The notes below the pieces were generated by a model that saw nothing but the letters and a program-made list of their open reading frames with translations, was not told where the DNA came from and did no database searches. The position numbers and the translations under genes were made by a program. DNA of 32,059 bases from a virus: positions 1 through 32,059 of IMG/VR virus record IMGVR_UViG_3300048919_000147. One strand, given 5' to 3'. This document shows, one piece after another, positions 1 to 32,059 of the stretch (positions within the stretch are counted from its first letter, which is position 1; every line of letters begins with the position of its first letter).

Positions 1-2
1 AT

Positions 3-803
3 TACCCATTTGTGAATCCTCCGCTTCCGTACGCCTATGACGCTCTGGAGCCTTATATTGACACACAAACCATGTATCTTCATCATGACAGGCATTTACA
101 GAGGTATGTGGTTGAGCTCAATACAATATTAAGAAACTATCCGGAACTGCAAAACTTATCCCTTCCGGAGCTGATATCAAACCCGGAAAACCTTCCTGAA
201 GAAATACGCCAAGGCATTATCAATTATGGAGGAGGCGTTTATAACCATATTCTTTATTTTAACGGCATGACCAATGCTCTGAACCGTTCCCAGGCCGAAA
301 CTCTCTATCCTGCCATTGTTCGGGATTTCGGTACTCTGGAAGAGTTCTTTAATGAATATAAACGAAAAGCCTTATCTGTATTTGGATCAGGATTTGCCTG
401 GCTGGTGGTCGCACCCGATGGAAGCCTTGAAATAGTCACCACCCGGAACCAGGATACCCCTCTTGCCGATGGATTCTGCGTGGTAACTGGCATGGATGTA
501 TGGGAACACGCTTATTATCTGAAACGATTTAACGACCGTGCAGCGTACATCGAAGACTGGTTCCATGTAGTCAACTGGGAGATGGCAGACGAGCTTTATA
601 AACAGTGTATGAATAATCTGGAAAATCAGAGGGCAAATGCCCCAGAACAGCCCGCTGATACGTTAGGTGCTCCTACTGCTGAAGAAGAGCCTGTTCCAGC
701 TCCTGAGACTTATACAGGGCCTGGCTCCGGACTGGAAGAGCTTCCGGCCGCAGGGCCAGAGGCTCCTGCGGCTCCAGAAGAGGAAGTTGTTCCTACGGTT
801 TGA
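3..803 (+). CDS. Fe/Mn superoxide dismutase, 5' partial, with low-complexity C-terminal tail
   Basis: This enzyme converts superoxide to oxygen and hydrogen peroxide using Fe or Mn. The frame is open to the left edge (Y-P-F precede the GTG at 12), so the true start lies outside the window. Counting from that GTG, the four metal ligands of the family are all present: His24 in LHHDRH, His79 in YNHILYF, and Asp162 and His166 in MDVWEHAYY. The catalytic domain ends near residue 200. It is followed by about 60 residues rich in Pro, Ala and Glu, which ordinary SODs of about 200 residues lack. There is no signal peptide in the visible part. The gene is followed by a terminator at 859-887 and is probably a host gene flanking the accessory region. 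The family call is firm; the role of the tail is unknown. Confidence 0.93.
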   Translation, partial: YPFVNPPLPYAYDALEPYIDTQTMYLHHDRHLQRYVVELNTILRNYPELQNLSLPELISNPENLPEEIRQGIINYGGGVYNHILYFNGMTNALNRSQAETLYPAIVRDFGTLEEFFNEYKRKALSVFGSGFAWLVVAPDGSLEIVTTRNQDTPLADGFCVVTGMDVWEHAYYLKRFNDRAAYIEDWFHVVNWEMADELYKQCMNNLENQRANAPEQPADTLGAPTAEEEPVPAPETYTGPGSGLEELPAAGPEAPAAPEEEVVPTV

Positions 804-858
804 TCCATAGCTTACATATTCGTTCAGCACGTTTCTTTTGCATATTAGTAAGAAATAC

Positions 859-887
859 GGAGCCGATATCACGGTTCCTTTTCTTTT
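859..887 (+). terminator. Intrinsic terminator of the superoxide dismutase gene
   Basis: A 7-bp stem GGAGCCG / CGGTTCC (one G-U pair) with a 6-base loop is followed by TTTTCTTTT. It sits 56 bases after the superoxide dismutase stop codon. Confidence 0.7.
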
Positions 888-1011
888 AGCTTTTAAGCTA
901 TATTTTTCTTGTATTAATCAATGATATAGATGGAGATATACTGTTTGAAAGGTATTACTTATTTTGTACTTTTATAGTAATATAAAATAAAAATATTGAA
1001 AGGGAGAAACT

Positions 1012-1185
1012 ATGGACAAGTTTTTGAAAAATGAATGGAGCTATCTTGAAAAGAAGCTGATTGTATCAACCTTTTTCTTATCAGGAATTGTTATTGGTTT
1101 TTTAATTGCTCCCATTAAAAAAGGGATTTACTGCGGGAACAATAACCATATTACTATTCATAAAAAAAAGAAGTATCATAATTGA
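1012..1185 (+). CDS. Small single-span membrane protein (57 aa)
   Basis: The ATG at 1012 follows AGGGAGAAACT, a good ribosome site with normal spacing. The 57-residue product starts with a charged segment (MDKFLKNEWSYLEKK), has one hydrophobic helix at about residues 17-34 (ending GFLIAPIKKG), and ends with a basic tail rich in Lys and His. The layout is that of a small inner-membrane anchor with a cytoplasmic N-terminus. I do not recognise a family; the GFLIAP(I/V)KKG stretch resembles YtxH-like short membrane proteins, but the gene is too short to assign. It lies alone between the SOD terminator and the terminator at 1229-1260. Function unknown. Confidence 0.6.
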   Translation: MDKFLKNEWSYLEKKLIVSTFFLSGIVIGFLIAPIKKGIYCGNNNHITIHKKKKYHN

Positions 1186-1228
1186 AATTTTCATAACTTT
1201 TACATACTTAAATTTAATAAATCACTAG

Positions 1229-1260
1229 AAAAAGGAGCCGCAAAAACGGCTCCCTTATTT
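1229..1260. terminator. Bidirectional terminator, copy 1 of a duplicated element
   Basis: The perfect stem GGAGCCG / CGGCTCC (1234-1240 and 1247-1253) has a CAAAAA loop and is flanked by A5 on the left and CTTATTTT on the right. It can stop the plus-strand 57-aa gene, and even better a minus-strand transcript of the remnant at 1302-1361. A copy with the same stem and loop occurs at 3224-3249. Confidence 0.7.
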
Positions 1261-1301
1261 TGGGTTATTTATTACATTTCATTATAAAAATCAAGTTTTT
1301 T

Positions 1302-1361
1302 TTAGTACTCGCCTACTGTAACACTTTCCTCAAATCTAACCGCAACCTTAGCGTCTACCAT
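1302..1361 (-). pseudogene. Remnant 3' end of a gene, ending FEESVTVGEY
   Basis: The minus strand reads MVDAKVAVRF then EESVTVGEY and a stop. An in-frame TAA lies two codons upstream of the Met and there is no ribosome site, so this is a fragment rather than a gene. A diverged relative followed by the same terminator is found at 3321-3400. The remnant lies just downstream of the larger fragment at 1395-1766 and may once have belonged with it. Low confidence. Confidence 0.3.
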
Positions 1362-1394
1362 TTTTTAAAGTATTACACCTAGCAGTCGCATAAA

Positions 1395-1766
1395 TTATTT
1401 CTTTGTATATTCAATAACCACGTATGCAGAGGCACCAGAATAAAATCCACCGACATTAACAAAGTAATATTGTAACTCACCTGCTCCCGCATCATAAACC
1501 ATATTTACTGCTACAGGTAGCGCATCTGCGCGGTTATAGGATGTCTGCAACACGATCTGACCCGTTTCTGCCTTATTGGTAGCACTACCGTACAAATCAA
1601 CCAGTCTTTCAATATTAAGTCCTGAAACATCTGCAAACACTAACGAATTACCGCTTTCATTTGCAAGCGATCCTGTAATGACACCGATTCGACGTGAACT
1701 TTCTTATCCATCTACAATCCAAAATGAATGCTTTTCCTTTAACACTCGCGTAATATCTTATGGCAT
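1395..1766 (-). pseudogene. Decayed hypothetical gene with in-frame TAA codons
   Basis: The minus strand encodes a coherent protein-like sequence of about 103 residues, from the codon at 1703 to the stop at 1395-1397: ESSRRIGVITGSLANESGN, then ...VSGLNIERLVDLYGS, ending YVVIEYTKK. Upstream of it, in the same frame, VLKEKHSFWIVDG is separated by one TAA (1704-1706), and a second TAA lies at 1758-1760, two codons after a possible ATG at 1766. Both stops could arise from single changes such as CAA to TAA. No ribosome site precedes any candidate start. The rest looks like a beta-rich domain with many Gly, Ser and aromatic residues. I cannot name the family. A translated start inside it (GTG at 1640) is possible but lacks a ribosome site. 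Confidence 0.4.
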
Positions 1767-1860
1767 TTATAAATTATACTTTATGATTACTTGCTATCAT
1801 ATGATTTATTTCGTATAATATACAAAATATTAAATTACAGATATAAGGGGGAAACGAGAT

Positions 1861-2109
1861 TTGTCAACATATTTTATCATGGGTGCACTTTATTTAGGAT
1901 CAGGTCTGTATCTAAAATCGGTTGAAAAAAGAAGACATGTTCGCAGAAAAAACATCGCTGGTGAAGAGGAATTCAAATCCCACAGGGATTCTAAAATGCA
2001 AAGCGCAATTGATTGTGTAATTAGCATTGCAAGCATTTTTTTAGTTATAGGTGGTGTCACTTCTTTAATTTGTTGGTTTATGATAATATTTCATATATTC
2101 TATAAATAA
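1861..2109 (+). CDS. Small two-span membrane protein (82 aa)
   Basis: The TTG start at 1861 is chosen because AAGGGGGAAA ends nine bases upstream. The product has a short hydrophobic N-terminus (residues 4-18, FIMGALYLGSGLYL), a strongly basic loop (KSVEKRRHVRRKN) and a second, longer hydrophobic segment at about 50-80 (VISIASIFLVIGG onward). The basic loop predicts that the central part is cytoplasmic. No family is recognised. It converges on the minus-strand gene at 2237 with a shared bidirectional terminator between them. The region is AT-rich and probably accessory. Confidence 0.6.
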   Translation: MSTYFIMGALYLGSGLYLKSVEKRRHVRRKNIAGEEEFKSHRDSKMQSAIDCVISIASIFLVIGGVTSLICWFMIIFHIFYK

Positions 2110-2194
2110 ATAGATTTACTTCTCTCCAATAAACGATACTGTCTACTGATCTGTTACATATAAAACAAACTCCAGATACTCAATAAAATCTAAA

Positions 2195-2228
2195 AAAAAG
2201 GTAGCATCCCCATGAATGCTACCTTTTG
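2195..2228. terminator. Bidirectional terminator between convergent genes
   Basis: The stem GGTAGCAT / ATGCTACC (2200-2207 and 2216-2223) is flanked by A8 on the left and TTTT on the right. It serves both the plus gene ending at 2109 and the minus gene ending at 2237. Confidence 0.75.
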
Positions 2229-2236
2229 TCAAAGTA

Positions 2237-2701
2237 TTAATTATTACATAATTCATTTGAATCTTTTTTCTTAGTACTAAATTGAGCCGTCAGCATTAAA
2301 CACCCAAAATCTGCTGCTAATAATATAAAATATATAGTTCCAAGAGGTGTTGAAGTTTTTGCACTGGCAAGGTCATAATAGATTTCATCATTATAAAGCA
2401 ATGCATTAAACTTGTGTCCCTTTAGTCTTACAAATTTATCATAACCTACCGCACCCTTTACTTCATACTCCTTATTTCGATAGGCAGCGGTGACCTTTAT
2501 GAATTCTTTCGCTTTTTTTCTAAACATCTTTTTAGCAACGACATTTTTATTTACATCTAAAATTTCTACTTCTACCTTCTCACAGTCCTCTTCCCTTACT
2601 CCATTATTTACTTTCAGGTTTAACACTACGCAGGCTACAGTTATTATTACAAATAATACTAAAAAAATATTTCTTAATTTCTTTCTCTTTGCATTTTTCA
2701 A
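2237..2701 (-). CDS. Membrane protein with external beta domain (154 aa)
   Basis: A TTG at 2701 is preferred because AGGGGAT lies seven bases upstream. Residues 9-28 form a hydrophobic helix after a basic start (MKNAKRKKLRN). Residues 30-115 are soluble, with alternating charged and hydrophobic residues (VEVEILDVNKNVVAKK, EVKGAVGYDKFVRLKG). A second hydrophobic helix lies at about 120-138. This two-helix frame around an extracytoplasmic beta-like domain resembles DUF3592-type proteins, but I see no diagnostic motif. It is divergent in sequence from the neighbours at 2779 and 3410 and seems to be a separate unit. Function unknown. Confidence 0.6.
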   Translation of the reverse strand: MKNAKRKKLRNIFLVLFVIITVACVVLNLKVNNGVREEDCEKVEVEILDVNKNVVAKKMFRKKAKEFIKVTAAYRNKEYEVKGAVGYDKFVRLKGHKFNALLYNDEIYYDLASAKTSTPLGTIYFILLAADFGCLMLTAQFSTKKKDSNELCNN

Positions 2702-2778
2702 TGACTCGATCCCCTGTTCGTATTCTAAACTATGATCTGACAGCTAAACAGATTAGATAGTTCGCCTACAATCATCAT

Positions 2779-3105
2779 TTATTGCATCTGTTTCCAGTAT
2801 TTCGATAGAAAACAAAATGTAATGATAGGATTTACCAGACCGACCATTGATGATATAATCCCCACACTATGTATAGCCACATTTAGAACCATTATAATGA
2901 TTGTACAAACAACAATGGCGTAAAAGGCAATCTTCGTTTTCTTAATTAACAGCAGTACATATGCAGCACAACCAGCTAAACCAATAACAGCCAGATCAAA
3001 AAATCCTAACGTACCATTGACAATTGCAGCAAGTGCGCTTAAAACGATACAAATAATGCTCCAAATCTTAATTCCTTTTCCAAATACTAATACTTCTTCA
3101 TTCAT
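2779..3105 (-). CDS. Multi-span small membrane protein (108 aa)
   Basis: The frame is open to 3195, but the ATG at 3105 is the supported start: GAGGGAATGAG precedes it, and that sequence is wasted if translation begins upstream. The protein starts MNEEVLVFGKGIKIWS and has about four hydrophobic segments (roughly residues 14-30, 33-53, 55-75 and 80-100), ending FLSKYWKQMQ. Nearly the whole chain is in the membrane. No family is recognised. It lies 77 bases upstream of the membrane protein ending at 2237 on the same strand and could be co-transcribed with it. Confidence 0.6.
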   Translation of the reverse strand: MNEEVLVFGKGIKIWSIICIVLSALAAIVNGTLGFFDLAVIGLAGCAAYVLLLIKKTKIAFYAIVVCTIIIMVLNVAIHSVGIISSMVGLVNPIITFCFLSKYWKQMQ

Positions 3106-3223
3106 CTCATTCCCTCGCTTCTCAGTTATAATGTTACATATAAATAATCGTCCTAAATAGTAACTTCTTAATGTTAATAAGGAAATATGTCTCATAATCT
3201 CAATTTACCCTCATTTTATACAG

Positions 3224-3249
3224 AAAAAAGGAGCCGCAAAAACGGCTCC
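3224..3249. terminator. Terminator, copy 2 of a duplicated element
   Basis: The stem GGAGCCG / CGGCTCC with loop CAAAAA is identical to the copy at 1234-1253 and is preceded on the plus strand by A6. In the minus direction it ends in TTTTTTC, so it best terminates minus-strand transcripts that pass through the remnant at 3321-3400 and the 61-aa gene. Confidence 0.7.
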
Positions 3250-3320
3250 TCTTCTTATGATTACTTATGCGTATTTTTTCGTCTATTTATTACAATCCCT
3301 AATAAAATCAAGCTTATTTC

Positions 3321-3400
3321 TTAGAACTTACCAGCAGTAGCGCTCTCTTCAATGGAGACTGCGACATAAGTAAAATCAAGGGTTTTAACTTCATAATACA
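3321..3400 (-). pseudogene. Remnant 3' gene end, relative of the 1302-1361 fragment
   Basis: The minus strand reads VYYEVKTLDFTYVAVS then IEESATAGKF and stop. The last part parallels AVRFEESVTVGEY of the other remnant, and both are followed by the same terminator and a similar TTTATTACA stretch. There is no start codon with a ribosome site, so this is a fragment. Low confidence. Confidence 0.3.
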
Positions 3401-3409
3401 CAAACGGTA

Positions 3410-3595
3410 TCAAAACCGATTTGATATTTCCACTATTTCCCGCCTTTTGTCTACCGTGTTTTTTATAAGCTCATCTAATACATCAGCAGACACATTACTA
3501 CCACGTAGCCCACCTACAAATAAATCAAATTCTGAATCATTAAGGTAAAGTGACTCATTGTGTATCCTCCATATAATTTCATCGTTCCTGCTCAT
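3410..3595 (-). CDS. Small soluble protein (61 aa) under a LexA-box promoter
   Basis: The ATG at 3595 follows GGGAGGGGAC, a strong ribosome site; a TTG 12 bases upstream lies inside that site and is unlikely. The product begins MSRNDEIIWRIHNESLYLND and contains SADVLDELIKNTVDKRREI, a predicted helix. It is acidic, soluble, without signal or cysteines. The LDELIK segment recalls the Spo0E signature, but the rest does not fit that family. Its transcript would start near 3704 from a consensus promoter whose spacer is a LexA operator (3717-3730), so the gene is probably induced by DNA damage. Function unknown; the SOS link is inference from the operator. Confidence 0.65.
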   Translation of the reverse strand: MSRNDEIIWRIHNESLYLNDSEFDLFVGGLRGSNVSADVLDELIKNTVDKRREIVEISNRF

Positions 3596-3710
3596 GTCCC
3601 CTCCCAAGTATGTATTCTAGTAACAATCAATCTAACCCCTTTCGTTTAATTATATGGTACAACCCCGTGTTATTTGACCGATATCCCTCCTTCTGTTACT
3701 CCTGCCTCTA

Positions 3711-3739
3711 ATTATAAGAACATATGTTCTGTTTGTCAA
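3711..3739 (-). promoter_or_regulatory. Consensus sigma-A promoter with LexA (SOS) operator in the spacer
   Basis: On the minus strand TTGACA (3739-3734) and TATAAT (3716-3711) are separated by exactly 17 bases. The spacer contains AGAACATATGTTCT (3717-3730), a perfect 14-bp palindrome matching the B. subtilis LexA/DinR consensus GAAC-N4-GTTC. Repressor bound there would block RNA polymerase. The downstream gene is the 61-aa protein ending at 3410. Confidence 0.85.
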
Positions 3740-3984
3740 TAAGGTTACTTTTTTTGTTTCGAAACTTTTACTTTCACGTGATTTATAACTACAATTATAG
3801 CTGGAAAAAATTATAAATCAAAGGTAAATAATGGAAATTATATGATATTTTTTTGATATTTTATTAGGTATTTAGAGATATACGAGAATTTTTGTGCACT
3901 TATCCCATTGACATTGCACCGAACGAACAAAAAATGTCTGTTCGGTGCAATTTAGAGGTAATTTTTGTCGTTTTGACAGTGCTG
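3740..3984. other. AT-rich intergenic region with two inverted repeats
   Basis: No coding sequence is seen. GATTTATAA / TTATAAATC form 9-bp perfect arms at 3780-3788 and 3811-3819. A longer dyad at 3913-3951 pairs ATTGCACCGAACGAACA with TGTCTGTTCGGTGCAAT (15 of 17 positions, 5-base loop). The second lies 34 bases after the response-regulator stop codon. It could be its terminator, although no U-tract follows closely on the minus strand, or a protein-binding site. Confidence 0.45.
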
Positions 3985-4722
3985 TCAAAGACGTGAAAGT
4001 AGCTTGTTCTCCAGTATTTTGATGTGTCTGGGCGGTATGGATATCTCATTTCCGGCTTTCATAACTACATATTTATTAAAACGGTCAATTTTACTTATGT
4101 AGTTTATGTTTATTAAATGGGACCTACCGCATAGAAAGAATGATGGATTGCTTTGGCTAACCAATTCTTTAAGTGAAATTGCCGCGGTACAGAAACCAGC
4201 TTTTGTGTAAATTGCAACCTTGCGCTTTTCGTCGGGAATGGCACGTATGTAATAAATTTCATCTGCCTTCATACTGAATGTATCTCCCAATTGCAAGCTG
4301 CTGTCCTCTTCTTCTATTTGAGAATGAGTTGAATCGTGCAACTCTTTCAAACACTCTTTTACCCTTATGGGCATAGACAGGGAACCGCCCTTCAAGAGGT
4401 AGTCTTTTACGCCAAGTTTCATCTTGTATGTTTCTAAGGTGAAGTTGTAAGCTGTAATCATGATAATCCACGCATTTGCATTAGCACTTCTGATTTTTGC
4501 GGCAAGGTCAAGTCCGCTCATTTCGCCCACCCCAAAATCAACATCTAATAAGTACAAGCACACTGTTCCTGTATTCATCTTTTCCAATATTTCTGTTGGG
4601 TATTTTGTAGCACACGCGAGTTTAATACTATGCAAGTTTTCTTTAGTTATAATTTCTAATACAATATTAGTTAAAGTCTTTAGTTGCTGTGCATCATCTT
4701 CACATATGTATACTGGTATCAT
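3985..4722 (-). CDS. LytTR-family response regulator (AgrA/ComE-like), orphan
   Basis: The start is the ATG at 4722, preceded by AGGAGGGGCATA; an earlier in-frame start would use up this site. The protein is 245 aa. Residues 1-120 form a receiver domain with the acidic cluster CEDD (Glu8-Asp10), phospho-acceptor Asp60 in YLLDVDFG, a Thr in MITAYN, and Lys in DYLLKGG. Residues 135-245 form a LytTR DNA-binding domain (FSMKADEIYYIRA, FFLCGRSHLININYISKID, ISIPPRHIKILE). Such proteins control peptide quorum sensing, bacteriocin and virulence genes. No histidine kinase or signal-peptide gene is adjacent. It follows the 64-aa gene at 4752-4946 by 29 bases and is probably in one operon with it. Confidence 0.88.
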   Translation of the reverse strand: MIPVYICEDDAQQLKTLTNIVLEIITKENLHSIKLACATKYPTEILEKMNTGTVCLYLLDVDFGVGEMSGLDLAAKIRSANANAWIIMITAYNFTLETYKMKLGVKDYLLKGGSLSMPIRVKECLKELHDSTHSQIEEEDSSLQLGDTFSMKADEIYYIRAIPDEKRKVAIYTKAGFCTAAISLKELVSQSNPSFFLCGRSHLININYISKIDRFNKYVVMKAGNEISIPPRHIKILENKLLSRL

Positions 4723-4751
4723 TATGCCCCTCCTGGTTGTCACATTATCGG

Positions 4752-4946
4752 TTAGAATTGAGTAAGTATGTATTGACCATTTTTATACTTGATACTGAAA
4801 TAGTCTGCTCCTTGATAATCGGCCTTGTAGGCATAAAAATACTTTGCTTTTATAGACACCTCGTTAAACCCCTCCATGTGGTACCCCTTCCCTTCCATGA
4901 TCTCTACTAATTCTTCTTTATTTCCCCTGACTTTCAATTTCTCCAT
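4752..4946 (-). CDS. Small hypothetical protein (64 aa) upstream of the LytTR regulator
   Basis: Two ATGs are possible. The one at 4946 is preceded by GGGGGAATTACAA and preferred; the one at 4961 has no ribosome site. The product begins MEKLKVRGNKEELVEIMEGK, with alternating acidic and basic residues, then an aromatic-rich half (AKYFYAYKADYQGADYFSIK) ending YILTQF. It is soluble, with a predicted beta-alpha-beta pattern. No family is recognised. It is likely the first gene of a two-gene operon with the response regulator and could encode a modulator of it; that is inference only. Confidence 0.55.
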   Translation of the reverse strand: MEKLKVRGNKEELVEIMEGKGYHMEGFNEVSIKAKYFYAYKADYQGADYFSIKYKNGQYILTQF

Positions 4947-5053
4947 TTGTAATTCCCCCATGGTTTTTATAGTGTTTGTATATACTAACCCATAATTATT
5001 CTACCACTATTTGGTAGTTCCCTTTACTGGTAATATTTGCCATTTATAGCGTA

Positions 5054-5082
5054 TTTACAATTAGAACGTATGTTTGTATAAT
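5054..5082 (+). promoter_or_regulatory. Sigma-A promoter of the 104-aa gene
   Basis: TTTACA (5054-5059) and TATAAT (5077-5082) are separated by 17 bases. Transcription would start near 5089, almost at the AGGAGGTGG ribosome site, giving a very short leader. Confidence 0.7.
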
Positions 5083-5101
5083 AAGTCCAGGAGGTGGTAA
5101 G

Positions 5102-5416
5102 ATGCCGTCATTTGGTATAGGTATAAATCCATACAAAAGAAGCAACGGCAGCGTCCGGGGGAATACATACCCTATTGCTTGCATGGCTTGGTATGCTCCA
5201 GGACGCGCCCCTGTGCCGCTGTTATTTAAGTTTGAGGGCCACGATGGGGTATTGCAGACTGTAGATGGGGTAAAGGTCATAAGTACCGCCAGTAAGAGCT
5301 ATGACGGCTCTGTAGTGTATGAATATAACTGTGAGGCTGTGATAGGCGGTATCCGGTATGGGTTTAAACTTATCTTCTATATAATGGAATGCAGGTGGAC
5401 CATGGTTTTAGGATAA
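5102..5416 (+). CDS. Hypothetical protein (104 aa), monocistronic
   Basis: The ATG at 5102 follows AGGAGGTGGTAAG. The protein begins MPSFGIGINPYKRSNGSVRG and has a Gly- and aromatic-rich, beta-like composition (YPIACMAWYAPGRAPVPLLF, VYEYNCEAVIGGIRYGFKL), ending ECRWTMVLG. It has three cysteines in no zinc-binding spacing, no signal peptide and no clear membrane helix. The gene has its own sigma-A promoter and an intrinsic terminator, so it is an independent unit facing away from the response-regulator operon. I do not recognise the family. Confidence 0.65.
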   Translation: MPSFGIGINPYKRSNGSVRGNTYPIACMAWYAPGRAPVPLLFKFEGHDGVLQTVDGVKVISTASKSYDGSVVYEYNCEAVIGGIRYGFKLIFYIMECRWTMVLG

Positions 5417-5417
5417 T

Positions 5418-5454
5418 AAAAAAAGGCGGTTTCCTCACGGATCCGCCTTTTTTT
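5418..5454 (+). terminator. Strong intrinsic terminator after the 104-aa gene
   Basis: A GGCGG / CCGCC stem is extended by the A-run paired with the T-run and followed by T8. It begins two bases after the stop codon at 5416. Confidence 0.85.
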
Positions 5455-5520
5455 TATTATTTTTTCGTATCCAATTAAAGGATATAGGTCATTTCGTTTC
5501 GCTTATTACCTGATTAGTAT

Positions 5521-5548
5521 TTGCTTTTGAATAAATATAATGTATAAT
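5521..5548 (+). promoter_or_regulatory. Promoter of the DUF3800 gene
   Basis: TTGCTT (5521-5526) and TATAAT (5543-5548) are separated by 16 bases, 32 bases upstream of the start codon. Confidence 0.6.
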
Positions 5549-5579
5549 TAAAAAATACTGTCTGAGGGGGAGTTTTAAT

Positions 5580-6299
5580 GTGAAAAATTACAATTTATAT
5601 TTAGATGAAAGTAAGCCTAATGTGGACAATAATTATTTTTGTCTTGCTGGATATGCAATTTCCGATGACGAATATAATAATATTTTGGTTCCCGAACTAT
5701 CTCAATTAAAAATGGGCATCTTAAAAACAGATACGCCACTGCATCTTTTTGATATGAGAAAATCAAATAAAGGGTTTGAAATACTTCGCAACAAAACTAT
5801 TAGAAATGAATTTTTTATAGAATTCAATAAATTAATAAATAAACTTGATATAAATTTATTTGGTACTCTAATTGACACCAAAGAATATCAAAGGTTATAC
5901 AAATCACATAACAACGTATATTACATATTGCTTAAAATATTAATAGAAAATTACACTCATTTTTTAGAAAGTAATGATGCTACTGGCACCATATATATTG
6001 AGTCTAGGACCCCGGGTGAAAATAGGGATCTTCTTTGTGAATACTACAAAGTATACCTTAATGGAACCTTGTACATTGATAGCAAAACTATACAACACCG
6101 CATTATGGGAATGAACTTTATACCAAAAACAGAAAATAACATAGGCGTACAGTTTGCTGACTTCATTCCCGGAAATTGCGTCCGTGCTCTTAACGGAAAA
6201 TCTGATTATCATGATTTATATAAAAATTTTCAACAAAAGATATATAATGGAATAGATGGCGATAGCGAAAGATTTGGCTTGAAAAAATTGCTAGGTTGA
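5580..6299 (+). CDS. DUF3800 domain protein (predicted RNase H-fold nuclease-like)
   Basis: The start is GTG at 5580, eight bases after GAGGGGGA. The 239-aa product has the DUF3800 layout: an N-terminal strand with acidic residues (NLYLDES, Asp9/Glu10), a central helical part, a strand with IYIESR near residue 142, and the family's QFADFI motif near residue 196. These acidic positions are thought to form a metal site in an RNase H-like fold; no biochemical role is established. DUF3800 genes are common in prophages and defence-type islands. The gene is visibly more AT-rich than the phage structural genes, suggesting separate acquisition. A consensus promoter starts inside its last codons and drives a structured RNA. 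Family call firm, function unknown. Confidence 0.85.
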   Translation: MKNYNLYLDESKPNVDNNYFCLAGYAISDDEYNNILVPELSQLKMGILKTDTPLHLFDMRKSNKGFEILRNKTIRNEFFIEFNKLINKLDINLFGTLIDTKEYQRLYKSHNNVYYILLKILIENYTHFLESNDATGTIYIESRTPGENRDLLCEYYKVYLNGTLYIDSKTIQHRIMGMNFIPKTENNIGVQFADFIPGNCVRALNGKSDYHDLYKNFQQKIYNGIDGDSERFGLKKLLG

Positions 6300-6323
6300 C
6301 AAAATGTAAATACGATGTATAAT
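6296..6323 (+). promoter_or_regulatory. Perfect-consensus promoter overlapping the DUF3800 stop codon
   Basis: TTGACA (6296-6301) and TATAAT (6318-6323) are separated by 16 bases. The -35 box contains the TGA stop of the DUF3800 gene. No open reading frame with a ribosome site follows, so the product is most likely an RNA. Confidence 0.8.
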
Positions 6324-6329
6324 ATATAT

Positions 6330-6527
6330 ATACAAGCAGGGTATTGTGTAACTATCCTCTGTTTGTTGGAGGAAATAAGAAAACGGCAAACAGAATTAAG
6401 GAATAAGTTGTAAAGAATTTGTTTATACTTATATAAATGTGTGGGTTACCTACGCATTTAAGCGAAAGCGATGAGGCGTGATATTTTAAGTGTGGTGTAA
6501 CCACAACTTATTATTTCACGCCTCATT
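6330..6527 (+). ncRNA. Candidate structured RNA associated with DUF3800
   Basis: About 200 bases start at the predicted transcription start. Hairpins read directly are: AGGGTA/TATCCT (6338-6358); CTGTTTGTTG/CGGCAAACAG (6359-6368 and 6384-6393); TAAATGTGTGGG/CCTACGCATTTA (12 pairs with two G-U, 6434-6460); a GC-GAAA-GC tetraloop hairpin (6462-6469); and a long final stem ATGAGGCGTGA/TCACGCCTCAT (6471-6481 and 6516-6526) enclosing GTGGT/ACCAC. The last stem may end transcription, but lacks a pure U-tract. Families of conserved RNA motifs found beside DUF3800 genes have been described by comparative genomics; whether this matches one of them needs a covariance search. No coding potential is seen. 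Confidence 0.65.
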
Positions 6528-6535
6528 AATTGTTA

Positions 6536-7321
6536 CTAATTCGATAATCCGTTATAACATAGCGCGCCATCGTTCAAAGTAGATAATAGAATTTTTCCCG
6601 TCACCATCTTTCCGTCAGCGTCCACGGCATAAACCTTGCCAGAGTCAGCCACCAGCTGAGATTTACACATAGCCCCGTCAGGTCCCAGGTAATACCATGC
6701 GCCGTCATAACGATACCATGTGCTTGTGACCATAATCCCATTGCCATCAAACCAGTACCACTTGCCTTGATCCTGTACCCAGTCATTACGAACCGGAAGC
6801 CCGGTATCTCCATTGTAAAATCTCCAGCCGCCGTCCTCTTCTTTCCAGCCGGATTTCTTTTCAGTTGCTACTGGGGCTGCAGCAGCCCATGTCTTCTTAA
6901 ATTCGTCAGGGGTTGCATAGACTTTCTTTATCCCTGCCGTAGAGCTGCCCCAATCCGGTAGCTGGAAGTGTGGCTTATCAACCGGCGATCTCCAATTCCC
7001 TCCCCATTCCAATCCAAGGGCCACACCAATGGTCCCAACCAGATTAAAGAAGTCCCCCGATTCGTTATATGCCCCCTTGCCATCGTTCCGGTAAATATCA
7101 AAGGCGGTTCCCCATTGATGATAAGAACTGTATGTACTGCCTGGAGCATTGGTCACTTTATTTCCAGGCGCAGTCCTTCCCTGGGCATAGAGTGCATCCT
7201 GCTCTGCCACGGTTCTGAATGTCTCGCCGATGGCAATTTTTAATCCGCGTCGGCTACATTCATTAACTAATTTTTCAGCCAACACCTGTAACCGTGGGTG
7301 ACACAGTGTTATATCTCTCAT
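6536..7321 (-). CDS. Phage endolysin: M15 peptidase plus cell-wall-binding repeats
   Basis: This 261-aa lysin cuts the peptide stem of peptidoglycan at the end of the phage cycle. Residues 1-130 form an M15 (VanY/CwlK-type) zinc peptidase domain with His68 in SSYHQWG, Asp75 in AFDIYRND and His118 in KPHFQL as the zinc ligands. Residues 157-261 carry four to five choline-binding-type repeats (GWRFYNGD, WYWFDGNGIM, AWYYLGPDGAM, VYAVDADGKM) that anchor the enzyme to the wall. The ATG follows TTGGAGGATAT. There is no signal peptide, so release depends on the holin encoded just upstream. An intrinsic terminator lies between holin and lysin, its U-tract next to the lysin ribosome site. Confidence 0.92.
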   Translation of the reverse strand: MRDITLCHPRLQVLAEKLVNECSRRGLKIAIGETFRTVAEQDALYAQGRTAPGNKVTNAPGSTYSSYHQWGTAFDIYRNDGKGAYNESGDFFNLVGTIGVALGLEWGGNWRSPVDKPHFQLPDWGSSTAGIKKVYATPDEFKKTWAAAAPVATEKKSGWKEEDGGWRFYNGDTGLPVRNDWVQDQGKWYWFDGNGIMVTSTWYRYDGAWYYLGPDGAMCKSQLVADSGKVYAVDADGKMVTGKILLSTLNDGALCYNGLSN

Positions 7322-7335
7322 ATATCCTCCAATCC

Positions 7336-7360
7336 AAAAAGGCCCAGGATAACCCGGGCC
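7336..7360 (-). terminator. Intrinsic terminator between holin and endolysin genes
   Basis: On the minus strand GGCCCGGG / CCTGGGCC form an 8-bp stem (one G-U) with a TTAT loop, followed by TTTTT. It lies between the holin stop and the lysin ribosome site, so lysin would depend on read-through or on a promoter I cannot see. Confidence 0.75.
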
Positions 7361-7372
7361 ATGTGTATTAGT

Positions 7373-7825
7373 TTATTTTAATTCGTCTGTCTTAGCATTG
7401 AGTAATTTTTCAGTGACAGCAAGGCCCTTAATCAAGAATGCAGGCACATTGTATTCACACTCCACTAGGTTTTCAAGTATGCTGCGGATTTCGTTTACCA
7501 GTAGGCAGGCCAGAGTAAACCAGCCTAAAAGGAGCATGAAATCAAGATTGATCCCTAAAACATCTTTTCCTAGCCCGATCAGCATATTGGGTAGTAAAAA
7601 GGCTACCAGTATAATTACCCAGTAGCCAAGTTTCTTGACAATTCCCTTAAGTCCCGTCTTGCTGCTTTCCTGCCCCAGTCTACGGGCTTTGTACCAACCG
7701 GTTCCCCAGTCCAGCACATTGCATAATAAAAAGCCAGCAAACACATACCAATACACCCCGAATAAAGCGGTTAATACGGTTACTATCGTACCAACAACTG
7801 CATTGTACTTATCTACAAATTTCAT
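7373..7825 (-). CDS. Phage holin (toxin secretion/phage lysis family)
   Basis: The holin permeabilises the membrane to time lysis. The 150-aa product begins MKFVDKYNAVVGTIVTVLT and has hydrophobic helices at about 10-42 (ALFGVYWYVFAGFLLCNVLDWGTG) and 66-110 (YWVIILVAFLLPNMLIGLG, LLLGWFTLACLLVNEI). It ends with a charged tail (KLLNAKTDELK). The NVLDWGTGWYKARR segment after the first helices is typical of the clostridial phage_holin_4_1 group. The ATG at 7825 follows AGTGAGGAAAAAGAGA; a GTG at 7840 overlapping the previous stop as GTGA is the alternative and would add five residues. Confidence 0.85.
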   Translation of the reverse strand: MKFVDKYNAVVGTIVTVLTALFGVYWYVFAGFLLCNVLDWGTGWYKARRLGQESSKTGLKGIVKKLGYWVIILVAFLLPNMLIGLGKDVLGINLDFMLLLGWFTLACLLVNEIRSILENLVECEYNVPAFLIKGLAVTEKLLNAKTDELK

Positions 7826-7836
7826 TCTCTTTTTCC

Positions 7837-7977
7837 TCACTCTTTTTCGTATTTTTCACCTGTAATCAACTTATACTCTTCTGCTGTGATCCATTTCCCC
7901 ACGGCATTCCATACCATAGCTTTGGTCCAATACCCTAAATCATAATATCTTTTTACCAGCTCATATCGTTCACTCAT
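7837..7977 (-). CDS. xkdX: XkdX-family small phage protein (46 aa)
   Basis: The sequence MSERYELVKRYYDLGYWT followed by KAMVWNAVGKWITAEEY and ITGEKY is the XkdX pattern found after tail-fibre genes in PBSX-like and clostridial phages. The role is unknown but its place before holin and lysin is conserved. The ATG at 7977 follows GGAGGTTTTTGCATT and overlaps the stop of the upstream gene as ATGA, implying coupled translation. Its stop overlaps the alternative GTG of the holin. Confidence 0.85.
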   Translation of the reverse strand: MSERYELVKRYYDLGYWTKAMVWNAVGKWITAEEYKLITGEKYEKE

Positions 7978-8357
7978 AATGCAAAAACCTCCATTCCTAC
8001 GCCTGTCATCATTGAAAGATACATAACTTGTGCCTTGGTCTTTTCAACTTCTTCTCGGGTGTCTGGCGTTCTAAATGTAGCCGTAATCACAGTGGCCTTA
8101 ACATTTGAACCAATATCATAATTGGACTGCTGCGTCAGTATTCCTGCGAAAGCAAGATCAGTTCGGCTCCAGTCGATTTCTCCCGAGGTATTAATCTGGC
8201 GAATAACATCGTTTTTCTGCAAATTCAGCTCAATGTTATCAAACTGAGCAACGCCCTTTTGAAAAGTGATCGTACCGCCCTCATTTGTGAGCTTTACACC
8301 ATCAGCGACGAGGTCAAAAACCTGATCTCCGAATTGAATCTTTTCCATATCACTCAT
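7974..8357 (-). CDS. Hypothetical phage protein between fibre and XkdX genes (127 aa)
   Basis: The start at 8357 follows GGAAAGGAATCTA; a further in-frame Met at 8348 (MEKIQFGDQVF) is a weaker choice. The protein begins MSDMEKIQFGDQVFDLVADG and has a beta-rich N-terminal half (KLTNEGGTITFQKGVAQFDN). Its second half contains TREEVEKTKAQVMYLSMMTG, a predicted helix. This type of protein is common next to XkdX at the end of tail-fibre modules; it may be a small virion or fibre-associated component. It ends in an ATGA overlap with xkdX. Immediately upstream lies a long hairpin and the silent plus-strand fibre cassette, so its transcript passes through the invertible region. Confidence 0.7.
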   Translation of the reverse strand: MSDMEKIQFGDQVFDLVADGVKLTNEGGTITFQKGVAQFDNIELNLQKNDVIRQINTSGEIDWSRTDLAFAGILTQQSNYDIGSNVKATVITATFRTPDTREEVEKTKAQVMYLSMMTGVGMEVFAL

Positions 8358-8371
8358 TAGATTCCTTTCCG

Positions 8372-8405
8372 CCCATAAGGGCATAAAAATAAGCCCCGGT
8401 ATGGG
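8372..8405. other. Hairpin at the outer edge of the invertible fibre region
   Basis: CCCATA-A-GGGC pairs with GCCC-CGG-TATGGG around an ATAAAAATAA loop. It lies just upstream of the 127-aa gene's ribosome site and about 30 bases outside the 13-bp inverted repeat. It could be a weak terminator, a recombinase-related structure, or chance. Confidence 0.35.
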
Positions 8406-8433
8406 ACTGGTTTACAAGTTTATTTAGTTCTGA

Positions 8434-8446
8434 AAATAGCAATTTA
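8434..8446. repeat. Inverted repeat, left copy, of the fibre switch
   Basis: AAATAGCAATTTA on the plus strand; its exact inverted copy is at 9043-9055. In both copies the frame reads AAT AGC AAT TTA (Asn-Ser-Asn-Leu). Confidence 0.75.
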
Positions 8447-8716
8447 AGTAACAAAGTCGATGCGAGTGCTCTTAACAGCAAACTCTCCAATGATAATCCA
8501 AATCACCTAACCAGTGTCGGCTTTGATGCTACCAAGGCTGTATTAAAGGCGAGTATTGATGGTGCAATATATCCAATACCGATTAATGTATTTGGAGATA
8601 ATCGCATGGTAAAAGGCCTTGGGATATATTATGATACCGTAAAAGGCAAAAATGTTATGCAGGTCAACTGGTGGGCCGATGGCGTGGATCACACCAACTA
8701 TATAAGTTTTGATTAA
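8434..8716 (+). other. Silent alternative 3' cassette of the tail-fibre gene (opposite strand)
   Basis: The plus strand is open here in the frame that ends at TAA 8714-8716. It encodes NSNLSNKVDASALNSKLSND, then HLTSVGFDATKAVL, PINVFGDNRMVKGLGIYYD, and ends DGVDHTNYISFD. The text is fibre-like and coding in character, but no start codon or ribosome site precedes it. Its first residues match residues 82-105 of the fibre gene on the minus strand (NSNLALKANASDLTNLAQK), and the DNA starts with the 13-mer AAATAGCAATTTA, which is present in inverted orientation in that gene. Exchange of the ends at this repeat would give an in-frame fibre of 85 + 89 residues. This is therefore a non-expressed alternative tip. 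Confidence 0.7.
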
Positions 8717-8727
8717 ATGATCATTTA
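8714..8727. repeat. Palindrome joining the two convergent fibre ends
   Basis: TAAATGATCATTTA is a perfect 14-bp palindrome. Its first three bases are the stop codon of the plus-strand cassette, and the stop codon of the minus-strand fibre gene begins at the next base. Confidence 0.6.
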
Positions 8728-9297
8728 TTATAATTGTTTTATCGCTGCGGTATGATAAGTGCTGCTTGTAATAGCTAATTTTATACCGTTTGTTAATGTC
8801 ACACTAAAATTGTTATTGCTTACTAATGTAAATATTGTTCCAGTGTTACTAATCCCTCCCCCAGCAACAACGATATAAGCGGCTATATTGCTTGTGTTAT
8901 TATTTCCGACAGTAGAACAGATAACTAAATATGCCGAAAGTGCAATTAAATCATAACTATTAGTACCTGCATCGCCAGCATATCCATTAATCAATGTTTT
9001 TTGCGCGAGGTTAGTTAAATCACTGGCATTTGCTTTCAGCGCTAAATTGCTATTTATGTTAGTAACAGTAGTACTTAAAGTGCCCAAAGTCTGGTTGACT
9101 GCGTATAACGCTGCCATGCTGGCTATCTTATCCGGATCATTTACAATCTGGCTTACAACAGCTGCGGCGATTGCCTTGATTGCATCGTTGTTATCTTTTA
9201 TGCCTGTTTCAATCTCATTTAAGATTTCTGCTTCCAGGTCAGGGCTTGAATTGTCAACCCATGTATGCTTGTTGTATGTATTTACAGGTATTGCCAT
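8728..9297 (-). CDS. Tail-fibre / receptor-binding protein, expressed form (189 aa)
   Basis: The start ATG follows AGGAGGATTAC. The N-terminus (MAIPVNTYNKHTWVDNSSPD, then LEAEILNEIETGIKDNNDAI) is the attachment domain common to the last fibre genes of clostridial and streptococcal siphophages. A helical shaft follows (residues 35-100, heptad-like TLSTTVTNINSNLALKAN). Residues 105-189 are a Gly/Asn/Thr-rich tip (GYAGDAGTNSYDLIAL, YIVVAGGGISNTGTIF). The boundary at residues 82-85 (NSNL) carries the 13-bp inverted repeat that pairs with the silent cassette on the other strand, so the tip is probably exchangeable. The gene sits between a structural fibre gene and the 127-aa gene in the late operon. 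Confidence 0.82.
   Translation of the reverse strand: MAIPVNTYNKHTWVDNSSPDLEAEILNEIETGIKDNNDAIKAIAAAVVSQIVNDPDKIASMAALYAVNQTLGTLSTTVTNINSNLALKANASDLTNLAQKTLINGYAGDAGTNSYDLIALSAYLVICSTVGNNNTSNIAAYIVVAGGGISNTGTIFTLVSNNNFSVTLTNGIKLAITSSTYHTAAIKQL
9043..9055. repeat. Inverted repeat, right copy, of the fibre switch
   Basis: TAAATTGCTATTT is the reverse complement of 8434-8446 and lies inside the expressed fibre gene at codons 82-85. The 596 bases between the two copies contain both tips. Confidence 0.75.
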
Positions 9298-9306
9298 GTA
9301 ATCCTC

Positions 9307-10179
9307 CTATTCACATTGTACTAAATAGATATTGCTGGTTATTGGGCCACCCTCGAAGAAGTGTAAGTACAAATACGCATTGCCTGTATACGCAGATACG
9401 TTAAGAAGATAATCTCCTCCGGTTCCGCTGGCATTCATAGTTGCCACCTGCGTTCCAAGTGCTGGGTTCTTGACTAACGACGAAGAGTTTGTATCGTCCC
9501 AAATGTAATTTGTTACATGATTACGGTAAAGGGAAATACCATTATTTACAGACTGGCTATTCTCAATTCGTACTCTTATCTGGTTTAGCCCGGTCAAGTC
9601 TAATGCAACATCAAATACCACTGTTACAGACCTTGCTCCGCTCGACCGGTATATTCTTATCCGGTCACGCTCCAGTGATGTTGTTCCAAGCAGGTCATTA
9701 AGCTGGTACCTGAACGATGTAATAGTTTGAATACCGTTGAAAGTGCCGTATTTATAAAGTGTTTTTGGGTCTGTAATTACATATCCCTCAAACGTTCCTG
9801 TAACTCCGCCAACGGTAACGCCCTTTTTAATGACCGATGGGATCAGATTCTTGGTAGTTTTAATTGTGATATTGCCAGTCATATACTTGCCTGCGGTTGG
9901 TATGGTTATCATTTGCGATCCAGGGCCTATACTCTGTGCTCCCATCGTAGGAATCGACTGCGATACTGTTCCACCTGCGTAATAACCAGCCTGTAAGGTT
10001 TGTGAGCCGTTTACGGGCAATGTCAATGCCGGGCTACCTCTTAGGGGTATTGTACCTTGCTGATTTTCGTCACTTCCTGAGCCGATAAAGATTTCAGAAG
10101 TCAGCACGTCATCTGGACCTGCGGTTAAATCAGTGGTATCTACCGCTCCACCAACTCTATGTATTGGTACTCTTGCCAT
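9307..10179 (-). CDS. Phage tail-fibre / baseplate protein with Ig-like module (290 aa)
   Basis: The ATG at 10179 is chosen because AAGGAGGAAACC precedes it; the frame is open ten codons further without a ribosome site. The N-terminal 130 residues (MARVPIHRVGGAVDTTDLTA, FIGSGSDENQQGTIP, GTVSQSIPTMGAQSIGPGSQ, AGKYMTGNITIK, VGGVTGTFEGYV) are a module repeated in the next gene upstream. Residues 140-290 form a beta-rich domain (FDVALDLTGLNQIRVRIENS, YLLNVSAYTGNAYLYLHFFE), like carbohydrate-binding or trimeric fibre tips. It is the middle of three fibre-type genes. Confidence 0.78.
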   Translation of the reverse strand: MARVPIHRVGGAVDTTDLTAGPDDVLTSEIFIGSGSDENQQGTIPLRGSPALTLPVNGSQTLQAGYYAGGTVSQSIPTMGAQSIGPGSQMITIPTAGKYMTGNITIKTTKNLIPSVIKKGVTVGGVTGTFEGYVITDPKTLYKYGTFNGIQTITSFRYQLNDLLGTTSLERDRIRIYRSSGARSVTVVFDVALDLTGLNQIRVRIENSQSVNNGISLYRNHVTNYIWDDTNSSSLVKNPALGTQVATMNASGTGGDYLLNVSAYTGNAYLYLHFFEGGPITSNIYLVQCE

Positions 10180-10189
10180 GGTTTCCTCC

Positions 10190-10612
10190 TTAATCCACGA
10201 AGCCCTCAAAGGTTCCAGTTACTTCTCCGGGAGCGTCCCCGACCTTCTGGCCCAGTTTTATGTTATAGTCGTAAAGGTTATCTACCGCATTTACAATTAT
10301 ATCTCCAATCATGTACTTACCTGCGCATTCTATGATAATTTCTCCTACTCCAGGGGTGACCGTCTGGCCTGCCATGGTTGGGATTGATTGGCTTATTGTG
10401 TCATCTCCATTGTGTATCCCGGCAGGAATGCTGTAAGTGCCATTTGCTGGTAAGCTATAGCTGACTTGTGCGTGTTCTGGTACGGTTCCGGTTCTGATAT
10501 CGTCACTTCCTGAGCCGATAAAAGTCTTGCCTGCTCTAACCTTTGACTCCGTAGCTGTTAAGTTCGTGTAGTCAACGCCATTGCCTTTAAAAAATAATGG
10601 TAAGTGTGCCAA
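10190..10612 (-). CDS. Tail-fibre module protein (140 aa), paralogue of the next gene's N-terminus
   Basis: The start is TTG at 10612, placed two bases after the previous stop; AAGGGGGTGTAATC supplies the ribosome site. The protein (MAHLPLFFKGNGVDYTNLTA, TFIGSGSDDIRTGTVP, DDTISQSIPTM, CAGKYMIGDIIVNA, GEVTGTFEGFVD) is nearly co-linear with the first 130 residues of the 290-aa fibre gene downstream, differing in detail. The two arose by duplication of one structural module. The final TFEGFVD matches TFEGYVI, the point where the longer protein continues into its own C-terminal domain. A shaft or collar role is likely. Confidence 0.75.
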   Translation of the reverse strand: MAHLPLFFKGNGVDYTNLTATESKVRAGKTFIGSGSDDIRTGTVPEHAQVSYSLPANGTYSIPAGIHNGDDTISQSIPTMAGQTVTPGVGEIIIECAGKYMIGDIIVNAVDNLYDYNIKLGQKVGDAPGEVTGTFEGFVD

Positions 10613-10614
10613 GA

Positions 10615-11094
10615 TTACACCCCCTTAAGGCTGATAATCATATCCGCTACTGGTTTTTTAAATTGGCAAGTCACTTTAACTGCCCCGTTGAGTGTTTCAA
10701 TATCCGTTATCATGTTTGAACTCTTCTCTATTTGAGCCTTAAGAGATTCTGTTAATGGGTTAGGGTATATAATGCCCGGGGTAGGCTTATCAGTTTCCTT
10801 TATCATAGGCATGGTAATGGTTTGTATAAATGGGGCTGTGCTGTTCCAATTTGCCGCAGGAAGCGTCATTTCTAGTACATTGGTAAGTTTGTTCACTGCT
10901 GCATTAAACTCCCCGTAAAACTCATTTACGGCCTGATTGGTGGCGTTGATATCCGCAGCCGCATAAACATCACCAGTCACCTCGTATGTTGTCACATCAT
11001 TTAAACTGATGGTACCGTCTGTGTTGTCAGTCTTTTGGTATTTTCGAGGTCCGGTAAAAATATCATTCTTATAGTCGGTTTTTAAAGTATTCAT
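10615..11094 (-). CDS. Phage tail/baseplate protein, unrecognised family (159 aa)
   Basis: The ATG at 11094 overlaps the previous stop as ATGA and is preceded by GAGTGAGAT. The protein begins MNTLKTDYKNDIFTGPRKYQ and continues with GTISLNDVTTYEVTGDVYAA and a helical segment (INATNQAVNEFYGEFNAAVN). A C-terminal beta part follows (VKVTCQFKKPVADMIISLKG). Proteins of this layout are found between the tail-tip lysin-like protein and the fibres in clostridial siphophages and probably belong to the distal tail. I assign no function. Confidence 0.7.
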   Translation of the reverse strand: MNTLKTDYKNDIFTGPRKYQKTDNTDGTISLNDVTTYEVTGDVYAAADINATNQAVNEFYGEFNAAVNKLTNVLEMTLPAANWNSTAPFIQTITMPMIKETDKPTPGIIYPNPLTESLKAQIEKSSNMITDIETLNGAVKVTCQFKKPVADMIISLKGV

Positions 11095-11534
11095 ATCTCA
11101 CTCCTATTCCCTAATGCCCGGCTTCCGAGCCGGAAAGAAAAGTGTTGCTGTCCCGGGACACAACTTTCAACCAGCTTCCCAAGGTCATAAATTATCTTTT
11201 CAATGGCGTTCGCCTGATAGATTGATGTATACGTGATCTTTTGAGGTGTCATTGGTGTACTGGAAGGAGTAAAGTATACCGCTCTCAGCGCGGATATGTT
11301 TAATCTGATTCGCTCCATTTCTGAGTCTGTACGTCGGTCCTCTGGCTTCCAGTTCATTTTACAGTTTCTATAAATAGAGTTTTTATACCCGTACTTATTC
11401 AGCGTCTTAGCGGTCCACGATGTGGCTGTCTCCACTCTGTTCAAGTCATTGTTAGCTATGAAGGCTTTAGAGGTAAGGTTATCTATATCAGCCTGCACAC
11501 GGTCAAAGATCAGATTGTCTATGTAATCATTCAT
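11091..11534 (-). CDS. Phage tail-associated hypothetical protein (147 aa)
   Basis: The ATG at 11534 overlaps the end of the tail-tip gene by eight bases (ATGAATGA), implying coupled translation. It begins MNDYIDNLIFDRVQADIDNL, continues DLNRVETATSWTAKTLNKYG, and has a run YQANAIEKIIYDLGKLVES. This MNDYIDNLIFDRTQADV-type start followed by DLNRVE and EANAIEKI motifs is frequent in prophages of Clostridia beside fibre genes. The chain is mostly helical and soluble; a structural or fibre-attachment role is inferred from position. Confidence 0.72.
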   Translation of the reverse strand: MNDYIDNLIFDRVQADIDNLTSKAFIANNDLNRVETATSWTAKTLNKYGYKNSIYRNCKMNWKPEDRRTDSEMERIRLNISALRAVYFTPSSTPMTPQKITYTSIYQANAIEKIIYDLGKLVESCVPGQQHFSFRLGSRALGNRSEI

Positions 11535-13317
11535 GGATCGTCACCTCTGCTTTTATGCTGCCTGCAAAGTTATAGGTTACACTTTCTATGGTGCCAGTCT
11601 TTACGCCATCATAGTCGGTATCTACATCTACCACTTGCCCTATCATTTTATCTCCCAGTAAAACATCACAGATGACATTCTCGGCGTGTTGGTAGTATTC
11701 ATACACACGGTCAAGTACGGTGCTGGCGTTGCCGCTGTATACAAGAGTTGCGTCCTGCACCTCTTTAATGTTTTTATTAAAAACAATGTTAGGATTTTCC
11801 TTTATTATCGTGGAGGTATAATGACTGTATTTCTTTCCCGACAAAACCACTTCCGCCCCGGTTCCGGTGATAAATGCAAAGTTATCGCCAAAAGAATTGA
11901 TGGCCCCACCGGTAATGCTTAAATCGTGATATGCCTCGCTGAATATAACCTGAGCTGTACCATTTAAAACGCCTTTGTAAATCTCTGCTGTCTCGCTTGA
12001 CTGCTGGTAATCATGTACCGTGAGTCGCACGCCTGTAACAACGTCGGAATGTTCCAGGGTCAATCCATTGAAAACATCTGCCCCGGTAAACTCTCCTGTT
12101 TTTGCGGTTTGCTTTGGGTAAATTACCACACCGTCATAGTTAGATGTATCAACCACAGCTCCGATAGCAAAGGCTATCTGTACCAAAGCATTACGCTTAC
12201 TTGTGTAAGGGATATATCCGTGTAATGCCACATTGTCAAATGCATCAGATAGCAGATAATTAAAGTCCTCATCTTGGAATATGTCTGCCACTACATCAGG
12301 CACTAATTGACCGGTATATATGCCTCCGTGATACTCATTTCCGTCAAGGATACCAAGTGCATCGTGAGCGTCCATATAGTAATCTGTTTTGCTTTTCTTG
12401 GCCCCATTTTTCAAATAGAAGTTACCTATTAGGCTGCCGTTAAAATATAAGGCCAGCTTTTGCTTTTTCTGTAGGTCAAATGGAATATTTGTTTTCGCGC
12501 CTACGGTAAAGTTCATTGTGTTGATACTGATATTTTCTGAAATTGCATTTATCTCCTGCAAACAAGAAACCTGCCGTATTTCATCAGATAAAAACTCCCG
12601 GTAGATACCATAATCTATCCGGGTTAAGAATACGGGCCTTATTGGTTTTGACGTGTGCAAAAAAGTAATTAAAATCTTATCGTAATGCATCACATAATTG
12701 TTGCAAAAGTACTTTGTATCGTCCGGTTCAAAATCCATGCTTGATATCAGCTCGTCATCTGAATACCATTGCACATTGATGTGGTCCGCATAATCTCCTG
12801 ACATTGTGTTAAATGTGAGCAATATACCTACGCTACTGAATTTTTGATTAAAAGTGATCGTCAGCACTGGCGCATCGGTATACTTGGTATAGCTTGATTT
12901 AGGGAATAGAAACATCTGAGGGTGTAACCCGGTATGAGGCTTTAACCCTTCTTGGCTTGTTGTGTACCGGAAGTTTCCTGCGTCATCTGATACCTCGTCA
13001 CTGATGAATCCGTAATCATCTGGATTATCAGGAAAGTTAATATAATTACCATTTAGTAATGCAAACCCGGGCATACATAAAGCATAGCCAGGATACACAA
13101 GATCGTCTCTTTTTAAATCTGGAAACTCCTGCCGCACCGTCGTGGCTTTTGGTCTAAGTCCTTTTCTTGGGTGCAATCCAACCCGGGGCCGTAGCCCCGG
13201 ATCAATTACTTGCGGATTGCTATTTTCTTTTGCATAAGGAGCCACATCATCATATACAATCTTAAGCCCCTCATTGTTTAATGCCACATCTGATACTATG
13301 GATTGCTTTAAAAACAT
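11527..13317 (-). CDS. Tail-tip (Tal/gp27-like) baseplate protein (596 aa)
   Basis: Its position directly after tape measure and the small distal-tail protein, its length and its beta-rich sequence fit the Tal-like hub of siphophage tail tips. The middle (SCLQEINAISENISINTMNF, QKKQKLALYFNGSLIGNFYL) and the C-terminal part (TGTIESVTYNFAGSIKAEVT) resemble the gp27-like fold. No lysin catalytic motif is seen. Oddly, residues 41-57 contain GLRPRVGLHPRKGLRPK and 124-133 GLKPHTGLHP, a short repeated Gly-Leu-x-Pro pattern near the N-terminus. The gene begins one base after the end of the upstream gene and ends inside the start of the next. Confidence 0.78.
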   Translation of the reverse strand: MFLKQSIVSDVALNNEGLKIVYDDVAPYAKENSNPQVIDPGLRPRVGLHPRKGLRPKATTVRQEFPDLKRDDLVYPGYALCMPGFALLNGNYINFPDNPDDYGFISDEVSDDAGNFRYTTSQEGLKPHTGLHPQMFLFPKSSYTKYTDAPVLTITFNQKFSSVGILLTFNTMSGDYADHINVQWYSDDELISSMDFEPDDTKYFCNNYVMHYDKILITFLHTSKPIRPVFLTRIDYGIYREFLSDEIRQVSCLQEINAISENISINTMNFTVGAKTNIPFDLQKKQKLALYFNGSLIGNFYLKNGAKKSKTDYYMDAHDALGILDGNEYHGGIYTGQLVPDVVADIFQDEDFNYLLSDAFDNVALHGYIPYTSKRNALVQIAFAIGAVVDTSNYDGVVIYPKQTAKTGEFTGADVFNGLTLEHSDVVTGVRLTVHDYQQSSETAEIYKGVLNGTAQVIFSEAYHDLSITGGAINSFGDNFAFITGTGAEVVLSGKKYSHYTSTIIKENPNIVFNKNIKEVQDATLVYSGNASTVLDRVYEYYQHAENVICDVLLGDKMIGQVVDVDTDYDGVKTGTIESVTYNFAGSIKAEVTIHE

Positions 13318-13318
13318 C

Positions 13319-13723
13319 TTAGGGCCTCCTTTGCGGTGCTTTAGCTATAAACTGTACTGACAGCCCTGAGTATCTGTCAACCCGTGTGTTCCCCTCCATA
13401 ATGGGGTTGTTATTATCATCGCCTGACGTAACATAAGCTAAAAATTCAATGGTTTCTTGCCCAAATGGGAATGTCACTGTATGAAACGGTGTGGGTGCAG
13501 TTATAATATCATAGAAAGTGTCATAATCTTCCCTATGGTTCGGGTCAGGTTCCACGTTCAGTGTGTAGTTGTAGAAAGTTCCAATTACGTCACGGTACAT
13601 TTCATAATTTTGTAATCTTCCACTGTGCTCCGAATCCGTCACTGCAAAGCTTCTTTTTAGTCCGGTTACCCACAAACGGAGGTCGACTCCGTCTATGGTA
13701 AAAACTCCGTTACCGTTATCCAC
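13319..13723 (-). CDS. Small distal-tail-type protein after tape measure (134 aa)
   Basis: Start choice: a GTG at 13723 has GGAGG eight bases upstream, whereas the ATG at 13738 lies before that site and overlaps the tape-measure gene without a ribosome site of its own. GTG is preferred, giving a four-base gap. The protein (MDNGNGVFTIDGVDLRLWVT, FYNYTLNVEPDPNHREDYD, TPFHTVTFPFGQETIEFLAY, YSGLSVQFIAKAPQRRP) is beta-rich. It resembles the small tail proteins encoded right after the tape measure in many Firmicute siphophages (DUF6711-like); it is too short for a full Dit. It probably caps or connects the tail end. Confidence 0.7.
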   Translation of the reverse strand: MDNGNGVFTIDGVDLRLWVTGLKRSFAVTDSEHSGRLQNYEMYRDVIGTFYNYTLNVEPDPNHREDYDTFYDIITAPTPFHTVTFPFGQETIEFLAYVTSGDDNNNPIMEGNTRVDRYSGLSVQFIAKAPQRRP

Positions 13724-13727
13724 GTTA

Positions 13728-16700
13728 TCAACCTCCATTCGTTACCATTCTTACGCCTACACGGTCGTTTTCTTTGTTATTGTACTTGTAGACTAACTGC
13801 CCGAACTTAGTGCCGTCTATTACAAGATCAGCCTGCACGGTACCACCGCCGAGTCCACCAGCTTCTCCAATAGCTTCAAGGACTGCCTGCTTAATTGTTC
13901 CAAGTGGAGAAACGACTTCATAATCCTTGTTGTTATCTCCTAACATAGCCAGGAAGTTACCAGCCTTTGGAGGCACAACGGTTCCGGTTGCGAGGTGTGG
14001 GATATTACTGGAATAGGCAGCATAGGGACTCGAAGCCGCAAATGACCTACTTCCTCCACTAGATACGCCGCTTGTTGTTGCTCTGGATCCTGCATTAATT
14101 GCTATCAACGCTGCGCCGATAGCTGCGGCTATTGCTGCTGCTCTAATTGCTGCACCTGCTGGTCCTGTGGCCGCTCCAAGTGCTACCGCAAGCATGGAAG
14201 CCGCTGATGCTGCCGCAAGCAATCCACTTATAACTTTTTCTGTTGGTGTCATTGCACCCCAATTCTTATAAATCTCATAGGCTGCCGCCACTAAAGCCGC
14301 TATAGCCGCGACATTTGCAATGAATCCTAACTTTGTCATATTTAATCTTGATGTTAATTGCAACAAGACTCCAGCTAGACCACCTTCGGAAAGTATGGCT
14401 ATCATCTTGCTTACATTACTTACAAATTCTGCAATTTTCCATGCGGCAAAAAAAGCCAATACAAGCTCAGTCATATATCTGACTTTTTCTTGGTTATTGT
14501 TAATCCAGTCCGATACTAGCTTAAGCGTTCCGGCAATCCCTTTGATGGCGGCGATTATAACGGATCCAGTCCATTCGCCAAATGGCTGCAAGAAATCCTC
14601 CCAAAGCCATATAGCCAAGGGCTTCAAAGCGTCGAGTACAGAATTAAGTGTGGAAAACCCGGCAGATATAAGCTCCAGTACCGCAGGAATTGCTTGTTCA
14701 ATAGCCCACTTTGAAATTGGGAGTAACATGTTATCTAAGAGCCATAATAAAATGTCTCCGACTTTTTGCACGATAGGAACAAGGCTCACGAGTAATCCAT
14801 CGAACGCCCTTAACAGTGGTCCGAAGTCCAGCGATGCCGCCCAGTTCTTTATAGACTCTGATGCCTCTCTGAAAAATCCAGTTACCACAAGCACTAAATC
14901 ACCCAAGTGCCGCATGATGTTTGTTCCCACGTCTGCCTCGGTCCAGGCTTTATCAAACTGATCCGCCAAGTTTGATACTGTCAGAGCAAAGTTTGAAAAT
15001 GTAATAAGCAGATCATTAGTGATTGCTTTGCCGTATCCTTCATCTTTCCAAACCTTCATGAACGATGCTCCCACATCTGATGCAAGCTTTTTAAGACTGC
15101 CGAACATGGTTTGCACTGCTGCAATCGTAGACGGTCCGTATTGTGCCCACGACTCCTTTATTGGTTGAAACAGGTCTGACAGGGTTTTCTTGACGTTATC
15201 TGCCAACGTTTTAGCCTCTGTGCTGACTTGCTCCGTTTTAAACATCTGGTCAGGCGTAGGTCCCTTATATTTTTCTGCATCTGGTTTCTGAGCCTGAATC
15301 AAAGTATCGAATGCAAATGTGGCTTTTTTTGCTTCCTTAGCTGCATCTTTAGCAGCCTTTTTCGAATCTTTTAGGCTGGCAGCATAGTCCTCTTGTACCT
15401 GGACGGCTTTTACATATGTATCCTTTCCCATTAGAGCCGCCATGGTTTGCGATATCCAGTTGTTTAACTCAGCCATTTTCGTAATTAACTTATTTAAAGC
15501 TGGAGTTACTAATGTAAGGATAGGGCTGAATGCAACGGCAAAGCTGTTTTTCAACATAGTAAGCGATGACATTAACAAAGAAAGAGTCTTGTTTGTATCC
15601 TTGGAGTACCTTGCAAGGTTTTCCATACCCTCTTTGACCGAGGTTGTTATTCCATTTATGGCTTGGAAAACAAAGGAAAACATGATGGAGGTGCCAAGCA
15701 TTTTTAAAACGCTCATGCCCCTACCTGCGTTTTTTGCTGATTTCCCAGTTTTGTCCATTGACTTATTCATCTTATCAGCCGACTTTTTGACTTTTTTCTG
15801 TCCGTCGTCAGCACCTAATAATGATTTTTTGTATTCTTTCTCTGCCTGTGTAACCCTTTGCAGTTCGGTGTAAACGCGGTCATATTCTGGGCTTCCAAGC
15901 GTGATTCCTTGCTTACTAAGTTCAGCTAATTTTGCTTTCAACTGTTGGATTTGGTATTCAAATGACTGTCTGTCGATATCCACGGGAATCTCTACTGGTG
16001 TAGTTAAATCTTTCTTATAACCTTTTAATTGCGATTGAGCTTTATTGAGAGCTACATAAGTACTGTCATACAATTCGTCACCAAATGTTTTACCTGCATA
16101 AGATAACTGATCCAGTTTCTTTTTTAGTGCATTGACTTGCCCCTCTAAAGACGATCTGTTTATCTTTGGGGCTTCTGCTGGGCTTGTTAGTTCTTTTTTA
16201 TAATCCGCAAGGGCCTGCTTAACTTTAGCTAATCTAAGATAAGTTTCGTCGTATTGTTCGTCACCTAAATACAATCCCTGTGACTCCATATCTTTGATCT
16301 GTTTGGTAAGTGAGTTGATTTCTCTTTTGAACTCGTTTGTAGATTCTTCCGCTTTTCCTATTCCGACATCGTACTCATCTACGAACTTTTGAGCTTGTTT
16401 GCTCATGTCTTCGAACTCGCCACGTGGGTGACTCTCTCTTTGCCATTCGCTTGAAGTGTTGTTCTGTTCTCCGCGATCCACGGTGATTTTGTTCATTTGC
16501 TCTTCAAGACTCTTTACATCTGCTTCCGCTTCCTTTGCAGACTTTCCGATATCGTCAAACTGTTTGGCTACCGTGTTAGCCTGCGATGTGCCTTTAAAAG
16601 CATTGGTAAGCCCGGCAGTCATATCTTTAACTGCTGCAGTCAGTTCTTTCAAAGCTTCTTTTAGCGTTCCTATATCATCAATGGCACCGTCTTTCTTGAT

Positions 16701-16739
16701 TTCCGTATTAATCAAGATTGTTCCATCGGCCTGGGCCAT
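13728..16739 (-). CDS. Tape measure protein (1003 aa)
   Basis: This sets tail length and takes part in DNA ejection. The ATG follows AAGGAGGGGTATA. Residues 20-340 are predicted coiled coil rich in Lys, Glu and Ala. Within them three tandem units of about 60 residues (137-196, 197-257, 258-308) share a pattern of LxxLxxxG...G.E.YD..Y..L..AQ..YKK.L. Hydrophobic helices follow at 345-362 (MLGTSIMFSFVFQA) and around 390-410, and a long mixed region with more hydrophobic segments (for example VLAFFAAWKIAEFVS). Residues 830-900 are Ala-rich and hydrophobic, and the end is a small globular domain (FLAMLGDNNKDYEVVSPLG). At the usual 0.15 nm per residue the tail would be about 150 nm; that is inference. 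Confidence 0.93.
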   Translation of the reverse strand: MAQADGTILINTEIKKDGAIDDIGTLKEALKELTAAVKDMTAGLTNAFKGTSQANTVAKQFDDIGKSAKEAEADVKSLEEQMNKITVDRGEQNNTSSEWQRESHPRGEFEDMSKQAQKFVDEYDVGIGKAEESTNEFKREINSLTKQIKDMESQGLYLGDEQYDETYLRLAKVKQALADYKKELTSPAEAPKINRSSLEGQVNALKKKLDQLSYAGKTFGDELYDSTYVALNKAQSQLKGYKKDLTTPVEIPVDIDRQSFEYQIQQLKAKLAELSKQGITLGSPEYDRVYTELQRVTQAEKEYKKSLLGADDGQKKVKKSADKMNKSMDKTGKSAKNAGRGMSVLKMLGTSIMFSFVFQAINGITTSVKEGMENLARYSKDTNKTLSLLMSSLTMLKNSFAVAFSPILTLVTPALNKLITKMAELNNWISQTMAALMGKDTYVKAVQVQEDYAASLKDSKKAAKDAAKEAKKATFAFDTLIQAQKPDAEKYKGPTPDQMFKTEQVSTEAKTLADNVKKTLSDLFQPIKESWAQYGPSTIAAVQTMFGSLKKLASDVGASFMKVWKDEGYGKAITNDLLITFSNFALTVSNLADQFDKAWTEADVGTNIMRHLGDLVLVVTGFFREASESIKNWAASLDFGPLLRAFDGLLVSLVPIVQKVGDILLWLLDNMLLPISKWAIEQAIPAVLELISAGFSTLNSVLDALKPLAIWLWEDFLQPFGEWTGSVIIAAIKGIAGTLKLVSDWINNNQEKVRYMTELVLAFFAAWKIAEFVSNVSKMIAILSEGGLAGVLLQLTSRLNMTKLGFIANVAAIAALVAAAYEIYKNWGAMTPTEKVISGLLAAASAASMLAVALGAATGPAGAAIRAAAIAAAIGAALIAINAGSRATTSGVSSGGSRSFAASSPYAAYSSNIPHLATGTVVPPKAGNFLAMLGDNNKDYEVVSPLGTIKQAVLEAIGEAGGLGGGTVQADLVIDGTKFGQLVYKYNNKENDRVGVRMVTNGG

Positions 16740-16799
16740 TATACCCCTCCTTTCTGCGGCTCTGGTTCTGGCTCCAAGGCTCTGACTCTGGCTCTGATA

Positions 16800-17357
16800 T
16801 TATCCGAATAGTTTTTGGATTGCTTCCACTTCTTCTTGCTTGCGTCCTCGGTCAAGTTCGCATAATTCCCGGTTTTCTCTGCCAAAATCAAGCTCCCACT
16901 GTTCCATCTTTTTGCCTTTGGCCTTTTTCTGCCTGTAATTAAGGATGGAGGAGTATAAGCCCTCGCCGCCAATCTGCATATAGGCACCAAAAAAGGTCCA
17001 CCAGTGCATATACTTAACACTGCGGACCTCTTTGCCTATGTACTTGTTAACCTCTGGAATAATTATAGGGGAATCTTTTACCCAGTCCATTGTACGTGGC
17101 TGTGGTTTGTTGTTCGCAGGAATTCCGGTATCTATAAACCAGCAAGCTTTTTTGATTGCTTCCTCCATGTGTTCCAACGGAATCGATTCATAATCAATAT
17201 ACAATATCTCAACCAGCACCTGCGTTTTGTCAGCCCCATCAAGTTCCGGGTCACTATATGAGGCCAGTATATCAAGTATGACCCTGTAATCAGTGCGGAT
17301 ATTGTATGACCGTCCTCCCACCTCTAATTTCTTAGGCAGGCTGTAGAAGTCTGTCAT
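16800..17357 (-). CDS. Gp15-family tail assembly chaperone (185 aa)
   Basis: This is the second chaperone gene between tail tube and tape measure, the place of gpGT in lambda-like tails. The protein (MTDFYSLPKKLEVGGRSYNI, TDYRVILDILASYSDPELDG, YMHWWTFFGAYMQIGGEGLY, YRQKKAKGKKMEQWELDFGR) matches the Bacteriophage Gp15 family. Its ATG overlaps the stop of the first chaperone as ATGA. The zero frame stops at 16800-16802, 60 bases before the tape measure. The +1 frame stays open through a GAGCCA-rich repeat (RARVRALEPEPEPQKGGV) and stops at TAATG on the tape-measure start, so a C-terminally extended form is possible. Confidence 0.85.
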   Translation of the reverse strand: MTDFYSLPKKLEVGGRSYNIRTDYRVILDILASYSDPELDGADKTQVLVEILYIDYESIPLEHMEEAIKKACWFIDTGIPANNKPQPRTMDWVKDSPIIIPEVNKYIGKEVRSVKYMHWWTFFGAYMQIGGEGLYSSILNYRQKKAKGKKMEQWELDFGRENRELCELDRGRKQEEVEAIQKLFG

Positions 17358-17809
17358 TTGTGATATTTCTGTGTGTACTTGCTGGCCCGGTTTTCTGCTC
17401 TCTGTAAACGTGTACCCGTTTCCTTTTCAATCACGGCCCGGATAGCGTCAATGATGTTCGCTACATAAAACTCACCATTCGCCAAGATAGCAAATGGTCC
17501 AGTGGTGGTAAAGAATTTGCCGGACACATTTGCATTGAACATAAAATCAACTGCTTTTTTCATCTTCTCTTCGGCTTCAATGATCTTATCCTTGTCGCTA
17601 CCATCTTTGCTTTCAAGCTGCACTTGCAACTCTTCAAACATCTTAGCCGCTTGTTCATATCTTCCGACCAAACCAACATCAGAAGGCGTAAATGTGAACG
17701 TATCAAGGGTTTCGCCCCTCTGGTTCTTGATGTTATATACCCGGCTACCGTCGTTGATGGTAATATCATTGCTGTTCTGTTGATTTTTACCTGCTAATTT
17801 ATTGCTCAT
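17354..17809 (-). CDS. Tail assembly chaperone, first gene (151 aa)
   Basis: The ATG at 17809 lies just downstream of the tail-tube stop at 17822, with AGGAGATAAATC as ribosome site. The acidic, helical protein (MSNKLAGKNQQNSNDITIND, DTFTFTPSDVGLVGRYEQAA, EAEEKMKKAVDFMFNANVSG, NIIDAIRAVIEKETG) has the size and place of a gpG-type chaperone that coats the tape measure during tail assembly. It ends in an ATGA overlap with the Gp15-family gene. Confidence 0.82.
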   Translation of the reverse strand: MSNKLAGKNQQNSNDITINDGSRVYNIKNQRGETLDTFTFTPSDVGLVGRYEQAAKMFEELQVQLESKDGSDKDKIIEAEEKMKKAVDFMFNANVSGKFFTTTGPFAILANGEFYVANIIDAIRAVIEKETGTRLQRAENRASKYTQKYHK

Positions 17810-17821
17810 GATTTATCTCCT

Positions 17822-18337
17822 TTATCCCTCTGTTGGCATTGCTCCTGCCGTGAAGACTGGAGCACCAGCTGCCGCAGATGTGGCAGTAACATATCCCTTT
17901 TTACGGTTCCCGTTATTGTTAATGGTATATGAAATATTAACGCCTCCGTCAGGTCCGCCATACTCCTGGGGGTCAATCATTACCTCTTCAATAAAGGCAA
18001 GATGGTTGACTGCTTCTGTGTCTTCCGCGATTACTTCAAGCATTAGTGTCTTACAAGCATCACCTTTTTTTCTCTCCAGAGTGATATCTCTCAGTTTTGG
18101 ATAGATGGCATCGGAAGGGTTTGCGTAATATGGGTTTACTCCCATAGATGGTGCGTATCCGTTGTGAGTGACGCGAGACTCACCCCACACATTTTTAATT
18201 GTCGAAATATCCGAGTTCATACTTACAGTCAAGTCTTCGTTATCTACACCAATCTTAAACCATGCGGCAGTAGTTGGTGACGTACCAAACGTGGAATCAA
18301 GGTAATGTGCTAATGCGGCTCTTTCTAATCTTGCCAT
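17822..18337 (-). CDS. Major tail (tube) protein (171 aa)
   Basis: It forms the tail tube by stacking of hexameric rings. The ATG follows GAGAGGAGTAAAATAA. The N-terminus (MARLERAALAHYLDSTFGTS) is followed by a beta-rich body (AAWFKIGVDNEDLTVSMNSD, ITLERKKGDACKTLMLEVIA, NISYTINNNGNRKKGYVTA). A short Ala/Pro-rich end (GAPVFTAGAMPTEG) follows. The position before the chaperones and after the minor capsid block is diagnostic for A118-like phages. No tail-sheath gene accompanies it, so the tail is non-contractile. Confidence 0.83.
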   Translation of the reverse strand: MARLERAALAHYLDSTFGTSPTTAAWFKIGVDNEDLTVSMNSDISTIKNVWGESRVTHNGYAPSMGVNPYYANPSDAIYPKLRDITLERKKGDACKTLMLEVIAEDTEAVNHLAFIEEVMIDPQEYGGPDGGVNISYTINNNGNRKKGYVTATSAAAGAPVFTAGAMPTEG

Positions 18338-18351
18338 TTATTTTACTCCTC

Positions 18352-18852
18352 TCAACGATCAAATTCGTTTTCATACTCTACAGTTACAGGCAGCACCCAG
18401 TCCTGGACGCTGTCTTTATTTGGTTCCAAGCCATAGGAGTTATTACGGGTAATCTTTTTGATGACCCGCCCCTCTGACAACTTGGGGTAAGCGGTTAATT
18501 TATGGGGTGTCCCGTCAATGGTGACGGGTTCTTTGCATAGCCATTTTCCAATGCCGTCCAGAAACGTCTGAGCGGTCATTTTGACCTGTTCACTAGTCAC
18601 CCCGGCCTGATATATTATATAGAACGGATAGCGGCATTTCTGGCGAACGCGAGCTGTTACAGATACAGTTTCGCCGTATACTAACGCGCCATCGTCAGCG
18701 GAAAAGGCTATTCCGCCCTCTCCGGTTAAACCTTCAAATGATACATACTCTCCATCAAGACCAGGGTATTGATTGAGTAGGCTTTGCATTGCCTCGGTCA
18801 ATACGTCATACCCGGTAACATCATTTCCTATTGGTTGCGGTTGGTCAGCCAT
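18352..18852 (-). CDS. Minor capsid / tail terminator-type protein (Minor_capsid_3-like, 166 aa)
   Basis: The ATG at 18852 follows AGGAGGTGGAAAGA; earlier in-frame Met codons are not supported. It begins MADQPQPIGNDVTGYDVLTE, continues MQSLLNQYPGLDGEYVSFEG and TARVRQKCRYPFYIIYQAGV, and ends VLPVTVEYENEFDR. This fits the third minor capsid protein of A118-type phages, which acts at the head-tail or tail-terminator joint. It overlaps the upstream Minor_capsid_2-like gene by eight bases. Confidence 0.8.
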   Translation of the reverse strand: MADQPQPIGNDVTGYDVLTEAMQSLLNQYPGLDGEYVSFEGLTGEGGIAFSADDGALVYGETVSVTARVRQKCRYPFYIIYQAGVTSEQVKMTAQTFLDGIGKWLCKEPVTIDGTPHKLTAYPKLSEGRVIKKITRNNSYGLEPNKDSVQDWVLPVTVEYENEFDR

Positions 18853-19330
18853 TCTTTCCACCTCCTGCATTCTTTTTAGCATTCTTCACCCAGGCTTTAC
18901 CGTCTCTGACCTTAGCAGCATCAAACCAGTGTGCTTGCGCTTCCGGGTGAGCGGTTTTGCTATACACCAAATCTTCTTTAGCTTTTGTCTTGCCGCCATA
19001 CTGGCTAACAAGAACTTTCTGCTCTCCGAGTCTGGCCCATGTGCTTCCGGTAACTTCGCTAACCATGGTTTTTCCTTCATAAAGGAAGCGTCCAGCCGGA
19101 CCATAGGCAGCATATACTTGACCTGATCCCTGTATAGCTGCGCTGGCACCTCTGGTTACGTTTATAAAGCTTCCTTGTTGCATGGGCATAAAAGGTATCA
19201 TACTTGTCATTACATCGCCGTCTAGCCCGTACTGGGCCTTCTGGTATTGCTTGTCGAACCGGGATAGATTAAGATTGATTTTTATATCGCCCTCAACCAT
19301 TGACCATTTCGGGAAGTGTTGTATTGCCAT
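18845..19330 (-). CDS. Minor capsid protein (Minor_capsid_2-like, 161 aa)
   Basis: The ATG at 19330 follows GGAGGGAAGTAAC, while the earlier Met at 19351 would use up this site. The protein starts MAIQHFPKWSMVEGDIKINL. It has the family's cysteine-free mid-region (MIPFMPMQQGSFINVTRGAS, YAAYGPAGRFLYEGKTMVS) and a C-terminus HPEAQAHWFDAAKVRDGKAW followed by a basic Lys/Gly tail. In A118-like phages this gene follows the connector and precedes the third minor capsid protein, as here. It is probably a head-tail connector component. Confidence 0.85.
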   Translation of the reverse strand: MAIQHFPKWSMVEGDIKINLNLSRFDKQYQKAQYGLDGDVMTSMIPFMPMQQGSFINVTRGASAAIQGSGQVYAAYGPAGRFLYEGKTMVSEVTGSTWARLGEQKVLVSQYGGKTKAKEDLVYSKTAHPEAQAHWFDAAKVRDGKAWVKNAKKNAGGGKNG

Positions 19331-19331
19331 G

Positions 19332-19778
19332 TTACTTCCCTCCGATCTCAAAGTGAGGGATTAATTTATACGGACCACCTACTGTTGTAATCAGGTAAAC
19401 ATCATCACGGGTCTTGTTTATGTAATTATAAAAGTCCGGCTTATATATTGGGTCAGCATCATTCACTGGTGTTTCAGGATATTCGCCTCGCGTGAAGAAG
19501 TCGCCGCTTGCAAAGGTGATGGTGTTCGCATGAACCCCGGTCGCTTGTGCTGTCCATTCTTTGGGCCGCTTATACTTCTTGCCTTTGATTGCAATATCCC
19601 CGTCAACCACCGCATACTTGATATGCAACTTGGCTGTGTCTGCGCTCTCCAGTCCGGTCTTAGTAACATTCGCGCCCTTATCAACATTCAGGTCAACATT
19701 GTTTAATACGGTGGGATACCATGTAATGACCTGACCTTGCTGGAGCTTGTTAAATATGGTTACTGTTTCGGAATACAT
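19332..19778 (-). CDS. Minor capsid protein (Minor_capsid_1-like, 148 aa)
   Basis: The ATG follows GAAAGGAGAGATACC. The sequence (MYSETVTIFNKLQQGQVITW, YPTVLNNVDLNVDKGANVTK, AVVDGDIAIKGKKYKRPKEW, FYNYINKTRDDVYLITTVGG) is beta-rich. It matches the first of three consecutive minor capsid genes in A118-type head-tail connector modules. It probably forms the stopper or adaptor ring. It ends one base before the next gene. Confidence 0.8.
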   Translation of the reverse strand: MYSETVTIFNKLQQGQVITWYPTVLNNVDLNVDKGANVTKTGLESADTAKLHIKYAVVDGDIAIKGKKYKRPKEWTAQATGVHANTITFASGDFFTRGEYPETPVNDADPIYKPDFYNYINKTRDDVYLITTVGGPYKLIPHFEIGGK

Positions 19779-19826
19779 GGTATCTCTCCTTTCGCTATTT
19801 TACCCATAGCTGGAAGATAGACTGGA

Positions 19827-19910
19827 TCACCGCCTCTCTTTGCCACGTTTTCCCTTTTTGTCAGCACCTTTGTGTGTTTCTTTTCGTGATTCCTTATGGC
19901 TTTTATCCAT
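19827..19910 (-). CDS. Highly charged microprotein (27 aa)
   Basis: The ATG at 19910 overlaps the TAA of the upstream 38-aa gene as TAATG, and GAGGTG lies eight bases upstream. The product begins MDKSHKESRKETHKGADKKG and ends KRGKERR; more than half of it is Lys, Arg, His or Glu. It may bind nucleic acid, or may simply be a coincidental frame. Possible but unproven. Confidence 0.4.
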   Translation of the reverse strand: MDKSHKESRKETHKGADKKGKRGKERR

Positions 19911-20026
19911 TATCTTTGCACCTCTTTCCCGCAAATAGCGCAGCGCTGATTATATGCTTTGGTGATAGTGCTGTAGTGTTTGTGGTATCTATGCCTACAT
20001 AAGTGTTGCTTAATCCATTTAATCAT
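19910..20026 (-). CDS. Small Cys/His-rich protein (38 aa)
   Basis: The ATG at 20026 follows GAGGGGGACTTAAC, a strong ribosome site, and lies 15 bases after the connector gene's end. The protein (MIKWIKQHLCRHRYHKHYST, then AYNQRCAICGKEVQR) has the pattern C-x-H-x3-H ... C-x2-C, which can bind one zinc. Short proteins of this kind are common in Firmicute prophages and are often missed. Function unknown. Confidence 0.6.
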   Translation of the reverse strand: MIKWIKQHLCRHRYHKHYSTITKAYNQRCAICGKEVQR

Positions 20027-20040
20027 GTTAAGTCCCCCTC

Positions 20041-20508
20041 TTAGATTCCTGCATATAGCAATAACACGCCATCATCGTTTGTTACGCCCGTAAGGTATTC
20101 TCTTGCTGTATCATAGCAAAGCCTGTTCTGTGCCTGTATATCGCCTACTGCGCTGAGTACAGCACTTTTGATAGAAGATGTGGCACTGTATGAAATCTTT
20201 TCACTGCCGGAAGACTTCTCTGTAACTATCTTTCCAACAAGATTGCCTGATTCGTCAGTGCTAAATCCTCCGGCCTGTGCTGTCTTTTCTGCCTGCTCAA
20301 TTTCATTCAGCTTATCAGCCACGGCGCACACGGCTTTCTGCACCTTTGTAGCTGACCGTGTATCAGTCGGGAGGCCGGACACCAGACGATCAAATGTCAT
20401 GGTGTCCAGTTTGTCACAGGCTCGTGATTCCAGGCGGTTGAAATCCTCTTGTGCTATGGCTGTGCCGTAATATGTTTCCTTGTAAAAGTCATATGTGGTG
20501 TACGCCAT
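20041..20508 (-). CDS. Head-tail connector / adaptor protein (155 aa)
   Basis: The ATG follows AAGGAGAAACAGCC, just downstream of the major capsid gene. The helical protein begins MAYTTYDFYKETYYGTAIAQ, continues EDFNRLESRACDKLDTMTFD and AVCAVADKLNEIEQAEKTAQ, and ends YDTAREYLTGVTNDDGVLLL. It has the size and pattern of the small adaptor that docks on the portal (gp6/gp15-type). It is the first gene of the connector block in A118-like phages. Confidence 0.8.
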   Translation of the reverse strand: MAYTTYDFYKETYYGTAIAQEDFNRLESRACDKLDTMTFDRLVSGLPTDTRSATKVQKAVCAVADKLNEIEQAEKTAQAGGFSTDESGNLVGKIVTEKSSGSEKISYSATSSIKSAVLSAVGDIQAQNRLCYDTAREYLTGVTNDDGVLLLYAGI

Positions 20509-20520
20509 GGCTGTTTCTCC

Positions 20521-21537
20521 TTATCCGTTAGATTTAATCATACCGATACGGACATTCTTCTCTTTAAATTTAAGAGTCCAGTTAGCCTTGTTTGCCAGCT
20601 CCGCATTTGTAGGTGACTCTCCCACAATGCTATCTGCTTTAATTGAGAATCCATTGGGGTGAATTACTCTACCCTGTTTCGTGTAGAACTTCTCAACTCC
20701 TGCGGAATCCTCTGGGTCATAATCAGTATAGTACTGTCTCTCATAGTTTGTTTTTTGACAGGTGAGGAACGCGCCCTGACCAATGATGTACGATTTGTAA
20801 ACCGGGTTTGCTCCAGACGTATCAATCGTAAAACGATCCGTTACAAGAGGAATAAGTCCGCCAATAGTTGGCAACTCTACATTTCTTTCAATAGCATTAG
20901 TAATAGTATATTTGTTATAGTCCACCAATCCCATTGCTTTGTACTTAGCGAAAATATAAGAGTTGATAATATAAAGTCCGAAACCGTCTGACATATCACC
21001 TAATGCTTTTTGCTGTGCGTAAATAAGCGTTGTTGCGTCAATGTTATTTGCTGCTCCTGGAGTGCCTGTTGCCGCGCTTAAATCTGTAATATGGTTTGCC
21101 ATTCCAGTAACACCCAAAGCTGCGTCAGTAATGTTCATTAGCGCACGTGTCCATGTTTGATTGTAATAACTTGTTACAGAATTACCAATGTGTGTTAATG
21201 GAGCAGCTCCAGTTAATTCTTTTGTAAAATCTTTGGCTTTCCATGATTTCATTCTCTGAATCATCATAGCAGTCTGCTTCCCACCGTTAACCTCAGAAGG
21301 TGTATTGTCAGTCATACCATCGTTGTTTAATGCTACGTCATCATTTTCATCAACCGGGATATAATATGGGATTGTACCCACATTACCTTTTTCGCCGATC
21401 AAACTCATAATGGTGGGATCTTCTACCATTATGCCAGAAGCGATAATCTTATCGTTCCATGTAGGCTGTTCATTCATGTAACCAGAGAATACCTCTGGAT
21501 CAAAGTCAAATCCGCCAAACTGTCCTGTTCTTGCCAT
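20521..21537 (-). CDS. Major capsid protein (338 aa)
   Basis: It directly follows the scaffold gene and is the most conserved-looking head gene. It begins MARTGQFGGFDFDPEVFSGY and contains PTWNDKIIASGIMVEDPTIM, KSWKAKDFTKELTGAAPLTH, LIYAQQKALGDMSDGFGLYI and FTIDTSGANPVYKSYIIGQG. It ends with KFKEKNVRIGMIKSNG. The N-terminal phenylalanine/aspartate-rich arm and the central helix resemble A118-type coat proteins with an HK97-like fold. The ATG is preceded by GGAGAAATATAAAC. No prohead protease is seen, as usual with separate-scaffold phages. Confidence 0.87.
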   Translation of the reverse strand: MARTGQFGGFDFDPEVFSGYMNEQPTWNDKIIASGIMVEDPTIMSLIGEKGNVGTIPYYIPVDENDDVALNNDGMTDNTPSEVNGGKQTAMMIQRMKSWKAKDFTKELTGAAPLTHIGNSVTSYYNQTWTRALMNITDAALGVTGMANHITDLSAATGTPGAANNIDATTLIYAQQKALGDMSDGFGLYIINSYIFAKYKAMGLVDYNKYTITNAIERNVELPTIGGLIPLVTDRFTIDTSGANPVYKSYIIGQGAFLTCQKTNYERQYYTDYDPEDSAGVEKFYTKQGRVIHPNGFSIKADSIVGESPTNAELANKANWTLKFKEKNVRIGMIKSNG

Positions 21538-21552
21538 GTTTATATTTCTCCT

Positions 21553-22182
21553 TTACTGTGTTAAATTCTGATATAATTCCGGGCTTTTAGCCTTTAAAGC
21601 CGTCCGCTCGTCAATGTTCATTTTCTGAAAAGACTCTTTTGTAATTCCAGTGAAATTCCTGTCTTTACCCATTGGCTTTGTAAATGTAGCCTTGTTTAAC
21701 TGCGCTTCGTCAACAAGGATATTAGGAATCTGGTTGCCTTCCTTGTCAGACACAAGGGACTTGAAGATATCGTCGATAGACCTGCCCTTTGCTGTGTCTT
21801 TGCTCAGTTCCTCCGCAAGCTTGCCACGGATACTATCTGCGGTTAAGTCATTTACAAACTGCTTACCGCCCATGAATTTATCAATGGTAACATCTAACTG
21901 ATGTTTGGATTCGTCAGCCAAACGTGCGGCCTTTTCTTCGTCTAACTGTTTTGTCAGGGTGTCAATCTGTCCCTTATATTCATCAAGGTTTACACCGTCA
22001 AAGGCCTTTAACTGCTCCTGTACAGTATCCAGAGAGGCTTTGTATTCGTCTCTCTTAGCAGTAGCCTTTTCAAACTCTGCCACGGTGCGGTAGTTCTCTT
22101 TCCATTCCTTATCCAGAGTCGGCTTTTTATCCTCTGGAACCTCAATGCCTAAGCCTGTCAAAATTGCATAAATGTCTTTCAT
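21553..22182 (-). CDS. Capsid scaffold protein (209 aa)
   Basis: The ATG at 22182 is supported by AGGAGG seven bases upstream; a TTG two codons earlier is not. The protein is helical and highly charged (MKDIYAILTGLGIEVPEDKK, EFEKATAKRDEYKASLDTVQ, IDTLTKQLDEEKAARLADES) and predicted coiled coil over residues 35-95. Its C-terminus (FTGITKESFQKMNIDERTAL) would contact the coat protein. This fits the GP20/DUF4355-type scaffolds placed before the coat gene. The protein leaves the head during maturation. Confidence 0.85.
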   Translation of the reverse strand: MKDIYAILTGLGIEVPEDKKPTLDKEWKENYRTVAEFEKATAKRDEYKASLDTVQEQLKAFDGVNLDEYKGQIDTLTKQLDEEKAARLADESKHQLDVTIDKFMGGKQFVNDLTADSIRGKLAEELSKDTAKGRSIDDIFKSLVSDKEGNQIPNILVDEAQLNKATFTKPMGKDRNFTGITKESFQKMNIDERTALKAKSPELYQNLTQ

Positions 22183-22209
22183 TTTCAATCCTCCTGAAAT
22201 GATTTATTG

Positions 22210-22252
22210 ACCGCTCTTTCTGCGGTTGGGATTTGCCCGATAGACCACGGGC
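22210..22252. other. Pair of short hairpins upstream of the scaffold gene
   Basis: ACCGC / GCGGT (22210-22226) and GCCCG / CGGGC (22235-22252) form two compact hairpins in the leader of the scaffold gene, next to a terminator at 22262-22291. They may shape mRNA ends or attenuate transcription. Confidence 0.4.
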
Positions 22253-22261
22253 GAGGTAATA

Positions 22262-22291
22262 TAAAAGAGCCAGCGCATTAGCACCAGCTCT
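22262..22291 (-). terminator. Intrinsic terminator inside the head-gene operon
   Basis: On the minus strand AGAGCTGGTGC / GCGCTGGCTCT form an 11-bp stem (three G-U pairs) with loop TAAT, followed by TTTT. It lies after the KTR-type gene and before the scaffold gene. Confidence 0.65.
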
Positions 22292-22293
22292 AA

Positions 22294-22458
22294 TTACTTT
22301 GATTTATTAACTTTGCCCTGTGTGATATCAACCACACTTTCATGTTTACATACCGTACACCACAAAGGAAACCTCTTGGCTTCGGTGTCGGCTCTTATCC
22401 TGTTTTTGGTCTTCCTACCGCATACCAGGCAGATGACCCGTGCTTCTGAATCGTGCAT
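22294..22458 (-). CDS. Cysteine-rich KTR-type zinc protein (54 aa)
   Basis: The ATG at 22458 follows AAGGATTAAT and starts one base after the minor capsid stop. The protein (MHDSEARVICLVCGRKTKNR, then FPLWCTVCKHESVVDITQGK) has CxxC ... CxxC and the KTKNRIR stretch typical of the cysteine-rich KTR family, common in mobile elements of Clostridia. It probably binds one zinc ion. Its placement between minor capsid and scaffold genes is that of a cargo gene; a terminator follows it. Function unknown. Confidence 0.75.
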   Translation of the reverse strand: MHDSEARVICLVCGRKTKNRIRADTEAKRFPLWCTVCKHESVVDITQGKVNKSK

Positions 22459-22459
22459 A

Positions 22460-23683
22460 TTAATCCTTCCCTAAAGCATTGTTGTATCGTGTTGCGGCTC
22501 CGTTTGCTGCCGCCGACTGTTCTCTGTTCCACTTAGCTATGCTTAATCGCTCTGTGAGCTTCTTTAAATTGTTATCCTTGCAGAATGTGTTATAAGCTTC
22601 ATTCTGTCGTCTTAACAACGCCGCCTTTCGGTCGTATTGTTGTTGTAGTTCAAACTTAAGAGGCTCGTCACTTGCGCCGTCTACCGCTTCTTTCATACCG
22701 ACCAGTTCTTGCTTAGTCTTTCTTACTCGGCGTTCAAGCTCTCTCTGCTTCTTGTTGAGCTGTTCGATTCTCCGATTATCTTCTGTATCAATATCAGAGA
22801 AAGGATTGTTCACTCCATCACCCGGCCCGTAGTTATGACGGCAGTTAATACCGCATAGACCTTCGATTGTTCCGTATCCGGTGGATTTATAGAAGTCAGG
22901 GAATTGCTTATTTGCTCCGGTGCGTGTGAAGAACTGCCCTTGCCACCACAAGTGATTAGATGGATTATTCCCTCCGTCTCCGGTACGTGCTCCCAGATGC
23001 GCAGAGGTAAGAATAATGTCCCATTCCATTTCTACCATTCGTGTCATTTGGATATCTCCGGTTGCCTGACTGATTCCCGTCCTCACAGAGCGTGCCACGG
23101 CTGTTTCTAGCGTGTCTTTATGCCCTGTTGGGTATTTAACCGTTCCACCGTCTGAAATGGCGTTGTCAATGGCTTCCTTGACAGCTTGCGTGTATGACAT
23201 TGCCCCGGAAGTAACTAACCTGTAAGCATTATCACATTCGTTTATGTACGTCTTTTGGGCTTCTACGGCTGTTGTGCGGGTAAAGTTCTTTATCTCCCCG
23301 TTAGTAGCTTCGTAGGCCCTCTGCATCTGCCGTATCATGTGTGGTGACTGTTTTAATGGTGTAGGGGATAGCCCGGCATCGGTATATATCTTATCGTCAT
23401 ACTGTAATGCCTTGATTCCGGCCTCTTCCATGGCTGCCTTAACTTCTTTTTCCTGCGCCTTAGTAAACTTGATAAGCTCCTTTTGGATATCTTCAAGCAA
23501 ATGACCAGCTTCTTGCAGGACCTCAATTTGCCATCTGTCCGAAGCGGTGAAGAGATAATCAGCTCCACGGCCCAACCGGGCCATCATTCTACGTACAGTT
23601 AGATTAATGACAGATGATCTATACTGTGACGCGTTAGCTTCTGACCTCTCGGTGATATCTCGGATATAATCAGGGGTTAGCAT
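22460..23683 (-). CDS. Phage minor capsid protein (Phage_min_cap2 / MuF-like, 407 aa)
   Basis: This protein enters the procapsid with the portal and is thought to take part in DNA injection or head maturation. The ATG follows AAAAGGTGATTGA. Features: N-terminal helical part (MLTPDYIRDITERSEANASQ), central DTLETAVARSVRTGISQATG and the motif SAHLGARTGDGGNNPSNHLW. Then come the family's GTIEGLCGINCRHNYGPGDG and a C-terminal coiled coil (LNKKQRELERRVRKTKQELV). The CGINCRH segment is diagnostic. No toxin domain is fused at the C-terminus. It lies between portal and scaffold, as in A118. Confidence 0.88.
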   Translation of the reverse strand: MLTPDYIRDITERSEANASQYRSSVINLTVRRMMARLGRGADYLFTASDRWQIEVLQEAGHLLEDIQKELIKFTKAQEKEVKAAMEEAGIKALQYDDKIYTDAGLSPTPLKQSPHMIRQMQRAYEATNGEIKNFTRTTAVEAQKTYINECDNAYRLVTSGAMSYTQAVKEAIDNAISDGGTVKYPTGHKDTLETAVARSVRTGISQATGDIQMTRMVEMEWDIILTSAHLGARTGDGGNNPSNHLWWQGQFFTRTGANKQFPDFYKSTGYGTIEGLCGINCRHNYGPGDGVNNPFSDIDTEDNRRIEQLNKKQRELERRVRKTKQELVGMKEAVDGASDEPLKFELQQQYDRKAALLRRQNEAYNTFCKDNNLKKLTERLSIAKWNREQSAAANGAATRYNNALGKD

Positions 23684-23687
23684 TCAA

Positions 23688-23771
23688 TCACCTTTTATTC
23701 GAGTTTCTTATCAGTGTAATTGCAACCAGTGTGATACAAATTATAGCGATGTTCATAGTTGATACTGCCAT
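23688..23771 (-). CDS. Single-span membrane microprotein (27 aa)
   Basis: The ATG at 23771 overlaps the TAA of the upstream gene as TAATG and follows GAGGAGGAAGC, one of the best ribosome sites in the window. The product (MAVSTMNIAIICITLVAITL, then IRNSNKR) is one hydrophobic helix with a basic end, so the C-terminus should face the cytoplasm. It ends four bases before the minor capsid start. The ribosome site and overlap argue that it is translated; function unknown. Confidence 0.55.
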   Translation of the reverse strand: MAVSTMNIAIICITLVAITLIRNSNKR

Positions 23772-23968
23772 TATGCTTCCTCCTCTTCTTTACTCTCCCA
23801 AAAGAACTCAACACAGTCTTTTCTTACTGAACCATGCGAGCCGTCGCAAAACTTAAAATCAATGAAATGATGGTCTTTTATGAAACTGTCAGCCATTATT
23901 TTTCTAATTACTTCATAGCTTAAATCAATATCATTTATGGTGCCGCCATGTGTGGCAATGTTAATCAT
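23771..23968 (-). CDS. Small hypothetical phage protein (65 aa)
   Basis: The ATG at 23968 follows CAGGAGTAATAT and lies just after the portal stop. The protein (MINIATHGGTINDIDLSYEV, IRKIMADSFIKDHHFIDFKF, CDGSHGSVRKDCVEFFWESK) is acidic at its end (EEEEA) and rich in aromatic and His residues. Its end is coupled to the 27-aa membrane peptide by a TAATG overlap. I do not recognise a family. Its place between portal and minor capsid genes suggests a non-essential insert of the head operon. Confidence 0.65.
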   Translation of the reverse strand: MINIATHGGTINDIDLSYEVIRKIMADSFIKDHHFIDFKFCDGSHGSVRKDCVEFFWESKEEEEA

Positions 23969-23971
23969 ATA

Positions 23972-25402
23972 TTACTCCTGACCGAACAGTGTAGGCTCTT
24001 TCTGGTCTGCTTTAGCTTCTGCGATCATGGCTTTTGCTTCTTCCTCGCTCATGCCTTCGAATTTCTGGTAATACACCCAGGCCGGCACCTTTCCATTCAT
24101 AACATACTGCCACCAGCGTGCCCGGTCCTCTTCTCTGTTGTATGTGATATCTCCAAAGTCGTAGGTGGTTTCATATGTTCCTACAGGTGCCAGACCATAC
24201 AAGTCTGCAAAGGCATTCAGCGCAAAGATAAGACCGTCCATGCAATCCTCAAGCTTATCCCTTACATCTTTGATAAACTGGATTGTACGACGGTCATCTG
24301 ATTCCACTTGTGTCGCTGTTACCATGCCTGTTTTCTGGTCAAACACAAAATACCCGCTGGAGAAGCCTACCTTCCAACCAATAATTGATAGTTCGTTATT
24401 CATTCCTTTGATTCTGGTGTCGGTGTTGAGTTCTGGATTGATCTCTTCGTAAAATGGCTTATCGCCACTACTACCGAACACTGCTTTTGCAAAATGGGGC
24501 AATCCATCAACAGTTCTGCCAGCCTTGCGCTTTTCGATAGGTACGCCAGAAGTATCCAATAGTTCATCACCGATTAGGATTATGCGGCGGCTATCCTTTA
24601 TCTCTTCACTGTTACGGCTGTAAGCTGTGTCAAGGCTCTTTAGTTCCTCTAACACGTTCTGGAATATCGGTAATCCCAACGGGCTGTTGATATCCAGGTT
24701 ATTTGCCTGCGGCGTACGGAAGATACCGAATAGCATTCGCTCCAATGGTTCACCATTCTGCTTAACCAGAGATACGTCAGGCTGTATTCCTGCCCATTTG
24801 GTATCATCAATCGGTACCGGTCTGCCTTTCTCGCCCTCGTTGGTGCTCATGTATGTTCTGTTGCTTATTAGATATTCGCCGCTGTCGCTGATCCGATGAT
24901 ACTCAAACTTCGTGAAGTATTTACGGCTTAGTATGCCGCTCTCGGTGTACTGGTCAACGAAGATAACACCCGTTACGTTCCCATCATCGTCCGAATCAAC
25001 AATTTGAAAGCTGTTAGGAAGGAGGAAGTCAATCCCTTTGCCGTTTGGCTTCAATATAAAAGTCCCGGCAGCGCAGCCATATTCTAGCCACTCCCGGAAC
25101 TTGAAATATCTCTTATCTATCTGCTGTTGTAGCCATTCAGCCCTTGGCGATCCGTCAATCGTAACATGGATAGCCAGTGTAGCAAGCCGGGCAGTTTCTT
25201 CACACAGAACCTTGCCGAACCCTATAGTCCGTATGTCATTCTCACTACTTAGCCACGGGGGCTTATTCTGGTACACGCTCATGCACTGGGTTATTGCTAC
25301 TTCCATTTCGGGGGAGGCACTTGGCTTTACTCCAAATTCTTCTAACGCCTCATTCTTGAATTTCATGTTCCACCACCTCCTTATTGCATCTAAGAATCCC
25401 AT
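23972..25402 (-). CDS. Portal protein, A118/SPP1-gp6 type (476 aa)
   Basis: Twelve copies form the ring through which DNA enters and leaves the head. The ATG follows GGGGTGATTAA. The sequence begins MGFLDAIRRWWNMKFKNEAL and contains ETARLATLAIHVTIDGSPRA, the core strand region DFLLPNSFQIVDSDDDGNVT, and LGLPIFQNVLEELKSLDTAY (the usual LDTAYS(R) segment). Then come RIILIGDELLDTSGVPIEK, FSSGYFVFDQKTGMVTATQV (motif for the tunnel region) and a C-terminal helical crown (GMSEEEAKAMIAEAKADQKE). The length is normal for the family. Confidence 0.9.
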   Translation of the reverse strand: MGFLDAIRRWWNMKFKNEALEEFGVKPSASPEMEVAITQCMSVYQNKPPWLSSENDIRTIGFGKVLCEETARLATLAIHVTIDGSPRAEWLQQQIDKRYFKFREWLEYGCAAGTFILKPNGKGIDFLLPNSFQIVDSDDDGNVTGVIFVDQYTESGILSRKYFTKFEYHRISDSGEYLISNRTYMSTNEGEKGRPVPIDDTKWAGIQPDVSLVKQNGEPLERMLFGIFRTPQANNLDINSPLGLPIFQNVLEELKSLDTAYSRNSEEIKDSRRIILIGDELLDTSGVPIEKRKAGRTVDGLPHFAKAVFGSSGDKPFYEEINPELNTDTRIKGMNNELSIIGWKVGFSSGYFVFDQKTGMVTATQVESDDRRTIQFIKDVRDKLEDCMDGLIFALNAFADLYGLAPVGTYETTYDFGDITYNREEDRARWWQYVMNGKVPAWVYYQKFEGMSEEEAKAMIAEAKADQKEPTLFGQE

Positions 25403-25406
25403 TTAA

Positions 25407-25868
25407 TCACCCCGTCTTACCCCAGTGCTTCAATTCACCGTTTCGCCTTGCCTCGGCTGCTTTCTCCACTGTTTCATATCTTCCCAAGTCAATCTTTTTA
25501 CAATTGACATATATGACAGCACGGTATTTGTTTCTACTTGGCTCATAGTGCACGCCGCTGTATCCAGTCTTATTAGTTTTCTGTATTCTTTTGTTCCTTG
25601 CCTGTTCAGTGTAAGTGGCCCAACGACAATTTGACGGGCAATAACTTCCGTTTACATTTTCACGGTCTATTGTTAAGTTGTCAGCATATCCATTCCTCAA
25701 TGCCCAATCAACAAATGCCATAGGATTTTCTTCCCATTCATTGCATACCTTGATTCCACGCTCTCCGTAATCCGAATAATCCTTGTCGTTAGGGTTATTG
25801 CATCTCTGACGCATACCTTGCCATATCTTGTATATTCTTGGATAGTTTTTTTTAGCTCCGCTACGCAC
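25407..25868 (-). CDS. HNH-type homing endonuclease with AP2 DNA-binding domain (153 aa)
   Basis: A GTG start at 25868 lies five bases after AGGAGGGG, within the end of the terminase gene. The first part (YKIWQGMRQRCNNPNDKDYS, YGERGIKVCNEWEENPMAFV, LTIDRENVNGSYCPSNCRWA) is the compact HNH-like fold found in mobile phage endonucleases, with Cys residues for a zinc site. The second part (GYSGVHYEPSRNKYRAVIYV, KKIDLGRYETVEKAAEARR) is an AP2/ERF-type DNA-binding domain. Such genes spread between phages by cutting alleles that lack them. It has inserted between the terminase large subunit and portal genes, leaving both intact. It could instead help packaging, as some phage HNH proteins do. Confidence 0.87.
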   Translation of the reverse strand: MRSGAKKNYPRIYKIWQGMRQRCNNPNDKDYSDYGERGIKVCNEWEENPMAFVDWALRNGYADNLTIDRENVNGSYCPSNCRWATYTEQARNKRIQKTNKTGYSGVHYEPSRNKYRAVIYVNCKKIDLGRYETVEKAAEARRNGELKHWGKTG

Positions 25869-27114
25869 TATTGCCCCTCCTACCGATCAATGGTGTCATA
25901 CCATATCGAACGCTATCAATGGTATGGTTGTTTTTATCTGGATACTTGCTTATTACATTCCCATTTCCGTCAACCTCAAATTCATATTCTGTAAATTCTT
26001 TATAGACGTTTGGTGTTCTTGCCGGATCTATAACGATGTATCGTGACTGTAACCACTTCATGCCGTATTCAACTGACCCCGGCCCCTTGGTAACAGCTCT
26101 AGCGGGGATTCCCATGTCTCTGTAATCTTCTACTGATTTATTTTCTGCACTGTCACACATAATCATGTAATCATCGTAGTGCTTATCAAGTATCCACTGC
26201 CCTGTCTTTGCATTTCTTTGTTTATGGCAATAGTTTTCATCAAGTATATAGATGCGTTCTTGATTATGGTTGTAATACATTCGTGTAAATGCATAGGCAT
26301 CTGGATAAAATCCCCAGTCTACACCCTGATAGATACGATCCATACTAGCAATCTCTTCATCGGTAATGGTTCTAATCTCCACAAACTCAAAGATATTAGT
26401 GCCAAGCCCTACCGGATTGCCTAGGTATTCATGCTCATAGGCTTTCGGATTAACTTTGCGTAAGTGTTCAGCGTCATCAATGAACTGCTCTCCGAGCCAG
26501 TCAATAGGAACGGCAGTGTAATCACTCTTGTGCCTCAGCGATCCGTCGTGCGGCTCCTGGACATATTTGTTAGCCCAGTTTGATTTACTTATAGGCGGAT
26601 TAAATGTCTTGAATACAACAAACTTAGGCCCGCCTCTAAGGATAGACTGCTGAACCATTCGAATCTCTTCAATGCCTGCAAATTCGTCTAATTCTTCAAA
26701 CCACAAGTATTTAAAATATCCCTTGCGTACTTTTGCCGATTTGGATTTCTTGGCCTTGTCTAGCCCTTTGAATATGATTCGCTGTCCAGTAGGCTTATAC
26801 ACGCATCTGTAAGGGCTGGTCTTGCAATTCCATAGGTGATTTACTTCAAGTGCATCAATGGCCCATAATATCTGCTCAAAGACGCTGTCTCCAATGGTGT
26901 TACCAACTTTACGATAAACGATTGCATTAGCGTTCGGGTCCTCCATCATACCAAGGACTATTTCAAGCCCTACAAAAGAGGATTTCGTGGAACCTCGCCC
27001 GCCGTACAGATCGTAATATGTATGATTGCCGTCGATGATATCCCAGTGAACGCCATAAAAGGAAGGTGCGATTAAGTCAGTGAGTTTAACTTGGTCCTGG
27101 TCTTGGTATGTCAT
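25861..27114 (-). CDS. Terminase large subunit (417 aa)
   Basis: This is the ATPase-nuclease that packs DNA through the portal. The ATG at 27114 follows GGTGATTGTCA; a TTG two codons upstream is possible. Motifs seen: Walker A YGGRGSTKSSF near residue 40, Walker B with catalytic Glu in FKYLWFEELDEF near 140. The C-terminal RNase H-like nuclease has GVDWGFYPD as the first acidic strand and MIMCDSAENKSVEDYRDMG as the second. The end HTIDSVRYGMTPL is the last acidic helix typical of PBSX/A118 terminases. It overlaps the small-subunit gene by 29 bases. The closest known relatives use headful packaging, which is inference here. Confidence 0.92.
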   Translation of the reverse strand: MTYQDQDQVKLTDLIAPSFYGVHWDIIDGNHTYYDLYGGRGSTKSSFVGLEIVLGMMEDPNANAIVYRKVGNTIGDSVFEQILWAIDALEVNHLWNCKTSPYRCVYKPTGQRIIFKGLDKAKKSKSAKVRKGYFKYLWFEELDEFAGIEEIRMVQQSILRGGPKFVVFKTFNPPISKSNWANKYVQEPHDGSLRHKSDYTAVPIDWLGEQFIDDAEHLRKVNPKAYEHEYLGNPVGLGTNIFEFVEIRTITDEEIASMDRIYQGVDWGFYPDAYAFTRMYYNHNQERIYILDENYCHKQRNAKTGQWILDKHYDDYMIMCDSAENKSVEDYRDMGIPARAVTKGPGSVEYGMKWLQSRYIVIDPARTPNVYKEFTEYEFEVDGNGNVISKYPDKNNHTIDSVRYGMTPLIGRRGNSA

Positions 27115-27916
27115 TGACAATCACCACTCTTTCTGACTGTTCCTTATCATCTGCCGTGAGTTTATCTGTCTGCGCCTTAATTTGCGCTATCTTAGCCCGT
27201 TGCTCTGCTGTTGCCATATCCATGTGATCCGACAGCCATTGCAAGGCTTTCATCTTATCAGCAAGTTTAAGTTTGATTCCTTCCTTGCCTTGTGACACCT
27301 CAGATATAATGCTTCCGTCTACCTCTTCGCATTCGTTCAGATCAACATAAGATTCCATAACAGTGATCTCGTCACCCTTTTTATTGAAATACGTTACATT
27401 CTTTTTCCCGAAGGTGAGGTAATTAGTGATATCGGAATAAGCAATCTCCATATACTTTTGGAAGATGTCCCCTGGCTCTAAATGAGCTTCAGCAAGTATT
27501 ATCTGTTTCAGTCTGTCTATTTCCGAGGATATCCGAGGATTGTTCTTTAGTGCTGGTCCTTCTGTTAGCGCAACAGCATAGGTGCAGCCATAAGCCTTTT
27601 TGTAGCTCTGCGTCGCATTGAATGACTTACTGTAATAAATACAAAAAAGCCGTTGCTTGTCGGTTAAGTCCTCATTACTCATTACAGACTCAACTTCTTT
27701 AGCCACGGTTTTTGTTCTTGCCTTATTCTGTTCGGAATCCTTATGCGAACGTTCGCTATTCTTATCCGAGCGTTCGCTATCCCATTTATGTGTTGACTTC
27801 CATCGCCTCACTGTTCCCTCGGGAAGATTTAGTTGACTTGCAATCTCAACTAACTTCATGCCCTGTAAATACATTTCTTTCGCTTTGGCTATTCTTTCAT
27901 CTGGTGCCCTTGCCAA
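27086..27916 (-). CDS. Terminase small subunit (276 aa)
   Basis: This binds the packaging start site and regulates the large subunit. A TTG at 27916 follows GAGGTGGTGATAA. Residues 1-45 (MARAPDERIAKAKEMYLQGM, KLVEIASQLNLPEGTVRRWK) are a helix-turn-helix of the phage terminase small-subunit N-terminal type. A charged linker with repeats SERSDKN-SERSHKD-SEQNK follows. The core TDKQRLFCIYYSKSFNATQS, with YKKAYGCTYAVALTEGPALK and NNPRISSEIDRLKQIILAEA, is the Terminase_2 domain. The C-terminus (LQWLSDHMDMATAEQRAKIA) is coiled coil. This is a complete, ordinary family member. Confidence 0.9.
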   Translation of the reverse strand: MARAPDERIAKAKEMYLQGMKLVEIASQLNLPEGTVRRWKSTHKWDSERSDKNSERSHKDSEQNKARTKTVAKEVESVMSNEDLTDKQRLFCIYYSKSFNATQSYKKAYGCTYAVALTEGPALKNNPRISSEIDRLKQIILAEAHLEPGDIFQKYMEIAYSDITNYLTFGKKNVTYFNKKGDEITVMESYVDLNECEEVDGSIISEVSQGKEGIKLKLADKMKALQWLSDHMDMATAEQRAKIAQIKAQTDKLTADDKEQSERVVIVNDIPRPGPS

Positions 27917-27939
27917 TTATCACCACCTCACTATCTTTT

Positions 27940-28053
27940 TTATCCTAGCAATAATAATAACAGCAGCCACCAAAAAGAATGTTTAGCCGCCATATATATA
28001 ATTAAAAATACGATTGCTGTCTGACATATTAATTTCACTGATTGACTATCCAT
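27940..28053 (-). CDS. Single-span membrane microprotein upstream of terminase (37 aa)
   Basis: The ATG at 28053 follows AAGGCGGATTAA. The product begins MDSQSVKLICQTAIVFLIIY and ends MAAKHSFWWLLLLLLLG, with two short hydrophobic stretches that may form one or two membrane spans. It lies between the tRNA cluster's terminator and the terminase small subunit, 23 bases before the latter. Short membrane peptides at this site are plausible in phage genomes, but no family is known to me. Confidence 0.5.
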   Translation of the reverse strand: MDSQSVKLICQTAIVFLIIYMAAKHSFWWLLLLLLLG

Positions 28054-28076
28054 TTAATCCGCCTTTCTTCCTGGTA

Positions 28077-28116
28077 AAAGAAAACACCCATCAAGGCTAA
28101 ACCAAGACAGGTGTTT
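28077..28116 (-). terminator. Likely terminator after the tRNA cluster
   Basis: On the minus strand AAACACC / GGTGTTT form a 7-bp stem with a long, partly paired loop, followed by TCTTTT. It lies 33 bases after the 3' end of the tRNA-like element at 28149-28222. Confidence 0.55.
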
Positions 28117-28148
28117 CCAAAGGAGGTGTCATATGAAGTTCTGGCCGA

Positions 28149-28222
28149 TCGGCACATCTGGCTCTGAACCAGAATTACAGTCGGGGTTGTTACTGTTGTT
28201 CTGCCGCTTGAACTATGCGCCG
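28149..28222 (-). tRNA. Degenerate tRNA-like element, anticodon unclear
   Basis: It is four bases downstream of the tRNA-Ile. The acceptor arms CGGCGCA / TGTGCCG (one G-U), D arm GTTC / GAAC and T arm TCTGG-TTCAGAG-CCAGA are all good. The anticodon stem ACAGT / ACTGT, however, encloses a 10-base loop (AACAACCCCG) and the variable region is only three bases. The anticodon cannot be assigned with confidence. It is either a decaying tRNA gene or an unusual tRNA-like RNA. Confidence 0.4.
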
Positions 28223-28226
28223 CTAG

Positions 28227-28299
28227 TCGTAACACTCAGATTCGAACTGAGAACCAACCGGATATAAGCCGGGTGCTCTAACCGTTGAGCTATGTTACG
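28227..28299 (-). tRNA. tRNA-Ile (anticodon UAU)
   Basis: A full cloverleaf reads on the minus strand: acceptor CGTAACA / TGTTACG (7 perfect pairs), TA at positions 8-9, D stem GCTC / GAGC, anticodon stem CCGG / CCGG with loop CTTATAT, and T arm CTCAG-TTCGAAT-CTGAG. The loop gives anticodon UAU, reading the AUA isoleucine codon that most bacteria decode with a lysidine-modified CAU tRNA. CCA is not encoded. It is phage-borne, upstream of the terminase genes, and would help translate AUA-rich phage mRNA. Confidence 0.92.
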
Positions 28300-28302
28300 G
28301 TA

Positions 28303-28370
28303 TGCCGGGATTCAACCGGCAAGCCCTTATTGTTTGCCTGTTAAGGGTAAGTCAGGCTTATTACATATGT
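28303..28370 (-). other. Possible tRNA fossil upstream of tRNA-Ile
   Basis: The minus strand shows a T-arm-like hairpin (GCCGG-TTGAATC-CCGGC), a D-arm-like GTAA / TTAC and an anticodon-arm-like CCCTT / AAGGG with an enlarged loop, in tRNA order. The acceptor stem is mostly lost (only TATG / CATA). It directly abuts the 5' end of tRNA-Ile. Best read as a decayed tRNA; low confidence. Confidence 0.3.
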
Positions 28371-28428
28371 GCTTGAGATGTTGTATATGTGCAGGTCTTT
28401 GGCCTTAGCCCTTTTACCTACTATTATT

Positions 28429-28457
28429 CTATAACGGATAGAACGGATAGAACGGAC
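28429..28457. repeat. Tandem 9-bp repeats upstream of the late region
   Basis: ATAGAACGG occurs twice head to tail (28438-28446, 28447-28455), with a partial third unit ATAACGG at 28431-28437. They lie just after the regulator gene (stop at 28463) and upstream of the tRNA/terminase transcript, followed on the minus strand by an AT-rich TATAGAATAATAG that could be a -10 region. Confidence 0.7.
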
Positions 28458-28462
28458 TTTTT

Positions 28463-28876
28463 TTATTTAATCCCTTTTTCTTTCAAATAAGCATCACGGA
28501 TACATTTTCTCAGGTAGTCATGCTTTCCTCCGTATCTTGTCTTGGCTGCTATCTTCACCCATTCCATTCCGTCTATGTATCTCATTCGGAAGATACAACG
28601 TGTCTGTCCGTCCTCGATAGCTTCAATCCATTCCTTGACTGCCTTTACTGCCTCTTTTTTGAAGTCTAAGGCCTTCTTTCTTTTTTCATACTCGGGCCAA
28701 TCGAAACCTATAACACTTTGCGGTTTTGCATATCCTTCCCGGTAATCATAGATTGTACTGTTGTTTATTCCTGAGTCCGAGGTTTGCATATCCTTTAGTT
28801 CGTATTCTAGGATTGGTATTTCCATTAGAGTCTTTTTATAGTCTTTTAACAGCTTCTTGGTAATCTTAATTTCCAA
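28463..28876 (-). CDS. Phage late-gene regulator, sigma-region-4-like (137 aa)
   Basis: The TTG at 28876 has GGAGG seven bases upstream; the GTG at 28882 is too close to that site. The protein has an N-terminal coiled part (MEIKITKKLLKDYKKTLMEI), a middle with KALDFKKEAVKAVKEWIEAI and a C-terminal helix-turn-helix. The last part (CIFRMRYIDGMEWVKIAAKT, then GGKHDYLRKCIRDAYLKEKG) resembles the region 4 fold of sigma factors found in ArpU/RinA-type phage regulators. These turn on packaging and structural genes, which lie immediately downstream. The tandem repeats at 28429-28457 may be its target. The role is inferred from fold and place. Confidence 0.72.
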   Translation of the reverse strand: MEIKITKKLLKDYKKTLMEIPILEYELKDMQTSDSGINNSTIYDYREGYAKPQSVIGFDWPEYEKRKKALDFKKEAVKAVKEWIEAIEDGQTRCIFRMRYIDGMEWVKIAAKTRYGGKHDYLRKCIRDAYLKEKGIK

Positions 28877-29123
28877 ACTCACGCCTCCCTGCTTCCAGTA
28901 ATTTTAATCTTTCCGCGTCCCACTTTTTCCATAAGGGTTCGCTCTTGCTGATCACTTCGTCTACTGTCTCAAACAAGTATCTACCTCTGTACAGTATCCC
29001 AGTGTCTGCGCAAGCCGAAACTGTTTCTTGTCTGATGCCCCATAGCTCGGTTATTTCCTTGGAGGTAAACTCTCCTTGCTCTTCTCCTCCGTCATACACC
29101 GCGAATATCTTTCTTGCTGCCAT
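28866..29123 (-). CDS. Small phage DNA-binding-like protein (85 aa)
   Basis: The ATG at 29123 follows AGGAGGGATAGCG. The sequence (MAARKIFAVYDGGEEQGEFT, SKEITELWGIRQETVSACAD, TGILYRGRYLFETVDEV) contains a compact helix-turn-helix candidate at residues 20-42 (TSKEITELWGIRQETVSACA), like excisionase or MerR-type heads. It overlaps the start of the late regulator by 11 bases and is likely co-translated with it. Function unknown; DNA binding is inference. Confidence 0.68.
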   Translation of the reverse strand: MAARKIFAVYDGGEEQGEFTSKEITELWGIRQETVSACADTGILYRGRYLFETVDEVISKSEPLWKKWDAERLKLLEAGRREFGN

Positions 29124-29125
29124 CG

Positions 29126-29371
29126 CTATCCCTCCTGTTCCTGAATAGTCTCTATCTCCTTACGCAGATCCCGTAGCTCCTGTAGTTTAAAATAAGCAGC
29201 TCTCTTGATGTCATACTCTCTTGTCATGTTGTATGTATCCTCTAATCTCTGCTCATGCTCATCGAACATGGCTGCAATCTGCCGTAGCCAGTTATCCTTT
29301 GTCTCTAACTCGCTTGCCTGTAGCTGGCATATCTGGAGTGCCTGATCAAGTCTCGTTTCTGCCGCTGTCAT
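29126..29371 (-). CDS. Small coiled-coil phage protein (81 aa)
   Basis: The ATG at 29371 follows GGAGGAGGTAAGGACC; the earlier in-frame Met overlaps this site. The protein (MTAAETRLDQALQICQLQAS, ELETKDNWLRQIAAMFDEHE, REYDIKRAAYFKLQELRDLR) is strongly helical with heptad spacing, ending KEIETIQEQEG. It sits two bases before the 85-aa gene. No family is recognised; such proteins are common in the middle regions of Firmicute phages. Confidence 0.65.
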   Translation of the reverse strand: MTAAETRLDQALQICQLQASELETKDNWLRQIAAMFDEHEQRLEDTYNMTREYDIKRAAYFKLQELRDLRKEIETIQEQEG

Positions 29372-29549
29372 GGTCCTTACCTCCTCCACTCAACATTGAT
29401 AATACAATTATTGATACAGCTAATCCTCCCACGCCCAGTACCGGCTTTGCTATGCCTATCATCAGGGCAAGCATTGCAGCCATTGTAAAGACATACATAG
29501 CAAATAACTTAATAGCCATGGTTGATGCTTCTTTTATGATTTCTTTCAT
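29346..29549 (-). CDS. Small membrane protein (67 aa)
   Basis: The ATG at 29549 lies ten bases after GGAGG and overlaps the upstream stop as ATGA. The product has two hydrophobic segments (about 15-38, IKLFAMYVFTMAAMLALMIG, and 40-55, VLGVGGLAVSIIVLSMLSGG) and a polar tail (GKDHDSGRNET). It could be a phage membrane-associated or superinfection-type protein, but there is no diagnostic motif. It overlaps the following coiled-coil gene by 26 bases. Confidence 0.6.
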   Translation of the reverse strand: MKEIIKEASTMAIKLFAMYVFTMAAMLALMIGIAKPVLGVGGLAVSIIVLSMLSGGGKDHDSGRNET

Positions 29550-29800
29550 GATTCGCATTCCTCCACATATTTATCAATACAAATTGCCAAGCACCCCATA
29601 TCAGAGCTTAATTCTTCAAGCTCGTTATCTTCTGTCCACGAATGTAATTCAGTGTGTGCTGAGCCGCAATAGGGGCATTTCGGTTCTTTACCATTAAGCA
29701 TTTCTTCGCCTACTATAAATTGTTTCTCACAACTTATGCACCCATATTTTCTGTGGTTATCAATATAATGACCTTCTAACCATTCATCTGATCTATACAT
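29546..29800 (-). CDS. Zinc-ribbon phage protein (84 aa)
   Basis: The ATG at 29800 follows AAAGGAGATTAT; a Met seven codons earlier is unsupported. The product (MYRSDEWLEGHYIDNHRKYG, CISCEKQFIVGEEMLNG, KEPKCPYCGSAHTELHSW) has two CxxC knuckles (CISC and CPYC) forming a zinc ribbon. An acidic end (EDNELEELSSDMGC) follows. Such ribbons occur in phage nucleic-acid-binding proteins. It is coupled to the next gene by ATGA. Confidence 0.68.
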   Translation of the reverse strand: MYRSDEWLEGHYIDNHRKYGCISCEKQFIVGEEMLNGKEPKCPYCGSAHTELHSWTEDNELEELSSDMGCLAICIDKYVEECES

Positions 29801-29843
29801 ATAATCTCCTTTTAATACCATTTTGCCTACGTTGGCAATATGG

Positions 29844-30692
29844 TTATTTAGCCGCTGGCATGAACTCTGGAAAGTCGGTTATATCCATCTGTGGATCAGG
29901 GGTATAAATAAGCATTTCTTCCGTTGCTTTTTTATAAAACTGCTTTGCAACCTCAAACCCATAAAAATCCCTGTTGGTTTCCATACATGCTCTACCAGTA
30001 GCGGCGCTTCCGGCGCATGGATCTATTACCACATCACCCGGGTCGGTAAGCACTTCTATCAAATCCTTTAATGTATTAACTGGCTTCTGTGCCGGGTGGA
30101 TTTTCGGAATATCCTTTCCGTCCCGTTTCCACTCAAACCAGTTAAACACCATGTGCCCGGTTCCCCTGATTGTCTTTCCATCTTCATCAATCTGTGCTCC
30201 ATTTCTGAATTTAGGCAGCTTATCACGATATAGCAGTAAGGCGTATTCAGTGGCTCCAACTATTCTCATGTTTGCTTTCAATACCTGCGGAGAATAATTT
30301 TTAATAAATACCAATGGTATATAATTCTTAAATCCATGCTTTTCTGCATATCGCAGTACTGTTTGTATCTGCTCAAAGGCACAAAACACGATCATGCATG
30401 GTGCGTCTGAACTTCTTCCCCTCTGCCCTGCTTTTGCAGGTTCTTTCTTTAATAGCCTGTTGCAGAAATGGAAGTACTCAGCAATATTAAAATTGAAGTC
30501 TGTATTGAACGCCGCTTTCCCGGCAAGTTTGCTTTCGCCGTTCTTGCTGTCGCCGCCCTTATACCACATTGGATTGCTGCCATAGAAGTTATTCCCAATG
30601 TTGTATGGGATATCAGCTATTACAAGCTGTGCTTTCGGTATGTTGTACCTCTTGTAGTTCTGGAAATTATCATTAAATAATTCTGTTTTCAT
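29844..30692 (-). CDS. Amino-group (N6-adenine/N4-cytosine) DNA methyltransferase, beta-class
   Basis: It transfers a methyl group from S-adenosylmethionine to an exocyclic amine of DNA. Motif IV comes first (LVIADIPYNIGN, Asp27-Tyr30 in the 282-residue form) and motif I last (GDVVIDPCAGSAATGRACME), preceded by HPAQKPV. This order marks the beta class. Start choice: the Met at 30692 (MKTELFNDNFQNYKRYN) matches where such proteins usually begin, but no good ribosome site precedes it; an in-frame ATG at 30749 adds 19 residues and also lacks one. No restriction enzyme is adjacent, so it is an orphan phage enzyme, probably anti-restriction or packaging-linked. Confidence 0.86.
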   Translation of the reverse strand: MKTELFNDNFQNYKRYNIPKAQLVIADIPYNIGNNFYGSNPMWYKGGDSKNGESKLAGKAAFNTDFNFNIAEYFHFCNRLLKKEPAKAGQRGRSSDAPCMIVFCAFEQIQTVLRYAEKHGFKNYIPLVFIKNYSPQVLKANMRIVGATEYALLLYRDKLPKFRNGAQIDEDGKTIRGTGHMVFNWFEWKRDGKDIPKIHPAQKPVNTLKDLIEVLTDPGDVVIDPCAGSAATGRACMETNRDFYGFEVAKQFYKKATEEMLIYTPDPQMDITDFPEFMPAAK

Positions 30693-30756
30693 ACTTTTTC
30701 GAAAGGAACCCAGCGCGCTTTTTCCTAGGAAGGTTCCGGCTCCCTTCATTATTTTT

Positions 30757-30927
30757 TTATTTTACTTCCCTTGCCTCATTCCAAATCATATAACCGCTAT
30801 ACTCAAATCTGTCACGCTCTATGTCTTCATCTTCCATTACTGCTGCCGCATCGTTCGCTTCTGCCTCCGTTTCGGCCTCTATAGTCACCTTATGGAAGGA
30901 AGCAAACTCAACCTCATACTTTGGCAT
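30757..30927 (-). CDS. Small acidic phage protein (56 aa)
   Basis: The ATG at 30927 follows GGAGGGCAAT. The product begins MPKYEVEFASFHKVTIEAET, continues AAAVMEDEDIERDRFEYSGY and ends MIWNEAREVK. It is acidic, with a beta-strand N-terminus and a helical middle; the overall pattern resembles short phage proteins with a YxVEF...TIEAxTEAEA start. It lies between the two methyltransferase genes. Function unknown. Confidence 0.65.
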   Translation of the reverse strand: MPKYEVEFASFHKVTIEAETEAEANDAAAVMEDEDIERDRFEYSGYMIWNEAREVK

Positions 30928-30957
30928 ATTGCCCTCCTATTTATGAAAATTTCAGTT

Positions 30958-31860
30958 TTACAGATACTGTTTTAATCCACTCAAAATATGTTTAACCGTT
31001 GGTTTATTCCAGCCATTGCCGCACAGACTACATCTCTTTGAATATGGCAGCCGTTTGTTATTTACAACTACATCGGTGTATCCGTCTGGCAATCCCTGGT
31101 TTCTTTCATACTCTAATTCTGTAAGTTTTCTTGGCTTTCCATTATCTAAAATCTTCTTTTCTTGATATCCACCTTGGACACACGTCAGTGTAGCCATCTT
31201 GAAGTCTGGATTGTAAATACGTTTACACATCTCATTGGTATTTACATTTAAAGTCCCACACACTTTTTTATCTGGAGCAATTATCGTAAAATCTTTCTTA
31301 TAAAAGTATTTACCGTCAACTTCATGTTCCATAATGTCACGGAAAATCATTGCGTTTGTCTTTGGAAGTTCTGGGATATCAAAATTCTTCCAGTAGTATC
31401 TTTCACGATCTTGACACCAAAACATGTTACTATTTATTAATTGTCCTTCCACTCCCAAACATCTATTCATCTCGTATAAATCATCAACATTTGACGGAAT
31501 TACATTTTCAAACATAAACCATTTTGGATTAATCTCTTCAAGCGCTCTAACTGCTTCGTAAAATATTCCAGACTTACCATCAAGTCCACTCGTTATATGT
31601 TCATTATCTATTCGAGTTCTCGATAAGCTCTGGCAGCATGTGCCAGCTAAAATTAAGTCAAAGCCTTTGAATCTTGAAAAATCAGCTCCTATCAGATCGC
31701 CATGATGAATAATATATGGAAAATGATAAGACGATACTGCTATAGCTTCTGGCAAAATTTCATATGTATGATATTCATCAATTGGGATTCCCAATTCTGT
31801 TAATGTTAATAATCCAGTTTCTATACCTCCACATAGTGATAATACTTTTAAACCTTTCAA
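30958..31860 (-). CDS. DNA (cytosine-5) methyltransferase-like protein (300 aa)
   Basis: Motifs in order: I, VLSLCGGIETG near residue 6; IV, AGTCCQSLSRTR with the catalytic Cys76; VI, MFENV (Glu118); VIII, CQDRERYYW (Gln150-Arg154). The last motifs are LTELEYERNQGLPDGYTD and SLCGNGWNKPTV. The order and spacing fit the C5 family, with a short target-recognition part. Two points are unusual: the proline before the catalytic cysteine is replaced by Cys (CCQ instead of PCQ), and the TTG start has no ribosome site while an in-frame TGA lies two codons upstream. It may be fully active, altered, or recently damaged at its 5' end. No partner nuclease is seen. Confidence 0.82.
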   Translation of the reverse strand: MKGLKVLSLCGGIETGLLTLTELGIPIDEYHTYEILPEAIAVSSYHFPYIIHHGDLIGADFSRFKGFDLILAGTCCQSLSRTRIDNEHITSGLDGKSGIFYEAVRALEEINPKWFMFENVIPSNVDDLYEMNRCLGVEGQLINSNMFWCQDRERYYWKNFDIPELPKTNAMIFRDIMEHEVDGKYFYKKDFTIIAPDKKVCGTLNVNTNEMCKRIYNPDFKMATLTCVQGGYQEKKILDNGKPRKLTELEYERNQGLPDGYTDVVVNNKRLPYSKRCSLCGNGWNKPTVKHILSGLKQYL

Positions 31861-31942
31861 TATGTATCAGGAGTAAATCATGATTTATTGTGCGCACAAA
31901 CCTCATTTCCTCCTATTATTTATTTGTCAAGCAAATCCTAAA

Positions 31943-32059
31943 TCAATCGACAAGAATTTCCTTTACTTTTCGCAACTGTTCTAAAGTATAATTCCTGCTT
32001 TTAATCCACGATATATTGCTGATCCACACTGAAAGCCTACTTTTTTCAATGTAATTATT
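31943..32059 (-). CDS. 3' end of a small phage protein (partial)
   Basis: The minus strand is open from the window edge to TGA at 31943-31945. The visible 38 residues (NNYIEKSRLSVWISNISWIK, SRNYTLEQLRKVKEILVD) are helical with a basic patch, like the end of a small DNA-binding protein. There is no start codon inside the window, so the gene continues to the right. Family not recognised. Confidence 0.5.
   Translation of the reverse strand, partial: NNYIEKSRLSVWISNISWIKSRNYTLEQLRKVKEILVD

Follow-up and report, generated by a model that had tools for sequence, protein, structure and literature searches.

The locus described here is very probably a site-specific tip-switching cassette in the tail fibre of a temperate phage, flipping itself being inferred in the absence of reads. 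It lies in the window, by which is meant the whole stretch of DNA that was analysed, an IMG/VR record of 32,059 bases that is an incomplete contig and whose minus-strand genes encode the terminase small and large subunits, portal, head proteins, tape measure, tail proteins, holin and endolysin. The original prediction of a fibre tip with a silent alternative 3' end on the opposite strand was confirmed as an observation; its interpretation is supported and can be enlarged, on sequence evidence, to a widespread tip-switching system, with an invertible fibre tip as the best reading of the locus. The features concerned are the following.

7974-8384, minus strand: conserved gene beside the outer site (alignment A2), the bait for recruiting relatives
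8410-8433, plus strand: conserved outer flank gtttacaagtttatttagttctga / ACAAGTTTATTTAGTTCTG beside the outer site, common to phages with unrelated fibres
8434-8445, plus strand: putative outer recombination site AAATAGCAATTT (13-mer 8434-8446)
8434-9055, no strand: whole putative invertible segment, 622 bp including both sites (in-frame product; swap in G001)
8447-8716, plus strand: silent tip B, 89 aa and a stop, without a start codon of its own (stop 14 codons upstream, no Met)
8714-8727, no strand: junction palindrome TAAATGATCATTTA between two convergent stop codons, unique in the window
8728-9042, minus strand: active tip A, 104 aa and a stop (reading frame; protein relative in G037)
8728-9297, minus strand: last tail-fibre gene, an ORF of 189 aa
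9043-9297, minus strand: constant N-terminal part of that gene, 85 aa (92% identical to residues 1-85 of the G001 fibre)
9044-9055, minus strand: putative inner recombination site AAATAGCAATTT, read N-S-N-L in the fibre gene (13-mer 9043-9055)
9307-10209, minus strand: upstream tail protein gene, with a homologue labelled 'tail protein' in Dulem virus 35
28463-28882, minus strand: late transcription regulator, ArpU-like

The 13-mer AAATAGCAATTTA had been reported as an exact inverted pair at 8434-8446 (plus) and 9043-9055 (minus), and these coordinates hold, as do the convergent frames and stops: the fibre ORF is faced by a plus-strand frame whose open stretch covers 8393 to 8713, which ends in the TAA at 8714-8716 and in which no start codon precedes the repeat. 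Both tips were also correctly said to end at stops beside the shared palindrome. Inversion of 8434-9055 in silico gave a single in-frame protein of 85 + 89 = 174 aa, reproducing the proposed joining of the alternative 89-residue tip to the 85-residue N-terminus, and a constant N-terminus that acquires either of two convergent C-termini in frame by inversion was in this sense obtained. The further claim that the 20 codons past the repeat are related survives only weakly, as about 4/16 residues agree (K..AS.L) in a motif that is common in these fibres; the extended repeat amounts to 35 nt at 71% identity. Tip A has 71% protein identity over 107 aa to the active tip of contig G037. Neither window tip found a match among 50,697 phage records, and comparison of the tips of relatives with solved structures gave nothing meaningful. 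The window fibre protein itself has a weak match to the minor tail family phrog_2012 (E 0.0038), while homologous loci match tail-fibre PHROGs (phrog_5073 and others), BppU_N, collagen and phage fibre repeats; on such matches the identity as a tail fibre is firm for the relatives but weak for the window protein.

Several other features of these contigs were noted. The outer flank ACAAGTTTATTTAGTTCTG (8410-8433) may be an accessory binding site or a signal of the downstream gene; used as a pattern against genome contigs, the conserved flank gave no match. A tRNA-Val gene of G001 has its 3' end ~90 bp from a third exact AAATAGCAATTT (G001:C1:26794-26805; L026:7295), which is near a likely prophage attachment end and could be due to chance or be an arm site. 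Past the lysis genes there is a LytTR-type response regulator in both the window (3985-4743) and G001 (G001:25287-26171; L026), a shared occurrence which suggests that it may be cargo of the phage instead of flanking host DNA. In the window, the interval from the late regulator/terminase region to the end of the contig contains a tRNA-Ile with anticodon TAT (28226-28299) and, in the same region, two DNA methyltransferases, N6/N4 and C5 (29844-30749 and 30958-31860). At its left end (12-803) is an Fe/Mn superoxide dismutase with an acidic proline-rich tail, which may belong to host flank or phage.

The repeat on its own is no evidence for inversion, because an exact 13-bp inverted pair at a distance of 250-2200 bp was present in 113/200 dinucleotide shuffles of the window, the real window having six such pairs at that spacing. 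Significance of the lone 13-bp repeat was rejected as being at chance level in these shuffles, and the case therefore rests on comparison with relatives. Its 12-mer, AAATAGCAATTT, is found in the window only at these two places (0.02 expected). The codons at the site are always AAT AGC AAT TT(A/G/T), out of ~192 possible synonymous spellings of N-S-N-L/F. Invariance of the 12-mer in the table of arms is partly by construction, as the arms were located with that pattern, and this partial circularity means that the argument has to be based on contigs that were found through other proteins. Conservation at the sites is limited to one 12-bp block, the flanking side being variable, and variants were seen in G047 (AAATAGTGATTT), G024 (GAATAGTGATTT) and Dulem virus 35 (TAAATAGTGAT). 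Among 299 family genomes the 13-mer was not commoner than its reversed control, a point in favour of the main reading. The pattern ACATAAATAGCAATTTA was discarded, its occurrences in viral contigs being mostly unrelated single matches (L006, L008, L009, L010), and a search of a plasmid collection gave no match. Within the library searched, the 12-mer was found in no paper, nor was there any description of the system.

Comparison with relatives was far more informative than the repeat. The exact 12-mer was observed in dozens of divergent viral contigs and in two host genomes, in most instances as an inverted pair that encloses two convergent tips. In one viral contig, G001, the first 85 fibre residues are 92% identical and another tip lies between the same two 12-mers. 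DNA homology between the two stops 12 bases into the inner site and returns at the outer site, and since the gap is bounded by both 12-mers the whole cassette has been replaced at two sites. G002 and G003 have quite different fibre N-termini, yet the same sites and the same outer flank. Recruitment with the neighbouring protein (7974-8384) as bait, and not with the site, for which one mismatch was allowed, gave 17 new viral contigs, some only 44-50% identical in that protein; the 12-mer was present without mismatch in 14, mostly as inverted pairs. The same bait applied to isolate and MAG genomes revealed a site pair in a Hungatella MAG and a site at the contig edge in Clostridium sp. HBUAS56010. 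The convergent two-tip inverted layout recurs in ~40 pairs, and AAATGATCATTT or a close variant stands between the convergent stops in most of the 42 inverted pairs tabulated. That palindrome provides stops on both strands, has an AAAT-4-ATTT frame like that of the site and contains GATC.

Breakpoints fall at the site with great regularity. Homology between fibre N-termini ends +11 to +30 nt from the site start in 50/51 related phage pairs and that between outer flanks at the site, or up to +31, in 94/95, with the tips beyond it usually unrelated between phages. Swapped tips among relatives, named beforehand as a check on the prediction, are thus observed, and the swaps are exactly at the 12-mer. 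It could be argued that the repeat arose by chance within the N-S-N-L coiled-coil motif of tail fibres, and a lone 13-bp inverted pair is indeed to be expected by chance, but the invariance at DNA level and the breakpoints at the site across many phages refute this, and it retains practically no credibility.

The same tip can be found active in one phage and silent in another. The active 120-aa tip of G004 recurs as a silent tip in G046 (97.5% protein identity; 98% DNA identity over 410 bp from the site), another is silent in G043 and active in G055 (97.8% in DNA over the first 313 bp, 60% in protein over the full length), and a third is silent in G017 and active in G036, a contig that is cut. 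Other pairs have one tip in common and not the other: G009 and G077 have the same active tip and different silent tips, while the silent tip is common and the active one is not in G009 and G015, and likewise in G007 and G106. For silent tips dN/dS was 0.07-0.29 in most pairs; one silent pair reached 0.63 and one silent-active pair 0.64. Silent tips thus appear to be mostly under purifying selection, which would be unexpected were they never expressed. Frame disruption of the silent stretch in relatives, which would have counted against the prediction, was not seen; the silent frames are mostly intact and conserved. The silent tip has been lost from some cassettes (G001, G003, G020), which tells against the main reading, as do the two dN/dS values above 0.6.

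Additional cassettes were found away from the fibre gene. The nine sites of G015 include one active pair and three silent pairs spread over ~37 kb, in none of which either arm carries a fibre N-terminus, and G017 and G020 have one silent pair each. In G002 a third tip is followed by the junction palindrome and then by a fourth, convergent tip that runs off the contig. In all, three to nine sites were counted in G002, G015, G017, G020, G035, G040, G067 and G069. A small conserved gene (MPSFGIG...; window 5018-5413, L002:7649-7960, L027:372-743) adjoins the third and fourth silent tips in G002; there is no cassette at that place in the window or G001. Two silent arms of G035 (L191:51 and L191:2016) are followed by an identical 61 bp of tip (100%), a pattern that would fit the copying of a piece of tip from one cassette to another. 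The silent tip of Dulem virus 35 (PP511522, L011:1633-2241) is annotated as a hypothetical protein in GenBank, and convergent annotations beside fibre genes may hide further switches.

The original prediction inferred a recombinase that is not encoded in the window, and neither a serine nor a tyrosine type was found in the 32 kb. The tyrosine recombinases of the related contigs are ordinary integrases and a separate XerA/XerD-like group of ~340 aa; the catalytic R-K-H-R-H-Y is invariant in alignment A3, and NCBIfam XerA/XerD models match below the equivalog cut-off. When viral contigs were recruited by the XerA/XerD-like group alone and then scanned for AAATAGYRATTT, the site was present in 31/72 records, nearly always as exact AAATAGCAATTT; most formed inverted pairs with a spacing of ~0.5-1.6 kb, against scattered single matches for the reversed control. 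Addition of G002 brought the tree to 73 contigs, 32 of them with the site, and all 32 site-bearing rows fell in one supported clade of 46, against 0/27 rows outside it (Fisher 5e-10 for all contigs; 9e-7 for pairs on contigs of at least 25 kb). These p-values are optimistic, as near-copies were included and the clade was picked after the tree had been viewed. Seven clade members on contigs of at least 25 kb were without the common site, one with a variant, and this counts against the main reading. When inverted repeats accompanied by convergent frames were sought generically, the clade members without the common site yielded no pair of it, only the variant in G024, and two unlike matches turned up outside the clade.

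In 24/43 cases tested the recombinase gene lies just upstream of the ArpU-like regulator and far from the fibre, from which it can be 17-29 kb distant in relatives. Direct adjacency to a pair was observed in G366, a genome from the family sample drawn around the Hungatella MAG, in which the recombinase gene ends ~130 bp from the invertible pair, whose arms have CAGATAAATAGCAATTTAAC in common. This recombinase falls outside the main clade, a point against the main reading, and the assignment of all site-linked recombinases to a single clade was given up: it is true for the 73 viral contigs and not for G366. A related tyrosine recombinase also adjoins a convergent two-tip cassette in G064, G070 and G072 (L154:1716-3496, L160:509-1319, L161:1631-3496), where the cassette forms the end of a long collagen-like tail protein and is bounded by a 12-bp inverted repeat, C[AT]CAAATTTAAC; this locus is probably a sister invertible system.

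An explanation without dedicated inversion would be that the 12-mer is mere short homology, at which tips are exchanged by general (RecA/Red-type) recombination during co-infection. Tips clearly are exchanged between phages, and some phage-sized contigs with the site have no recombinase. Twelve bases are, however, short for general recombination, the site is exact in silent cassettes where no upstream protein constrains it, its link to one recombinase family is strong and extends to adjacency in G366, and the inverted two-tip layout would have no role; we regard this explanation as improbable. A serine-invertase G segment of the Mu/P1 type has even less to recommend it. The layout is the same, with a constant N-terminus, two convergent tips and inverted sites, but no resolvase-family gene is present in the window, the related contigs hold only large serine proteins (frames of 469-530 aa, in three of them) and the association is with tyrosine recombinases. 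A serine invertase was accordingly rejected, the small resolvase-family enzyme having been found neither in the window nor in related contigs. The parallel with Mu and P1 drawn at the outset stands for function and fails for the enzyme, which would be tyrosine (XerA/XerD-like) and not serine.

The whereabouts of the enzyme in the window phage is less easily settled. The clade recombinase was not found in the window, G001, the near-phage-sized G003, G007, G010, G019 or the Hungatella MAG with the pair, and the position directly upstream of the ArpU-like gene, occupied in many relatives, lacks it in the window. All these records may be incomplete, and truncation, supply in trans or loss can account for the missing gene. 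A XerD-like tyrosine recombinase is in other words tied to the locus in relatives and absent from the window contig. It is conceivable that the system is real and that the window copy is locked or relies on the recombinase of a co-resident prophage or of the host, a view that does not exclude the main reading. It draws on the lack of any serine or tyrosine recombinase in 32 kb and of the clade enzyme in several phage-sized contigs with site pairs; it is weakened by the incompleteness of the window, by the distance of 17-29 kb that can separate gene and fibre, and by the intact open frames of both window tips. We consider it unlikely, if too substantial to be dismissed. On the preferred reading, a functional tip-switching cassette, it is inferred that the recombinase family cuts this site and that the window segment flips, with enzyme from the missing part of the genome or in trans.

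Gin, Cin and Min are serine recombinases with longer dyad sites, which sets the systems of Mu, P1 and p15B apart from the present one, where neither was found. Functionally they are comparable systems. In the Mu G segment (Gin), the P1 C segment (Cin) and p15B (Min) the C-terminus of a tail fibre is switched by inversion of a segment that carries the alternative ends (PMC6109161). The nearest known system is the Rin shufflon of the dnaJ2 prophages of Bifidobacterium breve and B. longum, the inversions of which have been shown by reads (PMC6109161). Like the present locus it involves a receptor-binding protein with a constant N-terminus and alternative C-termini (~95-100 residues in Rin), a XerD-like armless tyrosine recombinase apart from the integrase, and short asymmetric sites, of 11 bp in Rin (PMC6109161). 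Its rix sites (TTCCCTAACCC) are absent from the window. In Rin the Rv genes lie next to the recombinase in a single contiguous array whose sites are both direct and inverted (PMC6109161), whereas here the cassettes take the form of two-tip units with inverted AAATAGCAATTT at their ends and a palindrome at the junction, additional cassettes are scattered, and the recombinase is usually remote, often near ArpU/terminase. A recombinase adjoining a contiguous tip array was not found, adjacency being confined to G366 and, with another repeat, G064/G070/G072; nor does the window, with two sites, have the three or more of a shufflon.

The pilV shufflon of R64 (IncI1) resembles the present system in its tyrosine recombinase (Rci) and in having one conserved and one variable side to the site, and undergoes multiple inversions. 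The sfx sites of R64/Rci have a conserved core and right arm and a variable left arm (PMC11852207). It differs in acting on a plasmid pilus adhesin, at a different site, in contiguous segments with common sites. A second inverted locus in tRNA-Met bifidophages shows a ~500-bp inversion of a gene 3' end with no adjacent recombinase, and reliance on a recombinase in trans has been suggested (PMC6109161); it has an 8-bp repeat, CAGGGTTA, unlike that found here, and is known from only two phages. Its own site, palindromic two-tip cassette, dispersed silent cassettes and usually remote recombinase set the present system apart from Rin and R64.

The switch can be pictured as follows. As the frames read, the fibre would be translated through the site into tip A. 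A XerA/XerD-like tyrosine recombinase, inferred from association and adjacency, would pair the inverted sites and exchange strands, and the 622-bp segment would then invert, fusing tip B in frame and silencing tip A; the event is inferred and its product known in silico, while swaps between phages indicate that such in-frame tip products exist in nature. New tips may also come from remote two-tip cassettes; the simplest route would be a series of inversions between inverted sites, in which the intervening DNA would first be turned round and then restored. By analogy, tip choice is inferred to set host range, and replacement of tip A by tip B should change host binding.

A wider hypothesis, offered tentatively and on balance doubtful, is that AAATAGCAATTT acts as a common adaptor, trans-acting tyrosine recombinases letting unrelated fibres draw by exchange and inversion from a shared, dispersed pool of two-tip cassettes in their own and co-resident prophages, so that phages without the enzyme would switch too. 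The dispersed silent cassettes and the phages that have the site and no recombinase raise the question of whether tips, and the enzyme that moves them, are shared among phages. Little is known of the way in which phages of gut-type Clostridia change hosts. A 12-bp site together with a recombinase family makes tip switching countable in any long-read metagenome, and the two yield a list of alternative receptor-binding tips for each phage and a new set of short-site invertases.
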